IMG/VR virus record: IMGVR_UViG_3300030107_001446
Location: 76,244 to 140,243 of that record
Reading direction: 5' to 3' (one strand)
Origin: a virus
Length of the DNA: 64,000 nucleotides
Shown: positions 1 to 64,000 of the stretch, in pieces
Layout of the letters: each line of letters begins with the position of its first letter
Numbering within the stretch: position 1 is the stretch's first letter
The notes under the pieces: generated by a model
Seen by the model: the letters and a program-made list of their open reading frames with translations, nothing else
Told to the model about the DNA's origin: nothing
The model's database searches: none
Program-made: the position numbers and the translations under genes

Positions 1-1
1 A

Positions 2-169
2 AGTGTCGTAGATGCTAACGGTAAAGTTGTTCCTACATGGGGTGACGTGCTTAACAGAGCAAACCTAGGTATGGAAGTTATGCATGAAAGAAATGCACAC
101 AATTTCCCACTCGACCTTGCTGCTGCTGAGTCAACACAAGTTGCTTTAACAGCACCATCTATCGGTTGA
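2..169 (+). CDS. psbA: Photosystem II D1 protein, C-terminal end (partial)
   Basis: This is the last 55 codons of psbA; the rest lies before the window. D1 is the thylakoid reaction-centre subunit that binds the oxygen-evolving Mn cluster. The visible part carries the C-terminal Mn ligands in the expected order: His-Glu (332/333 in standard numbering), His337, Asp342 and the LDLA sequence ending at Ala344, after which the precursor is cleaved. A 15-residue tail ending in APSIG follows the cleavage site. Phage psbA is transcribed in infection to keep photosynthesis running while host D1 turns over. A strong terminator follows directly. Identification is secure; copy completeness cannot be judged. 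Confidence 0.97.
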
Positions 170-194
170 CATAGATACTTACATATAATACAAT

Positions 195-217
195 GGAGAC
201 CTAAGGGTCTCCTTTTT
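195..217 (+). terminator. Rho-independent terminator after psbA
   Basis: GGAGACC (195-201) and GGTCTCC (206-212) form a 7-bp stem with a 4-nt loop, followed at once by TTTTT. It isolates psbA from the next gene, whose ATG is only a few bases further on. Confidence 0.9.
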
Positions 218-223
218 ATTGCA

Positions 224-826
224 ATGAATTATAATATAGATCCAATCTATCCTACCCCTGTCTACTGGGCATACGTTGATAACTTTAACATCATACAGAA
301 GGAGTTACAATCAACAGTAGATAAGATAGACTTCAAAGGTGTCCAAGGATGGGGCACGACTCACCTACTATCTGACCCAGACTTTAGAGAGAATGTGTTA
401 GAGAAGTATGAGTGTAATATTTTTATAGAAGAATTAACTAAACATTTAAAACAATATCTGTATACTATTAACTATGGTGAGCCAGGTCAGTGGAAGATAC
501 AAGACTCTTGGTTTGCTAAGTTTAATAAAGGACACTATGCACACATCCATTCACATGGACATGCAGATATAGCAGGAGTATATTATTTCCAGACTAACAA
601 TGAGGATGGTACTATATTCTTTGAAGCACCATCAAAATGCATGGCTAATGCTAAGTGTTATAGACCACCAAGATATGAGCAGAGGGCTGAAGCAGGTAAG
701 ATATTATTTTTCCCTGGTTGGTTAGAGCATGGAGTTACAACCAACACATCAGATGAAAGTAGAATAAGTTTATCATTTAATATATGGTTAGAAGCATCGG
801 GTGGCAGTGAAACATGGAGAGAATAG
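224..826 (+). CDS. 2OG-Fe(II) oxygenase
   Basis: This 200-residue protein has the double-stranded beta-helix oxygenase pattern common in cyanophages. It begins with an IYPTPVYW segment, has a His-x-His metal site near residues 109-111 followed by AGVYYF, and ends with LFFPGWLEHGV (distal His) and ESRISLSFN (Arg for 2-oxoglutarate). Such enzymes use Fe(II), O2 and 2-oxoglutarate to hydroxylate a substrate, which is unknown here. It starts 7 bases after the psbA terminator T-run without a clear ribosome binding site. It overlaps the following halogenase-like gene by 13 nt, which suggests co-translation and a shared role. Family call is firm; substrate is not known. Confidence 0.85.
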   Translation: MNYNIDPIYPTPVYWAYVDNFNIIQKELQSTVDKIDFKGVQGWGTTHLLSDPDFRENVLEKYECNIFIEELTKHLKQYLYTINYGEPGQWKIQDSWFAKFNKGHYAHIHSHGHADIAGVYYFQTNNEDGTIFFEAPSKCMANAKCYRPPRYEQRAEAGKILFFPGWLEHGVTTNTSDESRISLSFNIWLEASGGSETWRE

Positions 827-1935
827 GTATCATAGGTAAAGGATTAGCAGGTGTTATCACTGGACTAATTTGGAAGACCCATTTACCTGAGTGTGAGGTG
901 ACTATCTATCACGATGGTTCACCAATTGAACCTGTAGGGTCAGGGTCATGGCCTAACATCTTAAGACTATTAAATGAGGTTGGTTGGTATCATCCTAAGC
1001 ATTGGATGACATGGGATAGGATGGACTTCGACCAGACTCCTAAGACAGGTATATTATATGAGGGATGGGGTTACAACCATAGATGGTTCCATGACTTTGG
1101 TATCAGTGAGTATGCTATGCACTTTGACCCCGAAGCATTCACAAACTATTGGTGTAAGTCAGGTCTGTTTAATGTAGTAGAGGAGCATGTAACACCTGAT
1201 GACTTAATGGATGATTGGATCTATGATTGTAGTGGGACACCTGATAATTTTGACAACTATTATACTCTAGAGAATCCATTGGACAGTGTGGTATTAGGTA
1301 ACACCTTACCCATTAAGAGTGAAGTTACCAGGGCAGTCGCCACCCCAGATGGATGGTGCTTTGAGATTCCTCTTCGTAGTAGTACTACTTATGGGTATCT
1401 TTATAGTACTACTACAACAAAAGACGAGGTAGCGGTGAAAAACTTCCGTAACCTATTTAAAGTGGCCGAAACCAAGACTAGGAGATTTAAAAACTACTGT
1501 GCGAAGATGCCAGTAGTTTCCGATAGAGTATTTCTCAACGGAAACAAATACTTTTTTATTGAACCACTAGAGGCGACAAGTATCACAGGGTATATGTATT
1601 GGGTGGATAGTACCATAGAATATATCAGAGGGAAGCAAACCAAGGAGCAGATAGTCTCTGATAACTTGAAGATGATTCAACAGAATAGTAACTTTTTATT
1701 GTATCATTATCAGTATGGGTCTAAATATAATAGCCCCTTCTGGGATTATGCGAAAACGCTAACAGTAAATGACTCAGAATTCTGGAATCTGATTGGTGAT
1801 TCATTCAGAGGAGACTGGAAGGCTAAACTTAATAACAAATACTCATATTTCAATCACCATTCTGTTATAATGGCTCACTATAACCTCATCGGTAATAACT
1901 TTGAGGATATGTTAAAGACTAAGTTAAACAAATGA
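814..1935 (+). CDS. Short tryptophan-halogenase-like flavoprotein
   Basis: This 373-residue protein is a diverged, shortened relative of FAD-dependent tryptophan halogenases (usually about 500 residues). It has an N-terminal FAD-binding GIIGKGLAG, the PVGSGS counterpart of the family's PIGVGES motif, and Lys77 in TPKTGILYEGW at the place of the catalytic lysine. It also has WCFEIP (residues 181-186) in place of the WxWxIP motif and IEPLEATS near residue 250, with Glu253 matching the catalytic glutamate. The catalytic residues therefore look kept although about 120 residues are missing. It overlaps the 2OG-Fe(II) oxygenase before it. It could be a halogenase or a related flavin monooxygenase. 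Confidence 0.72.
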   Translation: MERIGIIGKGLAGVITGLIWKTHLPECEVTIYHDGSPIEPVGSGSWPNILRLLNEVGWYHPKHWMTWDRMDFDQTPKTGILYEGWGYNHRWFHDFGISEYAMHFDPEAFTNYWCKSGLFNVVEEHVTPDDLMDDWIYDCSGTPDNFDNYYTLENPLDSVVLGNTLPIKSEVTRAVATPDGWCFEIPLRSSTTYGYLYSTTTTKDEVAVKNFRNLFKVAETKTRRFKNYCAKMPVVSDRVFLNGNKYFFIEPLEATSITGYMYWVDSTIEYIRGKQTKEQIVSDNLKMIQQNSNFLLYHYQYGSKYNSPFWDYAKTLTVNDSEFWNLIGDSFRGDWKAKLNNKYSYFNHHSVIMAHYNLIGNNFEDMLKTKLNK

Positions 1936-2012
1936 CTATTCTATTAATACTAGGAGCAATGACTGCAACAACAGCGATGCTCTGTTACTATGACCCAAAT
2001 TTTAACCCCTAA
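1932..2012 (+). CDS. Possible 26-residue hydrophobic peptide
   Basis: A 26-codon frame starts on ATG overlapping the stop of the halogenase-like gene (ATGA). It encodes a hydrophobic stretch of about 17 residues followed by CYYDPNFNP. The ATGA overlap and the fit between two genes are the only support. It may be a membrane peptide or simply spacer; its stop codon lies inside a CTAAATA late-promoter-like motif. Confidence 0.3.
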   Translation: MTILLILGAMTATTAMLCYYDPNFNP

Positions 2013-2015
2013 ATA
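2009..2015 (+). promoter_or_regulatory. CTAAATA late-promoter-like motif
   Basis: CTAAATA lies 24 nt before the ATG of the large virion gene at 2039. The same motif at the same distance precedes many structural genes in this window, and it differs by one base from the T4 late promoter TATAAATA. Confidence 0.5.
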
Positions 2016-2038
2016 TTCATAGGTTATTATAATTATAC

Positions 2039-5000
2039 ATGGCTCATGGTCAGTCCATAAGAGACATAGTGCAGAGATGTTACACAGGGTCAGTGCCTAA
2101 TGCACCTAACCCACTTGATCAATTAAACCCTAACATCCCTGCCGAAGCAACAACTGGACCCGTAGCACCTACAGTATCTCCTGCCGAACTAATTCAAAAC
2201 TTAGTTGGCAGGTGTTATAGTGATCCACCTGGGTTGATGCCTAACCCACTGGACTCACAGTTTCCTACTGTTCCTTTTGTAGCACCTGAAGTAGACCCTG
2301 TTCCTACACCTGCTGAAGTCATTCAGAATTTGGTGCAGAGATGTTACCCTGACCTACCTTTATTAGAACCACCCCCTGATGACCTACCTGATATGTACGA
2401 TGGGTCATGGGACTTAGGTATTCTTAAGGAAGTTACAGACCTCGTTGGTATTCCTTTACCTATAAAAGACACCAAGATAACACTAGACCCTATCAAACCT
2501 GGTGTTCCTTGGATGAAGATAAGATTTGGTGGTGATGATGACCAGTGTGACATCGTAAGAGAGATGTTATCTAAAGATCCAACCTCACTCACTGAGTTGG
2601 AGGATGGATTCTGGCAAGACAAAGATGGAGAGAAATATTATTGTCCTGATGACCTAGGTCAAGGAGATCCCTTTGATGATTGTGTAAGGAATGCACTTGA
2701 GTGTATGTTTAGACCTTACTTTGGTGGTCAATGGAAACCTCCTGCTGCAAACTGTAGTAGTTACTGGCCTAATGGATGGAGTGGTAACAGAGATGAGATA
2801 TGTGTAGAGAATTGTTTCCCTGATAGACTGCCAGTTTATGAGTCAACGTATGGCTCAGGGACATTATCAACATCATTTGATGGCTCAGGTAATATAGTTG
2901 CTACTGGTAGTGGTAGTGCTGTTGTGGTACTATGTCTGCAATGGAATGATAATCCCAACACCTATGGCGTTGCCATTAACAGCATTCAGATTGGTGGACT
3001 GACGTTCACAAGGTCAGGTAGGTCAGGTGAGCAGTATGAAACACTACAACTCACTGGTCCTGGAACTACATCAATTACTATGAATGGTAACTCTGGTGGG
3101 TTTACTATTGTTGATAACGGTAGAAGAATATGTATGAAAGACTTGGATGGTAACGATTGTAATGCTAACTTCACTATCGTATCTACTAACAACGGTGCTG
3201 ACCATGCATACCATACACAATCGACTCCTCCACCAGGATATGTCTTAACCAAACAGACCCCAGTCTTTTGGGTATTAAAAGATGAAATAAAAGGTGTAAC
3301 TGTACCACTATTCAGATATTTTAGTAACACTCAGGAAGATACATTCTTAACTACTAACCCAGGTCAACCTGATACTCCTGGTGCAGGTGAGAGAGTGACT
3401 ATGGATAATAGTGACATGGTATTCCAAGAGGTAATAGGACATGTCTTTGAGACATCTAATAAGATGTCCAGTTATCTAGCAGAGAAGGAGACAGCAGCAC
3501 CATTGCATAGATTATGGAGTCCTGATCCATTTAACCACAAGTATACTATCACTGGTGATTTTACAGGTGGTGTGCCAGTGCAGGTACCAAACAAGTGGGT
3601 GTATAAGATACCTTCAGACCCTAAGGGTGACTTGCAGATAAAGATGGACGTGGAGCATGGAAATGCAGGGTATCGAAATACTATGGGATTCTATCTTGCA
3701 AATGAGAATGGTCCACAGTGGGGTGTGATTACTCAACCACTCATAAGGAGTGGAGTTAACCTTACCGTGTCAACTATACCTAGTCAGCAATTACAAAACT
3801 TTGCAGGTGGTACCATGGGTTTCTTCCTCATATCTAATGGTGCACAAGTTAATCCAACCTTCCAAGTCAACCAAGTCATTGATTTTGAACCACTAAATGC
3901 TCCTTACAGTGGAGGATTCAGAGGCACAGGTATTAATTCATCTCAGAGTAACTACTGTCTCTTTGGTGACAACGAGTGGAATCCTATGAAGAAGGATCAA
4001 ACCAAGTGGCATGGTAGAAGTCATCAATTCTGGGAGGACTTGATAGCAGGTGATGATGATTACAATGACCTTAAGATATGGCATGATGTAAGATATACTT
4101 TTGATGGTTACACATACGAAGGTATTCAATGCTATGTGTATCCTACTGCTGCACCTGAGAAAGTCTTTAGGAAATTAAATAACGAGACCAAGTGTGAGAG
4201 CCGCATCATTACCCAGTCATTCAAGACAGTTATAATGAGAAGGCAGGATTGTGGTACCAAACTACCTACCTTCCAATCAAATGACGTTGACTGGGAGTGT
4301 GGTGAGTGTAATGGTGCTTACTCAACCGAGTTGAATAAGAGTCAGACTATAGCAGCAAAGGCAGGTGGTACCTTCCGAATGATATCGATGGGTGGAATCA
4401 CAGGTGGACTGCAAGGTGACTGCACTAAGTTTACTATAAAAATGCAGAAGAATGGTGTAGATTTATTCACCAAACAATTTGAAGCAAAGTATTGGCCTAA
4501 CATAGGTGCAGACCTATGGGATGGTGATATATCATTAAGTCCTAATGATACTCTTACCTTTGAGGTCGTAAGTATTGACACAGGTCCAGTTACAGGTGAC
4601 ATATCATTAGAGCTTGCCATGTTTGACAAGGCAACTAATAACTTTGACAGTGTGTTTAAGTTACAATTAGGTACCGTCTCTGGTGATGATGTCCAAGGAT
4701 CGACAGCAGGTAACCCAACTAATAATCCTATCAATAAATCTGACGTGGGATTTGTCCAAGGATTTGCTATGCAATTCCGTCCTACTAATAGACAGGAGTT
4801 TGAGTGGGAGCCTGGATCTAAGTGGAGTGAGACTTGGAATGATGATAACACTCCAGACCCTGGCTATCCATGGACTAATGTATGGTCAGGTGGTGTACCA
4901 ATCGCTATGCATGGTACCAACCAAGCAAACCCAGACATACCAGGCAACAGCAGGTATACTAACAACCCATTGATGCCTAACATTCCAGGAGGATACATTG

Positions 5001-5794
5001 ATACAGGATATACTTTCGATAAGTCTGATTACTTCAGCGATACAATTCTACCTTCATATAATTACAGAAACCTTACAGGTGTTTACAACCACCTCTTAGA
5101 GGAGCATTTAATTACTAGGTTTGAAACACTGAGTGGTAGTAGTATCCCTAGCAGTCAGAAAGATACATTGTTAACGAGTGCTCCAACTACGTTTGCAAAG
5201 CTAGGACTGCCATGGTATACTGTAGGTCAGAATAAGACTGCGGGTTATCAGACAGATGTTAACTTTGTATGGGATGGATGGCAACAGACACCAACTGTAA
5301 GAGATACATACTTCTCACCCATCACATTCATACATGACTATACTCTTGATAACTATCATGGCACAGGTGGATCCAACTACTCTGATGCATGTAAGATACG
5401 TGTAGGAATAACATTCTATCCAGTATATTTTAATGCTACAGGGTCTAGGACAGTCCATTACTGGCAAGCAGTTATAAATCCCATGGAAATTATAAATACT
5501 GGCTCAGGTTACACTGAAGCATGTGAATTTATATTAACATGGCCTCCAGTAAGAGAACCTGCTGTTGAAGATGCAACGCAGACACCTTACTTCCCTGACC
5601 AAGAGGCAGGGTTTAAGATGCCTAGTCGTCCGTTACTATCATGGTTTGAGGATGACATCTTAGTTAAGAGGACAGCTAAGGAAGCAATCTATCAGGAGTC
5701 ACACAACAAAGACTCAATGCTATGGTATCTTTCATCAGACTCTACTAAGTTTAGAGTTAAGTTTAAAATAATAATCACAGAGGTATCAACATAA
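2039..5794 (+). CDS. Large virion structural protein, 1251 residues
   Basis: The N-terminus holds three copies of an (I)xxLVxRCY motif, with RCY at residues 13-15, 58-60 and 101-103, separated by Pro-rich linkers. A long Gly/Ser/Thr/Asn-rich beta region follows, typical of exported phage fibre or tail surface proteins. Around residues 665-685 an acidic FWEDLIAGDDDYND segment resembles the calcium-binding-like motif of DUF4114 domains. There is no signal peptide, so I read it as a virion component (tail fibre, tail-sheath decoration or similar). A late-type promoter motif precedes it, and a 117-residue gene follows with one-base overlap. The precise structural role is inferred, not shown. Confidence 0.65.
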   Translation: MAHGQSIRDIVQRCYTGSVPNAPNPLDQLNPNIPAEATTGPVAPTVSPAELIQNLVGRCYSDPPGLMPNPLDSQFPTVPFVAPEVDPVPTPAEVIQNLVQRCYPDLPLLEPPPDDLPDMYDGSWDLGILKEVTDLVGIPLPIKDTKITLDPIKPGVPWMKIRFGGDDDQCDIVREMLSKDPTSLTELEDGFWQDKDGEKYYCPDDLGQGDPFDDCVRNALECMFRPYFGGQWKPPAANCSSYWPNGWSGNRDEICVENCFPDRLPVYESTYGSGTLSTSFDGSGNIVATGSGSAVVVLCLQWNDNPNTYGVAINSIQIGGLTFTRSGRSGEQYETLQLTGPGTTSITMNGNSGGFTIVDNGRRICMKDLDGNDCNANFTIVSTNNGADHAYHTQSTPPPGYVLTKQTPVFWVLKDEIKGVTVPLFRYFSNTQEDTFLTTNPGQPDTPGAGERVTMDNSDMVFQEVIGHVFETSNKMSSYLAEKETAAPLHRLWSPDPFNHKYTITGDFTGGVPVQVPNKWVYKIPSDPKGDLQIKMDVEHGNAGYRNTMGFYLANENGPQWGVITQPLIRSGVNLTVSTIPSQQLQNFAGGTMGFFLISNGAQVNPTFQVNQVIDFEPLNAPYSGGFRGTGINSSQSNYCLFGDNEWNPMKKDQTKWHGRSHQFWEDLIAGDDDYNDLKIWHDVRYTFDGYTYEGIQCYVYPTAAPEKVFRKLNNETKCESRIITQSFKTVIMRRQDCGTKLPTFQSNDVDWECGECNGAYSTELNKSQTIAAKAGGTFRMISMGGITGGLQGDCTKFTIKMQKNGVDLFTKQFEAKYWPNIGADLWDGDISLSPNDTLTFEVVSIDTGPVTGDISLELAMFDKATNNFDSVFKLQLGTVSGDDVQGSTAGNPTNNPINKSDVGFVQGFAMQFRPTNRQEFEWEPGSKWSETWNDDNTPDPGYPWTNVWSGGVPIAMHGTNQANPDIPGNSRYTNNPLMPNIPGGYIDTGYTFDKSDYFSDTILPSYNYRNLTGVYNHLLEEHLITRFETLSGSSIPSSQKDTLLTSAPTTFAKLGLPWYTVGQNKTAGYQTDVNFVWDGWQQTPTVRDTYFSPITFIHDYTLDNYHGTGGSNYSDACKIRVGITFYPVYFNATGSRTVHYWQAVINPMEIINTGSGYTEACEFILTWPPVREPAVEDATQTPYFPDQEAGFKMPSRPLLSWFEDDILVKRTAKEAIYQESHNKDSMLWYLSSDSTKFRVKFKIIITEVST

Positions 5795-6147
5795 TGTCAA
5801 ATGGTTTTGCAGCAGAGAGGTCGTTAGAGAAATCATCTAAAGAGTTAAGGACACTTAAGAGAATCATCGAGAAGTATAAGGATGACCCTAAGGGTAAGAA
5901 GAAGATGCTCAAGAAGATGCAGAAGTATTGGAGGAGTCCCCTTGCCGAAGTGAAGTCATTGGAATACAAACCGAAGGGTGATAGTTGGACACCCCCAGAA
6001 GATTTGCAGGACAATTTGAAACTGATGGCCGAATATATTGACCCAAGAAAAGAAGAGGGTGAGGCCGATCCAGAAACTGTCCTAACAGATGACCAAGAGC
6101 AGGAGTTACGTGCTATGATGACAAAAACAGACAAGAGAGATGATTAA
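5794..6147 (+). CDS. Conserved-looking hypothetical, Lys-rich helical
   Basis: 117 residues, highly charged, with a Lys-rich helical N-terminal half (about residues 10-50, including a KGKKKMLKKMQK run) and an acidic C-terminal tail. The ATG overlaps the stop of the large virion gene (TAATG), so the two are probably co-translated. No recognised domain. A structural chaperone or small virion part is possible from position only. Confidence 0.65.
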   Translation: MSNGFAAERSLEKSSKELRTLKRIIEKYKDDPKGKKKMLKKMQKYWRSPLAEVKSLEYKPKGDSWTPPEDLQDNLKLMAEYIDPRKEEGEADPETVLTDDQEQELRAMMTKTDKRDD

Positions 6148-6358
6148 CCTCGATGAAAAATTTCACCACTACTTAGAACTAGGCAAGACATTGCGTATTG
6201 ATGGAGTGAATGAAAGACTAAGAGGTTATGGATACCATTGCGATGGTAACGATATAAAAGGATACTACCTCACAACTGACAACTATAAGTTGTTCTATAA
6301 TATGAATGAACAATTCATTAGAATGGTCCCGATTCGGGAACTGTCACAAGGGGGTTGA
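6140..6358 (+). CDS. Hypothetical 72-residue protein
   Basis: The frame overlaps the preceding gene by 8 nt and ends just before a late promoter. The product is Tyr-rich (YGYHCDGNDIKGYYL) with no domain I recognise. The tight overlap supports it being real. It probably ends the unit that starts at 2039. Confidence 0.6.
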   Translation: MINLDEKFHHYLELGKTLRIDGVNERLRGYGYHCDGNDIKGYYLTTDNYKLFYNMNEQFIRMVPIRELSQGG

Positions 6359-6381
6359 CGGATAACCGAAAGGTGTGTTAG

Positions 6382-6389
6382 TATAAATA
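6382..6389 (+). promoter_or_regulatory. T4-type late promoter TATAAATA
   Basis: An exact TATAAATA, the T4 late promoter -10 box, lies in the non-coding gap before the membrane-protein gene at 6510. The transcript would begin near 6395 and have a leader of about 115 nt, much longer than at the other late promoters here. Confidence 0.7.
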
Positions 6390-6432
6390 CTTCTTAACAA
6401 AGGACTCGAAAGATCGTAACCCTGTGTTGGAC

Positions 6433-6479
6433 AAAAAAGACTCCCATGTCGGGGCAGTCTATCATCCGCAGGGTCTTTT
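6433..6479 (+). promoter_or_regulatory. Structured leader with two competing hairpins
   Basis: GACTCCC (6439-6445) can pair with GGG and AGTC (6451-6459) in one hairpin. Alternatively AAAAGAC (6435-6441) can pair with GTCTTTT (6473-6479). The two use the same 5' strand and cannot coexist. The leader sits between a late promoter and the gene at 6510. It could be an attenuator, an mRNA-stabilising fold or a weak terminator of the upstream unit. No known riboswitch class is recognised. Confidence 0.35.
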
Positions 6480-6509
6480 AGTATCCTTGCGAGACACTTA
6501 AAATCAAAA

Positions 6510-6866
6510 ATGATTAAATCAACAATCGCAGCTCTTGCTGCATCACCTCTACTACTCTCTGGAGCCGCTTTTGCTGGTCCTTATGTGAATGTAGAAGCAA
6601 CAGGTTCATATCCAGACGGAGCATACACATCTGGTACAATCGAAACAGTAATCGGATACGAAGGTGAGACACCTAGTGGTCTTGGTTGGTATGTTTCTGG
6701 TGGTCCTACAGTAACTCACAGTGAGTCAACAGATGACTTCGGTGACGTTGAATTAGTAGGTTACCTTGGTGGATCTTACGATAAGTTCTACGGAGAAATC
6801 TCTGGAACAACTAACGAAGATGACATCGACTGGGGTGCTAAAGCAGGAGTTAAGTTTACTTTCTAA
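6510..6866 (+). CDS. Secreted small beta-barrel-like outer membrane protein
   Basis: 118 residues. The first 22 form a clear signal peptide: basic MIK, a hydrophobic core, and an AFA cleavage site before GPYVNVE. The mature part alternates polar and hydrophobic residues with Gly/Ser turns (YVNVEATGSY, GWYVSGGPTV, VELVGYLGGSY, GAKAGVKFTF) and ends in Phe, the usual C-terminal signature of outer membrane barrels. It is short, enough for perhaps 6-8 strands. It stands alone between a late promoter and a terminator. It may alter the host envelope late in infection, or be a virion protein that merely resembles a porin. Confidence 0.6.
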   Translation: MIKSTIAALAASPLLLSGAAFAGPYVNVEATGSYPDGAYTSGTIETVIGYEGETPSGLGWYVSGGPTVTHSESTDDFGDVELVGYLGGSYDKFYGEISGTTNEDDIDWGAKAGVKFTF

Positions 6867-6894
6867 GTTAAACTCGATACAAACTAAATAAAAA

Positions 6895-6917
6895 GGGTCA
6901 CAGAGTGACCCTTTTTT
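6895..6917 (+). terminator. Rho-independent terminator
   Basis: GGGTCAC (6895-6901), a 3-nt loop, GTGACCC (6905-6911) and six T. It ends the single-gene unit of the barrel-like protein. Confidence 0.92.
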
Positions 6918-6936
6918 CTTTCCCACTTATAATACT

Positions 6937-7191
6937 ATGGCCGAAAAGAATCCTGGTAACACCGCCATCTATACTAGAGAAGGTTGTCCCTACTGCACAA
7001 AGATTAAGGAAGTTTACAAATCTAAGGGGTGGGGCTATGCAGAATACAAATTAAATGTTAACTTTACTAGAGAGCAGTTTAAGAATGAGTTTGGACAACA
7101 GGCTACATTCCCTCAAGTAATCATCTCAGGACAAAAGATGGGTGGTTGCACAGAAACTGTTAAATACCTCCGAGAAAACAAGTACGTATGA
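6937..7191 (+). CDS. Glutaredoxin
   Basis: 84-residue thioredoxin-fold protein with the CPYC active site at residues 17-20, the cis-proline loop TFPQVII and the GG motif (MGGC) that binds glutathione. It reduces disulfides with glutathione and in T4-like phages supplies electrons to ribonucleotide reductase, matching the nucleotide-synthesis genes downstream (pyrE, thyX). The length is normal for a monothiol/dithiol glutaredoxin. Its last codons overlap the start of the next gene. Confidence 0.92.
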   Translation: MAEKNPGNTAIYTREGCPYCTKIKEVYKSKGWGYAEYKLNVNFTREQFKNEFGQQATFPQVIISGQKMGGCTETVKYLRENKYV

Positions 7192-7544
7192 TGAGTGACG
7201 CTAACCCTGAGGAACTTTATACTATTATTGACAGAGCAATCGACGAAGCAATGTTCAATGGTAGATTCCTACTTAATATGAAGTCGTATCTTACTGGTAA
7301 CAAGTGGACACGCAAACAAACAGGTGAATTAATTGAATCAAGTTCAATGGGTGAGTTGAAACAAGCAGTGACCGAGTTGTCTCAATACATTGCAAGGGAT
7401 AAGTATATGTCTGAAGCATACACACACTTACCCAAACCACAAGCGAGAAAGATTAGGAATTACTTTGATACACTTGTCAAAGATGCAGAAGTATACTATG
7501 ATACTCGTAAACCTGGTAGACCTCGTAAAAAGTCTACTAAATAA
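7188..7544 (+). CDS. Hypothetical with AT-hook-like tail
   Basis: 118 residues (117 if the second ATG, at 7191, is used), mostly helical, and ending KPGRPRKKSTK. The GRP core flanked by basic residues is the AT-hook motif that binds the minor groove of AT-rich DNA. It overlaps the glutaredoxin stop. The body shows no known domain. DNA binding is inferred from the tail only. Confidence 0.62.
   Translation: MMSDANPEELYTIIDRAIDEAMFNGRFLLNMKSYLTGNKWTRKQTGELIESSSMGELKQAVTELSQYIARDKYMSEAYTHLPKPQARKIRNYFDTLVKDAEVYYDTRKPGRPRKKSTK
7537..7543 (+). promoter_or_regulatory. CTAAATA late-promoter-like motif
   Basis: CTAAATA overlaps the TAA stop of the preceding gene, 27 nt before the ATG at 7570, with a good AGGGAGA ribosome binding site between. 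Confidence 0.4.
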
Positions 7545-7569
7545 AAAAAAATAGTAAGGGAGAAATCTT

Positions 7570-7809
7570 ATGGCAGATGTTTCATTTTTGTACATTGCAT
7601 TCTTTCTAACTATAGGTAGTTTTTTCTTGGGTTTCATGCTATCATGGAACCTAAAGGAAGTCTTCGATACTTGGGTCGCTAAAGCAGACTACGCTGAAGT
7701 AGTGATGCACCCAGAGATGCAAGGTGAAGATGGACCAGTAGAACCTTCCGAGTTGATATACTTGCGTATTCACAACGAAGATGATATACTTGATGATGAC
7801 GACGAATAA
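7570..7809 (+). CDS. Small single-pass membrane protein
   Basis: 79 residues with a hydrophobic segment at about residues 5-27 (FLYIAFFLTIGSFFLGFML) and an acidic C-terminal tail ending in DDILDDDDE. A strong ribosome binding site (GGGAGA) fixes the start. No family recognised. The arrangement suggests an inner-membrane anchor with a cytoplasmic acidic tail. Confidence 0.65.
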   Translation: MADVSFLYIAFFLTIGSFFLGFMLSWNLKEVFDTWVAKADYAEVVMHPEMQGEDGPVEPSELIYLRIHNEDDILDDDDE

Positions 7810-7812
7810 GTT

Positions 7813-8268
7813 ATGAAATTAATGATTTCTGAGGTACTTCAGAAGGCACATAATGCAAAGACGAAGGCACAAAAGATAAAAATATTACAAGACAATAATA
7901 CTCCTGCACTCAGGTCAATATTTGTTATCAATTTTGATGATAGTTTAGAGGCACGTGTTCCATTAGGTGAGGACGTACCTTATCGTAAGAACGATGCACC
8001 TAAGGGCACAGAGCATACATTGTTAGAGAAAGAAGCAACTAAACTATACTATTACTTCGTAGGTGGTGCAGATAATGTATCTACTATGAAGATAGAGGGT
8101 ATGTTTATCAGACTACTTGAAGGACTCCATGATGATGAAGCACAGGTAGTAATTAAAGCAATCAACAAGACACTTCATAAGAAATACCGTATTACACATG
8201 CAGTAGTCAAGGAAGCATTTCCTTCTATTGAATGGGGTGGTAGAGGTAAAACATATGCTGTGGTATAA
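7813..8268 (+). CDS. Conserved cyanophage protein, DUF6433-like
   Basis: 151 residues. The pattern MKLMISEVLQKAHNAKTKAQK, LRSIFVINFDDSL, a Gly/Pro loop with GTEHTLLEKEA, and the ending AFPSIEWGGRG matches a protein I recall from many T4-like cyanophages, annotated as DUF6433. Its function is unknown. It is positioned just before pyrE and two bases ahead of the next gene. Confidence 0.7.
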   Translation: MKLMISEVLQKAHNAKTKAQKIKILQDNNTPALRSIFVINFDDSLEARVPLGEDVPYRKNDAPKGTEHTLLEKEATKLYYYFVGGADNVSTMKIEGMFIRLLEGLHDDEAQVVIKAINKTLHKKYRITHAVVKEAFPSIEWGGRGKTYAVV

Positions 8269-8270
8269 CA

Positions 8271-8582
8271 ATGAAATTAACTGATGAGCAGATTGCTGAG
8301 GTAAACTCTAAAGGTTTAGGGTGTTCCGTTATTAAATCTGGTATCTCACCTGATGCTGCTAACGATAAGACGTTACCAACTAATGCGTATCTAATGGAGT
8401 TAGCAAAGGACGGTGAGACTTGGTTTGATCTTGTTATGGGTAACTCAGTTGATATATTTGACACATACTATGACATGCTAGGTGATGTCATTAAAAAGAT
8501 GTCCTACACTAAGGGCACAAGATCTCCAGGGATGTATACTAATCCCTCAGCAGCAAAGAAACCTAAGAAGAGTAAAAAATGA
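8271..8582 (+). CDS. Hypothetical cyanophage protein
   Basis: 103 residues; acidic helical N-terminal part (LTDEQIAEVNSKG) and a Lys/Pro-rich C-terminus (SAAKKPKKSKK). Two bases separate it from the preceding gene, and it overlaps the pyrE start by ATGA. No domain recognised. Confidence 0.65.
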   Translation: MKLTDEQIAEVNSKGLGCSVIKSGISPDAANDKTLPTNAYLMELAKDGETWFDLVMGNSVDIFDTYYDMLGDVIKKMSYTKGTRSPGMYTNPSAAKKPKKSKK

Positions 8583-9124
8583 CAGACCCAACGTATAAAG
8601 CATCACTACTCAAACTTCTCAAGGAGTTAGCATACAAGAAGGGTAACTTCAAACTATCATCTGGTAAGGAGACTGAGCATTATATTAATTGTAAACCTGT
8701 CACATTATCATGTGAAGGTAACGCACTTCTATCTACCTTGATGGTAAAGAAGTTAGACGAAGGATCGTCAGCAGTAGCTGGTCTTACTCTAGGTGGTGAC
8801 CCATTGGTTGTGGGTGTAGCACAGAGAGCATTCTATAGAGGAGGACACATCGATGCCCTTATTATTAGAAAGAATCCTAAAGACCATGGGACTAAAGAAG
8901 TAATTGAAGGTCCGAAACCTGAGAAAGGTGCGGTCATTACGGTATTAGAGGATGTAACTACCACAGGTGGTAGTGCTATGAAGGCAGTAAATATACTAAG
9001 AGGTGCGGGTTATACGGTTAACAAGGTGGTTGCTATCGTTGATAGGATGGAAGACCATAAGATATGGGAGCACAATAAGATAGAGTTTGTATCCCTGTTT
9101 AAATTGGAGGATATAATAGAATGA
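8579..9124 (+). CDS. pyrE: Orotate phosphoribosyltransferase
   Basis: 181 residues. It joins orotate and PRPP to make orotidine monophosphate in pyrimidine synthesis. The PRPP-binding signature VLEDVTTTGGSA is at residues 122-133, the LSSGKETEHYINCKP segment near residue 27 is the orotate/PRPP N-terminal motif, and the RKNPKDHGT flexible loop contains the catalytic Lys. The length is normal. It sits with thyX and glutaredoxin, and its ATG and stop both overlap neighbours, so it is translated with them. It would boost pyrimidine supply for phage DNA. Confidence 0.93.
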   Translation: MTDPTYKASLLKLLKELAYKKGNFKLSSGKETEHYINCKPVTLSCEGNALLSTLMVKKLDEGSSAVAGLTLGGDPLVVGVAQRAFYRGGHIDALIIRKNPKDHGTKEVIEGPKPEKGAVITVLEDVTTTGGSAMKAVNILRGAGYTVNKVVAIVDRMEDHKIWEHNKIEFVSLFKLEDIIE

Positions 9125-9366
9125 CAGTATACTTTGACCCTAGGAAACCTAAGAAATCTCCTGAGGAAATGACAGAAGAGGAAAAGAATTATGAGTTGGG
9201 GAAATCAGTTGTGACAGCAGTTGCTAACTTAACAGTAGTACCACTGGTTCTTATGCTAGTATGGAATGCAGTCATACCAGGCATCTTTGCCTTACCTACA
9301 TTGACATACTTTAGTGCACTAGGTTTGTATGTAATCGCTAAACTATTATTGAAGACACATGACTAA
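9121..9366 (+). CDS. Small protein with two membrane segments
   Basis: 81 residues: a charged N-terminus followed by two hydrophobic segments (about residues 32-52 and 57-75). The start overlaps pyrE (ATGA). No family recognised. Confidence 0.6.
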   Translation: MTVYFDPRKPKKSPEEMTEEEKNYELGKSVVTAVANLTVVPLVLMLVWNAVIPGIFALPTLTYFSALGLYVIAKLLLKTHD

Positions 9367-10006
9367 TTCACATCCATTGAGTGACAAGTTAGAAGATAAG
9401 ATAACTAATGAGACGTATGGTTTATTCCCAACACCTGTTAGTAAATTCTCAGTACCTAACCATGAAGAGTTGAAGAAGGAGATACTTCTATGGATGAAGG
9501 ACAATGAGATACTTAAGAAATCTGGCAGAGAAAGTATCACACACAATGTAGTGCAGGTAGGAGAAAATAATAAACTATTGAGAGATTTACCTGATGTTGC
9601 AGCTGCATTTGAAAGTGCTGTTGTCCTACACAATGACAACTCTATGCACTATAAGTTTAACCTAGGTGTTAATGAATCATACTTAGAGATAGCACAAGAG
9701 GGAGCAATCTATGCACCCCATGAGGTATCAAACTGTTTGTATCATTCAATCTACCTTGTTAACTTTGACCAGAATAAACACAGCAGTTATAAGTGGAGAA
9801 AGAATGTAGGGTCAAATCATTATCCTATAATGCAGGTAGATTCTAGTCAGATTACTCCATATAATATGACAGAAGCTACATTTAATATGAGTGAAGGTGA
9901 TATTATAACCTTCCCTGCTAATTTAACCTTCGGTTATGATAGTAATACTGCAAATGAATTGTTTACTATCAGTGCTAATATAGTTCCTACTACTGAAAAA
10001 GAATGA
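9359..10006 (+). CDS. Degenerate 2OG-oxygenase-like protein
   Basis: 215 residues. The start (YGLFPTPVSKFSVP) and the end (MSEGDIITFPANLTFGYDSN then FTISANI) match the frame of cyanophage 2OG-Fe(II) oxygenases. The metal ligands do not match: no HxD or HxH sits before the expected strand (YAPHEVSN instead), and the distal His is replaced in FPANLTFGY. It is probably catalytically inactive or has a changed metal site. It overlaps both neighbours and lies between a membrane protein and thyX. Confidence 0.55.
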   Translation: MTNSHPLSDKLEDKITNETYGLFPTPVSKFSVPNHEELKKEILLWMKDNEILKKSGRESITHNVVQVGENNKLLRDLPDVAAAFESAVVLHNDNSMHYKFNLGVNESYLEIAQEGAIYAPHEVSNCLYHSIYLVNFDQNKHSSYKWRKNVGSNHYPIMQVDSSQITPYNMTEATFNMSEGDIITFPANLTFGYDSNTANELFTISANIVPTTEKE

Positions 10007-10710
10007 CTAAAGTATGTTTAGTGAGTGTGACTCCCGATGCGGAGAAAACTATAGGATATGTTGCAAGAGTATCTAATCCAAACAATCAAGACAACCCTAA
10101 GGTAGCAGGACTACTAGCGTATTGTATTGAGCATGGACATTGGTCCATCTTTGAGCAAGCACACATGACGTTGGAGATTAATACGACACGTGGTATTGCA
10201 GCACAGATACTGAGGCATAGGTCATTCACATTCCAAGAGTTTAGTCAGAGATATGCTGATGCTAACCTACTTGAGAAGCCAGTGATACCTGAGCTACGAA
10301 GACAGGACACCAAGAATAGACAGAATAGCATCGATGACATTCAAGAAACGACGAAGGCATTTTTACAAGGCCGAATCTCTCAGTACTTTGCTGAAGGGAT
10401 GGATCTATACAATGAATTACTCCGTGAGGGGGTTGCGAAGGAGTGTGCGAGATTTGTTCTCCCGCTAGCTACACCAACTAGAATCTACATGACTGGCAGT
10501 GCTAGGTCATGGATGCACTACATACAGTTACGTACCGCTAACGGTACACAGAAGGAGCACATGGACGTAGCAAACCTATGTCGAGACCACTTCATCTGTA
10601 ACTTCCCTACAATATCTAAAGCATTAGGATGGTGTCCTGATGTAGAGGACTGTGATTGCAGTTATGATGATACATGGGGAGACACACAACCTTGTTTACG
10701 AATAGACTAA
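10003..10710 (+). CDS. thyX: Flavin-dependent thymidylate synthase
   Basis: 235 residues. ThyX makes dTMP from dUMP using FAD, NADPH and methylene-tetrahydrofolate. The family signature appears as RHRSFTFQEFSQRY at residues 71-84 (usual form RHRxxSxNExSxRY). A conserved C-terminal RTANGTQKEH segment that binds dUMP is near residue 177. The length is typical. It overlaps genes on both sides by ATGA or TAATG. With pyrE and glutaredoxin it forms a nucleotide-supply group. Confidence 0.95.
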   Translation: MTKVCLVSVTPDAEKTIGYVARVSNPNNQDNPKVAGLLAYCIEHGHWSIFEQAHMTLEINTTRGIAAQILRHRSFTFQEFSQRYADANLLEKPVIPELRRQDTKNRQNSIDDIQETTKAFLQGRISQYFAEGMDLYNELLREGVAKECARFVLPLATPTRIYMTGSARSWMHYIQLRTANGTQKEHMDVANLCRDHFICNFPTISKALGWCPDVEDCDCSYDDTWGDTQPCLRID

Positions 10711-10940
10711 TGCCAACATATCCAGTAATAAATAATAAAACAGGGGAGACTAAAGAACTTTCCATGTCTATATCTTCTTATGATGAGTGGAGAAAGGACA
10801 ATCCCGATTGGGATAAAGACTGGTCCAAAGGGACTGGTGGAGTTACATATGGAGATCCGAAACAATCGGATGGATTTAAAGAAGTAATGAGTAAAGTCCA
10901 AGAGAAACATCCAACTGCGAACCTGTCGAGGTACACATAA
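10710..10940 (+). CDS. Conserved cyanophage hypothetical (MPTYPV protein)
   Basis: 76 residues from the ATG that shares a base with the thyX stop; a longer upstream start would lie inside thyX and is not needed. The pattern MPTYPVINNKTGETKELSM, YDEWRKDNPDWDKDW recurs in T4-like cyanophages as I recall, without known function. It lies directly before phoH. Confidence 0.68.
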   Translation: MPTYPVINNKTGETKELSMSISSYDEWRKDNPDWDKDWSKGTGGVTYGDPKQSDGFKEVMSKVQEKHPTANLSRYT

Positions 10941-10943
10941 ATT

Positions 10944-11708
10944 ATGCCAGTACGTAAGAAGAAGAACGGCAACGGTAATGGTAACGGAAACGGTACCGTA
11001 TCAAGAGCAATGAAGAAGAAACCGCCCATCAATCTTGAGCATCTCAGGACTATAACTCCATTGACAGACCATCAACAAGATGTCTTCAATGCGTTTGCTG
11101 ATGGAAAGAATCTTGTATTACATGGTGCAGCAGGTACTGGTAAGACATTTATCAGTCTCTACCTAGCACTACAGGCAGTATTAGAACCATCTTCTCCATA
11201 CCAGAGAGTATATATTGTTAGGTCTCTTGTCCCTACAAGAGAGATCGGATTCCTACCAGGTGATGAGGAAGACAAGTCTAACCTATATCAGACACCATAT
11301 AAAAACATGGTGCGATATATGTTTAACATGCCTGATGAAGGAGCATTCAAAGTATTATATGAAAACCTAAGAAACCAAGGATCAATAGACTTCTGGTCTA
11401 CTTCTTTCTTGCGTGGCATAACACTTGACAGAGCCATTATAATAGTAGATGAGTTCTCTAACCTAAACTTCCATGAGTTAGACAGTATTGTCACTCGTGT
11501 TGGTCAGGATAGTAGAATTATATTCTCAGGAGACTACATGCAGTCTGACCTAGTAAAACAACAAGAAAGGTCAGGAGTCTTAGACTTTATGAAGATTACT
11601 CAGTCAATGGATGCATTTAGTTGCACCGAGTTTGATATAAGTGATATAGTAAGGTCAGGATTCATTCGAGAATACCTGATAACTAAAATTAATATGGGTT
11701 TTGATTAA
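10944..11708 (+). CDS. phoH: PhoH-like P-loop ATPase
   Basis: 254 residues. After a basic start with five Asn-Gly repeats (residues 8-17) comes the Walker A motif GAAGTGKT at residues 61-68. The Walker B AIIIVDEFSN follows near residue 165, and SGDYMQSDL fits the PhoH sensor region. PhoH proteins are phosphate-starvation-linked ATPases related to helicase domains, and phoH is a standard marker gene of cyanophages; the phage role is uncertain. It overlaps the next gene by one base. Confidence 0.92.
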   Translation: MPVRKKKNGNGNGNGNGTVSRAMKKKPPINLEHLRTITPLTDHQQDVFNAFADGKNLVLHGAAGTGKTFISLYLALQAVLEPSSPYQRVYIVRSLVPTREIGFLPGDEEDKSNLYQTPYKNMVRYMFNMPDEGAFKVLYENLRNQGSIDFWSTSFLRGITLDRAIIIVDEFSNLNFHELDSIVTRVGQDSRIIFSGDYMQSDLVKQQERSGVLDFMKITQSMDAFSCTEFDISDIVRSGFIREYLITKINMGFD

Positions 11709-12382
11709 TGTTTAAACATATAGGTCCAGCAGTTCCCATAAAAGAACTGCAGACTCGTACCATGGACTCTGGTCGTTTCTATAAGATAGATAGTGCCTGG
11801 TTGCCAAGTGTCACAACGGTTGTGTCAAACGCAACTAAAGATGGTATACTGAAGTGGCAGAAGCGAGTTGGTTTCGCTGAAGCAGAGAAGGTCAGACGTG
11901 CGTCAGCATGGAGAGGCACTCAGTACCATAACTTAGTGGAGCATTATCTTAACAATGAATTGGAAAAAATTGAGGAAAGCGAAGGTCTTCCCAAGTACCT
12001 TTTTAGGGCTGCTCGTGAGACTCTTGATAGGATTTCTGATGTTGTTGCTATTGAAGCCCCTCTTTTCTCTCGCAATTTGGGTATTGCTGGCCGTGTTGAT
12101 TGCATTGCCAGCTTTGATTCTGAACTTGCTATTATAGATTTCAAGACAACAAAGAATCTTAAGAAAGAAGAGCACTTAGATAAATTCTTTGTGCAAGAAG
12201 CAGCATATGCTTACATGTATTATGAGATGACAGGTGTGGAGGTAGATAAACTTGTTACCTTATCTGTTGCTGAAGATGGTACTACTCAGGTAGTGCAGAA
12301 ATATGATAAGATACCTTACATAGATACCCTCATAGATTGGATTAAATTATACCATGAAGAAATCGGAACTGATACACTATAG
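11708..12382 (+). CDS. RecB/PD-(D/E)XK family exonuclease
   Basis: 224 residues. It has the layout of RecB-type nuclease domains: RGTQYHNLVE near residue 69 (His74), GRVDCIA with Asp131, then AIIDFKTTK with Asp144 and Lys146 as the D-(D/E)xK site, and the C-terminal QxxxYAYMYYEMTG helix. It probably degrades or processes DNA ends in recombination or host DNA breakdown. The stretch from about 11975 to 12130 is unusually rich in T-ending codons (CTT, GCT, GTT, ATT) compared with the A-ending codons around it. Confidence 0.82.
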   Translation: MFKHIGPAVPIKELQTRTMDSGRFYKIDSAWLPSVTTVVSNATKDGILKWQKRVGFAEAEKVRRASAWRGTQYHNLVEHYLNNELEKIEESEGLPKYLFRAARETLDRISDVVAIEAPLFSRNLGIAGRVDCIASFDSELAIIDFKTTKNLKKEEHLDKFFVQEAAYAYMYYEMTGVEVDKLVTLSVAEDGTTQVVQKYDKIPYIDTLIDWIKLYHEEIGTDTL

Positions 12383-12539
12383 ACTTCAAGCAATGCTACG
12401 AGAGAATACCTTCAGTGATTTGGAATACTTGGGTGTTAAAGAAGATAGCATTGGTATCCCACAGCATTGGTATAATATTGGTGGACATGAGGTACCAGTT
12501 GATTCTATAGAAGAGTTAGAGAGTGTAGATGAAGAGTGA
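12354..12539 (+). CDS. Hypothetical 61-residue protein
   Basis: Overlaps the nuclease gene by 29 nt and the next gene by 11 nt. Acidic C-terminal half. No recognised domain. The chained overlaps support it. Confidence 0.55.
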   Translation: MKKSELIHYRLQAMLRENTFSDLEYLGVKEDSIGIPQHWYNIGGHEVPVDSIEELESVDEE

Positions 12540-13158
12540 TGTCCTAAGCGTACCATTCTATAAGTTCTACTACCCTGAGGAGAAGAGAGATGGTGTGCTA
12601 CAGACCCTTAAGGGTCTTAGCTACAGACACAATGACACCAACTGGATTTGGGATGGGGTACCTTTGGATGGTGTAGGAGGCAGTGACCTCTATAATATAC
12701 CTGACCTCAAGGATCTTTTCGACTGGATGCAAGACTGCATGGCCGAAATCGAGGAAGATATGGGTATCACTACAAATATGGTGTGTAATTCTGCATGGGC
12801 TAATCTAAATAAGACTGGGGAGTGGTTCTTTGACCACACTCATTCAAATTGTTTTATGTCCAGTAACTATTACGCATCAGGTGATTACAATGACGTAACA
12901 CATTGGGTGCATCCTAATCCATGGTTTCACTACTCTAATATATGGCCTTGCGGTGCATGGACAGAGGAGAAATACAACCTAGTCCACAATGAACCTACCG
13001 AAGCAGGTAAGTTTATTGTATTTCCACCTGCTATACAACACAGAGCATTGCCAAATACATCTAAAGATGATAGAATAACCATAGCAGCAAATTGGTTCCC
13101 CACAGGACTAATTAATGCAAGTGGAGTATCCCACCTAAACGTTAAAGTTATACAATGA
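12529..13158 (+). CDS. 2OG-Fe(II) oxygenase
   Basis: 209 residues. The cyanophage oxygenase pattern is present: VPFYKFYYPEE start, WANLNKTGEWFFDHTHSN with an HxH metal site, a beta segment SSNYYASGD, then GKFIVFPPAIQHRALPNTS with the distal His and DRITIAANW with the 2-oxoglutarate Arg. All key residues look intact. The substrate is unknown. It is embedded in the replication/transcription block and overlaps gp33. Confidence 0.82.
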   Translation: MKSDVLSVPFYKFYYPEEKRDGVLQTLKGLSYRHNDTNWIWDGVPLDGVGGSDLYNIPDLKDLFDWMQDCMAEIEEDMGITTNMVCNSAWANLNKTGEWFFDHTHSNCFMSSNYYASGDYNDVTHWVHPNPWFHYSNIWPCGAWTEEKYNLVHNEPTEAGKFIVFPPAIQHRALPNTSKDDRITIAANWFPTGLINASGVSHLNVKVIQ

Positions 13159-13400
13159 AAGAGATAGAGGATAAGTTTATGACACAGGGGAAGTTTACTT
13201 CGCTTGTAGAGGACAGACATAAAGCAAGCAACGGACTAATCAATTATATTGAAGCAGTAGCTTCTGTGTGCGAAGAGTTTGATATAGAGGTAACTACAGT
13301 TGGTAAACTGATATCTAAACCTCTAAAAGATAAGATTAAATGGGACGCACAGCAACTTAATTATATTAAACGGACAAGTAGAGGCATTTTAAACCTATGA
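13155..13400 (+). CDS. 33: Late transcription co-activator gp33-like
   Basis: 81 residues. The pattern KFTSLVEDRHKA, INYIEAVASVCEEFDIE, KLISKPLKDKI matches my recollection of cyanophage gp33. In T4, gp33 links RNA polymerase beta-flap to the sliding clamp and with gp55 switches on late genes. It is shorter than T4 gp33 (112 residues), as is usual in cyanophages. Position just before gp32 is as expected. The presence of TATAAATA promoters in this genome agrees with a gp33/gp55 late system. Confidence 0.75.
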   Translation: MKEIEDKFMTQGKFTSLVEDRHKASNGLINYIEAVASVCEEFDIEVTTVGKLISKPLKDKIKWDAQQLNYIKRTSRGILNL

Positions 13401-13762
13401 AGGACGACTTTTTTAAATCAGAAGTAGTGCAGGAAGAATTGGAAGAGATTCAAGCATGTTATACTGAACTCTTGAAGATGTCATCTGGACTCAAGGAATT
13501 TTCTCCATCAGAGAGACTAGACCATATTGAGAAGACATTAGAGTTAGTAGCAAAGCAGAAAGTATTCTATGCACGGTTACAATTAGCTGCAAACGAGTTA
13601 CAGGATGATGACAGTGCTAAAGCAATTAAAGAAAGGATTGACATAATGAGCGATCAGCAGTATAGTACTGGTATGAATCTTATGGTTGTCCTTGATAGTA
13701 TGGAGCAGAAGCTACGTACATGGAGACAAGAACTAAAGGAGCAGGGAGTTGAAAATGGATAA
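13397..13762 (+). CDS. DUF1825-like coiled-coil protein
   Basis: 121 residues, almost entirely helical. The pattern DDFFKSEVVQEELEEIQ, then HIEKTLELVAKQKVFYARLQLA and a C-terminal helix with MEQKLRTWRQEL, resembles the DUF1825 family found in cyanobacteria and their phages. Function unknown. It overlaps gp33 and the small DNA-binding protein that follows, so all three are probably made together. Confidence 0.7.
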   Translation: MKDDFFKSEVVQEELEEIQACYTELLKMSSGLKEFSPSERLDHIEKTLELVAKQKVFYARLQLAANELQDDDSAKAIKERIDIMSDQQYSTGMNLMVVLDSMEQKLRTWRQELKEQGVENG

Positions 13763-13928
13763 ACGACAGGTTACTGTAACTTTTCCTAAAGAAGAGTTAT
13801 ATATCCTGGAGGATCTCCAACAACTCAAGGAGGACTACGATATTAACGTGTCTAAGTTCCTCAGACGTGCCATAAAGACTGCTGTCAATGAGCATCGCTC
13901 AAAGATGGATGGTCATTGGCCTAAATAG
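13755..13928 (+). CDS. Ribbon-helix-helix DNA-binding protein
   Basis: 57 residues. It has an N-terminal beta strand KRQVTVTFPKE, a first helix EELYILEDLQQLKEDY, and a second helix INVSKFLRRAIKTAVNEH. This is the arrangement of Arc/CopG-type ribbon-helix-helix repressors, which bind DNA as dimers. Its ATG overlaps the stop of the DUF1825-like gene, and it lies just before gp32, so it may control this operon or gp32. Its stop codon falls inside a CTAAATA motif. Confidence 0.72.
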   Translation: MDKRQVTVTFPKEELYILEDLQQLKEDYDINVSKFLRRAIKTAVNEHRSKMDGHWPK

Positions 13929-13942
13929 TACGCTACTATAAT
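13916..13942 (+). promoter_or_regulatory. Promoter for gp32
   Basis: TATAAT at 13937-13942 with a weak TTGGCC at 13916-13921 (15-nt spacing) and a CTAAATA motif at 13921-13927. It lies 43 nt before gp32, which also has a GGAGA ribosome binding site. Overlap of a host-type and a late-type box could allow expression at more than one time. Confidence 0.5.
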
Positions 13943-13984
13943 CCAGTAGCAAATATCACAATACAATTACGGAGACAAATACAA

Positions 13985-14905
13985 ATGTCATTTTCTAGCC
14001 TAAAGAAAAAGTCTGGTACATTCGCCAAACTAACTCAAGAGATTGAGAAACTATCTAAACCTCAAGGGCAAGGTGGTCCTGATGAAAGACTCTGGAAACC
14101 AGAGGTAGATAAGTCAGGTAATGGTTATGCTGTTATTAGATTCCTTCCTGAGCCTGAAGGTGAAGACCTTCCATGGGCACAAATTTGGAGTCATGCATTC
14201 CAAGGACCAGGTGGTTGGTATATTGAGAACTCTCTCACTACACTTAACCAGAAGGATCCTGTGGGTGAATTGAATAGGACACTATGGAATAGTGGACTAG
14301 ATGCTGATAAAGATACTGCTCGTAAGCAAAAGCGTAAGCTATCTTACTACAGTAACATCTATGTTGTTAAGGATCAACTACATCCAGAAAATGAAGGAAA
14401 AACATTCCTTTACAAGTATGGTAAGAAAATCCATGACAAGATTGCTTCAGCAATGCAACCTCAATTTGAGGATGAGACACCAATCAATCCCTTTGATTTG
14501 TGGAAAGGTGCTAACTTCAAGATCAAGATCCAGACCATTGGTGGATACTGGAACTATGATAAGAGTGAGTTTGATGTACCAAGCACGTTAGGTGATTTTG
14601 ATGATGAAAAACTTGAGAAGATTTGGAAGTCACAATACTCTCTTAAAGAGTTTACTGACCTTAAGAACTTCAAGAGTTATGAGCAGTTATCTGCCAGATT
14701 GAATTTAGTATTGAATAAAAGCACTAAAGCAACCGTCCAATCTAATGAGGAAGACGAAGAATTAGTTGCATTTGATAGTCCAGTTGTTAAAGCGGACCCT
14801 ACACCCACCAAAACCAGTGGATTTGGTGCTAAAATAGAAGAAATAGAAGAGTCAGGTGATTCACCAGATTTATCCTATTTCGCTGCTCTAGCTAACGAAG
14901 ACTAA
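13985..14905 (+). CDS. 32: Single-stranded DNA-binding protein gp32
   Basis: 306 residues, the expected length. gp32 coats single-stranded DNA in replication, repair and recombination. The N-terminal basic/helix segment (MSFSSLKKKS) for cooperative binding is present, followed by the DNA-binding core (YAVIRFLPEPEGEDLPWAQIW, then the aromatic-rich FQGPGGWYIENSLTTL and YYSNIYVVKD). The C-terminus is acidic (NEEDEE and following) for contacts with other replication proteins. The T4 zinc site (His-Cys cluster) is not present: no cysteines occur in the whole protein. Confidence 0.93.
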   Translation: MSFSSLKKKSGTFAKLTQEIEKLSKPQGQGGPDERLWKPEVDKSGNGYAVIRFLPEPEGEDLPWAQIWSHAFQGPGGWYIENSLTTLNQKDPVGELNRTLWNSGLDADKDTARKQKRKLSYYSNIYVVKDQLHPENEGKTFLYKYGKKIHDKIASAMQPQFEDETPINPFDLWKGANFKIKIQTIGGYWNYDKSEFDVPSTLGDFDDEKLEKIWKSQYSLKEFTDLKNFKSYEQLSARLNLVLNKSTKATVQSNEEDEELVAFDSPVVKADPTPTKTSGFGAKIEEIEESGDSPDLSYFAALANED

Positions 14906-15216
14906 TGAAAAAACTATTAATGATTCCCATCCTCCTTATTGGTGTTGCTACACCGATTAAGGCAGAAGCACTAACTTGGAAAGAGTTTTGGGAACCATTT
15001 GTAGAATCATATCATTATGGACATGATCATGGATCTGGACATTGGGAAGATTGGAGGTATGACCACTATCACGGTGGTCACCACCATCATCACCGTCCAA
15101 GACGGAGAAAAGTCTGTGAGAAACTCATAACTGAGAAGGAATGGGTAAGAGGGGGCAACCCGCATGGTCGTGGCTACTGGCACGAACACACTAGACTTCA
15201 CACATATTATTGCTAA
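14905..15216 (+). CDS. Secreted His-rich small protein
   Basis: 103 residues. A signal peptide (MKKLLMIPILLIGVATPIKA) precedes a mature part that is extremely rich in His, Tyr, Trp and Asp/Gly between about residues 36 and 66, with runs such as HYHGGHHHHHRPRRRK. Two cysteines lie in the C-terminal part. Such a composition suggests divalent metal binding in the periplasm or outside the cell. The ATG overlaps the gp32 stop (TAATG), so it is made with gp32, and a terminator follows. No family recognised. Confidence 0.62.
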   Translation: MKKLLMIPILLIGVATPIKAEALTWKEFWEPFVESYHYGHDHGSGHWEDWRYDHYHGGHHHHHRPRRRKVCEKLITEKEWVRGGNPHGRGYWHEHTRLHTYYC

Positions 15217-15232
15217 TTCAGATCAAGAAAAA

Positions 15233-15258
15233 CCCCCGAAAAAATCGGGGGTATTTTT
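15233..15258. terminator. Bidirectional terminator between convergent genes
   Basis: CCCCCGA (15233-15239) and TCGGGGG (15245-15251) form a strong stem with T-rich tails on both strands. It separates the + strand gp32 unit from the minus-strand gene that ends at 15282. Confidence 0.92.
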
Positions 15259-15281
15259 TTGCCTGGAGGGTCGAGTAGGTA

Positions 15282-15530
15282 TTAATGCCTACTCCTAAAA
15301 CAATGGTATCCGCAACGTTGTGGATTGTTTTTATCCTTAACTGCACGAGTATTCCATCCTGGAGGTGCACTAGGACGACCTTTTCCTTCTTTCATTTCTT
15401 GTTGAGTCTTGATTACGAAGAACTCATCAGTAGTTTTCCATGGTAAAGTTGCTACTCTACCCTTTCTATCGTTAAACGATTCAAAATCTGTGGAATCGAA
15501 ATTTAATTCGTATGCTTGCATCTTGGACAT
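15282..15530 (-). CDS. Hypothetical, single-gene minus-strand unit
   Basis: 82 residues from the ATG at 15530. A longer in-frame ATG at 15578 is rejected because it falls on the -35 box of a good promoter. The product has a basic C-terminus (RCGYHCFRSRH) and no domain I recognise. It has its own host-type promoter and a strong terminator, so it is expressed as a single gene, likely early. Confidence 0.62.
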   Translation of the reverse strand: MSKMQAYELNFDSTDFESFNDRKGRVATLPWKTTDEFFVIKTQQEMKEGKGRPSAPPGWNTRAVKDKNNPQRCGYHCFRSRH

Positions 15531-15549
15531 ATTTGGGGTTACTGCTGTT

Positions 15550-15578
15550 ATTATATAGGCAATACGAGTAAAATGCAA
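15550..15578 (-). promoter_or_regulatory. Host-type sigma70 promoter (minus strand)
   Basis: On the minus strand TTGCAT (15578-15573), a 17-nt spacer and a perfect TATAAT (15555-15550). Transcription would start near 15543, 13 nt before the ATG at 15530. Confidence 0.75.
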
Positions 15579-15633
15579 GCTGATATATTACCGTGTCCCT
15601 TCCTGACACAAACTTTATTAAGGAATCGTAACA

Positions 15634-16494
15634 TTACCCACTTCCATACTGGTTAGAAGTCGTGGTTGGGGAATCATTAGTTGTTGAAGTTGTTACTGTA
15701 ACCGAAGAATCTGATAATGTTTGTCCTTCTCCTATAGTTGCAGCAGATGTGTCAAACGTCCTAGAAGAGTAATCTTGCTCTGAAGCAAAATCAATAGTAC
15801 TGTCTAAACCAATATTTGTGACGTATGCCTCTTTAACAGTTACGAATTGCTCTTGGACGGTATTCTTCGATTTCTTGGCATTTGTCTCTTCGTTAGTTTC
15901 GCTATTTGGAAGATAATCGACCAAATTCTTAAATTCCTCTACAAACCCACCTAAGTATTGTTTGCGTAAAAGGTAAATATTGCGTTTATAGTTATTTCTC
16001 TCAGATTCGTAATCATAGACAGAAATGGGTCTTACGGTATCTGCCTTTCCTACCACAGTACCGTCAGGACGTGTATATGCCCAATTTTCAGGAACTTCCA
16101 TTCCTGGTTTAATTAGCACTCTACCCTTTGTATCTCTAATTTTCTGAGTAACCCAATGATGGACAGAATCGGGACTTTCGTATTCTGAATCAATATATCT
16201 TTCTAGCTCATCCTCGGTCATAGGCCATTCATCGTATACATTGAGGATATTATTACAAAGTAGTACCACCCAGTCATATTGCATATCACCATAAAAATCA
16301 TATGCAACCTGATCAGGTCTTTGGTTGTTTTTAATGGTATATTGAGAAAATCCCATTATAATGTCAGATAAGTCTTCACGGATCTTGATTCTTCTGAAGA
16401 TATTCTTCGCAAGACTGTATGGATCAACGTTATTCTGTCTATAACTGGTTGTCCTTACATAGACCTCTGGTAGATATGAGAAATAATTAGACAT
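15634..16494 (-). CDS. 53: Baseplate wedge protein gp53
   Basis: 286 residues. The start YFSYLPEVYVR, then the conserved segment DVAYDFYGDMQYDWVVLLCN-like (here QVAYDFYGDMQYDWVVLLCN) with MTEDELERYID, identifies gp53. gp53 joins neighbouring wedges when the T4 baseplate assembles. The final 90 residues are Ser/Thr-rich and look like an added disordered tail. It is next to gp48 with start and stop touching, both on the minus strand, opposite to nearly all other structural genes. Confidence 0.85.
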   Translation of the reverse strand: MSNYFSYLPEVYVRTTSYRQNNVDPYSLAKNIFRRIKIREDLSDIIMGFSQYTIKNNQRPDQVAYDFYGDMQYDWVVLLCNNILNVYDEWPMTEDELERYIDSEYESPDSVHHWVTQKIRDTKGRVLIKPGMEVPENWAYTRPDGTVVGKADTVRPISVYDYESERNNYKRNIYLLRKQYLGGFVEEFKNLVDYLPNSETNEETNAKKSKNTVQEQFVTVKEAYVTNIGLDSTIDFASEQDYSSRTFDTSAATIGEGQTLSDSSVTVTTSTTNDSPTTTSNQYGSG

Positions 16495-17438
16495 TAGAAA
16501 TTATTGTAATAGCCAGTGTTTTCTTCTTGTTGTTTGTCAAAAGACTCTTTTGTAAGGTAAGATGTCTCTTGGAAATCCAAGCTTAATTGATAGGCAGTAG
16601 GACCATAATCTAGGTATTTGACTGCATCTTCCATAGATCTCAATGACGTGTAATAAGCAGCACCCGCAGCTTGAAACTGCACATTTACTCTTTTACACAC
16701 CATTTTGGCAGGAAACTGCATTAATGCGTTTAGGAATCCCCCACTATTATTGGGATCACTTAATTCTTCTTCTGTACCAGTAGCATCAACATATCTTACA
16801 ATAGATGCTCTGAAGTATTCAGGAATGGTCAACCAGTTGGTTCCATCCTTACCAGGTAGTACTGCTTTACGCAGTGTATGAATGATATCGTATATTGTCT
16901 TTACTTCTTTGGCACTCTTTGGTACCATAGTCCAACTCCATGCATGATTCCTGAAAGTTGTACCTTTATACAACACCTCTTCATAAGGGTTGAATATTTT
17001 CTTTTGGACTAGAGCAGATAACCCTTGGGTACTGATTTGTGCTCCACCCAGTGATTGTGCACCTATTACTTTATTCAAAACTTCAGATCCAGCTCTGAAA
17101 CCTAACATTGGTTTACCAGACTCTGCTGCATCAGATATAGTTTGTCCAAAGTCATCAGGTAGACCACCTTCTGCTAATCCATCTATTGCTGTTTGTACCG
17201 CAGCAGCACCAACTGCACCCAATGTTACACCTTCATAATCAGCTGTATATTCTTCTTGTAGCTGATGTGGTAAATAGAGATATATGGACTGTTGTAGATC
17301 ATTGTTTTGATGACCATAAATATCTAATTTAAGGTAGTCAATTACTTGGGTAGGATGAGCCGATTCATCACGGATCGCTTCATTGCTACTAGCAGAATGT
17401 GCTCCATATGGTTTGGCTTGGGGGAATACTAAGGTCAT
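16494..17438 (-). CDS. 48: Baseplate tail-tube cap gp48
   Basis: 314 residues. The N-terminal LKLDIYG strand, an Ala/Gly-rich central segment, and the FRNHAWSWTMVPKSAKE core followed by a C-terminal LSLDFQETSYLTKE match the tail-tube-like fold of gp48, which starts tube polymerisation on the baseplate. The length is close to T4 gp48 (364) after loss of peripheral parts. The ATG overlaps the ATG of gp4 on the other strand within TCATGA, so the two genes diverge from shared bases. Confidence 0.82.
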   Translation of the reverse strand: MTLVFPQAKPYGAHSASSNEAIRDESAHPTQVIDYLKLDIYGHQNNDLQQSIYLYLPHQLQEEYTADYEGVTLGAVGAAAVQTAIDGLAEGGLPDDFGQTISDAAESGKPMLGFRAGSEVLNKVIGAQSLGGAQISTQGLSALVQKKIFNPYEEVLYKGTTFRNHAWSWTMVPKSAKEVKTIYDIIHTLRKAVLPGKDGTNWLTIPEYFRASIVRYVDATGTEEELSDPNNSGGFLNALMQFPAKMVCKRVNVQFQAAGAAYYTSLRSMEDAVKYLDYGPTAYQLSLDFQETSYLTKESFDKQQEENTGYYNNF

Positions 17439-17871
17439 GAGTTATAAAGGTAAATTCAGACCAGTCAACTACAAAAAATATAAGGGTGATCCTACAAACA
17501 TTATTTATAGGAGTTTGTGGGAAAAGAAATTTATGCTATGGTGTGATAGAAATGCAAACGTATTGGAGTGGGGTAGTGAAGAGATTATTATTCCTTACAG
17601 GAGTCCTCTGGACAACCGTGTTCATCGTTATTATCCAGATTTTTATGTTAAAGCAAGAACAAAGTCGGGGTTACTCGCCAGGAGTATCGTCGAAGTCAAA
17701 CCTTATGCTCAGACTAAACCCCCACGCAGAGGGAAGAAGAAACCAAGGACTTTTCTAAGTGAGGTTAAAACATATAATGTAAATGCTGCTAAATGGAAAG
17801 CAGCTAGAGCATACTGTGCAGATCGTCGTATGTCTTTTCTCATTATTACAGAACATCAACTAGGAGTATGA
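17437..17871 (+). CDS. 4: Head completion protein gp4
   Basis: 144 residues from the ATG inside TCATGA (an upstream in-frame ATG at 17383 lies within gp48 and is less likely; AAGG precedes the chosen start). The pattern FRPVNYKKYKGDPTNIIYRSLWEKKFMLWCD, NVLEWGSEEI, YYPDFYVK and SIVEVKPY is a PD-(D/E)XK nuclease fold (Asp in YPDF, ExK in VEVK), as in T4 gp4, which finishes packaged heads. The start lies within bases used by the divergent gp48. Confidence 0.9.
   Translation: MSYKGKFRPVNYKKYKGDPTNIIYRSLWEKKFMLWCDRNANVLEWGSEEIIIPYRSPLDNRVHRYYPDFYVKARTKSGLLARSIVEVKPYAQTKPPRRGKKKPRTFLSEVKTYNVNAAKWKAARAYCADRRMSFLIITEHQLGV
17502..17509 (-). promoter_or_regulatory. Late promoter TATAAATA on the minus strand, inside gp4
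   Basis: The + strand TATTTATA at 17502-17509 reads as TATAAATA on the minus strand. It would drive gp48 and gp53 with a leader of about 58 nt, and is placed within the gp4 coding sequence. Confidence 0.65.
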
Positions 17872-18347
17872 GCGTTTTTGCCGACATAAAAGAATTAGCT
17901 GGTGGTATGCCAATGAATAAGACTTGGTATAGAGAGCAGTTACAGTATGGTCTTGAAGAGTATACAGGTGCTTTTGAGGTGGGTGATATTATATTCTTTA
18001 ATTATTCAGCAGCGACACCAGATCTACTATTTTGGGATACATTCCCTATGGTACTAATAGTTGATGTTGATTATGATAAGATGCAGTTTTCAGGTGGTAA
18101 CTTACATTATCTGAGACCAACTACTAGGGTAACCATAGCTGGTAACTGGGCTGATGGTGGTATTTCATTTCCTATGCGTTGCTATCATAAATACTTTATA
18201 TCTAATGCTACCAGAGTGTATAGAGTCCCTCAAGAAGACCTACATGAAATGGTACCTCTACCAGTAGAGCAATTTGTTATAAGACCTAAAGGACTTGGGA
18301 AAGTAATGGAAGTACCTAGTTCAGTAATATGGAGTAGACTCAAGTGA
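17868..18347 (+). CDS. Possible DNA end protector gp2-like structural protein
   Basis: 159 residues. FEVGDIIFFNYSAATPDLLFWDTFPMVL followed by MQFSGGNLHYL resembles the core of proteins annotated as DNA end protector (gp2) in T4-like phages: a GxxYFFxY strand, a short D-x-FPLV strand and GxNLHYL. It overlaps gp4 and the next tail gene, a suitable position for a head-closure part. I recall the family only loosely, so the name is tentative. Confidence 0.5.
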   Translation: MSVFADIKELAGGMPMNKTWYREQLQYGLEEYTGAFEVGDIIFFNYSAATPDLLFWDTFPMVLIVDVDYDKMQFSGGNLHYLRPTTRVTIAGNWADGGISFPMRCYHKYFISNATRVYRVPQEDLHEMVPLPVEQFVIRPKGLGKVMEVPSSVIWSRLK

Positions 18348-19075
18348 GTACTAATAGTTTTGATAAATTTAGACAGTTGATTGGAGGAGGTAGGAAAGAA
18401 CCTTCTAAATCAAACCTGTATACAGTTGATATGGCACTACCTTTCGTCTTAAGAAAGAAGGTTGATACCATTAGGACAGATTATAGAGAAGCAGTCGAAT
18501 CTCTTAGTTATCTTGCTGATCAGGTAGTAGTTCCTGGTAAAGCAATTATGACTGGTACACAGAGAGATGTAGGTGTAGCAAGGAATTTCGCCTATTCTGT
18601 TAACCAGTATGGTCCTTTAAGTATTGATTTCCTTGTTACTAAAGACCAGATTCATAACACAATCTTCCAGAACTGGATGAGCTATACAGCACATGATGGA
18701 GAGAATAGGGCAACTTTTTATGATGAATATGTGACAAGTATCAACATACTTAAGTGGGAAACAGGTTCTAACGTAGTATATGAAGGTCTTACTAAAGAAG
18801 GTAAGGTAGCAAGATCCAGACTTAATAGAGTTTCAGCAGTATGGCAATTCTATGGTGCATTCCCTAAAGATATATCAGGGATGACATGGAATAACGAGCA
18901 GACACAACTACAGAAGTTGACTGTGCAGTTTGCATACGAGAGATTTAGATTCGATACAGTAGATGACGGTAAATGGGGTGGTGATACTGACTCATATATA
19001 AATGAGTTTACTGATCTTGGTAGTGCATTATCAACAGATACATCCCAGAAACAAGTTGCAAAAGTAGGTTATTAA
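18344..19075 (+). CDS. 54: Baseplate tail-tube initiator gp54-like
   Basis: 243 residues. LPFVLRKKVDTIRTDYREAVE, VVVPGKAIMTGTQRDVGVARN and GPLSIDFLVTKDQIHNTIFQNWM, then QLQKLTVQFAYERFRFD, form the tail-tube-like beta fold. Similar cyanophage proteins are annotated as gp54, which sits on the hub and starts the tail tube. gp54 rather than gp19 (the main tube) is preferred from its position beside gp48, gp53 and gp4, but the distinction is not certain. Confidence 0.7.
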   Translation: MSTNSFDKFRQLIGGGRKEPSKSNLYTVDMALPFVLRKKVDTIRTDYREAVESLSYLADQVVVPGKAIMTGTQRDVGVARNFAYSVNQYGPLSIDFLVTKDQIHNTIFQNWMSYTAHDGENRATFYDEYVTSINILKWETGSNVVYEGLTKEGKVARSRLNRVSAVWQFYGAFPKDISGMTWNNEQTQLQKLTVQFAYERFRFDTVDDGKWGGDTDSYINEFTDLGSALSTDTSQKQVAKVGY

Positions 19076-19076
19076 T

Positions 19077-19634
19077 ATGATGAAAATTGAATGTCCAATC
19101 TTCAAGAGGAAGATTAAGGACCATAGTGAGTTTAAGGATTCTGCACTGATCGCTATTAACAATCAGAAGGCAAGGATACGTGCAAATGACCTTGATATTA
19201 TGTCTGATTATGATATAGACAGAGATGTACCACGTCCATATCTGGATTTTGTAGAAGATAGGATATATGATACCCTAACAGAATTTACTAGGGAGATGAA
19301 GGGTGCATTCTTTCAGGGATTTGAAGTAAGGACTTTCTTCTATCAGCAATATACGAAAGACCAATATCACAGTTGGCACTGCCATGACTGTCAATTTAGT
19401 GGTGTTTATTATTTGGATATGCCAAGTGGTACCCCTAAGACAGAGTATAGGGATCCATTTACTGATGATGTCCATGAGTTAGATGTAGAGGAGGGAGATG
19501 TGGTAGCATTTCCTAGTTTTCTTATACATAGAGCACCCCCTAACATGATAGATATACCTAAGACTATAATTTCCTTTAATTTCAATTTCTGGAATAAGGA
19601 TCAACCATGTCAGTATACACGTCTAAATAGTTAA
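19077..19634 (+). CDS. 2OG-Fe(II) oxygenase
   Basis: 185 residues. A good match to the cyanophage oxygenase pattern: YHSWHCHDCQFSGVYYLDMP with HxH, then EEGDVVAFPSFLIHRAPPN with the distal His. The 2-oxoglutarate Arg position reads Lys (PKTIISFNFNFWN), which could still hold the cofactor. The gene is inserted between baseplate genes, two bases after gp54, with no break in the transcription unit, so it is expressed with tail proteins. Confidence 0.78.
   Translation: MMKIECPIFKRKIKDHSEFKDSALIAINNQKARIRANDLDIMSDYDIDRDVPRPYLDFVEDRIYDTLTEFTREMKGAFFQGFEVRTFFYQQYTKDQYHSWHCHDCQFSGVYYLDMPSGTPKTEYRDPFTDDVHELDVEEGDVVAFPSFLIHRAPPNMIDIPKTIISFNFNFWNKDQPCQYTRLNS
19623..19629 (+). promoter_or_regulatory. 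CTAAATA late-promoter-like motif before gp26
   Basis: CTAAATA is 22 nt before the ATG of gp26, the same spacing as for other structural genes. It overlaps the 3' end of the oxygenase gene. Confidence 0.45.
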
Positions 19635-19650
19635 CATATAATTAGTTGTT

Positions 19651-20355
19651 ATGCCTTTACCACAGTTAGCCATACCTGAATATGAAGCTGAGATGCCTAT
19701 TACAGGTCGCAAAATTACATATAGACCCTTCCTAGTTAAGGAAGAGAAATTGCTTTATCTCGCTATGGAGTCGCAAGACGACAAGCAAATGATGAAAGCA
19801 GTGAAGACAATCATTAGAAACTGCACCAACCTGAAATCCAAAGTTGAAGACCTAGCAACATTTGAGATTGAATTTATATTCTTGAAGATTCGTGCTTCAG
19901 CAGTTGGTGAAGTTAGTGAATTTAAGGTCACATGCCCAGATGATGAAGAAACTCAAGTAAAAGTTGAAGTACCACTAGGAGAAGTCGATGTTGTTATTCC
20001 TGAAGGACATAACAATAAGATTGATGTTGGTGGTGGTGTTGGTATTGAGATGAAGTATCCTTCATTGGAGACTTTTGTCCAACAAAATCTAACTGATACA
20101 CCTTCACTTGATGATGTATTCCAACTTGCAGCAGGTTGTATAAACCAAGTGTATGACAAGGAGGAAGTATATGATTCTTTCACTAAGAAGGAAGCACTTG
20201 ATTTCTTAGAGAACCTAAACTCAGAGCAGTTTGGTAAGATCCAAAACTTCTTTGAGACTATGCCTAAACTCTCTTATACATTAGAGGTAACTAATCCTAA
20301 GACAAAGGTCAAGTCAGAGTTGGTACTGGAGGGACTAGCAAGTTTTTTCGAGTAG
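19651..20355 (+). CDS. 26: Baseplate hub / tail assembly chaperone gp26-like
   Basis: 234 residues. The pattern ITYRPFLVKEEKLLYLAMES, then ATFEIEFIFLKIRASAVGEV and a cysteine-containing beta hairpin (KVTCPDDEETQ), is that of the T4 gp26/gp51 baseplate family. Members may act as chaperones for the tape measure or hub. The last codons TTT TTC GAG TAG contain a slippery T TTT TTC, and the -1 frame there leads without a stop into the next gene. The gene directly precedes gp51 and the tape-measure-like genes, as tail assembly chaperones do in other phages. Confidence 0.8.
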   Translation: MPLPQLAIPEYEAEMPITGRKITYRPFLVKEEKLLYLAMESQDDKQMMKAVKTIIRNCTNLKSKVEDLATFEIEFIFLKIRASAVGEVSEFKVTCPDDEETQVKVEVPLGEVDVVIPEGHNNKIDVGGGVGIEMKYPSLETFVQQNLTDTPSLDDVFQLAAGCINQVYDKEEVYDSFTKKEALDFLENLNSEQFGKIQNFFETMPKLSYTLEVTNPKTKVKSELVLEGLASFFE

Positions 20356-20409
20356 CGTTAATGCATGACAGTCTTGAAAACTATTTTAGGACTAACTTCG
20401 CATTAATGC
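20343..20409 (+). promoter_or_regulatory. Candidate programmed -1 ribosomal frameshift signal
   Basis: T TTT TTC (20343-20349) is in the correct phase of gp26 as an X XXY YYZ heptamer. After a 5-nt spacer, GCGTTAATGC (20355-20364) can pair with GCATTAATGC (20400-20409), a 10-bp stem with one G-U. The stop of gp26 (20353-20355) is two codons past the slip. In the -1 frame CGA GTA GCG TTA ATG continues in phase into gp51, giving a product of about 298 residues. The ATG of gp51 has no ribosome binding site. Confidence 0.6.
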
Positions 20410-20546
20410 AGCACCACAAATACTCTCTGACTGAATTAGAGAATATGGTACCATGGGAACGTGATGTTTATATACAACTGCTATTAGCTCATATCCAAGA
20501 GGAAGAGCGTAGGCAAAAAGCAGACGAAAGAAAAATGTCAATGTAG
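20361..20546 (+). CDS. 51: gp51-like protein, possible frameshift extension of gp26
   Basis: 61 residues. NYFRTNFALMQHHKYSLTELENMVPWERDVYIQLLLAHI is the pattern of the short proteins encoded after gp26 in cyanophages and linked to T4 gp51, a baseplate hub assembly factor. This resembles the alpha-helical C-terminal domain (the T part) of tail assembly chaperones such as lambda gpGT. It is much shorter than T4 gp51 (249). It lies 5 bases after the gp26 stop, in the -1 frame, without a ribosome binding site. Confidence 0.72.
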   Translation: MHDSLENYFRTNFALMQHHKYSLTELENMVPWERDVYIQLLLAHIQEEERRQKADERKMSM

Positions 20547-22967
20547 ATGTCCATCCGTAGTTACGTTAAAATTAAACCTATATCCGAGAAGGGAGCTTTC
20601 ACGGATGGTTTTAACGAGCTTCGTAAAGGTATTAATCAGACTGGTAAAGTTACTGAGTCTATTGGTAAGAACTATGTTGAGACACATAAACTAATAAAGT
20701 TTGAGAAAGAGTGGTTAGCAGATAAGCAAGAGACAGACGTAGATACTGCTAATTTAGAAGATAAAGACGATAAGAAGAAACATAGAGGTTTTCTCTCTCG
20801 TTTTGTTCGCATGTTCAGGAGGAATAGACGAAAGGAGACTGAGAATGCAGCAGAGGAAGGTGAGAAAGATGCTGATAAGGATGTAGATAAGAAGAAGAAA
20901 GAAGCTAAAGGTCCGATGAAATCCTTTCTGGGGATGATTACTGGATTCTTAACACCTATATTCAAATTCTTCCTAGCAATGGGTGTTTTGGATTGGTTAT
21001 CAAAGAGCCCAGAGAAAGCTCAGAAAGTATTTAAAGCAATATTTGCTATCGCTAAATTTGGTTGGGCGGTAGTAGGGTTTGGTATTAATAAGGTGATGGA
21101 TGGTCTTACCAATCTATTTGGTAAGGGATTTGATGAAGGTCCAATTAAGAGGACTTTCAGATTTATGGGAGGTTTCCTTCAACTTGCATCTGGTATTGCA
21201 GCATTAAGGTTTGCATCCTACATGGTGATGCCATGGAAGTTGATAACTGATGTTAATAGATTGAAAGATGTATTTGGTGGTCAAGCAGATCAACAGGGAG
21301 AAGCAGAAGCACAGGCAGCTTGGAGGAAGAAAGGATATAAGGATAAAAAGACAGGAGTAATATATTCAGAGAAAGAATATAAAAATATGCGTAAGTCTGC
21401 ACGTCGTGCAGGTAAAGAAAATGCATTCCAACAGAGAGTAGGTCCTACTGTTAAACAGAGAGGACGTAACCTCAAAGCAGGTGCATTAAAGAAGTGGAGA
21501 AAGGGTAAGGGTGTAATTGGTAAGAAGATGAAGGGGATTGGTGGTAAGTTATCTTCCCCTGGAATGATGAAAGGTGTTGCTATTTTAGGTGGTGCAACAC
21601 GTATTTTCTCAGGTATACAGAGTGGAGAGGATGCAACTGAAGCAGTAGGTGCAGGTATTGGACAGGCAGCAGGTGGTATGTTAGGTGCTGCTGCTGGTAC
21701 TGCATTATTAGGACCATTCTTAGGACCATTTGCACCTATAGTGGGTAATGCTATTGGTAGTTTCTTAGGTGAGTGGGTAGGTAAGACATTCTTACCAGTA
21801 ATCAAACCACTATTTGAACCTATTGGTAAGATGTTTAGGATGTTGTGGGATCTGGTGAAGGGTTTAATGAAAGAGACTGGTTACTGGGATTTCCTTGGTA
21901 CCTTATTCAAGTTTGTTGGTAAGTTAGGTCAATGGTTAATGACCATACTCGCACCACTAGGTAACTTCATTAAGATAGTGATGGGACCTGCTATATCATT
22001 GATAGGGAAGATTATTGGCATGGTTATAGGTGCTGTCAAGAATATGATAGCGTTCGCAGCTAATCCTATAGGGTTTGCATGGAGAGTTATAAGAGGTAAG
22101 GATCCAGGTGCTAATGTTGACCTGGCAGAGGAGAAGGCAGAAGGTGGAGAGGTAAAAATTGTTAAACGTAATGTACCTGTATTCTATGCAGCAGCAGGTG
22201 GTGCTATTAAATTAGTTAAAAGTTTAGCTGGTGGTGGAAACCCTGGACCTGTTAAGATTACTGACTACGTTGGTAGACCTACACCAGATCAATTCGTTTA
22301 TAGTTGGCAGCAGTTGAGAACTAAGCATATTGAGAAGACCCTTAATGGAGAAGTAGTTGATGTATCATCTTCCGAAGAATATGAAGAGCATCTTGGGTCA
22401 ATTGATCTACATCAACTGATAAAACATAATAAGGATATTATGGATGAGTTGATAGCACTCAAGAAAGCGAAACCTCATCATACTATTAGAGATATACTTC
22501 CAGGTGGATCCTTAGAAGGTAAGATACATCCTAGAATACTTTATCCAATACTTAATAATAGTGTTGCAGCGAAACTGACGAACAAACGTGTGGAGACTGA
22601 GTATAAGAAGTTCTTAAAAGACTATGACTTAGTTTATACTGATTCAGAAGGTAATAAGAAGGTAAGAGCATACTCAATATACAATGAGAATTTCTCCAAG
22701 GGTGGTGAAACTCCTATAGTACCAACTCCAGAACCTTCTATACATCATACTGGTGTCCCTACCAACATTCAAATGGAAATGATGGTTAAGGATAGGGATG
22801 CTGCTAAAGAAATGACTGAGTACCACTTCGCTGAGGAGGCAATGGATGACATTGCACCACAGGTTATCACTATTACAAGGAAAGTCCTTCAGCCCATAAT
22901 AAATAACCAGGGAAGCGGTGCAACTAAAGTTGTATACACTAAACCTTCACCAATGTTGAGTTGTTAA
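20547..22967 (+). CDS. Tape-measure-like structural protein 1
   Basis: 806 residues. A charged coiled-coil N-terminal quarter (Lys/Glu/Asp-rich, about residues 50-125) is followed by hydrophobic, Gly/Ala-rich segments (about 130-230 and 340-500) that could cross membranes. The layout and position after the gp26/gp51 chaperone pair fit a tail tape measure protein. T4 gp29, the equivalent, is 590 residues. A paralogue follows: both share a hydrophobic helix, then LDW(L/V)SK(S/N)P(E/D)K(A/V)QK and an Ile/Phe-rich stretch. Which copy measures the tail, or whether both do, cannot be told. Confidence 0.62.
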   Translation: MSIRSYVKIKPISEKGAFTDGFNELRKGINQTGKVTESIGKNYVETHKLIKFEKEWLADKQETDVDTANLEDKDDKKKHRGFLSRFVRMFRRNRRKETENAAEEGEKDADKDVDKKKKEAKGPMKSFLGMITGFLTPIFKFFLAMGVLDWLSKSPEKAQKVFKAIFAIAKFGWAVVGFGINKVMDGLTNLFGKGFDEGPIKRTFRFMGGFLQLASGIAALRFASYMVMPWKLITDVNRLKDVFGGQADQQGEAEAQAAWRKKGYKDKKTGVIYSEKEYKNMRKSARRAGKENAFQQRVGPTVKQRGRNLKAGALKKWRKGKGVIGKKMKGIGGKLSSPGMMKGVAILGGATRIFSGIQSGEDATEAVGAGIGQAAGGMLGAAAGTALLGPFLGPFAPIVGNAIGSFLGEWVGKTFLPVIKPLFEPIGKMFRMLWDLVKGLMKETGYWDFLGTLFKFVGKLGQWLMTILAPLGNFIKIVMGPAISLIGKIIGMVIGAVKNMIAFAANPIGFAWRVIRGKDPGANVDLAEEKAEGGEVKIVKRNVPVFYAAAGGAIKLVKSLAGGGNPGPVKITDYVGRPTPDQFVYSWQQLRTKHIEKTLNGEVVDVSSSEEYEEHLGSIDLHQLIKHNKDIMDELIALKKAKPHHTIRDILPGGSLEGKIHPRILYPILNNSVAAKLTNKRVETEYKKFLKDYDLVYTDSEGNKKVRAYSIYNENFSKGGETPIVPTPEPSIHHTGVPTNIQMEMMVKDRDAAKEMTEYHFAEEAMDDIAPQVITITRKVLQPIINNQGSGATKVVYTKPSPMLSC

Positions 22968-22970
22968 TAG

Positions 22971-25469
22971 ATGGCAACACCCGCAGTTAAAGTACAAAAG
23001 GCAACACTCTATAAGATGATATCTTATAAGGGTGCAACTTCTGGTGCTACAAAATATACTCCCCTAACAGCAGCTGCTGAGATGGGTAAGTTTAAGAAGT
23101 CTTTTAATACAGGTATGGGTGCGATGACAAGGGGTCTTAACTCCCTTGGTGCTACCCTGAACAGTATCTCTATCAATTCCCAGAACATGTTAGAGGGATG
23201 GAGAGATAGTATTAAGTCACAGATATCAGATAATGCTGCTCTCACTAAGAAAGAAGACAAGTATAAGAGGTTAAAACTTAAGAGAGAGACAGATAGAGAG
23301 AAAGCAGAAGAGAAGAGAAGAAAACTTTTAGCCAGAGAAGAGACAGAGAAGAATAATGAAGGTAAGCAACCACTCTTTAAGAAGATCAAGACGATGTTCA
23401 AGGAGGGTGCTAAAGCAGGGATAGGTGGACTGTTTGGTGGACTCTTAAAATTAATACGTTGGGCTATACCTTTATTACTAGGATATAAGATACTAGATTG
23501 GGTGAGTAAGAATCCAGATAAAGTCCAGAAACTTGCTCAGGGGTTTGCTGCTATAGGTAAGTTTGTATATAATGTACTAGCATGGTCAGCAGGGACAGCT
23601 CTGGATGGTATTACAAAATTCTTAGAGAATCCTATAAGTCTTAAAGGTATCTTTGGTCTTGCACAGTTTTTAATAGGTGCTGCACCTATATTCTTAGGGT
23701 TTGCATTCCTTAAGAAACCACTAGCAACACTTAAAGCATTGAAGTGGGTGGTTGGATCCCTAGGTAAGGGCATCATGAACATGATGAAATTTACCAAGGC
23801 AGGACAGAAGATGCGAAAGTTTTCTGTTGGTAAGTATGGTAAACTTCTTAACGGAGCTCTAGTTGGTACTGGTGCTGCAATGGCAACGTTAGCAGCAGGT
23901 GGTAGTGGAGCAGAAGCAGTTGGTGCGGGTGTTGGTGCGGGTGCAGGTCAGATGATCGGTGCTAAACTTGGTGCTGCTACTGGTATTCCAGGTGCGGGAG
24001 CAATAGGTGGAGCACTTGGAGGATTAGCGGGAAGTAAGATAGGTAAGGGTATCGGTAAGATGCTAGAACCCATTATCGGACCATTGAAAGAATGGTTTGG
24101 TATGGTCAGTAAGGTATTTAATGATGTCATAGGACAGATAAAGGAACCTTTTGAGCAGTTCTTCAAGACTCTTGGTGCTTTTATGTCGAAGATATTGGCA
24201 GCAATTGAACCACATATGCCACTCATTACTAAGATATTAGGTACAGGTTTTAAAGTAATGTTCTTCCCACTGATAATGGGTATGAAAGCATTGACTGCTA
24301 TTATGAAATTCTTTATGAAGGACGCAGGTCCTAAGGATGAAGTAGGTGGTGGAGGAGAAGAAACACAGACAGACACGACAGTAACTAAGAGCAGTAGCAA
24401 GGGTACCGCATCCTTTAATCCAGAGACAGGGAAGCGAGAGTATACTGGTGATATGACTGCCGATAAGGAGACTGATCTAAGGATTGCTAAGGTTAGGATG
24501 AGAATGCATCGTGGTATGGATGATGAAGAAAGAAAGGTGTATGAAGATCAGATAGCACGTCTCGAAGCAAATAGAGCGAATGGTGGATGGGAAATATTAA
24601 CATCAGAACAAGCAAAAGAGAAGTATGGTGATATGGATTTCGCCAAGGGTGGATGGATTAATGGTCCTCAGTCTGGTTACCCAGTATCATTAGATGGTAA
24701 GCAAACCTCATTCATTGGGCATGGTAAAGAGTGGGTAGGAAGAAAGTCAGGTGGTAGAGCATTTGTGGTACCATTCGACACTCCTGCTACAAGAAAGGAT
24801 AGTTCTCTCACCAGTCGGAGAATGGGTGAAGCTGCTAGAGGTGGGTATAGTTTACCTTATTCCATAGGTGGACCTGTATATAATGTCAATGTTGATAAAC
24901 TTGCTCCATCATTTGCACAGGGTGGCACTGTTGCTATAGTTAAGAAGGTAAGTAAACCTAAAGGTGAAGACAGACCTACTGGGATGAAGAGAGTCCTAGC
25001 AGGGTATGCTGATATGTTAACTGGTAATGCGTTTGATTTTGACAAACGTGGTGACATGAAGGATGGTATAAAGAATGTAATAAATCAGAAGAATGAGGAA
25101 GGAAAACCTGGTGGTCTGATGAGATGGATGGCAGGTGCTGCTGACATGATGACTGGTAATCTGTTTGATCTGGATGGACGTGGTAATGTTCTGGATGGTG
25201 CTAAGAGATTAAAGGATAATGTTGGTAACCAGATCAATGAAGCAAGAATTAAGAAACAGGTAGAGAAGTTCCAGAAGATACATGGTGCTATGCATAACCC
25301 TGAGAATTATACTATTAATGAGAGTGGGGAACCTATTACTCTAGGTGGTGCAGGTAAGCAGCAAGCAATTGTACTTCCAGGTAAGAAACATTTAGACTCA
25401 GATAAATTCGTTAGACCTAAGTTTGGGGTCATTGCTGATGCTATGACTGAGCCCGTGGAGTTAATGTAA
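22971..25469 (+). CDS. Tape-measure-like structural protein 2
   Basis: 832 residues, three bases after the first copy and similar in plan: charged coiled coil (about residues 85-140, rich in Lys/Arg/Glu), then LLLGYKILDWVSKNPDKVQK with a hydrophobic and Gly/Ala-rich region (about 155-460), and a charged C-terminal part with two similar units containing MLTGNAFDFDKRGD and MMTGNLFDLDGRGN near residues 680 and 725. Likely arose by duplication. Possible role as a tape measure or as a membrane-channel protein ejected with DNA. Confidence 0.6.
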   Translation: MATPAVKVQKATLYKMISYKGATSGATKYTPLTAAAEMGKFKKSFNTGMGAMTRGLNSLGATLNSISINSQNMLEGWRDSIKSQISDNAALTKKEDKYKRLKLKRETDREKAEEKRRKLLAREETEKNNEGKQPLFKKIKTMFKEGAKAGIGGLFGGLLKLIRWAIPLLLGYKILDWVSKNPDKVQKLAQGFAAIGKFVYNVLAWSAGTALDGITKFLENPISLKGIFGLAQFLIGAAPIFLGFAFLKKPLATLKALKWVVGSLGKGIMNMMKFTKAGQKMRKFSVGKYGKLLNGALVGTGAAMATLAAGGSGAEAVGAGVGAGAGQMIGAKLGAATGIPGAGAIGGALGGLAGSKIGKGIGKMLEPIIGPLKEWFGMVSKVFNDVIGQIKEPFEQFFKTLGAFMSKILAAIEPHMPLITKILGTGFKVMFFPLIMGMKALTAIMKFFMKDAGPKDEVGGGGEETQTDTTVTKSSSKGTASFNPETGKREYTGDMTADKETDLRIAKVRMRMHRGMDDEERKVYEDQIARLEANRANGGWEILTSEQAKEKYGDMDFAKGGWINGPQSGYPVSLDGKQTSFIGHGKEWVGRKSGGRAFVVPFDTPATRKDSSLTSRRMGEAARGGYSLPYSIGGPVYNVNVDKLAPSFAQGGTVAIVKKVSKPKGEDRPTGMKRVLAGYADMLTGNAFDFDKRGDMKDGIKNVINQKNEEGKPGGLMRWMAGAADMMTGNLFDLDGRGNVLDGAKRLKDNVGNQINEARIKKQVEKFQKIHGAMHNPENYTINESGEPITLGGAGKQQAIVLPGKKHLDSDKFVRPKFGVIADAMTEPVELM

Positions 25470-26914
25470 TGTCACAGGTAAAGAAGACAACCTACGCACC
25501 AGCTCGTAACAATGCTGAGATGGTAATCACTAAGATGCAGATTACCATGATGAACGATGATGTCTATGATATCAGGGACATGGTGGCTCAGTTTAAATAC
25601 TATGAGTCAATAGAATCATCATTCTTACGTGCTGAGTTTACTATGATAGATGCAATAGATTTCAATGAGTTATTGCAGGGTGCAGAGACAATAGAATTGG
25701 ATATAGAGACTGCTAGTGCAATCTCTGAAGAAGGAGCAAAGGATCCTAAGAGGATACCCCTACAGGTAAAGTTACAGGTCTATAAGATAGGTGACATCAT
25801 TAAGTCTGAGAGAGGACAGATGTATAATCTGTATTGTGTATCTCCTGAGATGTTCCATGATGAAATGACTAAGATATTAAAAGCATTTGGTCCAGGTAAA
25901 GGGTCTAAGGATGTAGAGAATATTCCTCTGCATATCTGTAAGGAGTATCTAAAGGCAGGTAAGAAGGCAGTATCTGAAAACTTTGAGAATCATTCTAAGA
26001 TTACTTACATATCATGTAACTGGAAACCTAGTGATGCTATAGCATACATGACTGATAAGGTAACTAGGTTGACTGGTAGTAAAGGGGCTGTTAAACAGTC
26101 TGGATACTTATTCTTTGAGAATAGGAATGGGTTTAATTTTAAATCTATAGACTCCATTGCTGATGGTGGTGCTACCAAATATATCTACACCTATACTTAC
26201 GTGCAGCCAGGTACTGACCCTGCTGATGGTGGTGTTTATGGTATTGAATCTATAGACTATCCAGATAAAGCAAATCATCTTCAGAATATGAGGAGGGGTA
26301 CATATAAGTCTGCTGCTATAGGTATAGCATTACCAGTGCAGTCTGCTAGTTTCACTCCCACTTCAGGTAGTAAGTCAGGTGATGGTGGTAGTGATAACGT
26401 CAGTGATAATACAACGTCCCCAGGTGGTACCGTTGGTCAGGCATTCGAGATTGAGATGATGGGTATATTTGGTAAGGCAACTACTGTAGAGAAGGTACCA
26501 CCTTATAAGTTACCAGAGTTTTTTGATAACAGTCAACCTACTAGGATGAAACTCCGTGCTCTTCCTGGTATGAAGAATCAACCTAAAGGTACTAAGTTAC
26601 CACCTGGAAAGACTAATGTTGGTACGGGTGGAAACCCTGACATAGATGCGATGGCAGTTGCACAATATGCTAGTGGGAGGTATAATTTACTTAAATCGAT
26701 ACAGTTAAAGGTAAAGATACCAGGTAATACAGGGATAGGTGCAGGATATAAAATCAAGGTAATCATTCCAGCTTCACGACAAGAATCTGATACTACAGTC
26801 AAACAAGACAAGAAGTTTTCAGGATTATATGTTGTTGCGGCTCTAACACATACCTATGAAAAAGAAGGTCTTAGTACTGAATTGCTGTTAATTAGGGACT
26901 CTTTGCCTAAATAG
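25469..26914 (+). CDS. Baseplate hub protein, gp27-like
   Basis: 481 residues. The N-terminal segment with MVITKMQITMMNDDVYDIRDMVAQFKYYESIESSFLRAEFTMIDA looks like the first tube-like domain of hub proteins that thread onto the gp5 spike. The location after the tape-measure genes and before gp5 agrees. The middle is low in complexity (Gly/Ser/Asp). I cannot confirm gp27 by alignment. The stop codon is inside CTAAATA. Confidence 0.58.
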   Translation: MSQVKKTTYAPARNNAEMVITKMQITMMNDDVYDIRDMVAQFKYYESIESSFLRAEFTMIDAIDFNELLQGAETIELDIETASAISEEGAKDPKRIPLQVKLQVYKIGDIIKSERGQMYNLYCVSPEMFHDEMTKILKAFGPGKGSKDVENIPLHICKEYLKAGKKAVSENFENHSKITYISCNWKPSDAIAYMTDKVTRLTGSKGAVKQSGYLFFENRNGFNFKSIDSIADGGATKYIYTYTYVQPGTDPADGGVYGIESIDYPDKANHLQNMRRGTYKSAAIGIALPVQSASFTPTSGSKSGDGGSDNVSDNTTSPGGTVGQAFEIEMMGIFGKATTVEKVPPYKLPEFFDNSQPTRMKLRALPGMKNQPKGTKLPPGKTNVGTGGNPDIDAMAVAQYASGRYNLLKSIQLKVKIPGNTGIGAGYKIKVIIPASRQESDTTVKQDKKFSGLYVVAALTHTYEKEGLSTELLLIRDSLPK

Positions 26915-26926
26915 TTACAAGGAGGT
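26907..26926 (+). promoter_or_regulatory. Late-type motif and strong ribosome binding site for cp12
   Basis: CTAAATA (26907-26913) overlaps the stop of the hub gene and is 22 nt before the cp12 ATG. AAGGAGGT (26919-26926), a full-strength ribosome binding site that is rare in this window, is 8 bases before the same ATG. Confidence 0.6.
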
Positions 26927-26934
26927 AAAAACTT

Positions 26935-27162
26935 ATGACTACTATAGAGCAACACATACAGCATGATAAAGAGATCCTTGAGGATCCAATGACTAATCCT
27001 GCTGCACGTCGTCACTACAAAGAAGAGTTGCACGACCTTATAGAGTATCAAGAGCACCACAAATCTGAGATAGAAGGTGGTGACCATCACGATCCTAATG
27101 CTTTAGAACTATTTTGCGACCAACACCCTGACGAACCAGAGTGTTTGGTATACGACGATTAA
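26935..27162 (+). CDS. cp12: CP12 Calvin-cycle regulator (C-terminal half type)
   Basis: 75 residues. CP12 ties up phosphoribulokinase and glyceraldehyde-3-phosphate dehydrogenase to stop the Calvin cycle. The C-terminal signature is intact: ALELFCDQHPDEPECLVYDD, with Cys61 and Cys70 forming the C-x8-C pair. The N-terminal Cys pair of plant and bacterial CP12 is absent, replaced by a His-rich helix (residues 1-45). In cyanophages cp12 works with talC to shift carbon from the Calvin cycle to the pentose phosphate route, making NADPH and ribose for phage DNA. It has an unusually strong ribosome binding site. Confidence 0.88.
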   Translation: MTTIEQHIQHDKEILEDPMTNPAARRHYKEELHDLIEYQEHHKSEIEGGDHHDPNALELFCDQHPDEPECLVYDD

Positions 27163-27198
27163 TATTGCTATATAATAATGAGCTCAAAGTGACAGGAA

Positions 27199-27813
27199 AT
27201 GAATAAATGGTTTGCAGGAGGACTTGGCCTTGCTATAGGCGTTAGTCATCTAGGCATGATCGGTATTATTGCTAACCGAGGAGGTAACAGTAGTAAATTG
27301 CCGAGCCTAGATATTCCAGTAGGGTCTTTTACGACCTATGAAGCAGAAGTTTCGGAAGAAGGATATAGAATAAGATATAAAGCGAATGATCCTAAGACGA
27401 TGTTCATCACCAAGGACATCAAGAAGAAGGGTGGATTCCTAGGACTGGCTAACAACACAGTTAAGACAGTTGAGGAGTATACTATGGATGGAGCAGTACA
27501 CCATGGTGGACCTGTCTCTACACCTACAGCATGGATTGACCCCGCAGCACTTGCTATCACAGGAGGTAAGTCAGATGACATGGGAAAGGTCAGTGCAAAA
27601 ACCGAAGAGTGTATAAAGGCAGTCGGTGGTGGCGAACAGACTGGAAGACTTGTCGGCACTAGCGTTGGAGCAGCAGCTGCACCTACTGTATCAGGCATAC
27701 CATTCGTAGGATGGTTAGCAGCAGGTTGGGTAGCAATGTTTGGTGGAAATCAGGGTGCAGAAATAGGCGGTCAGATGGCTGAAACTATGACAGAATCATG
27801 TGATGAGATTTAA
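27199..27813 (+). CDS. Putative membrane or glycine-zipper protein
   Basis: 204 residues. A hydrophobic N-terminal segment (WFAGGLGLAIGVSHLGMIGIIA, residues 3-24) may be a signal anchor. A second Gly/Ala-rich hydrophobic region lies at about residues 150-190 (LVGTSVGAAAAPTVSG, then FVGWLAAGWVAMFGGN). The middle is polar. An AGGA ribosome binding site precedes the ATG, and TATAAT at 27171-27176 could be a promoter. No family recognised. Confidence 0.6.
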   Translation: MNKWFAGGLGLAIGVSHLGMIGIIANRGGNSSKLPSLDIPVGSFTTYEAEVSEEGYRIRYKANDPKTMFITKDIKKKGGFLGLANNTVKTVEEYTMDGAVHHGGPVSTPTAWIDPAALAITGGKSDDMGKVSAKTEECIKAVGGGEQTGRLVGTSVGAAAAPTVSGIPFVGWLAAGWVAMFGGNQGAEIGGQMAETMTESCDEI

Positions 27814-27976
27814 TGAGCAAGATATACACCAACTAAGAGATGCGTGTATACATTATCAACAGACTGCTGACTCTCCATGGAGGATTCGTCAGTATGATCA
27901 ATTGATATCTAAACTAGATGACTACTCACGTGAGTATGAGTGTGATGATTGCAAATATTGTGAGATACATAGATGA
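27803..27976 (+). CDS. Small protein with a Cys cluster
   Basis: 57 residues, starting 11 nt inside the end of the previous gene. The helical body ends in YECDDCKYCEIHR, with CxxCxxC plus a His that could bind a metal ion. Its stop overlaps the next start (ATGA). No family recognised. Confidence 0.6.
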   Translation: MRFNEQDIHQLRDACIHYQQTADSPWRIRQYDQLISKLDDYSREYECDDCKYCEIHR

Positions 27977-28116
27977 AGTGTGAAGTTACATTATATGTTG
28001 CAGGGACTGTATTCAAAGAAGAGGTGCAGGCTCGTGACTATGATGAGGCAAAGAAAGTTGCCCTTGCTAGAAATCCCAATGCTACAGTCATGGGAGTTAC
28101 TGCTGTTTTCAGATGA
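27973..28116 (+). CDS. Conserved 47-residue cyanophage protein
   Basis: 47 residues (MKCEVTLYVAGTVFKEEV, then ARDYDEAKKVALARNPNATV). I recall near-identical small proteins in other T4-like cyanophages, with no function. The fold looks like a beta-hairpin followed by a helix and strand. ATGA overlap on both sides. Confidence 0.68.
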   Translation: MKCEVTLYVAGTVFKEEVQARDYDEAKKVALARNPNATVMGVTAVFR

Positions 28117-28568
28117 GATTCAATGAAGTGGTGGGTCACTATAGGAATCAGAGACAAGCATTCTCTAATCCATCCACGTGGCCTCAGATTGATATTAGAA
28201 TAATTGAACCTAACCATGGTACCTTAGAGGTTAAGTCATGGTACAAGTATAAGGGTGAAGACAAACCATATAATAATATACGTTATCAGTGGAGACATGT
28301 GGATGAAAATATCGTCTACTGTGAAAGTTATAATCTTATTGATGGTTCCAATACTTGTCCATTCGTCTGGCTTTGGAAGAATGGTTGGTGGAACGGGACT
28401 CCAGATGGAGAATGTATTCAAAATGGAATCAGGTTGGTTTCAAAAATAAGATTCAGACCAGGTGAATATCGTGCCATAGATACAGGTTATGATGTTACAA
28501 CAGGAGACTTCCGTTGGGGTAAACCTGAAGAGGATGGAGAATTTCTCTTCGTTAAGTTGGATAAATAA
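28113..28568 (+). CDS. Hypothetical 151-residue protein
   Basis: 151 residues, aromatic-rich (WYKYKGEDKPY, WLWKNGWWNG) and mainly beta. It overlaps the preceding small gene and ends in a GATAAATA motif shared with the gp5 promoter. The sequence MRFNE at its start repeats that of the 57-residue gene at 27803, a coincidence or a small duplication. No domain recognised. Confidence 0.6.
   Translation: MRFNEVVGHYRNQRQAFSNPSTWPQIDIRIIEPNHGTLEVKSWYKYKGEDKPYNNIRYQWRHVDENIVYCESYNLIDGSNTCPFVWLWKNGWWNGTPDGECIQNGIRLVSKIRFRPGEYRAIDTGYDVTTGDFRWGKPEEDGEFLFVKLDK
28560..28567 (+). promoter_or_regulatory. GATAAATA late promoter for gp5
   Basis: GATAAATA matches the NATAAATA late-promoter form and lies 20 nt before the ATG of gp5. 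It contains the stop codon of the previous gene. Confidence 0.6.
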
Positions 28569-28586
28569 AAGAAAACTATTATATAA

Positions 28587-31283
28587 ATGTCAACCAAGAC
28601 TGATTTCATGGGCAGAGACACCTACACTTGGTGGGTAGGTGAAGTTGAGGACAACGAGGATCCTTCCGAGTTAGGTAGGGTCAAGGTACGTATTCTTGGG
28701 TGGTATACTGGTGTACAGGGTGAGAAAGCATTTCTAAAAGAAGTCCCGACTGAGATACTACCGTGGGCTACTGTACTACTACCATGTGATAAACCACAGA
28801 CTAAATCTGCTGGTACTACAACAGAATTACAACCAGGTGCATGGGTGCTAGGTTTCTTCCTTGATGGTGAAGAAGCACAGTTACCATGTGTCTTGGGTTC
28901 ATTTAGAGGTTTCCAACAGCAGCAGTCAGATGCTGATACCACTATTGCAGACCCTAAGATAGCAGAGAAGAAGAAGACTAATACTCCAGGACAGAAATCA
29001 TTAACAGGAGAGCAGCAGAAGGATGGTCACCCTTATCCTAAGGTGCAGACAACTACTCCTAGTAATACAGATGGTAATGTAGAGGAAGCAAGAGGTGTTA
29101 TCAGTACTGCGGAGCAAACTGTTCCAGGTAATGTAGTAACTAACCCTATCAAACCACCTGTTAATGCTAATGGTATTGCTGATGGTGTTGCAGGTCCAGC
29201 AGGTAAAGGATTTGAGACTGACCTAACAAGGATGTTAACTGAGTTAGGTGAGATGGCAGCATCTATGGGCTCAGGTCCAGGTGGATTCGTCAGTGTTATT
29301 ACTGGTAATAAGATGGCAGGAGACAAGGTGAGAGAGCACCTTGGTAAGGTAATGAACTTCCTGAGCTCAGGTATATCTGGTATCTTAGCACCACTTAAAG
29401 AGATGCTTGCTAAACTCATCGCTGAGGTGGTGGGTATGGTTGTTAAGATTATATCTCAGTTTGTACCTATCGTTGTTATCAATACTATCATGTCATTCTT
29501 GACACAGATATTTGATATATTCTGTGCTAAGACACCGATGTGGTTAGGACTGGTGAAGGGAGCACTGAGTGATACGGCGAACTTCGCTAACCAAATGGCG
29601 AGCCTGGCGGTAGATAAGATAGCCAGTAGTACCATAGGTAAAGCGATTGATAGTGCAGTTAAAGGATTAAGCAACCGTATTCTTAGTGGTATCACTAACG
29701 CAATGAATCGTGTTAGAGACGTTACTGGTGATGTAATGTCTGCTGTTAGTGCTGCTAAGGGATTAGCAGGAGCAGCAAGGGCACTCGGTGATACAGTCAG
29801 TATGATTATGGAGTTTGATTTCACATCATTAGATTGGGGAAGTCTACTTCAAATCCTTCTTGCTATTCTTGGTATGTTATTTAAGAAGAATTGTGGGAGG
29901 AAGATAAAACGTCCGAAGTCCAAAGCGTGGTACCCTCTGCTTGGTACCACGGAATGTGATAACTTAGAGGATGCAGTCAAAGGGACACCATATAAAGATG
30001 TTGATGGTCTATTTGATCAAGTAATATCGGGTGCTAACTCATTAACTGCTGCTATCACTGGTGCTACCAGTTACATCGACCAGATGTTCCAACAGATAGA
30101 CCCACAGTTGATGCAGACAGAGACATCACTTAATGGTAGTAAGATTATTAATGATGCAACTCCAGGTAAAGAGAAGAGGATAGTATCAGGTCCAGGTGGT
30201 GTTAGTAGTTTTGAAGACTCATGGGGTAATAGACATACTAATGTACCTAACAATGAGACTAAGATTATTGCTAAGGATAAGTGTGAGACTATTAAAGGTA
30301 ACTATACTCTTACAGTAGAGGGTGACTTCTATCTTAAGGTAATGGGTAACTTCCATGAGGAAGTAACAGGTGCTAAGAATGAAAATCATTCACAAGGTCC
30401 ACAGTCAGATTCAGAGGGAGATTCTAAATCACCTGATACGAATACTACTGGTGGTGCTGTAAATGATGTAGATACTAACGTTACTACAGGTGTTGTAGAT
30501 TCTGATACACAGTCACAAGCAAATGATTTAGGGTCAGGAGGTAACTTCTTACTCTATAAGAGGAATAAAGCATTACAAGAGAAATGCTCAGATGGTTTCT
30601 ATCCAATAGATCAGATACCATATCCACCTGATGCTGATGAGTGGGGAAGGACACCTAATGGTCCTCAATTATCAGGTGATTTAAAAGATGATACTGAGCA
30701 GAAGTCTGCTGCTAGAAAGGAAGGTGACCATGATATAGCATATACTGGTGAGGTTAAGATACAGGGTGCTAAGGTCAGCATGACAGGTATTGAGTCCTTG
30801 ATGGTTAACTCACAAAACGTTAAGATAGAAGGTAATACTATTGAGAACATTGCTGATGGTGAGATAGTCAACCAAGCAAACTGGATTACATCATTCCTAA
30901 ATGCAGGTAGATTTGAGTTTATTGCTCTATTCAACCCATTCGCTGCTATTACTGGACAGTTTAGTCTTGTTAAAGGTGCTATAATTGATATCACATGTGA
31001 TTTACCATTCCCTGCGGTTGCACCACCAACACAGATAAGGATGTCCATTGGACAGACCTTACCAGCTACCATGGCAGATATACTCGCAGGTAGTACCAAT
31101 GGATTCCATGCCACATTCGTAGCAGCACCAACTGGTGTTATCTCTGAGTTTGTGCCTATGGGTACCTTGATAAACCAGGTGGGGACTGGGATGGCATCAT
31201 ATTCTGTAGGTGCAGGTTACTTCGCAGCAGGTTGTGCAGGTGGTCCAACCCAGATATATGGCTTGCCAGTTATGCTAAACTGA
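28587..31283 (+). CDS. 5: Baseplate spike gp5-like, without lysozyme domain
   Basis: 898 residues. The N-terminal 110 residues (YTWWVGEVEDNEDPSELGRVKVRILGW, then PWATVLLP and GAWVLGFFLDGEEAQLPCVLG) form the gp5/VgrG OB-fold domain. The C-terminal part has the repeated short strands of a gp5 needle (KIIAKDKCETIKGNYTLTVEGDFYLKVMGNFHEEV). T4 gp5 has a lysozyme domain between these; here the middle (about 170-470) is instead a hydrophobic, Ala/Gly/Ile-rich helical region with no lysozyme motif. The spike pierces the outer membrane, so cell wall digestion must come from elsewhere. Confidence 0.8.
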   Translation: MSTKTDFMGRDTYTWWVGEVEDNEDPSELGRVKVRILGWYTGVQGEKAFLKEVPTEILPWATVLLPCDKPQTKSAGTTTELQPGAWVLGFFLDGEEAQLPCVLGSFRGFQQQQSDADTTIADPKIAEKKKTNTPGQKSLTGEQQKDGHPYPKVQTTTPSNTDGNVEEARGVISTAEQTVPGNVVTNPIKPPVNANGIADGVAGPAGKGFETDLTRMLTELGEMAASMGSGPGGFVSVITGNKMAGDKVREHLGKVMNFLSSGISGILAPLKEMLAKLIAEVVGMVVKIISQFVPIVVINTIMSFLTQIFDIFCAKTPMWLGLVKGALSDTANFANQMASLAVDKIASSTIGKAIDSAVKGLSNRILSGITNAMNRVRDVTGDVMSAVSAAKGLAGAARALGDTVSMIMEFDFTSLDWGSLLQILLAILGMLFKKNCGRKIKRPKSKAWYPLLGTTECDNLEDAVKGTPYKDVDGLFDQVISGANSLTAAITGATSYIDQMFQQIDPQLMQTETSLNGSKIINDATPGKEKRIVSGPGGVSSFEDSWGNRHTNVPNNETKIIAKDKCETIKGNYTLTVEGDFYLKVMGNFHEEVTGAKNENHSQGPQSDSEGDSKSPDTNTTGGAVNDVDTNVTTGVVDSDTQSQANDLGSGGNFLLYKRNKALQEKCSDGFYPIDQIPYPPDADEWGRTPNGPQLSGDLKDDTEQKSAARKEGDHDIAYTGEVKIQGAKVSMTGIESLMVNSQNVKIEGNTIENIADGEIVNQANWITSFLNAGRFEFIALFNPFAAITGQFSLVKGAIIDITCDLPFPAVAPPTQIRMSIGQTLPATMADILAGSTNGFHATFVAAPTGVISEFVPMGTLINQVGTGMASYSVGAGYFAAGCAGGPTQIYGLPVMLN

Positions 31284-31313
31284 TGTATACTATGGGATAC
31301 ATACACTAGACCT

Positions 31314-31517
31314 ATGGACATCACTGGTGATACCGAAACCTACCTCGAACACGTATTTGTTAATATTTCAAAGCGTGAAGTAAAGATCATGGACAATGAA
31401 GGATACGATGAGGTAATTTCTTGGAAGTTTGATGGTGAGGGGATGGAGGGTTTCGAGGAAACTCTTGCTCATTTCCGTGAGACTATACCAGAAGATATGA
31501 TTACGTACACAGCATGA
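31314..31517 (+). CDS. Hypothetical 67-residue protein
   Basis: 67 residues, acidic, overlapping the next gene by ATGA. Contains DNEGYDEVISWKFDGEG. No recognised domain. Belongs to a set of small genes between gp5 and talC. Confidence 0.6.
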   Translation: MDITGDTETYLEHVFVNISKREVKIMDNEGYDEVISWKFDGEGMEGFEETLAHFRETIPEDMITYTA

Positions 31518-31780
31518 ATATAATAGCATTAGACCAAAAAGAATTTGCAGAGAATGTAGATTTCTCTCTATCTCTAGCATCTAAGGGTCATACCCTTAAG
31601 ATAACAACTCCTAGTGGAATTGTGTTGTTAATCTCACCTGTGGCCTCTGAAGTCAGAGACCCAGAGAATCCAGAGATAAATATCCCAAGTCCTGAGGATT
31701 TTAAACCTGACCCAGTAGGGACACAGGCATATGTCACTCAAGCACTATCTGAAATGGCTCCAGGAGGTAAACTATTATGA
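31514..31780 (+). CDS. Hypothetical 88-residue protein
   Basis: 88 residues, Pro-rich C-terminal half. The strand-like start with MNIIALDQKEF and SGIVLLISPVA resembles antitoxin-type beta-alpha proteins only vaguely. Overlaps both neighbours. Function unknown. Confidence 0.58.
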   Translation: MNIIALDQKEFAENVDFSLSLASKGHTLKITTPSGIVLLISPVASEVRDPENPEINIPSPEDFKPDPVGTQAYVTQALSEMAPGGKLL

Positions 31781-31908
31781 AACTACGTGAATCAGAAACC
31801 ATAAGAAAATCGTGGACACAGACAGATTCCAAAGGCCGAAAAACAGTTTGGGAGTGGGATGAAACTCCTGAGCTACGTGCATACATTAAAAAGCAAGAAT
31901 CAAAATGA
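31777..31908 (+). CDS. Small basic protein
   Basis: 43 residues, too short for routine calling, with ATGA overlaps at both ends. Tryptophans in KSWTQTDSKGRKTVWEWDET and a basic C-terminus. Function unknown; overlap with talC suggests translational coupling. Confidence 0.55.
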   Translation: MKLRESETIRKSWTQTDSKGRKTVWEWDETPELRAYIKKQESK

Positions 31909-32624
31909 AAATATTCCTCGATACTGCTGAGACTTCCATCATTAGAGGGGAGTTTGCAACAGGTCTCGTTGATGGGGTAACAACTAACCCCACACTTATT
32001 ATGAAGTCAGGTAGAAATCCAGAGGATGTCTATTCTGAAATAAAGGACATTGGTGTACCAGATATCTCTATGGAGGTAGTGGGTGATGCCGAAGAAATGT
32101 TACAGGAAGGTTTACGTTTATCAAAGAAATTTGGTGACGTTGCTACAATAAAAGTACCATGCACTAGAGAAGGACTCGGAGCATGTAAAATTCTATCAGA
32201 AGAGGGAATCAAAGTTAATGTTACGCTTATATTCAATGCTGCTCAGGCTATCTTATCTGCAAAGGCAGGTGCTACGTACGTCTCTCCTTTTATTGGGAGG
32301 TTGGATGACAATAGCGTGGCTGGATTGGAGGTTGTCAGATCAATAAGTGAAGTGTATAGAGTGCAAGGAGCAAAGACTCAAATACTTGCAGCATCTATTC
32401 GTGACGCATATAAGGTGACTCGCTCATTCTGGAATGGTGCACACGTTGTTACCATGCCACCTAAAATATTCAGTAACTTATATAAGCATGTGCTTACTGA
32501 TAAGGGATTAGAATTATTTGATGCTGATTGGGCAGAAGTCCAGAATACTATTAATCGGGAACCCTTCCAACCACCTGCATATGCAGCAGGTTTAAGACAT
32601 GGTGGAGATTTAGATGCTATCTAG
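31905..32624 (+). CDS. talC: Transaldolase (TalC type)
   Basis: 239 residues, close to the short fructose-6-phosphate aldolase/transaldolase class. MKIFLDTAET opens the barrel and GLVDGVTTNPTL is the substrate-phosphate strand. TIKVPCT carries the Schiff-base Lys (Lys83), and VNVTLIFNAAQA and YVSPFIGRLDD complete the class signatures. Transaldolase links glycolysis and the pentose phosphate pathway; in cyanophages it is expressed with cp12 to raise NADPH and pentose supply. The gene starts by overlapping the small gene before it. Confidence 0.95.
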   Translation: MKIFLDTAETSIIRGEFATGLVDGVTTNPTLIMKSGRNPEDVYSEIKDIGVPDISMEVVGDAEEMLQEGLRLSKKFGDVATIKVPCTREGLGACKILSEEGIKVNVTLIFNAAQAILSAKAGATYVSPFIGRLDDNSVAGLEVVRSISEVYRVQGAKTQILAASIRDAYKVTRSFWNGAHVVTMPPKIFSNLYKHVLTDKGLELFDADWAEVQNTINREPFQPPAYAAGLRHGGDLDAI

Positions 32625-33081
32625 TGAAGGAGTTGAATTTATACAACAATATTATCCCATTCCTGATGTGACATGGGATGATGTAATCCAGAAACTAGAT
32701 GAAGATGTATTAGATGGAGATTGGGGGTATTCTAACGAGAAATGGCCTGATAAAATTCTCCCAGTAATAGTTGGCACAGGACAATATGTCCCACCTAATA
32801 TAATGCCAATATACGAAGCAGTAATAGAGGATGTAGGTATGAATTGTATGCATACCTATATTTCCTTCAGTAAATTATCAGATACGTTCGGTCGTCATAA
32901 TGATGACATGGACGTTTTTATTGTACAAGCAATAGGAGAAACCTCATACAAATTTGATACTGGTGTATGTCATAGGTTAAGACCTGGAGATGCTATCTTC
33001 ATACCTGCCTATGTTTATCATCACCCATTTAATCATGGACCTAGAGTATCACTTAGTTTTTCAACCGATGGAAGATATTAA
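32614..33081 (+). CDS. Cupin/JmjC-like dioxygenase, short
   Basis: 155 residues. The pattern GRHNDDMDVFIVQAIGETSYKF followed by HRLRPGDAIFIPAYVYHHPFNHGPRVSLSFS contains a HxD (residues His-Asn-Asp) and a distal His, as in JmjC-type or cupin-4 2-oxoglutarate enzymes. It lacks the N-terminal part of full JmjC proteins. A similar but longer protein lies at 50620. It overlaps talC by 11 nt. Confidence 0.65.
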   Translation: MLSSEGVEFIQQYYPIPDVTWDDVIQKLDEDVLDGDWGYSNEKWPDKILPVIVGTGQYVPPNIMPIYEAVIEDVGMNCMHTYISFSKLSDTFGRHNDDMDVFIVQAIGETSYKFDTGVCHRLRPGDAIFIPAYVYHHPFNHGPRVSLSFSTDGRY

Positions 33082-33223
33082 TTGGAGTTATGACGAACTC
33101 AAAAAGGCACTACTTGACAGTGCAGCAGACTATGATAGAATAGTTAGGAAAATGGATAAAGATAATGACAGGACTAAAGTCGAAACTGAAGAGGGAGAAA
33201 CTCAGAGCTCAAGTGAAGAGTAG
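33068..33223 (+). CDS. Small acidic protein
   Basis: 51 residues from an ATG inside the end of the preceding gene. A longer start at 32990 would overlap too far into it. Acidic C-terminus (TEEGETQSSSEE). No family. It overlaps the next gene by 59 nt. Confidence 0.5.
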   Translation: MEDINWSYDELKKALLDSAADYDRIVRKMDKDNDRTKVETEEGETQSSSEE

Positions 33224-33437
33224 ATGGTATTATATTTTCTGGGGTGCATGCACTGTATCAGTTTTCGCAGGACAAATTTACGTTGGTTACGGATTTCGTC
33301 GTATGGCCGACTCTTTGAATAGATGGTTTGATGAAACTATTCAAATAATTCAACCAAAGACTCCACGTGGATTTTACTTACCAATCGTGCCACCACCAAC
33401 AGGTGACTTTCACGAAGATGATATCGTGATTAGATAA
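33165..33437 (+). CDS. Membrane-anchored hypothetical with basic N-terminus
   Basis: 90 residues. A Lys/Arg-rich N-terminal helix (residues 4-20), one hydrophobic segment (YYIFWGACTVSVFAGQIYVG, about 22-41) and a Pro-rich C-terminus. Last gene before the terminator. Function unknown. Confidence 0.58.
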   Translation: MTGLKSKLKREKLRAQVKSRWYYIFWGACTVSVFAGQIYVGYGFRRMADSLNRWFDETIQIIQPKTPRGFYLPIVPPPTGDFHEDDIVIR

Positions 33438-33443
33438 AAAAAA

Positions 33444-33464
33444 CCCCCATAAGGGGGTCTTTTT
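33444..33464. terminator. Bidirectional terminator
   Basis: CCCCC (33444-33448), loop ATAA, GGGGG (33453-33457), with AAAAAAA before and CTTTTTC after, so it works on both strands. It ends the cp12-talC transcription unit and also the minus-strand gene at 33516. Confidence 0.88.
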
Positions 33465-33515
33465 CTATGCAGTTTCGCTTAACTCCTGTGATTTAAGTAT
33501 AAAACATTTGACTTC

Positions 33516-33680
33516 TTAGCAAAGAAGACTTTGACATATTCTTTTTGCTTCTGGACTCATTGCATCTATCATACAAGCGAAGTATTCATCAATATTCTCC
33601 TCTTGTGATGTGAAATCGCAACGATTATTGTCGAAATGCTTCCACTCAGCTAGTTGATTTTGCGAAATTATATTATGCAT
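33516..33680 (-). CDS. Small minus-strand protein (54 residues)
   Basis: 54 residues, with start codon at 33680. The sequence (QNQLAEWKHFDNNRCDFT, then NIDEYFACMIDAMSPEAKRIC) is protein-like, with a helical C-terminal part and three cysteines. It sits between a bidirectional terminator and an AT-rich region upstream that has no clear promoter. One of very few minus-strand genes in the window. Confidence 0.55.
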   Translation of the reverse strand: MHNIISQNQLAEWKHFDNNRCDFTSQEENIDEYFACMIDAMSPEAKRICQSLLC

Positions 33681-33819
33681 AGTTTTTGAAATTAAAGTTT
33701 AATTGAAACATGATATATACCTTTTAGGTCATCTTGTTATCCTCTAATTCTACCACTATTTATGTGTTGGTATCAACAAATACATCAGGATATTAACAAA
33801 AATAAATGCCTACGTACTT

Positions 33820-33969
33820 ATGCCTAATCCAAATCAACTATACGAAGACATGGAGCAGCTCAATATGCTCTACGAAGAACTCTGTTGGGATCCCGATGAT
33901 GAGTTAGATATGAAAGCAGATTATGCCAATGACTGCATCATTATCACCAATAAAAATAGGCAGTTATAA
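33820..33969 (+). CDS. Small acidic protein before the tail-fibre genes
   Basis: 49 residues, rich in Asp/Glu (YEDMEQLNMLYEELCWDPDDELDM). The frame is closed on both sides by the late promoter at 33974 and a 140-nt AT-rich gap that has no gene. No family. Confidence 0.5.
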   Translation: MPNPNQLYEDMEQLNMLYEELCWDPDDELDMKADYANDCIIITNKNRQL

Positions 33970-33973
33970 GCCT

Positions 33974-33981
33974 TATAAATA
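33974..33981 (+). promoter_or_regulatory. Late promoter TATAAATA for tail-fibre genes
   Basis: Exact TATAAATA, 29 nt before the GTG start at 34010. Confidence 0.8.
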
Positions 33982-34009
33982 AAACTGTAGCAAATTGTCT
34001 TGAATTTCA

Positions 34010-35350
34010 GTGGCAACTAAAAGAATATCACAGTTAGAAACAATCTCTAATGATTTGGTAACTGGTGAAGCTATAATGCCTATTGTTATCTCTGACCCGC
34101 TAATACCGAATAGAAAAGCAAAGATTAATCAACTTTTCCGTGGAGTGAGTGCAGGATCACAGACAGCCCCAGGAATAGCCTTCGACCTAGACCGAGACAC
34201 AGGAGTGTACCAATCTGCAATAGATGAGATTGGATTAACTTTTGGCTCTGCTGCTTTGTACAATAGCAGAAGAGCAAATACCGATGGTAGTAGTACCTTA
34301 TTGATTAGGGGAATTGATACTGCATCGGCAACTTCTAATATAGAGATGCAACCTCAAGGTAGTGGATATTTCACAGTTGCAGCACCTATAATCCAGACTG
34401 ATGTTAACTTCTTACTTTCAGGTGACCAAAACCCTGCTAAGAGAGCACAGTTTAACGTAGATAATATTTCTACACAGTCAGGTACAAGAAGATTTGATTT
34501 ACCTAATGTTGGTGTTAATACATCTACTACATTAGTTGCTAATGATACTTTTCAGACATTAACTAATAAGACTATCCTTATAAAGGATGCTGAGCTACAG
34601 ATTACAGGTACCACTGATACAGCAAAGATAGCAAAGTTTGAAACTGACGCATGGGAATCACCAGGTTCTCACACATATAAACTACCTGACTTTGGTGCAT
34701 CACAGACACAATCTACATTACTTGATGACATAACAGCTCAGAATGTATTCAACAAGAATATGGTTAACCCCACATTCTCTAATACACCTTCTGATGATGA
34801 GAATAATCCTACACGTTATGTAATATTCGATGCATCAAATCTAACTCAGGATAGGACAGTAGTATTTCCTGACTTGAATACAGTAATTGTAGGTACTGAA
34901 TCAACACAGATTTTAAGTAATAAGGTATATCAAGGAGCAGTTTTTGCAGATACTGACCCTGCTGATGGATTAGGTAGAAAGATTCAATTAGATCTATCTA
35001 ATATAGAGGATAACCAAACATATGTCTTTGGTTTCCCAGATAACCCACCAGAAGCACCTTTAAATACTTCGGGTACAAACATCTTAGTGTCAGAGTTAAA
35101 GACACAAACTTTGAAGAATAAAACCTTCGAGCTTGCTAAGATAAATAACCCAGATAATGTCAATGGAATAGTATCATTTGACATGTCAAATATTACTGAG
35201 GCAGTAAACATTCAATTCCCGAATGCTGATGCTACATTGTTATCTACGAATAACATCTCAGAAGTTGCTATTACCTTCGGTGGAGCACTAGCAGCACCTG
35301 TCTTAGGAGGACAGATAAGACTACAACAACATTTCATGTCAGGATGGTAA
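34010..35350 (+). CDS. Tail fibre protein with repeated segments
   Basis: 446 residues with a GTG start (no ATG fits better; the late promoter is 29 nt before). The N-terminal ISQLETISNDLVTGEAIMPIVIS is a typical attachment segment of phage fibres. The body has repeats of a strand-turn unit of the form (F/L)(D/P)xPxx-T-LxxxxTxQxLxNKT, seen for example as TFQTLTNKTI and KTQTLKNKTF, about 50-60 residues apart. This predicts a beta-rich trimeric shaft. It opens the adhesin region. Confidence 0.7.
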   Translation: MATKRISQLETISNDLVTGEAIMPIVISDPLIPNRKAKINQLFRGVSAGSQTAPGIAFDLDRDTGVYQSAIDEIGLTFGSAALYNSRRANTDGSSTLLIRGIDTASATSNIEMQPQGSGYFTVAAPIIQTDVNFLLSGDQNPAKRAQFNVDNISTQSGTRRFDLPNVGVNTSTTLVANDTFQTLTNKTILIKDAELQITGTTDTAKIAKFETDAWESPGSHTYKLPDFGASQTQSTLLDDITAQNVFNKNMVNPTFSNTPSDDENNPTRYVIFDASNLTQDRTVVFPDLNTVIVGTESTQILSNKVYQGAVFADTDPADGLGRKIQLDLSNIEDNQTYVFGFPDNPPEAPLNTSGTNILVSELKTQTLKNKTFELAKINNPDNVNGIVSFDMSNITEAVNIQFPNADATLLSTNNISEVAITFGGALAAPVLGGQIRLQQHFMSGW

Positions 35351-35357
35351 TTAACAA

Positions 35358-37550
35358 ATGACAGCAGGAAGACTAGCCGCTGACAAACCAGGGGCAACCA
35401 CAAATACAGTACTATATCGATGCAATACGGAGAGATCAGCAAGCACAGTTTTAAATGTTTGCAATCAATCAGGTAGTGCTGCTACATATAGGACTGCACT
35501 TAGGGATTATGACCAAGTGCTACATTTGGATGGATTAAACTCATCCGCATACAAGTTTCAAAAGGGTAACCCGCTATCAGCATATAAGTTGACCCTTAAC
35601 CCAGGATTTACAATGAGTAATGCTATTCCTGGTACTACATTTACTACCACTAACGGTGCAACCGCAAAGTTATTAGATGTATTCAAACCTACTGACATCG
35701 CTGTTTACTACACTAAAGTCCTACCAGTTTCTTCTACTCCTTTACAAGCAGACTCACAGGCAGGTACATTCGACGGTGGAGAAACCCTGACAGGCTCTAC
35801 CTCTGGATTTACTGCTAACTTTAGAGGAAGTGTAGGTCCTACAATGTATATTGAATATGCAGATATAGCATCTGGTGCTACTTCCGTAAAGATATCTCGT
35901 AATACTGGTCTTGCAGATGGAATGTATATCACCATTGGTGGTGTTACTGCTGCTGAAATTGTAACTATCAATGCTTCAGGTATTGATACACTGACTAATA
36001 CTCTTACTATTACAAGAGGTGCTCTTGGTACCACTGCTGCTGCTATTGTGGCAGGGTCACAGGTTAATGCATGGTCTGAATCTGCAACAACATCAACTAT
36101 TGATGAGGGTGCAACATATGCAGCTGGTGACCAAACTCTAACAGTCGCTGACTCTACTGGATTCATTGGTGGTGGTGTTATCAAAGTTGATAACGAGATA
36201 ATGACCATTGATGCAGTCAACGGTAATGATTTAAGTGTAAGTAGAGGTCGTTATGGTACTGCTGATGTTGACCACAACAACGGTGTTGCTGTTACTCTTT
36301 TAACAGATAACGGTGTATATCTCTTAAACTATTGGACAGAAGCGGAGACAATAACTGGATCCTCATCTAACGCAACAGCAATTCTAGGATTCCCAGGTAA
36401 CGCTGCTGCTCAGATTGACAATAAGTATTGTATATCACAGACAAGTGCAGTCGCAACTGACCACGTTTTAGCTGATGCTCCTACATTCAATATTGACAGG
36501 ACATATAAGTATGACCTATCAGATGCTACATGTAGTAACTACCCACTGAAATTCTCAGCAGATGATGCTGAAGGTACTAATGGCTCAGGTACTGAGTATA
36601 CAGCAGGAGTAAGTAAGGTAGGTACCGCAGGTACAGCAGGAGCATATACTTCAGTTGAAATTACTGATACTACTTCCAACTTACTATTCTCCTATGCAGA
36701 TGGTTCCCCTGCTGGATCTACAACTGGGGTTGGTTTCCAAGCATCAGTCCAGTCAGACCCAACATACACAGACATATATGTTTATGATGTTGGTGGTGAA
36801 GCACTCGCTGCTGCTGACACATTTACTATTAACCAGATTACTCAAACTATTGAGGCAAATGGTGTTGAAGTAGGACCTTATGGATATGTCCAAGAATGGT
36901 ATCCAATGTCATGTCATCTTAAAGTTACTTTAGGAGAAGGGTCACAGGCATTTGCTGTTAATGATGCATTCTATGATACTCCTACTCTTAATAATGGTAC
37001 AAGAGTAATTACCACTGTTAGAGATGGTAAGATGCTAACGTTTAATAACGTTGGTGCTGCTGATGGCTCAAGGACACAGGGTACATACACAAGTATTTCT
37101 CCTAACTCAACAGGTGGGTCTGGAGACATTGCATCTACCAAGGTAACTGTTGTGGTAGATGGATCTGGAGCAGCGACTATCACCCTATTAGATGGTGGGT
37201 ATGGTCATGCTGGATCAGATACTCTCACTATCAATGACTCTCAGTTAGGTGGTGGTGGAGGTGCTGCATTAACATTTGATGTGGCAACTATCAGTACTGG
37301 TATTCATACAGACCAGACAGGAATATATGATGCTGAGGATTATTTCTTCTATGGTAAAGCAATAGATGCAAATGTTACCGATAAAAACAGTTCTATTATA
37401 GTTGGACCTGGACAGAATTTACTTGTATATTCTAGTGCAGCAGATCTTAGTTATGTGGTTAATGGATTTGAAACAAACTCAGATGACTTCCCAGTGGTAC
37501 AATTGACTAAAGTCGCTACTGGTGGTGGCGGTGGTGGTGCTGCACCTTAA
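35358..37550 (+). CDS. Virion surface protein, Gly/Thr-rich
   Basis: 730 residues, Thr/Ser/Gly/Asp-rich, mainly beta. Two similar units near residues 185-240 and 250-315 end in TRGALGTTAAAIVAG and SRGRYGTADVDHNNG, a motif frequent in phage tail and baseplate decoration proteins. A poly-Gly tail (GGGGGGAAP) ends the protein. Probably a fibre or baseplate-attached protein; function by position. Confidence 0.62.
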   Translation: MTAGRLAADKPGATTNTVLYRCNTERSASTVLNVCNQSGSAATYRTALRDYDQVLHLDGLNSSAYKFQKGNPLSAYKLTLNPGFTMSNAIPGTTFTTTNGATAKLLDVFKPTDIAVYYTKVLPVSSTPLQADSQAGTFDGGETLTGSTSGFTANFRGSVGPTMYIEYADIASGATSVKISRNTGLADGMYITIGGVTAAEIVTINASGIDTLTNTLTITRGALGTTAAAIVAGSQVNAWSESATTSTIDEGATYAAGDQTLTVADSTGFIGGGVIKVDNEIMTIDAVNGNDLSVSRGRYGTADVDHNNGVAVTLLTDNGVYLLNYWTEAETITGSSSNATAILGFPGNAAAQIDNKYCISQTSAVATDHVLADAPTFNIDRTYKYDLSDATCSNYPLKFSADDAEGTNGSGTEYTAGVSKVGTAGTAGAYTSVEITDTTSNLLFSYADGSPAGSTTGVGFQASVQSDPTYTDIYVYDVGGEALAAADTFTINQITQTIEANGVEVGPYGYVQEWYPMSCHLKVTLGEGSQAFAVNDAFYDTPTLNNGTRVITTVRDGKMLTFNNVGAADGSRTQGTYTSISPNSTGGSGDIASTKVTVVVDGSGAATITLLDGGYGHAGSDTLTINDSQLGGGGGAALTFDVATISTGIHTDQTGIYDAEDYFFYGKAIDANVTDKNSSIIVGPGQNLLVYSSAADLSYVVNGFETNSDDFPVVQLTKVATGGGGGGAAP

Positions 37551-37558
37551 TATTGCAC

Positions 37559-37565
37559 CTAAATA
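37559..37565 (+). promoter_or_regulatory. CTAAATA late-promoter-like motif
   Basis: CTAAATA 23 nt before the ATG at 37588, just after the stop of the previous gene, with AAGGA before the start. Confidence 0.5.
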
Positions 37566-37587
37566 ACTACATCAAGGATAATAATAA

Positions 37588-40500
37588 ATGGCATTAACCC
37601 GCTTAAAGAATATTATTACGTCAAGGACTGGTCGTATTATATACGTCAACCCTGACGACTTTGATGCGTCTGACGCATATGACAATAGAGGTAACTCAGC
37701 ATTGCGTCCATTCAAGACATTGCAACGTGCTTTCCTTGAAGTAGCAAGATTCTCTTATAGGGTTGGTCTTTCAAACGACGAATTTGACGCATTTAGTATA
37801 TACCTCTATCCATCAGAGTATGTGGTAGATAATAGACCAGGTATTGCTGACTATAACGCAATTCAACCATTTAACGAGAATACTAACTTTGACCTAACTT
37901 CCCCCTCTAACGAGCTTTATAAATTCAATTCAACTCGTGGTGGAATTATCGCACCAAGGGGTGTGTCTGTAATCGGATCTGACCTCAGAAGAACTAAGAT
38001 TGTACCTAAATTTGTACCATATCCAACAGTACAAGGATCACTTGGTATAACTGCTGCTAACGAACCAGTTGAGTCTGCTATATTCAAACTAACTGGTGGA
38101 TGCTATTTCTGGCAGATGTCATTCTTTGATGGTGACAACACAGGTGTATATTATAGGGATGACCTATCACAAATTGCACCAAACTTCTCACATCATAAGA
38201 TTACTTGTTTTGAGTTTGCTAATGTAGAAGACTTAGAATTATATTATCAGAAGATATCAAAAGGATACGCAGTTATCCCTGATACCTCAGGTATTATAAA
38301 TCAAGACCAAATGCAACCAAGGATTGAAGAGAATAGAATCGTTGGTCCTATATCTGATGAATTTGCAGTATCACAGATTATAAGGAATGGTCAAACTGCA
38401 ACAGCATTTACCGTGGATGAACTTGGTAACCCCAAGAACCACGGTTTCTCTGTTGGTGTTGCTGTTAACGTATCGGGAGTTACTGGTCCTACTGACCAAG
38501 ACGCTCTGCTATACAATGGTAGTTTCCTAGTAACGTCCGCACAGGGTAACCAATTTACTTACCAGATGTCTGCTGAGCCATCAGGTAATGCACTAGGTAG
38601 CAACGTACTAGTCAAGGTCGAGATTGATACAGTTGACTCTGCTTCGCCATATGTCTTTAACTGTTCTCTAAGATCAGTGTGGGGTATAAATGGTATGCAT
38701 GCTGACGGTAGTCAAGCAACAGGTTTCAAGTCAATGGTTGTTGCCCAGTTTACTGGCATATCACTTCAGAAAGATGACAGAGCATTCGTCTTATACAACC
38801 AAACTACTGGAGCATATGAACCCCAGGCTGCGGGATCTGGTGCTCACATTAATGGACTCGCACAATACCGAAAGGGATGGAGACATCGACACATCAAAGC
38901 ATCAAACGACGCTTTCATCCAAGTCGTCTCTGTGTTCGCAGTCGGATTCGGAGATCATTTCTTCTCTGACAGTGGAGGAGACCTCTCGATTACCAACTCG
39001 AACTCAAACTTTGGTAACACTTCTCTCCGATCTAAAGGCTTTAAAGCAGCAGCGTTTACGAAGGATAAAGCAGGGCAGATAACACACGTTATACCACCCA
39101 AAGATCTGAGTGATGTTGAGGAGATATCTATCAACTGGGTGACCATTGATATATCTAAGACGAAGAGTGTTGCAGACCCAACAAAACTATTTCTCTACGG
39201 TTATACGGTAGAGACAGGCCGACCACCAAGCAAAGTGCAGGGATATACTGTAGGTGCTAGAAGGGATGATGTTAATACCCCTGATAGACTATATGTGCTC
39301 TTGATTGCCTCTGGTGCATCGGAACCAACTACACATTATGCAGAAATCAATCCGAGTGGTACCACAGTTACAGGTACTAGGTCAGGTGATGATGAATCAC
39401 CTATCAAGTGGGATGAAGTAAACGCCCAGTGGTATATTCAGGTAGATGGAGCACAGAATACTATCTACACTACACTACAGGCAAACAGTCTCTATCAGAA
39501 CCTTGGATTCACACCTACTACATTCGTAAGGAGAATACCAGATGCTAGGAACTTGGTTGATAGGATATACAGGTATCGCTATGTATTGGACAAGGATTCA
39601 TTCCCTGTTCCCAGACAGCCCATTACTGGTTTCGTTTTACAGCCACGAAGTAGTGAGACCAATAGTCCTGCATATAGTAAAACCTATTACATATATGCTG
39701 TAGAAACACATGTAGAGTTCGTCCGAGGTGTGACTGACGGTGTATACTATCTGACATTCTTGAATGCTAGTGTATCTCCATCAACATCTAACTTTAATGA
39801 CTTTGCATTCTCACAGGCAACAGTAGATTTATATCCTGCATTTGACAGAGATAATCCAGTTGCTGACCCTTCTGCTGCGGTATCTATCGCAAGTAATGAA
39901 ACTCTCGGTGTTGTTACTACCACTGACGGTGCTTCACCAACTCCTAATGAGGACACACAAAGAAGTATCACTAAGGAAACATCTCAGTTTATTCTATTAG
40001 AATCTGAGAATAACTTAGGATATAATACTACTTCAAACGTATTGAATGGTATTAGTGTCACATCCAGATTAGGTGATGCTGAAGAAAGAAAGATTGCACT
40101 CAAACTAAATGCTGACAACTCAGTACAACCGATACTTGTAGAGTTACGAAGGTATTCAATCCTTAGAGCATCGGGTCACACGTTTGAGTATCTAGGTTTT
40201 GGTCCAGGAAACTACTCAACTGCATTCCCATCTACACAGGTGGAGGTATTAAGTAAGGATGCAGTTAGACTATCACAGTCACTTAAGGAGTCAGCAGGTG
40301 TTGCTTACTACTCAGGTGTTAACAGTGATGGTGAGTTATTCGTTGGTAACCAGGTTATTAACCCAGTTACAGGTCAGATAACCAATGAAGATATTGCCCA
40401 ATTAAATGTGTTGGGTGAAGAAGGTACAACTATTGAAACCTTCTCAGAGATTGTGCTTACTGATAAACTAACAGTTATTGGTGGTGCATCTAACCAGTTA

Positions 40501-41160
40501 GAATCTGTATTCTCAGGTCCAGTTACATTCCAGAAGAAAGTAACATCGCAGGATTTAATACAGTCTCTTAACTACACATATGCCAACGAAGATGGCACAG
40601 TGTTAAGGAACACATTCCTTGCTGAGGATGATGGTACTGGTAATCCAGTAACTCAGACAGGTGCTGCTTATAATAGTGGCGACATCGCATATAATATAGA
40701 TTGGAGTCCAGGAACCTTTATAGGATGGATGTATGATACAGGTATCTGGTATAAATTCGGTCTAAGTGACACTGCACCTATCGTATCTCAGAGATATGCA
40801 GGTGTAACTCATTATGGTATTGGTGAAGCACCTGATGCTTTGAATAGATTTAGAATTACAGGTAATATTGCTATTACTGGTGATATTGATGTATCAGGTA
40901 AATATGGTTGTGCAGACAAATATACTCTCGCAACTGGTGTCAACAGTGGTAATAATGGTGTAATGTATTCGGGAGATGGTATTACTAATACCTTCGCTAT
41001 ATCTCCTGGTCATACAGCATATTCATTAATGGTATTCTTAAATGGTGTATGTCAGAGGCCAGCAACAGACTATACAGTCACAGGTAATGCTGTAGACTTC
41101 TCAGTTGGTACTACTCCTCAAAATGGAGATAACATACAAATTCGTGAACTTGTTATCTAA
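37588..41160 (+). CDS. Large tail fibre or baseplate adhesin, 1190 residues
   Basis: The N-terminus (ALTRLKNIITSRTGRIIYVNPDDFD, then GNSALRPFKTLQRAFLEVARFSY) is strongly conserved among cyanophage structural proteins and looks like the start of a right-handed beta helix. A segment around residues 110-180 keeps that style. The C-terminal 60 residues (YSLMVFLNGVCQRPATDYTV, then GDNIQIRELVI) are a common fibre-tip module. Probably a long fibre or baseplate-attached protein; the exact T4 counterpart is uncertain. Its stop lies in CTAAATA. Confidence 0.68.
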   Translation: MALTRLKNIITSRTGRIIYVNPDDFDASDAYDNRGNSALRPFKTLQRAFLEVARFSYRVGLSNDEFDAFSIYLYPSEYVVDNRPGIADYNAIQPFNENTNFDLTSPSNELYKFNSTRGGIIAPRGVSVIGSDLRRTKIVPKFVPYPTVQGSLGITAANEPVESAIFKLTGGCYFWQMSFFDGDNTGVYYRDDLSQIAPNFSHHKITCFEFANVEDLELYYQKISKGYAVIPDTSGIINQDQMQPRIEENRIVGPISDEFAVSQIIRNGQTATAFTVDELGNPKNHGFSVGVAVNVSGVTGPTDQDALLYNGSFLVTSAQGNQFTYQMSAEPSGNALGSNVLVKVEIDTVDSASPYVFNCSLRSVWGINGMHADGSQATGFKSMVVAQFTGISLQKDDRAFVLYNQTTGAYEPQAAGSGAHINGLAQYRKGWRHRHIKASNDAFIQVVSVFAVGFGDHFFSDSGGDLSITNSNSNFGNTSLRSKGFKAAAFTKDKAGQITHVIPPKDLSDVEEISINWVTIDISKTKSVADPTKLFLYGYTVETGRPPSKVQGYTVGARRDDVNTPDRLYVLLIASGASEPTTHYAEINPSGTTVTGTRSGDDESPIKWDEVNAQWYIQVDGAQNTIYTTLQANSLYQNLGFTPTTFVRRIPDARNLVDRIYRYRYVLDKDSFPVPRQPITGFVLQPRSSETNSPAYSKTYYIYAVETHVEFVRGVTDGVYYLTFLNASVSPSTSNFNDFAFSQATVDLYPAFDRDNPVADPSAAVSIASNETLGVVTTTDGASPTPNEDTQRSITKETSQFILLESENNLGYNTTSNVLNGISVTSRLGDAEERKIALKLNADNSVQPILVELRRYSILRASGHTFEYLGFGPGNYSTAFPSTQVEVLSKDAVRLSQSLKESAGVAYYSGVNSDGELFVGNQVINPVTGQITNEDIAQLNVLGEEGTTIETFSEIVLTDKLTVIGGASNQLESVFSGPVTFQKKVTSQDLIQSLNYTYANEDGTVLRNTFLAEDDGTGNPVTQTGAAYNSGDIAYNIDWSPGTFIGWMYDTGIWYKFGLSDTAPIVSQRYAGVTHYGIGEAPDALNRFRITGNIAITGDIDVSGKYGCADKYTLATGVNSGNNGVMYSGDGITNTFAISPGHTAYSLMVFLNGVCQRPATDYTVTGNAVDFSVGTTPQNGDNIQIRELVI

Positions 41161-41163
41161 ATA
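41157..41163 (+). promoter_or_regulatory. CTAAATA late-promoter-like motif
   Basis: CTAAATA overlaps the TAA stop of the fibre gene, 20 nt before the ATG at 41183; GAGGTGA is the ribosome binding site. Confidence 0.5.
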
Positions 41164-41182
41164 GTAATAATAGAGGTGATAC

Positions 41183-42055
41183 ATGTCCACCAAAATTATA
41201 GGAAATCAGATTGATGCGACCACTCGTGCAATTATAGAAGCACTACAGGTTACAGAGCAAATCAATCTTCCTTCACTAAACCAAACTCAAGTCAATGCAT
41301 TAGGTGCACCTGCCTACGGTACGTTAATCTATAACAATACCGAGGACATGGCACAAATCTACAAGCAGGACGCTGCTCAAGGTGTTCCTGGATGGGATGA
41401 CGTGGGTGGTGGAGGTCCATCGGTTGGTGAAAATAGTATTATTAGGACTAATGGTCCAACTATAGAAGAGAATTTAACTATAGGTCCAGTTGCTAACGGT
41501 GGTGCTGAATTTACCAACGGTTTTAGTGCAGGTCCTGTTAGTATTGCAAACGGATTTACAGTAACTATCGAGAATGGTGCGACATGGAACATTATCGGTG
41601 GTGAAGATTACGAAGGTTTAGAAGTTGCTAGTGTCATATCAGGTACTGGTGATTTCTCACAGTTATTACATTGGACTACAACTAAGGAAGCAGTTACATA
41701 CTATCAAACAAGTGGTACTGTAACTCACGACTTTAATTCAAGTTCAGTAGTATATGTGCAAAAAACAGGTGGAGGTAACTTTACTCTCAACCTAAACAAC
41801 TTACCTACAACTGATGAAGGTGGTATCTATAGATTTACAGTTATCATTGAAAATGCAGGAGGTAATGGAGTCCCTACTACATTTAATATTAATGGGGTCA
41901 ACACTGGTTTACAGTGGAGAAATTCAGGTACCAGTAGTCACAGTTATACATTCCAACGCATTGAGTATTATATCATCGCAAGGCAACCACCAGGCGAAGA
42001 TGATTACTTCTATACAGTATTAGCTGGTGATTATGGCAACAATGGTTATGACTAA
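41183..42055 (+). CDS. Tail fibre protein, 290 residues
   Basis: Starts with MSTKIIGNQIDATTRAIIEALQV, an attachment-type helix, then LPSLNQTQVNAL and YGTLIYNNTEDMAQIY, typical of short fibres. The C-terminal half is beta-rich. Next to the Gly-rich adhesins, it may be the fibre on which they sit. No closer assignment. Confidence 0.62.
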   Translation: MSTKIIGNQIDATTRAIIEALQVTEQINLPSLNQTQVNALGAPAYGTLIYNNTEDMAQIYKQDAAQGVPGWDDVGGGGPSVGENSIIRTNGPTIEENLTIGPVANGGAEFTNGFSAGPVSIANGFTVTIENGATWNIIGGEDYEGLEVASVISGTGDFSQLLHWTTTKEAVTYYQTSGTVTHDFNSSSVVYVQKTGGGNFTLNLNNLPTTDEGGIYRFTVIIENAGGNGVPTTFNINGVNTGLQWRNSGTSSHSYTFQRIEYYIIARQPPGEDDYFYTVLAGDYGNNGYD

Positions 42056-42058
42056 ATA
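42052..42058 (+). promoter_or_regulatory. CTAAATA late-promoter-like motif
   Basis: CTAAATA overlaps the TAA stop of the previous gene and is 21 nt before the ATG at 42079. Confidence 0.5.
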
Positions 42059-42078
42059 GTTTGGAGATTATTGATTAG

Positions 42079-42891
42079 ATGGCACAGTTAAACATCGGAG
42101 CAATAAAAGACCTTGGTGGTATAGGTGGATTCACTTTTACATCTGGGGGAATTACATGTAACGGTACTCTTAATGTTACTAACATTATGATTGACGGTAC
42201 GATTGCTGGATCCTCTGCGTTCATTCTTCCCAACCCATCAGGTCATGCTGAGGAATATATCTCTAACAATGGTAGTAACCTAACATGGGGTAATCTATCA
42301 ACTGCTTCTGGTGTTCGCTCAATGCAAGTGTGGACTGGAAATGGTACATGGAACAAACCAGAGTCTAGCGTCAAGACTATTTGTGTATTCTGCACAGGTG
42401 CAGGTGGCGGTGGATCAGGTCATGGAGAAGGTGGCGGTGCAGGAGGTACCGCAGTAAGACAATTAGATGTTACTAACATATCATCAGTATCTGTAACAAT
42501 AGGAAACCCAGGTGGTGGTACTAACTATGCAGGATGTGGTGGTAATGGTAACGGTTCAAGTTTTGGTGGATATTGCTCTGCCAGTGGTGGATACGGTGCA
42601 AACTGTAGGTCACAGTATACTGGAGGAATCGGAGGAAATGGTTCTGGAGGAGCACTAAACATCTATGGTGGAGGTGGCGGTGGTCACGGACACTATTATA
42701 ACTATGGTAACCATGGTGGTTCATCATCCTATTGGGGTGGCACACAACCATCATCACACTCTCAGTCAAACTATGCTCATAGACACCAGTCTCATTGTGC
42801 ATGGGGAGCAGGAGGAAACGGATCCCGACATGGTAACAGAGGTGCTAGAGGTCGTGAGGGAGTCGTGGTTGTCCATGAGTTCTATGGATAA
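42079..42891 (+). CDS. Glycine-rich adhesin 1
   Basis: 270 residues, the first of three paralogues. The N-terminal 75 residues (IGAIKDLGGIGGFTFTSGGITCNGTLNVTNI) form a beta attachment module. After an RSMQVWTGNGTWNKP strand, the C-terminal part is dominated by Gly-rich runs (GAGGGGSGHGEGGG, GGNGSGGALNIYGGGGGGHGH). Such Gly-rich motifs pack as polyglycine-II helices in T-even phage gp38 tip adhesins. A segment rich in His, Tyr and Ser (about residues 205-235) differs from the other copies. The ending RGARGREGVVVVHEFYG is shared. Probable host receptor binding. Confidence 0.68.
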   Translation: MAQLNIGAIKDLGGIGGFTFTSGGITCNGTLNVTNIMIDGTIAGSSAFILPNPSGHAEEYISNNGSNLTWGNLSTASGVRSMQVWTGNGTWNKPESSVKTICVFCTGAGGGGSGHGEGGGAGGTAVRQLDVTNISSVSVTIGNPGGGTNYAGCGGNGNGSSFGGYCSASGGYGANCRSQYTGGIGGNGSGGALNIYGGGGGGHGHYYNYGNHGGSSSYWGGTQPSSHSQSNYAHRHQSHCAWGAGGNGSRHGNRGARGREGVVVVHEFYG

Positions 42892-42894
42892 ATA
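42887..42894 (+). promoter_or_regulatory. GATAAATA late promoter
   Basis: GATAAATA contains the TAA stop of adhesin 1 and lies 20 nt before the ATG of adhesin 2. Confidence 0.55.
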
Positions 42895-42913
42895 CAACAG
42901 GATAAATTAAACA

Positions 42914-43723
42914 ATGTCTAAACTTAGAGTATCCGCTATTAAAGATTTAACAGGTGCAAATGGGTTCATGCTTGCAGGTGGTAGTATCACTGCATCTACA
43001 ACTCTAACTGTATCTAACATTGTTATTAATGGTAATATTATGGGTGGGTCAACTTATAATGTCCCAGATCAAGGTGGTAACGCAGGTAAGGCATTGATGT
43101 CAAATGGTTCTGGATTTGAGTGGGTTGAAGTTGCTGCTGCATCTGGTATTCGCTCTATGCAGACATGGACATCCAATGGTACATGGACTAAACCTAATGA
43201 TGTGACATCTATCATCGTAACCGTAGTTGGTGCAGGTGGTGGAGGATCAGGATATAATGAATCAGGTGGTGCAGGTGGTATGTCAGAAAGAGTTATTGAT
43301 GTAACTAACGTATCATCAGTATCTGTATCAATCGGTAATCCAGGTGGTGGTTCTAACTACTCAGGATGTGGAGGAAGTGGTAACACATCTTCATTCGGTA
43401 GTTATTGCAGTGCTTCTGGAGGATATGGTGCTAACTGTAGACAACAGCATGCAGGTGGTATCGGTGGAAATGGTTCAGGTGGTAACCTGAATATATACGG
43501 TGGTGGAGGTAACGGACACGGTTCTTACTGGGCGTTCGGTAACGTCACCGCAGGTAGATCATTCATGGGAGGATCACAACCTTCATCCCATGGTCAAGGA
43601 AATTATGCTCACAACCATCAATCTCACTGTGCTTGGGGTGCAGGAGGAAATGGTGGACAGCATGGAGCACGAGGTGCTAGAGGTCGTGAAGGTGTCGTTA
43701 TTGTTCAGGAGTTTTACGGATGA
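42914..43723 (+). CDS. Glycine-rich adhesin 2
   Basis: 269 residues, paralogue of the genes before and after. Same order: attachment module, RSMQTWTSNGTWTKP strand, Gly-rich core with the conserved Cys positions, and the ending RGREGVVIVQEFYG. The variable segment reads SYWAFGNVTAGRSFMGGSQ. It overlaps adhesin 3 by ATGA, so the two are co-translated. Confidence 0.68.
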   Translation: MSKLRVSAIKDLTGANGFMLAGGSITASTTLTVSNIVINGNIMGGSTYNVPDQGGNAGKALMSNGSGFEWVEVAAASGIRSMQTWTSNGTWTKPNDVTSIIVTVVGAGGGGSGYNESGGAGGMSERVIDVTNVSSVSVSIGNPGGGSNYSGCGGSGNTSSFGSYCSASGGYGANCRQQHAGGIGGNGSGGNLNIYGGGGNGHGSYWAFGNVTAGRSFMGGSQPSSHGQGNYAHNHQSHCAWGAGGNGGQHGARGARGREGVVIVQEFYG

Positions 43724-44541
43724 GTGTTCTTAAGGTATCACAAGTTACTGACATTACTGGACTGGGTGGTTTTGCCCTATCGTCTGGTAACATCACGTGT
43801 GCAGGGACACTTAAGGTTAATGATATAAACATTAACGGTACTATAACAGGGTCATCTACACATATCATACCTAGTATGAGTGGTCAGTCAGGAAGATTTT
43901 TGAGCACAGATGGCACAAACCTAGTTTGGTCAACTGAGTTCCAAAGTGGTGGCGGGGGTGCAGGTTTCAGATCTATGCAGGTTTGGACTTCTAATGGTAC
44001 ATGGAATAGACCCAGTGATGTCAGAACTATCAAAGTTGTACTTGTAGGTGCAGGTGGTGGTGGAACTGGTTGCGGTGAGTCTGGTGGTGCAGGTGGACAT
44101 AGTGAAAGAGTAATAGATGTACAAAACGTTTCTTCAGTTTCAGTCTCAGTAGGTAACCCAGGTGGTGGTACAAACTATGCAGGATGTGGCGGTAACGGAA
44201 ATGGCACAAGTTTTGGAGGTTATTGTTCCGCCTCAGGAGGATATGGAGCAAACTGTAGGCAGCAGCATGCAGGTGGTATTGGAGGAAATGGATCTGGTGG
44301 TAATATAAACACCTACGGTGGTGGTGGAAATGGATGGGGTTGGTGGTCAATCTATGGTCAGCATCAAGCAGGTGCATCATACTTTGGCGGTACACAACCA
44401 TCCAGTCACCAACAATCTAACTACGCACACAGACACCAATCACATTGTGCTTGGGGTGCAGGTGGTCAGGGTTCCATGTTTGGTAACAGAGGAGCAAGAG
44501 GACGTGAAGGTGTGGTTGTAGTATATGAATATTATGGTTAA
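43720..44541 (+). CDS. Glycine-rich adhesin 3
   Basis: 273 residues, third paralogue. The attachment module (VSQVTDITGLGGFALSSGNITCAGTLKV) and the Gly-rich core are kept. The variable segment is aromatic: WGWWSIYGQHQAGASYFGG. It has a longer Gly stretch after the first module (FQSGGGGAGFRS). The start overlaps adhesin 2 (ATGA). Probable receptor-binding tip or subunit. Confidence 0.68.
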   Translation: MSVLKVSQVTDITGLGGFALSSGNITCAGTLKVNDININGTITGSSTHIIPSMSGQSGRFLSTDGTNLVWSTEFQSGGGGAGFRSMQVWTSNGTWNRPSDVRTIKVVLVGAGGGGTGCGESGGAGGHSERVIDVQNVSSVSVSVGNPGGGTNYAGCGGNGNGTSFGGYCSASGGYGANCRQQHAGGIGGNGSGGNINTYGGGGNGWGWWSIYGQHQAGASYFGGTQPSSHQQSNYAHRHQSHCAWGAGGQGSMFGNRGARGREGVVVVYEYYG

Positions 44542-44547
44542 TAAATA
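44540..44547 (+). promoter_or_regulatory. AATAAATA late promoter
   Basis: AATAAATA just after the stop of adhesin 3, 25 nt before the ATG at 44572; matches the NATAAATA form. Confidence 0.5.
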
Positions 44548-44571
44548 CATCAGAGGTTTCAAGTAACTATT

Positions 44572-45003
44572 ATGGCTAAATGGGCTATCGTTGAAGCATC
44601 CTCAGGTGGTCTCAGTGATATCTGTGATGAAGCAGATAAATTTGAGATCTATGAAGGAGCAGATTCAAACATGAAATGGGTCGAAGTACCCGATGACACA
44701 ACTTACTCACATTATATGGCGAATGGTACCATATATGATAGTGCAGATGATCAAGATTCCGTTGTAGAAGCAATGTTGAATCGTACTGAAGCATATGGTC
44801 CAGTGGGTGACCAACTCGATATGATGTATCGAGATCAGGTAAACAGTACTAATGAGTGGAGAACACACATTAATAATGTTAAAACTAATACTGCTAAACC
44901 ATCCACAGTAACACAAACTAAATCAAACGATCCTAAGAGGATTCAATTACAAGGACGCAAAGCATGGGATCCTTGGGTTGACAACTGGGTACCACCAGGG
45001 TAG
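44572..45003 (+). CDS. Hypothetical, possibly fibre assembly-related
   Basis: 143 residues, acidic. A segment around residues 82-102 (GDQLDMMYRDQVNSTNEWRTHI) resembles a motif in small proteins encoded after phage tail fibre genes, some called fibre assembly or chaperone proteins. The end is basic and Trp/Pro-rich. Position behind the adhesins is consistent with a chaperone role, but this is inference. Confidence 0.55.
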   Translation: MAKWAIVEASSGGLSDICDEADKFEIYEGADSNMKWVEVPDDTTYSHYMANGTIYDSADDQDSVVEAMLNRTEAYGPVGDQLDMMYRDQVNSTNEWRTHINNVKTNTAKPSTVTQTKSNDPKRIQLQGRKAWDPWVDNWVPPG

Positions 45004-45026
45004 AATATACTGATAATTCTCTTATT

Positions 45027-46487
45027 ATGAAGTTTGCGATTGTTGGTGGCGGTACCGCAGGATGGATGACTGCTGCTACTTTAATAAGACAATTTCCACA
45101 GGCGGATCTTACACTCTATGAGAGTGATAAGGTACCGCCTATTGGCGTTGGAGAGTCAACAACTCAATTCTTTAGAGTATGGTTAAAGTTCCTTGGACTC
45201 AAGGATGAAGAGTGGATGGCAGCATGTGATGCTACCTATAAAGTATCAGTAATGTTCCATGGATTCCATGATGTAGATGATTCACCATGGCAATATCCAT
45301 TTGGCATCCCAAGAGCAGATACATATACTCCTGACTATTGGTTTTATAAACAATCTCAAGAAGGATTTCCAGGATCCAGACTAGCGGAGGACTACAACCT
45401 AGCAGCACAATGTGCTATAAGAAATAAACTACCTGTTGGTGAGTATGCAAATGAGTATTATGATTTGCAGAAATCAGCAGGTTTTCATTTTAATGCTAGT
45501 AAGTTTGCTATATGGTTAAGAGATAACTATTGCTTACCTAAAGGTGTTAAGCATGTAATTAAAGATATAAAGAAGAAACCGAAGGCAGACTTAGTATTTG
45601 ATTGCACAGGGTTTGCATCTAAATTTAATAAGTCTAAGTGGATATCATTTGAAGATTGGTTACCAAATAATAGTGCATGGGTAACACGTGTGCATTATGA
45701 TGATAAGGATACACAAATCAAACCATGTACTGATTGCACAGCATTAAGTAGTGGGTGGGTATGGAATGTACCAACCTATGAGACTATAGGTACAGGATAT
45801 GTATTTTGTGATAAATTCATTTCGCCAGAGAATGCCCGAAAAGAGTTTAGGAAACATCTAGCAAAGAATGTGCAGAGTGATGCTGCATTATATACTGATA
45901 AGATGTTCCGTCTTATTAAATTTAAAACTGGTAGAAGAGAGGAGATATGGAAAGGCAATGTAGTTTCTATTGGACTATCAGCAGGATTTATAGAACCATT
46001 AGAATCTAATGGATTATTATCTGTGCATAACTTCTTACTTAATTTCATTAGATGTTATAGGGGTAAGGTAGTAACTCAATTCACTAGAGATACATTTAAT
46101 AACCATTGTAATCATACATTTGATTCGTTTGCATCATTTGTTGCTATGCATTATGCTCTTACTCAACGTAATGATTCACCATATTGGAAGCATATTCAAA
46201 ATATTAAATATCCATATGATTCTGCTGTACAGGCAGCACAGATACTACATATGGAAAGCAGTTCCAATTTCCATAAAAAATTATCCTATGAAAATTTTAG
46301 TAACGAGGGATTATTCTATGTTATTGCAGGTCACAACTGGAATCCATTTACATCACCAATTGAACATGAGATGAGATTGTTTAGTGATATGCCAGATATT
46401 CCAGAGGATATCCAATGGAATGAAGAGGAATTTGATAAGATGCCATTACCTATGGATTATTATAAGGAGAAAATATATGCAAGTTGA
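45027..46487 (+). CDS. FAD-dependent tryptophan-halogenase family protein
   Basis: 486 residues, the full family length. The FAD-binding VGGGTAGW is at residues 6-13, PIGVGEST at 38-45, the catalytic Lys at Lys72 (ATYKVSVMF), WVWNVP at 244-249 as the WxWxIP halogenase motif, and IEPLES with Glu326. All the residues that mark this family are present. These enzymes use FADH2 from a separate reductase, O2 and halide to halogenate indole rings or peptides. No reductase gene is visible here. It opens the modification gene cluster and overlaps the next halogenase. Confidence 0.88.
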   Translation: MKFAIVGGGTAGWMTAATLIRQFPQADLTLYESDKVPPIGVGESTTQFFRVWLKFLGLKDEEWMAACDATYKVSVMFHGFHDVDDSPWQYPFGIPRADTYTPDYWFYKQSQEGFPGSRLAEDYNLAAQCAIRNKLPVGEYANEYYDLQKSAGFHFNASKFAIWLRDNYCLPKGVKHVIKDIKKKPKADLVFDCTGFASKFNKSKWISFEDWLPNNSAWVTRVHYDDKDTQIKPCTDCTALSSGWVWNVPTYETIGTGYVFCDKFISPENARKEFRKHLAKNVQSDAALYTDKMFRLIKFKTGRREEIWKGNVVSIGLSAGFIEPLESNGLLSVHNFLLNFIRCYRGKVVTQFTRDTFNNHCNHTFDSFASFVAMHYALTQRNDSPYWKHIQNIKYPYDSAVQAAQILHMESSSNFHKKLSYENFSNEGLFYVIAGHNWNPFTSPIEHEMRLFSDMPDIPEDIQWNEEEFDKMPLPMDYYKEKIYAS

Positions 46488-48051
46488 ATCTATTTGTATT
46501 GTAGGAGGTGGATCCTCAGGATGGATGACAGCAGCATTGTTATCTAAAGAGCATCCAGAAATAGAAATAGCACTGATAGAGGATCCAAATATACCTACCA
46601 TAGGTGTGGGTGAATCTACACTAGGACATTTCAATAGGTTTCTTATTAGACTAGGACTAGAAGATAAAGATTGGATGCCATTTTGTGATGCAACATATAA
46701 ATCATCTATTGGATTCAAGAATTTTAGAGAGGGTAAGGGTGAGAGGTTCCAATATCCATTTGGTAGATTTGAGTGGGATCCAGACCAGATGGATGCTATA
46801 TCTAATTTCTTTGAGTTGCAGAATGAAATAGGTAAGGATGTATATCCACCAGAAGAGTTTGCAAGATATGCTAATAAGGTTACATACTTAGCAGAATATA
46901 ATAAGATGGTGGAAGAGATACCTGACTCTAATTTTAGATTTAAGGTACATACAGCATATCATTTAGATGCTAATAAGTTTGGTGAGTTTCTAAAGAATAA
47001 AGCATCATCTGTACATCATATACTTGCTAAGGTAGAGAATGTAATTAAGACACCTGATGGTAGTATTCATAGTATTATTACTGATGAGGGTAATACTATT
47101 AGTGCTGACCTATTTGTAGATTGCACAGGATTTAAATCATTATTATTAGAACAACACATGGGTGTTAAGTTTAACTCATGTAAGGATATGTTGTTTAATG
47201 ATAGAGCATTGGCAACACATATTGACTATGATGATAAAGAGACACAGATGGTACCTTATACCGATTGTGTTGCATTATCTAACGGATGGGTGTATAATAT
47301 ACCATTATGGAGCAATATCGGAACTGGATATGTATATTCCAGTGACTATATTAGTGACGAGGATGCAGAGGAAGAGTTTAGAAATTATCTACCAGAATCT
47401 GCTAAAGATTGCTCATTAATGCCCATCAAAATTAAACATGGTGTGCATGAGGTGGGATGGATTAAGAATGTTGTTGGTATTGGATTAGCATATGGATTCT
47501 TAGAACCATTAGAATCTACTGGTCTGATGACTACACATGAGAATGCTATATTCTTATCTGATTTGTTATCACAGCGTAACGGTATCATCACGGAGCATTC
47601 AAGGAGTGTATATAATTTCTCAGCACAAAAGACATACGAGAGCATGAAGATATTCATATCTATGCATTATAGTTTGTCAGCAAGAGAGGATAATGATTAT
47701 TGGTCTGATTGTACAAATACTATTGAATACCCAGGTGTGAAGGGTACCATGTTACATGGTAATTTTGCTAGTATGGATGCATTAACAGATTATTATGCAT
47801 TATTAGATGGATTAAATAATAGATTCTATTCACAGAAGAGATTGGATGGTCTGATTTATATTGGAGCAGGTCAAGATATATCTCCTATTAGTAAAGCAAT
47901 GTATGATGAGAAAAATTCAGTCACACCTGAGAAGAAAGAATATATAAGAGACATACACAAAGAATATCAAATTCATAAAAAAGAAACTATTGAGTGGTTC
48001 AAAAAGCAACCATCTCATTACCAATATTTGAAGGATAATATCCATGTTTAA
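46477..48051 (+). CDS. FAD-dependent tryptophan-halogenase family protein 2
   Basis: 524 residues from the ATG at 46477, chosen because AAGGAG precedes it and the FAD motif IVGGGSSGW starts at residue 8; upstream codons belong to the previous gene's frame overlap. TIGVGEST (41-48), Lys75 (ATYKSSIGF), WVYNIP (271-276) and LEPLESTG with Glu346 are present; the second Trp of WxWxIP is Tyr. The halogenase residues are thus kept. Paralogue of the gene before, with moderate similarity. The pair may form two regiospecific enzymes or a complex. Confidence 0.86.
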   Translation: MQVESICIVGGGSSGWMTAALLSKEHPEIEIALIEDPNIPTIGVGESTLGHFNRFLIRLGLEDKDWMPFCDATYKSSIGFKNFREGKGERFQYPFGRFEWDPDQMDAISNFFELQNEIGKDVYPPEEFARYANKVTYLAEYNKMVEEIPDSNFRFKVHTAYHLDANKFGEFLKNKASSVHHILAKVENVIKTPDGSIHSIITDEGNTISADLFVDCTGFKSLLLEQHMGVKFNSCKDMLFNDRALATHIDYDDKETQMVPYTDCVALSNGWVYNIPLWSNIGTGYVYSSDYISDEDAEEEFRNYLPESAKDCSLMPIKIKHGVHEVGWIKNVVGIGLAYGFLEPLESTGLMTTHENAIFLSDLLSQRNGIITEHSRSVYNFSAQKTYESMKIFISMHYSLSAREDNDYWSDCTNTIEYPGVKGTMLHGNFASMDALTDYYALLDGLNNRFYSQKRLDGLIYIGAGQDISPISKAMYDEKNSVTPEKKEYIRDIHKEYQIHKKETIEWFKKQPSHYQYLKDNIHV

Positions 48052-48973
48052 TTTATTTAAAAAGAAAGAGGAACCATTTAAGAGGTGGGTAAGATTCTAT
48101 TCTATACATCCAGGTGTATCAGAAATAAATCCATGGATATCTGCATCTAAACTTAAAAGGAAATGGAGAAAGGATGCACATATTAGACAGGCAAAGTATG
48201 AAGAGTCTAGGTGTCCTGCAAAGAAATGGTTTAAGATGTTTGGCACATATAATGACTATAGAATGAAGGGTGGTGCAGAGAGAGAAATTGATCCAGATAG
48301 TATCTCTGGATTATTCTCACATGCAGTAACATGTCCTGCTATTGCACAGGTAATGGATACTGGATGGGTGATGGTAGCACCTGCTGATATACTATTGAAA
48401 TTTGATAAGGGTAACCCAAGTTTCGGATGGTTATCACAAATGAATTTCAATACAAGTGATGACTATGTTAAATCACATGTAGCGGAACAAACAGAGGGTA
48501 TGAGAGATTTATTAGCACCATGGAAGGGTGAGACTCTACCAAGTGTTATTAAATTAGAAATGCCTTGGAGGGTTATGGCACACCCTGATGTATTATTCAT
48601 GCAAATGCCTATACCATATTATGATGAACCAAGGTTCACCGTACCAACTGGTATAGTGGATCCTGCATTCAGTTATGAAATCAATCTACAATTATTCTGG
48701 CATCAATTACCTAGGGGTGAGGAAGACAGTGAAGTAGTATTGGTTAAGGCAGGTACTCCATTAGTACAATGGGTACCACTTGATAGAAAAACATTCGATA
48801 TGAAAAATTGGAATGTAATACAAGAGGATGCTAATGAAGAGGATATTGCAAATAATGCTATTATGGACTATAATAGGTTCCAGCATTTTGCAGAAACTAC
48901 TACTCTCAAAGAGAGGATAGAATTAAATAGAAACGTAGTCAGTCTAAATAAAAACAAAGAGAGGTTTAACTAA
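48044..48973 (+). CDS. Conserved cyanophage protein, DUF6065-like (tentative)
   Basis: 309 residues. CPAIAQVMDTGWVMVAPADILLKF and MAHPDVLFMQMPIPYYDEPRFTV, then YEINLQLFWHQL, recall in order the DUF6065 proteins found near 2OG enzymes in cyanobacteria and phages, but I am not certain of the match. It could be a substrate-presenting or modifying partner. It overlaps the halogenase stop and is followed by a coiled-coil protein. Function unknown. Confidence 0.6.
   Translation: MFNLFKKKEEPFKRWVRFYSIHPGVSEINPWISASKLKRKWRKDAHIRQAKYEESRCPAKKWFKMFGTYNDYRMKGGAEREIDPDSISGLFSHAVTCPAIAQVMDTGWVMVAPADILLKFDKGNPSFGWLSQMNFNTSDDYVKSHVAEQTEGMRDLLAPWKGETLPSVIKLEMPWRVMAHPDVLFMQMPIPYYDEPRFTVPTGIVDPAFSYEINLQLFWHQLPRGEEDSEVVLVKAGTPLVQWVPLDRKTFDMKNWNVIQEDANEEDIANNAIMDYNRFQHFAETTTLKERIELNRNVVSLNKNKERFN
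48944..48950 (+). promoter_or_regulatory. CTAAATA motif before 48973
   Basis: CTAAATA at 23 nt before the ATG at 48973, inside the end of the previous gene. The position fits the late-promoter pattern, but it may be a chance match in AT-rich coding sequence. Confidence 0.3.
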
Positions 48974-49371
48974 TGGCAGAAGAACAAGATGTGATGGAGG
49001 TTAATCTTGCCGAGAGAGCAGGAGTACAGACCGAAGAGCAGAAATTAGAAAGTACAGGTGTTATCGAAGGTCTTATAACATTTGACCAGTTGGTAATGAA
49101 CTTCTTACAACAGCATCATAATGCTCTGGAAGAGTATAAGAAACTCCAACAGGCACTAGATAATATGCATTATACAAGTACTATCACTAAGATATCACTT
49201 GAAGAATTGCAGACTAAAAAAGATACTCTTAATAAATTATCTGGAGCAGTTGAAGCACTAGCATTATATAAGAAGCATGTAGATCCTAATTGCACTGATA
49301 GAGATTTCGTATTCTCAAATGACTCAGTAGAACCTGAGATAAAAGAGGACGATATTAAGGATGAAGGTTGA
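48973..49371 (+). CDS. Coiled-coil hypothetical
   Basis: 132 residues, mostly helical with heptad-like Leu (residues 40-105), acidic tail. A GAGG ribosome binding site precedes the ATG. It overlaps the first 2OG enzyme of the cluster by 11 nt. No domain recognised. Confidence 0.6.
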   Translation: MAEEQDVMEVNLAERAGVQTEEQKLESTGVIEGLITFDQLVMNFLQQHHNALEEYKKLQQALDNMHYTSTITKISLEELQTKKDTLNKLSGAVEALALYKKHVDPNCTDRDFVFSNDSVEPEIKEDDIKDEG

Positions 49372-50047
49372 TTTATTATTTCCTACACCATTATGGACAT
49401 TTGATGATTGTGGTATAGATTTAAACAATCTTGCCCAATTTTGCCAACAGGTGAAGGATGAAGATGAAAGAGGAAGAACAGCATCAAATGATGGTGGATG
49501 GCAATCTTGGGACTTCGTACCACAGGTTATGGAGCAGAAGCATATGCCATTACATGATGTCTATGAGTATCTAACAACTATCGCATATTCTGCATGTGAT
49601 GATTGGGGATATCAAAAGTATAGACTCAAGATGACTAACCTCTGGATTAATATAAATCAGAAAGGAAATTTCAATCATTTACATACACATCCTGGTTGTC
49701 AATTATCAGGTGTATTCTATGTTAAAGTACCACCATGTTGTAGTGGTGAATTAAAGTTTGTTAGAGATATGAAAGACCAATGCTTAAAAGAAGCATGGGG
49801 ATGCTCAGAGAACTTTGACCATTATGAGAGAGAATATAATAATATAGAGAGATATGTAACACCAGAGGAGAATAAAGCATTATTGTTCCCTGCTTGGTTA
49901 ATGCACTCAGTTGATAGAAGTGCTAGTGATGATGATAGAATATCATTATCATTTAATTTTAATGTATACTCTGAACATTATGTGAAAAATGGAATCTATC
50001 CAAGTCAAGAACCTACTAGGCAAACATTACCACTCTCGCTTATGTAA
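49361..50047 (+). CDS. 2OG-Fe(II) oxygenase
   Basis: 228 residues. LFPTPLWTF start, NQKGNFNHLHTHPGCQLSGVFYV with the HxH metal site near residues 108-110, ALLFPAWLMHSVDRSA (distal His) and DRISLSFNFN (2-oxoglutarate Arg). All key residues are present. First of five in the cluster. Confidence 0.86.
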   Translation: MKVDLLFPTPLWTFDDCGIDLNNLAQFCQQVKDEDERGRTASNDGGWQSWDFVPQVMEQKHMPLHDVYEYLTTIAYSACDDWGYQKYRLKMTNLWININQKGNFNHLHTHPGCQLSGVFYVKVPPCCSGELKFVRDMKDQCLKEAWGCSENFDHYEREYNNIERYVTPEENKALLFPAWLMHSVDRSASDDDRISLSFNFNVYSEHYVKNGIYPSQEPTRQTLPLSLM

Positions 50048-50651
50048 ATTAGTATCGGGGATGAATGGATTCCCATGGTATTTTTTAAGTGATGATGTCA
50101 GTTATAGTACTCAAGGGTACGAGTTTGGTGATGTACGATTATTGGAGATACCTGATAAGGAACAGACAGTAGGATTCACACATGTATTGTTAGACCAGAA
50201 TAATGTTGAGTCACCATGGTTACCACAGTTTCAACCATTACTTGATAGTGTAGAAGATCAATTTGATTATCAAATTGATTGGTTACGTGTTAGATTATCT
50301 CTACTATTAAATAATGGTAAGACAGGACATAATGCACCACACACAGATAGTGAAAAGGATCATTATGCAGCATTATATTATTTTCACGAGAGTAACGCAC
50401 CAACAGTTTTCTTTAATGAGATGGATGAAGAGAGTCGTGGTACAATAGATGAGAGATGGATGTTTGCAATGACAAATAAGAAATGGACAGTAGCAGACAG
50501 AGTATATCCTGAACCAAATATGTTGCATATATTTAATGGACACCAGTTCCATGCATCATCCACACCTACTGGTAAGGAGAAATATAGAATAACATTAAAT
50601 CTTAATTGGACTACACCTCGTGACCTCTTTAACCCTGATAGAAACCCTTAA
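49989..50651 (+). CDS. 2OG-Fe(II) oxygenase, prolyl-hydroxylase-like
   Basis: 220 residues, of a different subgroup from the preceding one. NGKTGHNAPHTDSEKDHYAALYYFH has the HxD pair, HIFNGHQFHASSTPTGKEKYRITLNLNW has the distal His and Arg. The start at 49989 overlaps the previous gene by 59 nt; a later ATG at 50061 is possible but would remove the helix that leads into FPWYFLSDD. The substrate is unknown. Confidence 0.82.
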   Translation: MESIQVKNLLGKHYHSRLCKLVSGMNGFPWYFLSDDVSYSTQGYEFGDVRLLEIPDKEQTVGFTHVLLDQNNVESPWLPQFQPLLDSVEDQFDYQIDWLRVRLSLLLNNGKTGHNAPHTDSEKDHYAALYYFHESNAPTVFFNEMDEESRGTIDERWMFAMTNKKWTVADRVYPEPNMLHIFNGHQFHASSTPTGKEKYRITLNLNWTTPRDLFNPDRNP

Positions 50652-51342
50652 AACTAAAGATTGGGAATATGATGACACACCACATTTATTCAAGAGTGGG
50701 GTGGATCCACATGGTTTGGTAACGTGGAAGGATATAGAATACTGTTTAAATAATCCTAATCAGTTTAACATCAAGTTTATTAATAAACATATTAATCAGT
50801 TTATTGAGTATCCTAAGTTTAAGAGAGCATGGGATGCACATGACCAACCAGAGGTCAGAGAACTGATGAATATATTTGCTGATGGTCACACATGTATAAT
50901 AGAGAAGTTTGAGTATATACATCACAGCAAGCAGTACATATTAAAACAGATAGAAGATATATTTAATGTGCAAGCATCAATGCATATATTTTGTGGTCTA
51001 GGTGATACTAGATCATTTAATATACATGAGGATTATGCTAATAATTTAATCATACAAGTAGAAGGAGAGACACACTGGGAAGTATATGAGAACCGTGCAT
51101 CACATTTAATACCACAGTTAGATTATACTTCTGTTGCTGATAATTTAGGACAGGGTGTTGACCCATCTAAACTGACAATAGCAATTGATCATGTGATGCA
51201 ACCAGGAGATATATTATACATACCTGCAAGGACATATCATCGTGCGTTCCCTAAAGCAAAGAGATTATCTCTCAGCATACCATTACAACATTTGTGCAGT
51301 GCACAACCAGTAGATAGAAATTATTATGATCTCCCCTGTTAA
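50620..51342 (+). CDS. JmjC/cupin-4-like hydroxylase
   Basis: 240 residues with a GTG start, 32 nt inside the previous gene. The pattern FNIHEDYANNLIIQVEGETHWEVYE has HxD, and QPGDILYIPARTYHRAFPKAKRLSLSI has the distal His. This is the cupin-like JmjC fold of ribosomal oxygenases and FIH-type hydroxylases, which act on His, Asn or Arg in proteins. The N-terminal half is longer than in the protein at 32614. Confidence 0.75.
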   Translation: MTSLTLIETLKTKDWEYDDTPHLFKSGVDPHGLVTWKDIEYCLNNPNQFNIKFINKHINQFIEYPKFKRAWDAHDQPEVRELMNIFADGHTCIIEKFEYIHHSKQYILKQIEDIFNVQASMHIFCGLGDTRSFNIHEDYANNLIIQVEGETHWEVYENRASHLIPQLDYTSVADNLGQGVDPSKLTIAIDHVMQPGDILYIPARTYHRAFPKAKRLSLSIPLQHLCSAQPVDRNYYDLPC

Positions 51343-51934
51343 TGTTCATCCTTATTTGTATAAGGGTAATTATGATTTTAAATTTGATACCATTAAGGAT
51401 AGGGTTGATGAGTATGTAAATTATGCTAGGGAGAATCCAATGGATGAAACTCCTGAGATGGATGGTGGTGTGACTACTGTTGTGCAATGTTTTAATGACC
51501 CACCACATAACTGGGATATATTCCAGGACTTCAATGAATATGTGTTCAAGTGTGTTGATGACTTATGGAATCTATGGAAGTATCACCCTATGCCTAGAGA
51601 CTTGATGCAATCATGGATAAATGTACATCCTAAGGGTGCATGGACTAAAGAGCATCATCATCAACATGTAGCAGTGGCAGTAGCAGCATACTTGCATGTA
51701 CCAGAGAATAGTGGTAGACTATTGATCAAAGACCCACTGGGAGTTTATAAGTATAATGAACCCCTAATATATGGATACCACGATAAAGGTTTCGATTGGG
51801 AAGCAGTTGATGTAGAATCAGGAGATATATTATTCTTTCCTGGTTGGTTGACACATAAAACTGAGGTAAATAGTAGTGAGCATGACAGATATGTCATGTC
51901 AATGAACATTAGAGCATTACATCATCAGGCATGA
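51326..51934 (+). CDS. 2OG-Fe(II) oxygenase
   Basis: 202 residues. WTKEHHHQHVAVAVAAYLHVP has several His including the HxxH-like metal pair, SGDILFFPGWLTHKTEVN has the distal His, and DRYVMSMNI the 2-oxoglutarate Arg. The metal site is noticeably His-rich. It overlaps both neighbours. Confidence 0.78.
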   Translation: MISPVNVHPYLYKGNYDFKFDTIKDRVDEYVNYARENPMDETPEMDGGVTTVVQCFNDPPHNWDIFQDFNEYVFKCVDDLWNLWKYHPMPRDLMQSWINVHPKGAWTKEHHHQHVAVAVAAYLHVPENSGRLLIKDPLGVYKYNEPLIYGYHDKGFDWEAVDVESGDILFFPGWLTHKTEVNSSEHDRYVMSMNIRALHHQA

Positions 51935-52647
51935 GTAAATTAATATCAGTATATGATACTAAATTAATATCAGATAAGTTATTATATGAGATAACATATC
52001 TACCGTACAAGATGATCAGGACTGATACACCACCATGTGAGAATCAACCTGATGTAGACATGCGTCATAGTTATTGGACACATCAATTATATAATTTTTG
52101 TCCAGTAAATGATCCAGAGTACTATGAGAATGCAGGACTAGAAGCAAGTAACAATCCTATCTACCTAGATGTGTTAGGATATTTGGAAGCAAAATGCCCA
52201 GATTTGCCCCCTCGTGCTCATCTTTATAGTGCATATATTAATGTCTTAAAGTATGGTAACTCACCTGCTGTACATGTTGATGCACCTTATCATGTGGATA
52301 GTAATAAAACTGTATTAGTTTATTTAAATCCAGAGTGGAATTGGAATTGGGGTGGTGAGACTATGTTCTTTGATCATAATCTTGAAGCAAAGAGAATAGT
52401 ATCATTTAAACCAGGTAGAGTAGTATTATTTGATGGTAGACTACCACATTTAGGTTGTGCACCGTCAGCACATTATCTTTATAACAGATACATTATGGCA
52501 TTCAAATTTATGGATCCAGATGTAAGACAGAAGTTATTTGATAAATATGACATGGAGAATCATCCACCAGTATTTGATATGGGTGTGATGGGATTTAGTC
52601 CTAAGGTAACAAAACAATTATGGGAGAACAATGACGCAGGAATCTGA
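51931..52647 (+). CDS. 2OG-Fe(II) oxygenase, prolyl-4-hydroxylase-like
   Basis: 238 residues. The metal pair is in SPAVHVDAPY (HVD), the beta core in KTVLVYLNPEWNWNWGGETMFF, the distal His in FDGRLPHLG, and Arg in YNRYIMAFKF. This is the classic prolyl-4-hydroxylase arrangement, as in WGGETMFF. Overlaps the previous gene by ATGA. The substrate is unknown. Confidence 0.85.
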   Translation: MSKLISVYDTKLISDKLLYEITYLPYKMIRTDTPPCENQPDVDMRHSYWTHQLYNFCPVNDPEYYENAGLEASNNPIYLDVLGYLEAKCPDLPPRAHLYSAYINVLKYGNSPAVHVDAPYHVDSNKTVLVYLNPEWNWNWGGETMFFDHNLEAKRIVSFKPGRVVLFDGRLPHLGCAPSAHYLYNRYIMAFKFMDPDVRQKLFDKYDMENHPPVFDMGVMGFSPKVTKQLWENNDAGI

Positions 52648-52807
52648 CCCTAGATGTTTCAGACAATTATTAATTCCATCTGAAATGAAAACATTAAGGA
52701 AGGCACTTTTCATTTATCAGGGTCAATTATATAAGAAATATGGCAAATTAACTAAAGAACAACGTAGTGAAATTGAGTCCATATATGATAAATTACATCT
52801 AAGATGA
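52631..52807 (+). CDS. Small basic hypothetical in the oxygenase cluster
   Basis: 58 residues, starting 17 nt inside the preceding gene and overlapping the next start by ATGA. Lys/Arg-rich helices (EMKTLRKALFIYQGQLYKKYGKLTKEQ). Likely a real gene that routine tools may miss; function unknown. Confidence 0.6.
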   Translation: MTQESDPRCFRQLLIPSEMKTLRKALFIYQGQLYKKYGKLTKEQRSEIESIYDKLHLR

Positions 52808-53442
52808 ATCAACCAGAAATAATACCTGCATTTAGTCAACCAATATATGTTAACACCGTAGAATTGGATGACTATTTAATATCTGAGGTAGTTAATTCAC
52901 CAACAAATGATGATAGTTTTCATCACGATCCTACCTATAGAAATAATGGTAGTATGTCAGTTGATAGACAATGGTTACAATCTCATCCAGAGATTAGAAA
53001 TATTGTTGAAGAGCATTTAGATAATTATGTATTTAATGAGTTAGGAATTGGAAGACAAAGACATCAATTAATCCATACATGTAGTTGGGTTAATATGCAT
53101 GAGAATGGTGATGTTGCACAAGGTCACACACATACAAATAGTATGTTTAGTGGTGTTATGTATTTTAAAATACCAGAGAATAGTGGTGAGTTAAGATTTC
53201 ATTGTCCTGCAATTATTCCTACATATGTAACACAAACAGTATTACCTGACATAGTTAGATCTAATGTATATAATATGAGAGAGATTAATATTATGCCTGA
53301 GGTAGGTATGATAATAATATTTCCATCACACTTAGCACATAGTGTTAGTGTTAATGAAAGCAATGAGCAGAGATATTCAATGGCATTTAATTATTTTATG
53401 AAAGGTCAATTTGGATACGATGACAACTCATTAACAATATGA
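52804..53442 (+). CDS. 2OG-Fe(II) oxygenase
   Basis: 212 residues. IIPAFSQPIYVNTV start, NGDVAQGHTHTNSMFSGVMYFKIP with HxH, VGMIIIFPSHLAHSVSVNES with the distal His, and EQRYSMAFNYF with the 2-oxoglutarate Arg. Complete set of key residues. The last enzyme of the cluster before a promoter region. Confidence 0.86.
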   Translation: MNQPEIIPAFSQPIYVNTVELDDYLISEVVNSPTNDDSFHHDPTYRNNGSMSVDRQWLQSHPEIRNIVEEHLDNYVFNELGIGRQRHQLIHTCSWVNMHENGDVAQGHTHTNSMFSGVMYFKIPENSGELRFHCPAIIPTYVTQTVLPDIVRSNVYNMREINIMPEVGMIIIFPSHLAHSVSVNESNEQRYSMAFNYFMKGQFGYDDNSLTI

Positions 53443-53777
53443 CAATTCCACTATTATTAGCAGAGGCAATTCCTTTGGAAATTAGAAACATTCTTAAGTC
53501 CCTAAAGAAGGGCATGAAGGTTAAGTTGAAAGATGGTGAAGAAGGGACAATTAATTTTATATCTGACCAATATATAACTGTTAGTTGTAATAGACATGAT
53601 GACCCTAATAGTATGCATGGGTATAAAGAGACAAATGTATTAGTATATCCCCAAGATTGGGATGATATCTATATTGAGGATGAGCATTTTTATAACCATA
53701 AGAATTATAAAGGTTATATCAGAGAACATCCTGGAAATGAAGATTTGCCAACTGATATTACAGGTATGGACAAATAA
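53439..53777 (+). CDS. Conserved-looking small protein, SH3-like start
   Basis: 112 residues. A helical N-terminus is followed by KGMKVKLKDGEEGTINFISDQYITVSC, which looks like a small beta-barrel. It overlaps the last oxygenase by ATGA. I recall similar cyanophage proteins without a function. Confidence 0.6.
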   Translation: MTIPLLLAEAIPLEIRNILKSLKKGMKVKLKDGEEGTINFISDQYITVSCNRHDDPNSMHGYKETNVLVYPQDWDDIYIEDEHFYNHKNYKGYIREHPGNEDLPTDITGMDK

Positions 53778-53794
53778 AAAATATATGATATAAT
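53767..53794 (+). promoter_or_regulatory. Host-type promoter before the methyltransferase region
   Basis: TGGACA (53767-53772), 16 nt, TATAAT (53789-53794), with a second overlapping TATAAT at 53794-53799. Transcription would start near 53801-53806, before the small membrane gene at 53816 and the first methyltransferase. Confidence 0.6.
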
Positions 53795-53815
53795 ATAATA
53801 TATTTGAATTAAAGA

Positions 53816-53983
53816 ATGAGAAAGTGGTGGAGAGTCTGGAAGTATAGTTTAGGGAGTTTTAGCGATGAAACAACGAAGAGGTATGATAATATTGTACTCA
53901 TTATTCGATCTCTTATCTTTCTTACTTATCTCGTCACTAATTGTTTTATTGTTAGTGGTGTAATTAGACATTGGAATGATTGA
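53816..53983 (+). CDS. Small single-pass membrane protein
   Basis: 55 residues. RKWWRVWKYSLGSFSDETTKRYDNI then a hydrophobic segment (LIIRSLIFLTYLVTNCFIVSGVI). I recall very similar small proteins in other cyanophages. It overlaps the first methyltransferase by 8 nt. Function unknown. Confidence 0.65.
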   Translation: MRKWWRVWKYSLGSFSDETTKRYDNIVLIIRSLIFLTYLVTNCFIVSGVIRHWND

Positions 53984-54770
53984 CACAGTATTATATGGTG
54001 ATTGTAGATATACATTACCAACAATAAATCATAAGTGTAGGATGTGTGTTACATCCCCACCTTATTATGGATTGCGAAATTATAAAGGTGCAGATAATCA
54101 AATAGGTTTAGAGCAATCACCTGAGGATTATGTTGATGAGTTAGTTAAAGTATTTCGATTAGTGAGAGATATATTAACTGAGGATGGGACATTATGGGTT
54201 AATATAGGTGATAGTTATTATAACTATCGAGGTGGTAAAGGTCAGGCATTACCTAATCAATCATTTGGTGGTGACCAAGATCTACCACAAATAAATCCTA
54301 GACGTGGTAATAAATTACAAGGATATAAAGAGAAAGATTTAATTGGCATACCTTGGATGTTAGCATTCGCATTACGTCAGGATGGATGGTATCTAAGACA
54401 GGATATAATATGGAATAAACCTAACCCTATGCCTGAGAGTGTAAGAGATAGATGCACTAAATCACATGAGTATATCTTTTTATTATCAAAGAATCAGAAT
54501 TATTATTTTGATGTGGATAGTATTAAAGTGCCAACTGTTGATGGTAAACAATTAAAGAGAAAGAAAACAGTATGGGATGTGAAGGTTAAACCTAATAGAG
54601 CAACTGGACATCACGCAGCATATCCTGAGGAATTAATAACACCTTGTATATTGGCAGGTAGTGAAGAGAATGATATTATACTTGACCCATTTATGGGTAG
54701 TGGTACTACAGGGACAGTTGCCAAGGGATTTGGACGTAGATACATCGGATGTGATTTACAAGAGTATTAA
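53976..54770 (+). CDS. DNA methyltransferase (beta class, N4/N6 type)
   Basis: 264 residues. Motif IV is TSPPYYGLR at residues 26-34, and motif I DPFMGSGTTG lies near the C-terminus, followed by YIGCDLQEY. The order IV then I marks the beta group of amino-methyltransferases; SPPY (not DPPY) is more usual for N4-cytosine enzymes. It methylates DNA bases with S-adenosylmethionine. The next gene is a nuclease-like protein and the one after a second methyltransferase, so it is likely one half of a restriction-modification pair. Confidence 0.87.
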   Translation: MIDTVLYGDCRYTLPTINHKCRMCVTSPPYYGLRNYKGADNQIGLEQSPEDYVDELVKVFRLVRDILTEDGTLWVNIGDSYYNYRGGKGQALPNQSFGGDQDLPQINPRRGNKLQGYKEKDLIGIPWMLAFALRQDGWYLRQDIIWNKPNPMPESVRDRCTKSHEYIFLLSKNQNYYFDVDSIKVPTVDGKQLKRKKTVWDVKVKPNRATGHHAAYPEELITPCILAGSEENDIILDPFMGSGTTGTVAKGFGRRYIGCDLQEY

Positions 54771-54843
54771 GGAATGTTACAAATAAAAGACGTGGCGTAA
54801 ATATATGTTATATTAAGTATGTCAAACAAATACTATTCATAAA

Positions 54844-55500
54844 ATGACAAAGACTTTTAAAACAGATTTAATATCCGACCTTGAGACAGTAACATTATGT
54901 GCTATCAAGGATTTAAATGAGTATATCACCGACTTTAGGATATATGGACGTAGTTTACAAGACTACAAGAATACAATGAATACAGCAGACTTCACAAAGT
55001 TTTTCCAATATATTGTGAATGATGCCATTGAAGATACAATCAAGAATCTAGGTATTGATGCTAGACGTGAAGAGGTATCAGGATATGATTATGTCTTTGG
55101 TGATACACCAGTTGAATTTAAATTAATGGGTGGAGACAGTAAGGCATCATTTGCTACTGGTAATAAGACATCACACTTTGGTGGTGCAAAGACTAACATA
55201 GTATGGACAATTAAATATACATTTAATGATAATCAAATTGATTCATTTGGTATGGTTGTTATCGATACTAACTTAACAGAGTCAAATGTATGGAAGTCAT
55301 CATCAGGACGTAAGGATAGTTTCTCAACACTTGAATTATTAGTGGGTGAAGAGAATTGTATATTATCTCAAATAGGTATAGTAAGACCTGCAACAAAGAA
55401 ATTACATTTCTTACCATTACCTACTCAACAAATATTACCTGTTGATAATGAAGTTAAAAGTTTAAACTTCTCAGGATTTGAGAAGATGAGAGATTTATAA
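54844..55500 (+). CDS. PD-(D/E)XK-like protein, candidate restriction endonuclease
   Basis: 218 residues. The segment SGYDYVFGDTPVEFKLMGG has Asp82 and Glu91-x-Lys93, the D-x(8)-E-x-K layout of type II restriction enzymes. It is followed by SFATGNKTSHFGGAKTNIVWTIKY, and such enzymes often carry a similar TGNK-x-S stretch after the catalytic core. It sits between two SPPY-type methyltransferases in the same direction. I know no family name for it; the call rests on the motif and the neighbourhood. If active, it would cut unmodified DNA. Confidence 0.62.
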   Translation: MTKTFKTDLISDLETVTLCAIKDLNEYITDFRIYGRSLQDYKNTMNTADFTKFFQYIVNDAIEDTIKNLGIDARREEVSGYDYVFGDTPVEFKLMGGDSKASFATGNKTSHFGGAKTNIVWTIKYTFNDNQIDSFGMVVIDTNLTESNVWKSSSGRKDSFSTLELLVGEENCILSQIGIVRPATKKLHFLPLPTQQILPVDNEVKSLNFSGFEKMRDL

Positions 55501-55505
55501 ATCTC

Positions 55506-55534
55506 TTGACAATATCCGAGGATGCCAGTATAAT
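55506..55534 (+). promoter_or_regulatory. Perfect consensus sigma70 promoter
   Basis: TTGACA (55506-55511), exactly 17 nt, TATAAT (55529-55534). Transcription would start near 55541, 17 nt before the ATG at 55558. It is the best host-type promoter in the window and gives the second methyltransferase and following genes independent, probably immediate-early, expression. Confidence 0.85.
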
Positions 55535-55557
55535 AGGGTATCCTCTATTAATGTTGA

Positions 55558-56403
55558 ATGCTAGAAGTTAATAAAACATACCATATTAATTGCATTGCAG
55601 GGATGGAGAAACTTGATGATAAATCAGTTGATTTAGTCGTCACGTCACCACCCTATGATGATTTAAGGACATACAACGACTCTAGTAGTTGGAGTATGGA
55701 AGTATTCTATGCAGTTGCTTGTCAACTGGAGAGAGTATTAAAAGATGGTGGTGTTATAATGTGGAATGTGAATGATGCTACAGTAAATGGTAGTGAGACA
55801 GGCACAAGTTTTAGACAGGCATTACATTTTAAAGATGTATGTGGTTTAAGACTACATGATACTATGATATATGAGAAAACAGGCATTGCTTTTGCATCAG
55901 GCAGTAAGAGTGTTAGGTATTCTCAAGCATTTGAATATTGCTTTATACTATCTAAGGGTAAACCTAAGACAGTTAATATTATCATGGATAAACCTAATAA
56001 GTGGGCAGGATCCACATCATGGGGTAAAGCAAGAAGTAGAAAGAAAACAGGTGAATTAGATATTAGAGAGAATAAGACAAATCCGATTAAAGAATATGGT
56101 GCTAGGAATAATATTTGGAGGATTAAGAATTGTGGAGGATTTGGACAATCAAATAAAGAGAGTTACAAACATCCTGCAACAATGCCAGAGGAGTTAGCAT
56201 TAGGTCATATTCAAACATGGACAAATGAAGGTGATTTAGTATTGGATCCTTTCATGGGTAGTGGCACAACAGCACAAGTATCCTTAGAAAATAAGAGAAA
56301 CTTCATTGGATTTGAAATTGATGATACATACTATAAAATGTGTCTAGATAGAATGAAACCATTGCAAGATAATTTATTAACAAGATTAAATGACATTGCG
56401 TAG
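55558..56403 (+). CDS. DNA methyltransferase 2 (beta class)
   Basis: 281 residues. TSPPYDDLRTY at residues 29-39 is motif IV, and DPFMGSGTTAQVSLENKRNFIGFEID is motif I near residue 238. The target-recognition region between them differs from the first enzyme. SPPY suggests N4-cytosine. It is driven by its own very strong promoter rather than by the nuclease transcript, so modification could begin before restriction. Two methyltransferases would suit an asymmetric target. Confidence 0.87.
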   Translation: MLEVNKTYHINCIAGMEKLDDKSVDLVVTSPPYDDLRTYNDSSSWSMEVFYAVACQLERVLKDGGVIMWNVNDATVNGSETGTSFRQALHFKDVCGLRLHDTMIYEKTGIAFASGSKSVRYSQAFEYCFILSKGKPKTVNIIMDKPNKWAGSTSWGKARSRKKTGELDIRENKTNPIKEYGARNNIWRIKNCGGFGQSNKESYKHPATMPEELALGHIQTWTNEGDLVLDPFMGSGTTAQVSLENKRNFIGFEIDDTYYKMCLDRMKPLQDNLLTRLNDIA

Positions 56404-56608
56404 TAAAGTTTGGGTATCACCCAAATCTGATAATGCTAAAGAAAAATACTTAAAATATTTAAATAGTAAGAATATTGTAAGATTAGAGCATAAAAGAAAA
56501 GACAGATGGTTCTTTTCATCTATTGATAACCCCGATTATATGTTTTGGGTAGATTATCCAAATGATAATAATTGGGACTATAAGGAGTTAAACAATGACA
56601 CCAATTAA
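56390..56608 (+). CDS. Hypothetical 72-residue protein
   Basis: 72 residues, overlapping the methyltransferase stop by 14 nt and the next gene by 14 nt. Basic N-terminal half (VSPKSDNAKEKYLKYL), a Trp/Phe cluster (RWFFSSIDNPDYMFWV) and acidic end. Function unknown. Confidence 0.58.
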   Translation: MTLRSKVWVSPKSDNAKEKYLKYLNSKNIVRLEHKRKDRWFFSSIDNPDYMFWVDYPNDNNWDYKELNNDTN

Positions 56609-56858
56609 TGTAACAGAAACAGAGCATCCCGCAGCGATGCATCAACAAGATGTAAATTCATGCATCGCTCATTTAAGAGATGCAGTAGTTGACTATGTAG
56701 AGAGCGAAGTTGTAACTCCTGGAGAATTTGTAAATTGTGTTAAATCAGCACTAGGTGATAGCATAACATATCATCAACAACGATTAGATTTGTTGAAAGA
56801 TGTTGAGCATCTATTGAATCAAACATCTAATAAGGAGTTATTAAATGAAGGGCAATGA
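56595..56858 (+). CDS. Hypothetical helical protein
   Basis: 87 residues, mainly helical (DVNSCIAHLRDAVVDYVESEVV, then RLDLLKDVEHLL). Overlaps both neighbours. Function unknown; part of the early small-gene run. Confidence 0.58.
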   Translation: MTPINVTETEHPAAMHQQDVNSCIAHLRDAVVDYVESEVVTPGEFVNCVKSALGDSITYHQQRLDLLKDVEHLLNQTSNKELLNEGQ

Positions 56859-57054
56859 AGGAGACGAGGCAGCGAAGGCACTTGAAAAACTAATTAATTT
56901 AACTAAGAAATACTCAGAAACTGAATTGGATGAGGATGGATTAAGAGAATCAATTAGTGAAAGAATAAATGCAACAAATGAGTTGAAAGATATTCTTACT
57001 AAGGCAAAGAATGCACGAGAAAGTTCTTATAAACAATGGCGAGCAAGTGATTAA
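56845..57054 (+). CDS. Hypothetical charged helical protein
   Basis: 69 residues, Lys/Glu-rich, coiled-coil-like. It overlaps the previous gene and shares one base with the next start. Function unknown. Confidence 0.55.
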   Translation: MKGNEGDEAAKALEKLINLTKKYSETELDEDGLRESISERINATNELKDILTKAKNARESSYKQWRASD

Positions 57055-57581
57055 TGTATGACGTTAAAGTTATAGATGATTATTTCCCAGAGTGGTTAGT
57101 TAATATTGTAAGTAGGGATACTGAGCAAATGCCAGTAACCTATACTAACTCACCATATAATACATTTGATAGAGCAAGATTCTTTGGATGTATGATGATA
57201 GAGCAAGATAAACCAAAAGATCATCCACCTTATTGGTTTAATGAATATTTTAATAGATGTATCTATAATGATATATTGAAAGAATATGAAATAACTAATT
57301 GCTACCGTATATTATTAAATGGACAATTACCTGATATGAATGGATGCAATCATAATGATGCAGACTCTCAGGATTATATGACAGCAATTTATATGGCACA
57401 TGGCACAAGTGGTGATACTGTTATAGTTGATAACCACGATTGTGATTATAAGAGAGTGCCATTTAAGGAAGGAAGGATAGTTATATTCAATAGTAGTATA
57501 TGGCACAGAGGTGAAGCACCTAAGGAAGGATACAGAGTAACACTAGGAGCAGTATATCCACTATTCAAACCAACATTATGA
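57054..57581 (+). CDS. 2OG-Fe(II) oxygenase, early-region copy
   Basis: 175 residues. GCNHNDADSQDYMTAIYM has HND as the metal pair, EGRIVIFNSSIWHRGEAPKEGYRVTLGAVYPL has the distal His and the Arg. It is the only clear oxygenase in the small-gene early region, so its timing should differ from the others. The substrate may be a host component. Confidence 0.78.
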   Translation: MYDVKVIDDYFPEWLVNIVSRDTEQMPVTYTNSPYNTFDRARFFGCMMIEQDKPKDHPPYWFNEYFNRCIYNDILKEYEITNCYRILLNGQLPDMNGCNHNDADSQDYMTAIYMAHGTSGDTVIVDNHDCDYKRVPFKEGRIVIFNSSIWHRGEAPKEGYRVTLGAVYPLFKPTL

Positions 57582-57682
57582 TACCAACACCAATATTTGA
57601 ATTAATTGTTTTAGTTATAGGCATTATATGGATAAATGTGTTATTATCACATTTAGGAGTATATGGTGATGATGAAGAATGA
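57578..57682 (+). CDS. Tiny membrane protein
   Basis: 34 residues, mostly one hydrophobic segment (FELIVLVIGIIWINVLLSHL) with an acidic end GDDEE. ATGA overlaps at both ends support it. Function unknown. Confidence 0.5.
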   Translation: MIPTPIFELIVLVIGIIWINVLLSHLGVYGDDEE

Positions 57683-58095
57683 ATCTCAATCTCGACCTAA
57701 ACCAATTAAAATATTTAAGGGGAGTATTATCCATTGCTAGGATGTATAAACCATATGAGGATAGAGGGGACGCTAATTTATGTCCTAAGGGGACACTATG
57801 GAATGATTTTCAAGAGGATTTGTTTATACAAGTAGAAGCAGCGATACAAAGACAGTATCCAAAGTGTCCACCTTGGTCACCATACGGTCAGTTTTCGACT
57901 ATAATAGAAGAGTCAAGGAAATTAAACGAGCAAATGACTTCAAAAGCACTCACAAAAGCAGATTTCGACCTAATCAACCTTGTTTTTTCAAGTGCAGCAG
58001 CACTTGATGTAGATGTGAAACTTGTTGATGATGGTGATACCACACACGACCACTTTTCAGATGTGTGGAATAAAGTTATCGATGGAGGTAACTAA
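57679..58095 (+). CDS. Hypothetical 138-residue protein
   Basis: 138 residues. YLRGVLSIARMYKPYEDRGDANLCP followed by FQEDLFIQVEAAIQRQYPKCPPW; helical, with several Asp at the end. Overlaps the previous gene by ATGA and is one base from the next. Function unknown. Confidence 0.6.
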   Translation: MNLNLDLNQLKYLRGVLSIARMYKPYEDRGDANLCPKGTLWNDFQEDLFIQVEAAIQRQYPKCPPWSPYGQFSTIIEESRKLNEQMTSKALTKADFDLINLVFSSAAALDVDVKLVDDGDTTHDHFSDVWNKVIDGGN

Positions 58096-58096
58096 T

Positions 58097-58279
58097 ATGT
58101 CATCATTACATCACGAGTCACTACTTGAAACATGCTACGAGGAAGCATGGGTAGATTTCGCAAAAACAAATAACCTAACATTTGACCAACTGGATGCACT
58201 AGACCAAAATAGTGAGTTAGGTTACCTGCCAGTAATAGCAGAGGATGCACAAAGAAGATTTGAGGAGTTGTGCAGATGA
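58097..58279 (+). CDS. Hypothetical 60-residue protein
   Basis: 60 residues from the ATG one base after the previous stop; a longer frame from 58022 would run inside that gene. Acidic (ETCYEEAWVDFAKTNNL). Overlaps the next gene by ATGA. Confidence 0.56.
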   Translation: MSSLHHESLLETCYEEAWVDFAKTNNLTFDQLDALDQNSELGYLPVIAEDAQRRFEELCR

Positions 58280-58407
58280 ATAAATTTGAAATAACATTTG
58301 ATGAGCAATATCAACTCATTAAATTATATGATTTACTTAGGGATAATGGTATGATAAATGACCTACCTAATGAAATCGAAACATTCTTTGAAAAACTACT
58401 GGACTAA
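58276..58407 (+). CDS. Tiny acidic protein
   Basis: 43 residues (FDEQYQLIKLYDLLRDNGM and following). ATGA overlap at the start and a 4-nt gap to the next gene support it. Function unknown. Confidence 0.5.
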   Translation: MNKFEITFDEQYQLIKLYDLLRDNGMINDLPNEIETFFEKLLD

Positions 58408-58411
58408 TTAA

Positions 58412-58702
58412 ATGACACTAACCAAATCATTATTCACAACTGATGAGATACAGGATCTCAAAGAAGAGTTTGTAGAGTTTCAAATTAATGAAATGACTAC
58501 TGAAGAGATGGCAGCATACATTCGTGATGCTGAATTAAAGAAAGTTAATCCATTAACTGAAGACCAACTCAGAAATGAAATTGATGAGTATGATGAGTAT
58601 TTGTATGAAATACTTGCAAATTATGTTAAGGATGTAGATAATAGTTGGGAAATATTAAATGAGTTTATACACGATAGACAACAAAACATTTATTTTGAAT
58701 AA
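58412..58702 (+). CDS. Hypothetical acidic protein
   Basis: 96 residues, strongly acidic, helical (TTDEIQDLKEEFVEFQINEM; EIDEYDEYLYEIL). It shares one base with the next gene. An acidic, helical protein expressed early could mimic DNA, but no such family is recognised. Confidence 0.58.
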   Translation: MTLTKSLFTTDEIQDLKEEFVEFQINEMTTEEMAAYIRDAELKKVNPLTEDQLRNEIDEYDEYLYEILANYVKDVDNSWEILNEFIHDRQQNIYFE

Positions 58703-58926
58703 TGGAAGTAATCATCACACCAGAAAATGTCACAATGGCATTATCCCCAAAACAATGGGAATTAACTGATTATCAGTTATCATCACTTATTGAGTTTATC
58801 AATGAGAATAACCAATATAATGATGAAGAAGAGACTATCGATCATTGGGATGAGATAGCATACAAATTAATGCAACAATGGGACTATAGGTATGCAGATG
58901 AAAAGAGAAGATACATTCGAGAGTAA
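58702..58926 (+). CDS. Hypothetical 74-residue protein
   Basis: 74 residues (KQWELTDYQLSSLIEFINENN; WDEIAYKLMQQWDYRY). Overlaps the previous stop by one base and is followed one base later by the next gene. Function unknown. Confidence 0.56.
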   Translation: MEVIITPENVTMALSPKQWELTDYQLSSLIEFINENNQYNDEEETIDHWDEIAYKLMQQWDYRYADEKRRYIRE

Positions 58927-58927
58927 T

Positions 58928-59089
58928 ATGGAGAATTTTATAACAAGATATGCTAACCAAAAAGGTTACACCACTAGGGAATGCTACACACCTATCAAAG
59001 TGCAAGAAGTTCCTGAAGCATTCAAGCATAAATATGCTACATACGATGAATACATCGATGCACTAGCAGATTACATTAATGGTTATTAA
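58928..59089 (+). CDS. Hypothetical 53-residue protein
   Basis: 53 residues from the ATG one base after the previous stop; the longer frame from 58892 overlaps the preceding gene. Sequence NFITRYANQKGYTTRECY, then EYIDALADYINGY. Function unknown. Confidence 0.53.
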   Translation: MENFITRYANQKGYTTRECYTPIKVQEVPEAFKHKYATYDEYIDALADYINGY

Positions 59090-59091
59090 TT

Positions 59092-59298
59092 ATGGCACTA
59101 AGTAAACAAGTAAAAGACAGTTTAGAAGCAGCATCCGAGGATTTGAGGAATGCGTTGGCATTTAGTGCCAGATGTGAGAAACCTTACATATCAAAACATA
59201 TTGCAGATATGTTATCACAAATTGATAATATAATATATGTTGTCCCAATATTAGATAAAGTGGAGGAAATGCAGGATGGCATCATTGATGATAACTGA
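59092..59298 (+). CDS. Hypothetical 68-residue protein
   Basis: 68 residues, helical (VKDSLEAASEDLRNALAFSARCEKP). It overlaps the next gene by 23 nt if that gene starts at its first ATG. Function unknown. Confidence 0.55.
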   Translation: MALSKQVKDSLEAASEDLRNALAFSARCEKPYISKHIADMLSQIDNIIYVVPILDKVEEMQDGIIDDN

Positions 59299-59668
59299 TG
59301 GAGTTAGGGATAACGATGAATTAAAATATTATGAGGACATTTATATTACTGATGATAATATAACTGTTGAATCTAAACAATTACCTGCTTATACTATAGT
59401 AGATAATACATATTATACTGGTGAAACTACTGAAGGATACAGAGTAAATGCTAGGATTAAATGTCAACTAGGCAATCCCGAAGGGATGCAGAGACACATG
59501 ACAGCAGGTGATAAGGTATTAAATCCTATGATATTTAATGGTAATATATTATGGACATATGAAAAGATAGGTATGTTTGATACAGTAGCAGAAAGTAAAT
59601 CATTTATTGAATCATACATCAATGAGGATGCAACTAAACTAATCAATGAGAGACAGCATGATGTGTGA
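59276..59668 (+). CDS. Hypothetical 130-residue protein
   Basis: 130 residues, beta-rich centre (YIVDNTYYTGETTEGYRVNARIKCQLG-like pattern) and helical end. A second ATG at 59288 would shorten the overlap with the gene before. Function unknown. Confidence 0.57.
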   Translation: MASLMITDGVRDNDELKYYEDIYITDDNITVESKQLPAYTIVDNTYYTGETTEGYRVNARIKCQLGNPEGMQRHMTAGDKVLNPMIFNGNILWTYEKIGMFDTVAESKSFIESYINEDATKLINERQHDV

Positions 59669-59716
59669 CAGTTGATAAAGAGTCCAATACTATGCCCATT
59701 CTTGCCCACATGTGCT

Positions 59717-59722
59717 TATAAT
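59717..59722 (+). promoter_or_regulatory. TATAAT -10 box
   Basis: TATAAT with no good -35 at proper spacing, 29 nt before the ATG at 59751. It lies in an 82-nt gap between genes, so a host-type promoter is plausible. Confidence 0.4.
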
Positions 59723-59750
59723 ATGCGAGTATCAATCGCATTCTTGCTTA

Positions 59751-60008
59751 ATGACAGTAACACGCACTAGAAGGACTAGGAAGGCATCTACAACTAAGAA
59801 ATCCCCTGCTAGACCTAAAGTGACTAAAGTTACACCACCTGCAAGACCTGATACACTTCTCAAATTTGATGACTACAAGAAAGACATCAAATTAAGACTA
59901 GAAATCCATAACTATGAGATTTCAGCACTATGGGATGATGTTAAATGGTCTTATGATAAAATCTCTAAGTATGTCAAATCATCATATGATAGGGCATTCA
60001 ACCAGTAG
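59751..60008 (+). CDS. Small basic, possibly DNA-binding protein
   Basis: 85 residues from the ATG that follows the promoter-like box; the longer in-frame start at 59712 lies on the -10 box. The first 35 residues are Lys/Arg/Thr/Pro-rich (RTRRTRKASTTKKSPARPKVTKV), histone-tail-like. The rest is helical with Tyr/Trp. It may bind nucleic acid. A strong terminator follows, so it is a single-gene unit. Confidence 0.6.
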   Translation: MTVTRTRRTRKASTTKKSPARPKVTKVTPPARPDTLLKFDDYKKDIKLRLEIHNYEISALWDDVKWSYDKISKYVKSSYDRAFNQ

Positions 60009-60020
60009 AGTAAGTGTCAC

Positions 60021-60046
60021 AAGACCCCTACACAGGGGTCTTTTTT
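60021..60046 (+). terminator. Rho-independent terminator
   Basis: AAGACCCC (60021-60028), 6-nt loop, GGGGTCTT (60035-60042) and a run of T. Ends the unit of the basic protein. Confidence 0.9.
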
Positions 60047-60149
60047 AATGTATAATAATAATATGAGATGAAAGTTATGCGGATGCACAATTAAGTGCTA
60101 GTCAACCGAGCAACATACAATCATCTCTTTCAATTTATTATTAAATCCC

Positions 60150-61385
60150 TTGATTTCACTTAGACCACATCAATTACGAGCATTAAATATAATGCAACGT
60201 GAAGATAAGGGACAAATAATAGTGCCAACTGGAGGTGGTAAAACATACATTATGATTAACGATTACATTGCTATGTTACAAGAATGCAATGAAATTGAAA
60301 GTGATAATGTAACAGTAGTTGTTGCACCTCGTATATTATTAGCACAGCAATTATGTGATGATTTCTATCATCAAGTCCCACAAGATTTAAACATATTTCA
60401 TGCACATAGTGGAAGGACTTCGTTTCCAAGTTCTACTAAATCAAATGAAATTGCAGAGTTTGTTGATAACAATCATCAAACAATTATATTCACAACTTAT
60501 CATTCATTGAAGAAAGTTGTAGAATCTGATATAACAATAGATTGCATATATTTTGATGAAAGTCACAATGGCACAGCAAGATCATTCTTTGAAAGTGTTA
60601 GTAACTGTAGTCAATATGCAGAGCGTTGTTATTACTTTACAGCAACACCTAGAATATCATATAAACATGATAGAGGGATGAATAACAAACATATCTGGGG
60701 AAATATCCTGGAATCCGTCCCTGCACCTGAGTTAATTGATGGTGGAAGTTTAATACCACCAACTATAATTCCATTTGAAGTTGATACTAACTATGCTAAA
60801 CATAATGCACATGTCCATCATTCAATTACTATACAAAATGTTATCGACAGTATAGAATTAGAGGGCAGCAAAGTGTTAGTTAGTGTCCCATCATCTAAGG
60901 TATTAATTAACATGTTATCACGCACATATTTGATAAAAGAGTTAAGAAATAAAGGATACGATTTATTACACATAACAAGTAAATTTGGTGCTTATGTCAA
61001 CAACAAAAAAGTTAATCGCTCTCAATTCTTTGAGACTCTCAAGCAATGGGGTGAAGAGAAAGAAAGAAAGTTTATCATCTTTCATTACAGCATCCTATCG
61101 GAAGGCATCAACGTTAGTGGACTCACTCATACAGTATTCTTGCGAAATCTTAACATCGTTGAGATGGCACAAAGCATCGGACGTGTTATTAGGATGGATA
61201 AACAAGATACCAAAGATATTGCAGAAGGCACTATTGATAGTGGGGATATTTGTAATTATCGCAAATCCACTGGTTATTGTATTATTCCTACTCACAAGAG
61301 TTATGGCACTAAAACTCTCAAAAGAATGCAAAGAATAACGGATGACATTTTTAGAGATGGTGTGCATACCACAGCATATTGTTAA
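60150..61385 (+). CDS. SF2 DEAD/DEAH-type helicase
   Basis: 411 residues with a TTG start (no earlier ATG in frame; LRPHQLRALN, the Q-motif-like start, would be lost with a later ATG). Walker A PTGGGKT at residues 26-32, DESH box near residue 136, SAT-type motif TATPR near 167, and motif VI QSIGRVIRMD near 358. This is the type III restriction/UvsW-like group. Shorter than T4 UvsW (502 residues). It could act in branch migration or replication restart. It lies near the restriction-modification locus but is not next to it. Confidence 0.82.
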   Translation: MISLRPHQLRALNIMQREDKGQIIVPTGGGKTYIMINDYIAMLQECNEIESDNVTVVVAPRILLAQQLCDDFYHQVPQDLNIFHAHSGRTSFPSSTKSNEIAEFVDNNHQTIIFTTYHSLKKVVESDITIDCIYFDESHNGTARSFFESVSNCSQYAERCYYFTATPRISYKHDRGMNNKHIWGNILESVPAPELIDGGSLIPPTIIPFEVDTNYAKHNAHVHHSITIQNVIDSIELEGSKVLVSVPSSKVLINMLSRTYLIKELRNKGYDLLHITSKFGAYVNNKKVNRSQFFETLKQWGEEKERKFIIFHYSILSEGINVSGLTHTVFLRNLNIVEMAQSIGRVIRMDKQDTKDIAEGTIDSGDICNYRKSTGYCIIPTHKSYGTKTLKRMQRITDDIFRDGVHTTAYC

Positions 61386-61416
61386 AATGTGTAAACCGCA
61401 ACCAGTACGTGTGCCA

Positions 61417-61467
61417 CCGCACAAAGTGTCCACTAAATGCGGACAAGGTGCGGAAATCGGTTATAAT
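61417..61467 (+). promoter_or_regulatory. Two-part hairpin followed by TATAAT
   Basis: CCGCAC (61417-61422) pairs with GTGCGG (61448-61453), and inside it GTCC (61428-61431) pairs with GGAC (61441-61444). TATAAT is at 61462-61467, 8 nt later, in the 210-nt non-coding gap before 61596. There is no T run. The structure may be an operator or a fold in a small RNA; a -35 box is weak (CGGACA at 61440-61445). The rest of the gap holds no gene I can support. Confidence 0.4.
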
Positions 61468-61595
61468 AAGAATATGGGAAACGAAATCCCATCCCTGAGA
61501 CTCTTAATTATCCACTTGGTAAACAGGTTAGCATAGAGTCAGACATCTGGGATTTTGTTTCTCTCACCTTTGTAAATCTTTACTTCTCTCTTAAC

Positions 61596-61910
61596 ATGCG
61601 TAAAATTGAATCAGAAATGAATGCAGCAGTAACAAATCGTTACAACTTCAGCAAGTCAAATACAACTGTAAACATCAATGACAGAATCGCTGAAGTCAGA
61701 CTTCATGGAAATTTAATCGCTAGAGTTGGTGACAATTTCGTCCAAATCTTCGATGGTGGTTGGCAATCAGTTACAACCAAATCTAGATTAAATGCACTAT
61801 TACAGGCAGTAACACCTAACGGTGGTGTATTTCAAAGAGATTGGACTTGGTATTACAACTCAAGCAAAGTTGGCACAGTCCCATTTTTCTCAGGTATGGA
61901 AGCAGCATAA
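61596..61910 (+). CDS. Conserved-type early protein, 104 residues
   Basis: 104 residues. Beta-rich pattern: TTVNINDRIAEVRLHGNLIARVGDNFVQIFDGGWQSVTT. I recall similar small proteins in cyanophage early regions, without function. It has its own promoter-like box before it and an untranslated gap after. Confidence 0.62.
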   Translation: MRKIESEMNAAVTNRYNFSKSNTTVNINDRIAEVRLHGNLIARVGDNFVQIFDGGWQSVTTKSRLNALLQAVTPNGGVFQRDWTWYYNSSKVGTVPFFSGMEAA

Positions 61911-61932
61911 ACCCTGCTCTCACCTGAGTTTT

Positions 61933-61963
61933 TACTGGCATTTAATATAATGTAAGTCCAGTA
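61933..61963 (+). promoter_or_regulatory. Promoter-like box within an inverted repeat
   Basis: TACTGG (61933-61938) and CCAGTA (61958-61963) flank a TATAAT at 61946-61951, 37 nt before the ATG at 61988. The repeat arms surround the -10 box, as an operator would. There is no good -35 box. Confidence 0.35.
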
Positions 61964-61987
61964 TTTTGTCCCTTTGCTTATTACAAA

Positions 61988-62095
61988 ATGTCAAACAACG
62001 TTGCATTTAACTTTCTTGTTGAATCTCTATCTAGAGCAGAAACAGGTAACGAATTAATCGCACTAATTGACACATACCTTGCAAATCAAGGTTAA
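61988..62095 (+). CDS. Tiny conserved-type protein
   Basis: 35 residues (NNVAFNFLVESLSRAETGNEL). Isolated between the promoter-like box and a hairpin, so it may be a single-gene unit. Similar tiny proteins exist in other cyanophages as I recall. Function unknown. Confidence 0.5.
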   Translation: MSNNVAFNFLVESLSRAETGNELIALIDTYLANQG

Positions 62096-62107
62096 TTAAA
62101 TAATAAT

Positions 62108-62126
62108 GAGGGGTGCAATTCCCCTC
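62108..62126 (+). terminator. Hairpin, possible terminator
   Basis: GAGGGG (62108-62113), loop of 7, CCCCTC (62121-62126). The tail (TCATTCTTA) is only partly T-rich, so termination may be weak or partial. Confidence 0.5.
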
Positions 62127-62145
62127 TCATTCTTAACAATCTCTC

Positions 62146-62322
62146 ATGTTAAATCATCTTTCAGACTTATTAGAATCATGGTGTAATAGTCAGCAATTAG
62201 AGTTTATTAGTGCTGACGATTTACTGTATGGTTACTATCAACAACTCACCATAGATCAACGTGCTTGGTTAAACAATTACATTGAAATATGGGATAAAAC
62301 ACAACAATTTGAGGTGGGTTAA
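62146..62322 (+). CDS. Hypothetical 58-residue protein
   Basis: 58 residues (LESWCNSQQLEFISADDLL, then YIEIWDKTQQFEVG). Located just after the hairpin, two bases before the next gene. Helical. Function unknown. Confidence 0.53.
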   Translation: MLNHLSDLLESWCNSQQLEFISADDLLYGYYQQLTIDQRAWLNNYIEIWDKTQQFEVG

Positions 62323-62324
62323 TC

Positions 62325-62555
62325 ATGTATAAAAGTGAAACATTAGGACGTATCTTTTGGTGTGAAGATGATACTTATGACTTCAAATCATGTCCTATGA
62401 AGTTAGATGGCACAGGCGATTTTGACTATTGGGATTATGTATCAGAGTGGACAGAATGGCATGAAGTAGATATGAATTTACTCTTTGATATTCACAAAGC
62501 ATGTATATTTAATAAGAGAGAATATGCAGGTAGTATAACATTTAATGGGGTATAA
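62325..62555 (+). CDS. Hypothetical 76-residue protein
   Basis: 76 residues, acidic with Trp (FWCEDDTYDFKSCPM, DFDYWDYVSEWTEWHEV). Three bases separate it from the next gene. Function unknown. Confidence 0.56.
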   Translation: MYKSETLGRIFWCEDDTYDFKSCPMKLDGTGDFDYWDYVSEWTEWHEVDMNLLFDIHKACIFNKREYAGSITFNGV

Positions 62556-62558
62556 TTA

Positions 62559-62771
62559 ATGCACTATTCAACACCATACGACATAGGATTAGGCGATTTA
62601 GTGTTATTTAAGGGCATTATTTACTATGTCTTAATTAACTACATTAAAGGTGAAACTGACGCTAAAGGTTATACACCAAACAGCAACAGAACCATCTTAA
62701 TTAATGATACTTTCGGCACAAGGATTATGTGTCATAATTATAAAGAATTGGAGGTAATTGATGAAGAATAA
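62559..62771 (+). CDS. Hypothetical small beta-rich protein
   Basis: 70 residues. A beta pattern (GLGDLVLFKGIIYYVLINYI; TILINDTFGTRIMCHNYKELEV) suggests an SH3-like barrel. The following gene starts within its end. Function unknown. Confidence 0.56.
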   Translation: MHYSTPYDIGLGDLVLFKGIIYYVLINYIKGETDAKGYTPNSNRTILINDTFGTRIMCHNYKELEVIDEE

Positions 62772-62883
62772 AAGTATTACATCACAACTAAGTGATGAAG
62801 CAATTTATCAAATACTAGAGATAATTGCAAGTGAAATTGATAATATAGATGATAAAGAGTTATTCATTAGTATGGAGGATTAA
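62761..62883 (+). CDS. Tiny acidic protein
   Basis: 40 residues (QLSDEAIYQILEIIASEIDN). Overlaps the previous gene by 11 nt and is followed two bases later by the next gene. Function unknown. Confidence 0.48.
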   Translation: MKNKSITSQLSDEAIYQILEIIASEIDNIDDKELFISMED

Positions 62884-62885
62884 CA

Positions 62886-63071
62886 ATGCAAAGTGATGAG
62901 TTTGAAATCAAATTACCTGTTTATTTTACATGTAACGAGTATAAATTCGTAAGGGAATGTATTCAAAATGCACAGGATAATTGGACACAAGATAAATACA
63001 AAACTTGTGATATTGTCCTTAATAAGTTATATGAATTAAGTGAAACTTGCATACAAGATAGAATCAATTAA
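62886..63071 (+). CDS. Hypothetical 61-residue protein
   Basis: 61 residues (FTCNEYKFVRECIQNAQDNW), three cysteines beyond the start, helical. Function unknown. Confidence 0.54.
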   Translation: MQSDEFEIKLPVYFTCNEYKFVRECIQNAQDNWTQDKYKTCDIVLNKLYELSETCIQDRIN

Positions 63072-63100
63072 CCTTTAAACATTCAATCGCATTATTATCA

Positions 63101-63364
63101 ATGACAAAACTAAATCCACGTCCAGTTTACAACAATCCACAGAAACCAGTTGTTAACAACAATGTCAACAAATTCCCCAGATTAACTAATCAAGAATGGG
63201 ATGATATTATAGGATTAATTGATGATAAACTAGAAAGGCAATATTATGAATGTTATCAAACAATAAAGGACAAACTAGAAGCATATAGGCAAGAAGATGT
63301 AATTGTCAACAGGTTATGTGACACTAATATTAGTGACTACGATAAGATACCAAATCGCTATTAA
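63101..63364 (+). CDS. Hypothetical 87-residue protein
   Basis: 87 residues: an Asn/Pro-rich N-terminal arm (residues 5-27) followed by helices (WDDIIGLIDDKLERQYYECYQTI). The arm looks disordered. Function unknown. Confidence 0.56.
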   Translation: MTKLNPRPVYNNPQKPVVNNNVNKFPRLTNQEWDDIIGLIDDKLERQYYECYQTIKDKLEAYRQEDVIVNRLCDTNISDYDKIPNRY

Positions 63365-63401
63365 TACATTATAATATTAGTATAGACAACAAACAAACCT
63401 T

Positions 63402-63656
63402 ATGAATCCAGTATTAAAGCAATTCATTGATTACATTTTTTCATTCTACGGATGTCCTGATGATGTCCTTTACCCACTTGTTAAGGATAACAGGATGGTA
63501 ACCAAACATGAAATTTATCAAGCAATCAAAGTTTATATTGCTAAACTGGAAACCGCATCCGCAGGATCTTTCTACACTTGGGGCGGTGGTGATTCTCTAG
63601 ACAGAGAAAGAGTAAGGGATATTTTAATCTCAGATTTCAACTTCACACTTCAGTAA
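63402..63656 (+). CDS. Hypothetical 84-residue protein
   Basis: 84 residues. PVLKQFIDYIFSFYGCPDDVLYP, then a helical part, a Gly-rich loop (SFYTWGGGDSLD) and RVRDILISDFNFTLQ. A TATAAT at 63370-63375, 27 nt before the ATG, may be a promoter. Function unknown. Confidence 0.58.
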   Translation: MNPVLKQFIDYIFSFYGCPDDVLYPLVKDNRMVTKHEIYQAIKVYIAKLETASAGSFYTWGGGDSLDRERVRDILISDFNFTLQ

Positions 63657-63676
63657 ACCTAATTCATTCTAAAATT

Positions 63677-63844
63677 ATGCCAAATGCTTCAAACAAACTA
63701 CAGACAGACCTTTATAACATCGCATCTAATCACGAAGGAATTTTAGATATGATAGTTTACGGATTTGTTAATGATATGTCACCATCTCAAGTAAGACAAT
63801 ATCAAGACATGCTAGACACCAATTTTCCTAATCAAGTATCCTAA
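63677..63844 (+). CDS. Hypothetical 55-residue protein
   Basis: 55 residues, helical (SNKLQTDLYNIASNHEGILDM, then DMSPSQVRQYQDML). Followed one base later by the next frame. Function unknown. Confidence 0.52.
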   Translation: MPNASNKLQTDLYNIASNHEGILDMIVYGFVNDMSPSQVRQYQDMLDTNFPNQVS

Positions 63845-63845
63845 A

Positions 63846-63974
63846 ATGTTACAACTTCCTACTTCTTACCTAAAATCAGACACATTACTCAAAATCTATC
63901 AAACAGTAACACGCAAACCACAAAGTGTTTACAATCCCCCTAGAAGTAGAAAGATTTCAATACTTAATGATTAA
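63846..63974 (+). CDS. Tiny hypothetical protein
   Basis: 42 residues, basic (LQLPTSYLKSDTLLKIYQTVT, then NPPRSRKISILND). Close coupling to the previous frame is the main support. It ends just before the window edge; what follows cannot be seen. Confidence 0.42.
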   Translation: MLQLPTSYLKSDTLLKIYQTVTRKPQSVYNPPRSRKISILND

Positions 63975-64000
63975 ACACTAAGTATTAACAAATCACTCAC

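Follow-up and report, generated by a model that had tools for sequence, protein, structure and literature searches.

The 64,000-nt stretch of DNA analyzed here, referred to as the window, comes from a 199,258-bp IMG/VR record of a virus that infects ocean cyanobacteria, and the gp26 region of the window is nearest by DNA to cyanophages such as P-TIM40. It encodes gp26, followed by gp51 in the -1 frame and by an 806-aa ORF (Table 1). Both gp26 and gp51 belong to the T4 gp26/gp51 family: gp26 contains the PF12322 domain and the gp51 tail is homologous to the C-terminus of T4 gp51. A tail tube-fold gene (PHROG_45, 18344–19075) lies upstream, one gene away from gp26, and the gene in between (19077–19634) encodes a 2OG-Fe(II) oxygenase (PHROG_81, E = 1e-33). 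The two adjacent ORFs that follow gp51 (20547–22967, 806 aa, and 22971–25469, 832 aa) have their matches among PHROG families named 'endolysin' and, with weaker scores, among those of tape measure proteins.

Table 1 Features of the gp26/gp51 locus in window coordinates.
Feature	Position	Strand	Evidence and remarks
gp26 ORF, 0 frame, short form, TAC-N-like	19651–20355	+	234 aa; PF12322, E = 1.3e-69; PHROG_150 (baseplate hub), E = 1.6e-75
SD-like GGAGGG, possible stimulator, 9 nt 5' of slip site	20328–20333	+	Anti-SD energy compared with synonymous recodings
Slippery heptamer T_TTT_TTC, candidate -1 frameshift site	20343–20349	+	Same place in 137/137 distinct alleles; Phe codons without synonymous change
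0-frame stop TAG of gp26	20353–20355	+	Distance to slip site invariant; TAG, TAA or TGA in relatives
-1 frame extension: linker R-V-A-L and gp51 domain	20349–20546	+	Predicted fusion of 298 aa; matches PHROG_150 and PHROG_634
gp51 as conventionally read (ATG at 20361)	20361–20546	+	61 aa; PHROG_634, E = 5.7e-28, covering profile positions 61–120 of 121 only
Downstream compound hairpin	20355–20409	+	Outer arms 20355–20364 and 20400–20409; inner stem about 20370–20379 and 20384–20393
Downstream ORF, tape-measure-like or hub-associated	20547–22967	+	806 aa; PHROG_167 (tail length tape measure), E = 1.2e-10; PHROG_90 ('endolysin') better, E = 2.3e-31

Direct reading of the sequence bore out the arrangement described in the initial annotation. 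A canonical X_XXY_YYZ heptamer, T_TTT_TTC, is placed in register with gp26 (codons TTT at 20344–20346 and TTC at 20347–20349), with a single sense codon (GAG, 20350–20352) between the slip and the TAG stop. Past the slip, the -1 frame is open, reading TTT TTT CGA GTA GCG TTA ATG and continuing to the end of gp51, and the 5-nt spacer and 10-bp stem with one G-U pair are likewise present. In the predicted genes of the whole 199-kb record, T_TTT_TTC occurs in frame three times in a total of 63,272 codons, and the copy in gp26 is the only one that stands where a gene ends and a long -1 ORF is open.

The other canonical site of this type, T_TTA_AAC at the end of a gp33-like gene (window 13155–13400), before an ATGA overlap and with a long -1 ORF, served as a control heptamer. 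It was rejected as a frameshift site: in 80 relatives with 85–100% protein identity it is freely exchanged for other sequences such as CCTGCCA and GTTAAAC, whereas the ATGA overlap is retained. As it is not conserved in relatives, the gp33 heptamer is probably due to chance.

Alleles of gp26 were collected from two IMG/VR scans using gp26 patterns that excluded the slip site; together with S-CAM7 and the window, these amounted to 137 distinct alleles, from which 101 representatives with less than 90% nucleotide identity to each other were derived. TTTTTTC begins 10 nt ahead of the gp26 stop in all 137 alleles, the stop itself varying between TAG, TAA and TGA, and is kept in the named phages Syn1, S-SM1, RB11-B, S-PRM1 and S-CAM7. 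The slip site in gp26 is not a chance occurrence. A comparison of gp26/gp51 junctions across cyanomyoviruses, as proposed in the initial annotation, thus found both the heptamer and the -1 phase invariant.

Phe232 is encoded by TTT and Phe233 by TTC in each of the 101 representatives, and most other Phe columns of gp26 are mixtures of TTT and TTC. Codon 231 varies in amino acid (Ser, Ala or Asn), and the base before TTT is always T. With both Phe codons free of synonymous change and the preceding T invariant, the heptamer is under selection at the nucleotide level, beyond the Phe-Phe dipeptide. That no frameshift takes place and the heptamer is a by-product of a conserved Phe-Phe at the C-terminus of gp26 is hardly credible: although all representatives have Phe-Phe at this place and a GL..FF motif also ends T4 gp26, this explanation does not account for codon usage that is fixed here and free at most other Phe columns. 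In addition, the two codons are TTC TTT in T4, where a gene of its own encodes the fusion, and the control heptamer in gp33 was not conserved.

A fusion could also arise from transcriptional slippage on the run of six T rather than from the ribosome, as one inserted T gives the same -1 product. We consider this very improbable, since the run is followed by C and held in the X_XXY_YYZ register in 137 of 137 cyanophage-type alleles, and Ackermannviridae alleles carry four T only. Moreover, the base before the run is A, C or G (AGT, TCT, GCT and AAT being the codons tabulated), which suggests that the run has not been lengthened as slippage would favor.

The -1 phase by itself is weak evidence, since 67 of the 114 close same-strand gene pairs of this genome show it, more than any other phase. 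It would equally be expected if gp51 were a separate protein made by termination and reinitiation, with ribosomes stopping at the TAG at 20353 and restarting at the ATG at 20361. This ATG is located 5 nt past the stop, TAATG or TGATG overlaps occur in some relatives, and in many alleles, that of the window among them, the stop is soon followed by an ATG, which means that some separate gp51 may be produced. However, in the -1 frame up to +42, 22 of the 137 alleles are without any ATG, and 8 of the 137 are without ATG, GTG or TTG. The position of the window's ATG is Met in just 14 of 101 representatives, whereas the residues from the slip to this ATG are conserved as a -1-frame protein, the first being Arg in 100 of 101. 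Reinitiation leaves both this linker and the invariant heptamer unexplained, and as the origin of gp51 we regard it as improbable.

A more distant set of 53 loci from Ackermannviridae and uncultured T4-superfamily contigs extended these observations. In all 53, gp51 is in the -1 frame; T_TTT_TTC or T_TTT_TTT is found in 41, and 32 have no ATG, GTG or TTG start, which again speaks against reinitiation. The expectation that related phages keep the second frame in -1 therefore held beyond cyanomyoviruses at every distant T4-superfamily locus tested. The same phase was also found in phiM7, nt-1, phiAS5, Ps15, LPCS28, OLIVR5, EniLVp02, 3M, KpS110, SKML-39, Cygsa01 and K355, and the -1 arrangement of gp26 and gp51 was seen in Kyanoviridae, Emdodecavirus, KVP40-type Straboviridae, Menderavirus, Pootjesviridae and Ackermannviridae.

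In the GenBank records inspected, gp51 is given as a separate gene, truncated or left out. The Syn1 record has a truncated gp51 whose start is placed 53 nt downstream of the first base of the gp26 stop codon, and in the records of S-CAM7 and S-PRM1 gp51 is not annotated. Such truncated or missing annotations are expected if the real start of gp51 is the frameshift.

Two elements flanking the heptamer may act as stimulators. Averaged over the representatives, the upstream GGAGGG is the strongest anti-SD site of the last 100 codons. Over codons -9 to -5, the anti-SD energy averaged -7.09 in the 101 representatives in comparison to -6.10 in synonymous recodings (standard deviation of the means 0.16), and none of 40 control recodings was as strong as the real sequence. 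The E/R-G-L motif encoded here is also conserved as protein, T4 included, and for this reason the data lend moderate support to the SD-like element as a stimulator.

The downstream stem, which had been put forward as part of the signal, did not prove to be a conserved one. In the window, the hairpin region, folded in isolation, has a folding energy of -22 kcal/mol (z = -4.67) and the outer stem encloses a second 10-bp hairpin. This compound hairpin is found in close relatives of the window and is lineage-specific: all 10 outer pairs can form in only 8 of 99 representatives, and RNAalifold found no consensus structure, so that a conserved downstream stem was rejected. Nevertheless, the region just 3' of the slip is the most structured among nine windows compared (mean z -1.7), and structure may thus matter lineage by lineage.

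The -1 frameshift of E. coli dnaX takes place on A_AAA_AAG, with an SD-like stimulator about 10 nt before the heptamer and a hairpin as a defined part of the signal. The gp26 site resembles it in having an X_XXY_YYZ heptamer in frame and an upstream SD-like element, to which the lineage of the window adds a hairpin 3' of the slip. It differs from dnaX, which is a host gene, in the heptamer used and in that its own hairpin is not a conserved one.

Taken together, these data make it highly probable that a programmed -1 frameshift produces a gp26-gp51 fusion and, with it, a short/long pair of tail chaperones. Most ribosomes translating gp26 would stop at the TAG and yield the 234-aa protein. A fraction would slip back by one base on U_UUU_UUC, where both tRNA-Phe can re-pair with UUU, possibly helped by the upstream GGAGGG and, in this lineage, by the downstream hairpin. 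The slipped ribosomes would then read the -1 frame and make the 298-aa fusion of about 34 kDa, and, judging by homology and design, this fusion and gp26 would form a short/long chaperone pair equivalent to the separately encoded gp51 and gp26 of T4. What is seen directly is the site, its conservation, the phase, the many gp51 reading frames that lack a start codon and the in-frame fusion in T4, whereas the use of the frameshift during infection, how efficient it is and the action of the products as chaperones are inferred.

Tail assembly chaperone frameshifts in -1, among them that of lambda gpG/gpGT, were reportedly described by Xu, Hendrix and Duda in 2004 and have since been reviewed (PMC5009743). 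By analogy to gpG/gpGT, gp26 may represent the short (TAC-N) and gp26-gp51 the long (TAC-NC) tail assembly chaperone, and the use of such a device by cyanophage gp26/gp51, as suggested initially, is supported by the invariant heptamer and -1 phase across relatives. In such chaperone pairs, the first ORF has a conserved slippery site close to its end, through which the second ORF is reached in -1; this feature is present throughout the alleles, and the distant loci share the phase. As in lambda, a short and a longer -1 product would come from two overlapping ORFs, and pairs of this class lie between a tail tube gene and a tape measure gene. The neighborhood of gp26 includes the upstream tail tube-fold gene, and the downstream 806-aa ORF has tape measure matches but better matches to 'endolysin' families.

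The predicted structure of gp26 (pLDDT 88.6) was searched against 350,542 PDB chains. The first match was the HK97 tail assembly chaperone 2ob9, which was not significant (E = 0.8, probability 0.38, TM 0.19/0.37), and PDB sequence searches with gp26 and T4 gp51 gave nothing useful and detected no relation of gp26 to a solved tail assembly chaperone. In contrast to lambda, gp26 has only a weak fold match to this class, the slip site is T_TTT_TTC, and the T4 homologs have a link to assembly of the baseplate hub. Both T4 proteins, gp26 and gp51, are listed among the chaperones of hub assembly, and gp51 is reported not to be part of the T4 particle (PMC3004832). This listing, the weak match to the HK97 chaperone and the tail neighborhood point toward a TAC-N/TAC-NC pair.

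In T4, the homologous proteins are encoded differently. Genes 26 and 51 of T4 are separate and divergent, and T4 gp51 consists, in a single frame, of PF12322 (residues 1–201) and then the gp51 tail. T4 gp51 covers positions 13–280 of the 282 positions of PHROG_150 and the predicted frameshift product of the window positions 5–276, whereas T4 gp26 ends at 235; the frameshift product also matches PHROG_634. The C-terminus of T4 gp26, RGLKEFFELL, marks the point at which the frameshift product diverges, and as this end is encoded by GAG TTC TTT GAG, the heptamer is gone from T4 gene 26. T4 gp51 thus is an in-frame fusion of a gp26-like domain and the gp51 tail and T4 gp26 is the short form, so that T4 has two genes, and no frameshift, for the two products proposed here to come from one gene pair. 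A one-piece gp51 protein is found in more than 1,300 phage records, mostly enteric.

The proposed gp26/gp51 frameshift is a known kind of tailed-phage device and not a new kind. Vladimirov et al. reportedly identified tail chaperone genes of T4-like phages in 2022. The PRFect paper (PMC10885494) cites Vladimirov et al. 2022 for T4-like phages with separate short and fused genes, and the paper on phage Adele (PMC12846349), citing the same study, treats poly-T -1 signals as already known from the TAC-N genes of T4-like phages. The frameshift of phage Adele itself, of the Vandenendeviridae/Andersonviridae, is similar in that a poly-T -1 slip ends TAC-N and the extension is often missed in annotation, and different in its GTTTTT motif and phage group (PMC12846349). 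The G-T frameshift was described as widespread in long-tailed phages, T4 excepted (Atkins et al., PMC5009743). The gp26/gp51 frameshift, if true, would fit T4, long listed as an exception to tail chaperone frameshifting, as its long form would be a separate gene (51). It would also provide marine cyanomyoviruses, which are abundant phages, with their short and long tail chaperones; gp51 of these viruses would be the C-terminal domain of a fusion and not a stand-alone protein, and many database records would need correcting.

With regard to evolution, the -1 frameshift of gp26/gp51 may be ancestral in the whole T4 superfamily, a distinct gene that encodes the long form in a single frame having taken its place in T4 and close relatives. 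In one branch, formed by Ackermannviridae together with some phages of Pseudomonas and Vibrio, the ribosome would slip on a non-canonical NTTTTCA. We consider this combined proposal to have an even chance of being correct. The phages of this branch likewise have gp51 in the -1 frame, often with no start codon, and their junction carries NTTTTCA instead of a canonical heptamer.

Follow-up and report, generated by a model that had tools for sequence, protein, structure and literature searches.

Genomic organisation of the locus

The window, a 64,000-nucleotide stretch of a 199-kb virus record whose nearest named phage is P-TIM40 (Kyanoviridae), carries ten genes at positions 45027-53442, all on the + strand, annotated as two halogenases, a DUF6065-like protein, a coiled-coil protein, five 2OG enzymes and one JmjC enzyme. 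Upstream, on the same strand, lie three Gly-rich tip adhesins, likely receptor-binding proteins (42079-42891, 42914-43723 and 43720-44541; phrog_863 'tail fiber assembly', PF21722 Gly_rich_2). A sequence-only reading of this DNA had the cluster begin directly after the adhesins; in fact, an extra + strand gene for a 143-aa protein (44572-45003) sits between them and halogenase 1. This probable Tfa-like tail-tip chaperone has a phrog_1787 body and a C-terminal Trp tail (...GRKAWDPWVDNWVPPG), and a T4-type late promoter-like site, ATAAATA (44541-44547, + strand), lies 31 bp upstream of its ATG.

FAD-dependent halogenase 1 (45027-46487) is followed by halogenase 2 (46477-48051, with its start at ATG 46477), a phrog_7084 protein (48044-48973) and a coiled-coil protein without a confident family (48973-49371; CTAAATA site at 48944). 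The oxygenases then run from a 2OG-Fe(II) enzyme of the TIGR02466/PF13759 type (49361-50047) through a 2OG-like enzyme of the phrog_274 group with an HTD motif and no Pfam match (49989-50651), a 240-aa JmjC_2 hydroxylase of the NO66/MINA53 ribosomal-oxygenase type (50620-51342), a PF13759 2OG-Fe(II) enzyme slightly under the TIGR02466 cutoff (51326-51934) and a PF13640/FlmC-like 2OG-Fe(II) enzyme of the phrog_274/HxD type with an HVD motif (51931-52647) to a TIGR02466 2OG-Fe(II) enzyme with an HTH motif (52804-53442). The earlier description of these genes as all overlapping in one direction holds for the strand, but a 156-bp gap before the last gene breaks the overlap. The enzyme cluster is AT-richer than the fibre genes, with a GC content of 33-36% vs 39-44%.

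Enzymes of the cluster

Pfam, PHROG and NCBIfam matches support the family calls of both halogenases and of the 2OG and JmjC_2 enzymes. Both halogenases carry the GxGxxG motif, the active-site Lys in CDATYK, WxWxVP or WxYxIP, and EPLES; together with the PF04820 matches (E 5e-87 and 4e-103), these intact motifs bear out the original call of two intact FAD halogenase genes. By motif, both are members of the flavin-dependent halogenase family with predicted activity. The same features are widely kept among 60 cassette halogenases, with the Lys in 58, a WxWxIP-like motif in 59 and EPLES in 59. PDB matches of halogenase 1 include VirX1 and tryptophan 5-halogenases, and the 524-aa halogenase 2 resembles VirX1 of cyanophage Syn10 over its full length (6QGM, E 3e-145, residues 2-522 aligned). 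Syn10 and syn9 share the cassette; VirX1, however, has been studied on small aromatics, many of which it iodinates in vitro (PMC8407142), and the literature found names neither a native substrate nor a link to tail proteins. Halogenation itself is demonstrated in the literature only for VirX1.

The five 2OG oxygenases fall into at least two subgroups, as first proposed alongside the single JmjC enzyme: three are of the TIGR02466/PF13759 type and two of the HxD type. An HxD iron motif occurs in the proteins starting at 49989 and 51931 and in the JmjC enzyme, and HxH in those at 49361, 51326 and 52804; since 88 TIGR02466-type members scanned have HxH vs 10 with HxD, HxH is usual there. The JmjC enzyme matches the JmjC domain of ribosomal oxygenases (NO66, MINA53, ROX) but is short. 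JmjC_2 relatives are protein hydroxylases, which lends support to a protein target at the tail tip.

The phrog_7084 protein, whose homologs occur in 32/38 Trp-tail loci among those listed, has a predicted dUTPase-like fold, its model resembling dUTPases with a Foldseek probability of up to 1.0; the sequence match is weak. Its DUF6065-like label survives only as a faint family resemblance: of 29 homologs, a single one hits PF19541 (E 0.0023), and a Pfam search with the window protein gave no PF19541 match at E<=5, and its membership was dropped for that reason.

A chaperone-like protein behind the adhesins

In the AlphaFold2 model of the 143-aa protein (pLDDT 92), residues 1-56 form a beta domain, 57-106 are helical and 107-143 make up the tail. 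A Pfam search found no match, and a sequence search of the PDB found no meaningful one. The top Foldseek match in the PDB is 7YPX chain a (E 1.1, not significant alone), whose 162 residues are full-length gp25, a tail-fibre chaperone from the cyanophage Pam3; among viral proteins, the first match whose name states a function is Tfa of TG1, a tail fiber assembly protein (E 0.037). The 143-aa protein and gp25 share a beta-plus-helical domain plan (1-55 and 64-162 in gp25), and in all 41 assessable Trp-tail loci among those listed the gene stands directly downstream of a fibre or adhesin gene, an adhesin of this Gly-rich type in every case (41/41). In Pam3, too, a Gly-rich fibre gene (gp24) precedes the chaperone gene, and gp25 binds that fibre, covering its distal loops (PMC9608196); no Trp tail, halogenase or oxygenase is described there, unlike in the present locus. 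Because domain plan and genetic position equal those of gp25, a Tfa-like chaperone is the likeliest identity of the modelled protein.

The Trp tail and its association with halogenases

The body of the homologs ends near '..W...I..VK...P'. Homologs adjacent to a halogenase continue into a variable C-terminal extension, the tail, in which one Trp is near-invariant and stands mostly in the context [P/K/R][ACS]W; this residue, Trp132 in the window protein, is the sole near-invariant position beyond the chaperone body. Viral-contig scans with Trp-tailed and tail-less queries, taking the best 80 per scan, yielded 94 non-redundant proteins, comprising 44 Trp-tailed, 34 tail-less with at least 3 kb downstream and 16 unassessable. 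Among these best 80 per scan, a halogenase lies within 3 kb downstream of 44/44 Trp-tailed vs 0/34 tail-less homologs. Fisher's test gives 7e-23, a value that overstates the independence of the phylogenetically related homologs because query A1 was derived from halogenase-adjacent proteins, only the best 80 per scan entered and the tail label requires about 1-3 changes on the chaperone body tree, that is, few independent events. Four further homologs from prokaryote assemblies follow the same pattern (halogenase with Trp tail 3/3, without tail 0/1).

The strength of this association lies in long co-retention: the Trp survives in almost every one of the 44 lineages, even at identities as low as about 26%, although the tail around it is scrambled. 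Loci hold 1-3 halogenases and some lack phrog_7084, but the small protein and the halogenase stay paired. The number of Trp residues does not correlate with halogenase copies, and a rule of one Trp per halogenase was discarded. Four loci (L058, which is S-RIM4, L101, L221 and L222) combine a Gly-rich adhesin and a tail-less homolog without a halogenase; presence of the tail thus goes with the halogenase rather than with the adhesin. A fifth locus, L297, shows the same combination but with a gap.

The cassette in other phages

The order of large fibre, Gly-rich adhesins, 143-aa homolog, halogenase(s), optional phrog_7084 and 2OG/JmjC genes recurs in nine named phages (P-TIM40, syn9, S-RIM44, Sf-CH3, S-WAM1, P-RSM6, S-SZBM1, S-CREM1 and Sf-FR1) and in many viral contigs, which argues that the cassette is not a chance assembly. 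2OG/JmjC genes are present in 38/38 Trp-tail loci among those listed. Among phage records, a halogenase is present in 20/20 with the 143-aa homolog and in 19/19 with the adhesin; the upstream fibre is found in 460. Halogenases also occur away from tail genes in S-B64 and S-MbCM6, and the P-SSM2 halogenase likewise lies elsewhere. A 2OG gene is near in 61/64 cassette loci, 41/59 other halogenase loci and 8/47 halogenase-less loci.

Related arrangements extend beyond this cassette. In many non-cyanophage contigs, the gene for a Gly-rich protein comes first, and behind it stand a gene for another small Trp-rich protein ('MAHFA...'), then 2OG and halogenase genes; in 31 loci the Gly-rich ORF lies only upstream of the 2OG/halogenase genes in 11 and only downstream in 0 (p 0.001). 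In loci of the Sf-CH11 type, the Trp-tail chaperone is missing while Gly-rich proteins, 2OG genes and a halogenase persist, which makes the adhesin the candidate for the client they share. At the level of gene content, the element common to the cassette and these related loci is the Gly-rich tip.

Late-promoter-like sites

Late promoters of the NATAAATA type have been reported for S-PM2 and Syn9 (PMC2984593). The window holds 12 copies of CTAAATA on the + strand and 0 on the - strand, several of them 26-30 bp ahead of structural starts. A scan with the T4 consensus TATAAATA by itself gave a count below chance; the signal came from the strand bias and the 26-35 bp spacing of ATAAATA/CTAAATA. 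Across the Trp-tail loci listed, 33/44 chaperone and 58/113 adhesin genes have a late-like site in the 60 bp before their start, compared with only 6/60 halogenase, 1/34 phrog_7084 and 7/155 2OG/JmjC genes; these counts use the start of the longest ORF and may be too low for every class. This distribution predicts late expression, with the enzymes read through behind the chaperone.

A model for tail-tip modification

The best explanation, held tentatively, is a late-expressed tail-tip modification cassette guided by the chaperone, whose Trp tail would dock the halogenase. The Gly-rich adhesins would fold on the Tfa-like protein, and its C-terminal Trp tail would serve as a docking arm for the halogenase(s), perhaps also for the 2OG/JmjC hydroxylases, bringing them to the adhesin before its release. 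Exposed Trp, Tyr and His residues of the receptor-binding loops would then be halogenated and other side chains hydroxylated. The gene order of adhesin and chaperone, the late-like sites and the halogenase-linked Trp tail support this model, as do other phages, in which Gly-rich adhesins preferentially precede 2OG/halogenase genes, and the way in which Pam3 gp25, with the same two-domain plan, covers the distal loops of its fibre. Of the two roles first suggested, modification of tail fibres or of a small product, these comparisons strengthen the former.

Several observations weaken the docking model. No conserved adhesin Trp column was found across halogenase loci, and the Trp of the GTWxKP motif also occurs in loci without a halogenase, so adhesin Trp was dropped as a conserved target. 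The adhesin Trp residues emphasised at first are thus not conserved; moreover, the S-RIM4 adhesin, with no halogenase nearby, reaches 10.8% Trp+Tyr+His, equal to halogenase loci, and such richness does not clearly track the halogenase. Modified residues, if they are on the adhesin, must thus vary with the loops. The gp25 match is weak, the tail label reflects few tree changes, and the S-B64 and S-MbCM6 halogenases lie off tail genes.

The main rival to docking, though unlikely, takes the chaperone tail itself as the substrate: its near-invariant Trp would be halogenated, and residues beside it perhaps hydroxylated, in the manner of leader-core RiPP halogenation. Such a mark might control chaperone release, or the tail might remain on the virion. 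In favour are the near-invariance of Trp132 and the residue preceding it, which is nearly always small. In the SrpI/SrpE proteusin system, the flavin halogenase SrpI adds bromine to a C-terminal Trp that follows a folded domain and a disordered stretch (PMC10858898), although SrpI is a bacterial RiPP enzyme with a nitrile-hydratase-like leader. A chaperone with its own late promoter-like site, followed by enzymes usually without one, also fits a stoichiometric substrate. Against this, the AlphaFold2 pLDDT along the tail is 77-92, which is not low-confidence disorder, and in one locus, L127, the tail Trp is replaced by Phe (PAF), with a second Trp still present. Moreover, mature Pam3 virions lack gp25 (PMC9608196), so marking the chaperone would have no obvious use.

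It is improbable that the enzymes instead synthesise or modify a small molecule, be it free Trp, indole, a pigment or a host metabolite, to aid host takeover or to protect against competitors, with the position behind tail genes incidental; the same low standing applies to the small product suggested at first. The in vitro breadth of VirX1, a speculated role in antibiotic protection (PMC2984593) and the many halogenases outside tail loci fit such chemistry, but the annotated neighbours include no scaffold-making or transport genes, and co-occurrence with the adhesin and the Trp-tailed chaperone is strict. Linkage alone, in which the cassette sits in a hyper-variable, cargo-collecting tail-tip island and the Trp tail marks a lineage with no tie to the halogenase, is more improbable still: halogenase-less cyanophage islands also gather 2OG genes and the tail label changes rarely on the tree, but the Trp persists in a scrambled tail and the small protein and the halogenase remain together as their neighbours vary.

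Biological implications

Cyanophage halogenases and 2OG enzymes are already known, and their proposed roles include small-molecule chemistry, antibiotic protection, 2-oxoglutarate/nitrogen signalling and DNA repair; no link to tail proteins was found in the open-licence literature. What is new, judged from comparative genomics, is a candidate partner of the halogenase: a chaperone-like protein with a conserved Trp tail only where a halogenase follows. These halogenases were described years ago, with no native substrate assigned to them; the association now offers a concrete partner, the 143-aa protein with its single near-invariant Trp, and proposes the Gly-rich tip adhesin as the client.

These findings suggest that marine cyanobacterial viruses chemically modify the tip with which they grip the host. 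In its specific form, the proposal has phages adding halogen, possibly iodine or bromine, and hydroxyl groups post-translationally to their receptor-binding tips, with the Trp tail of a dedicated fibre chaperone recruiting the halogenase; this is possible but doubtful. If true, it would have consequences for applying VirX1-like enzymes to proteins. Abundant marine phages would then tailor their receptor-binding tips chemically, adding to host recognition a chemical layer not previously described within the literature searched and bearing directly on how these viruses recognise their hosts.

Iron-binding site of the oxygenases

Three of the 2OG oxygenases in the window (49361-50047, 51326-51934 and 52804-53442) are of the TIGR02466/PF13759 type. 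Whereas classical 2OG enzymes carry an HxD motif, most oxygenases of this type have HxH at the same place (88 HxH versus 10 HxD among motif-bearing matches in the window and the compared loci), which suggests that most of them hold iron through three His residues or at a site changed in some other way. An additional 2OG-like enzyme, of the phrog_274 type, is encoded outside the 45027-53442 cluster, at 57054-57581, past the DNA methyltransferase genes at 53976-56403.

Accompanying genes and cassette variants

The phrog_7084 protein (48044-48973) is predicted to adopt a dUTPase-like fold, and its sequence GIvDP.Y..EiN.QLFWH resembles dUTPase motif 3. Its gene also adjoins halogenases outside the cassette, at viral loci L019 and L170. 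In L085-L091, halogenases occur in consecutive runs of two to three, and one more 2OG gene is placed between the chaperone and the first halogenase. Other viral contigs (L150, L169, L176, L180, L204, L207 and L213) encode a separate small protein family, "MAHFA...", with a Trp-rich C-terminus, between the Gly-rich adhesins and the 2OG/halogenase genes.

Probable promoters and genomic setting

CTAAATA occurs 12 times on the plus strand of the whole window (for example at 37559, 41157, 42052 and 48944) and not at all on its minus strand. Structural genes start 26-30 bp after several of these sites, and the motif is probably a late promoter variant, differing by one base. Cyanophage-like cassettes also appear in three prokaryote-assembly contigs (L301-L303), labelled as a Euryarchaeota MAG, Nonlabens and a Prochlorococcus SAG; these cassettes probably represent phage contamination or an infecting phage rather than host genes.
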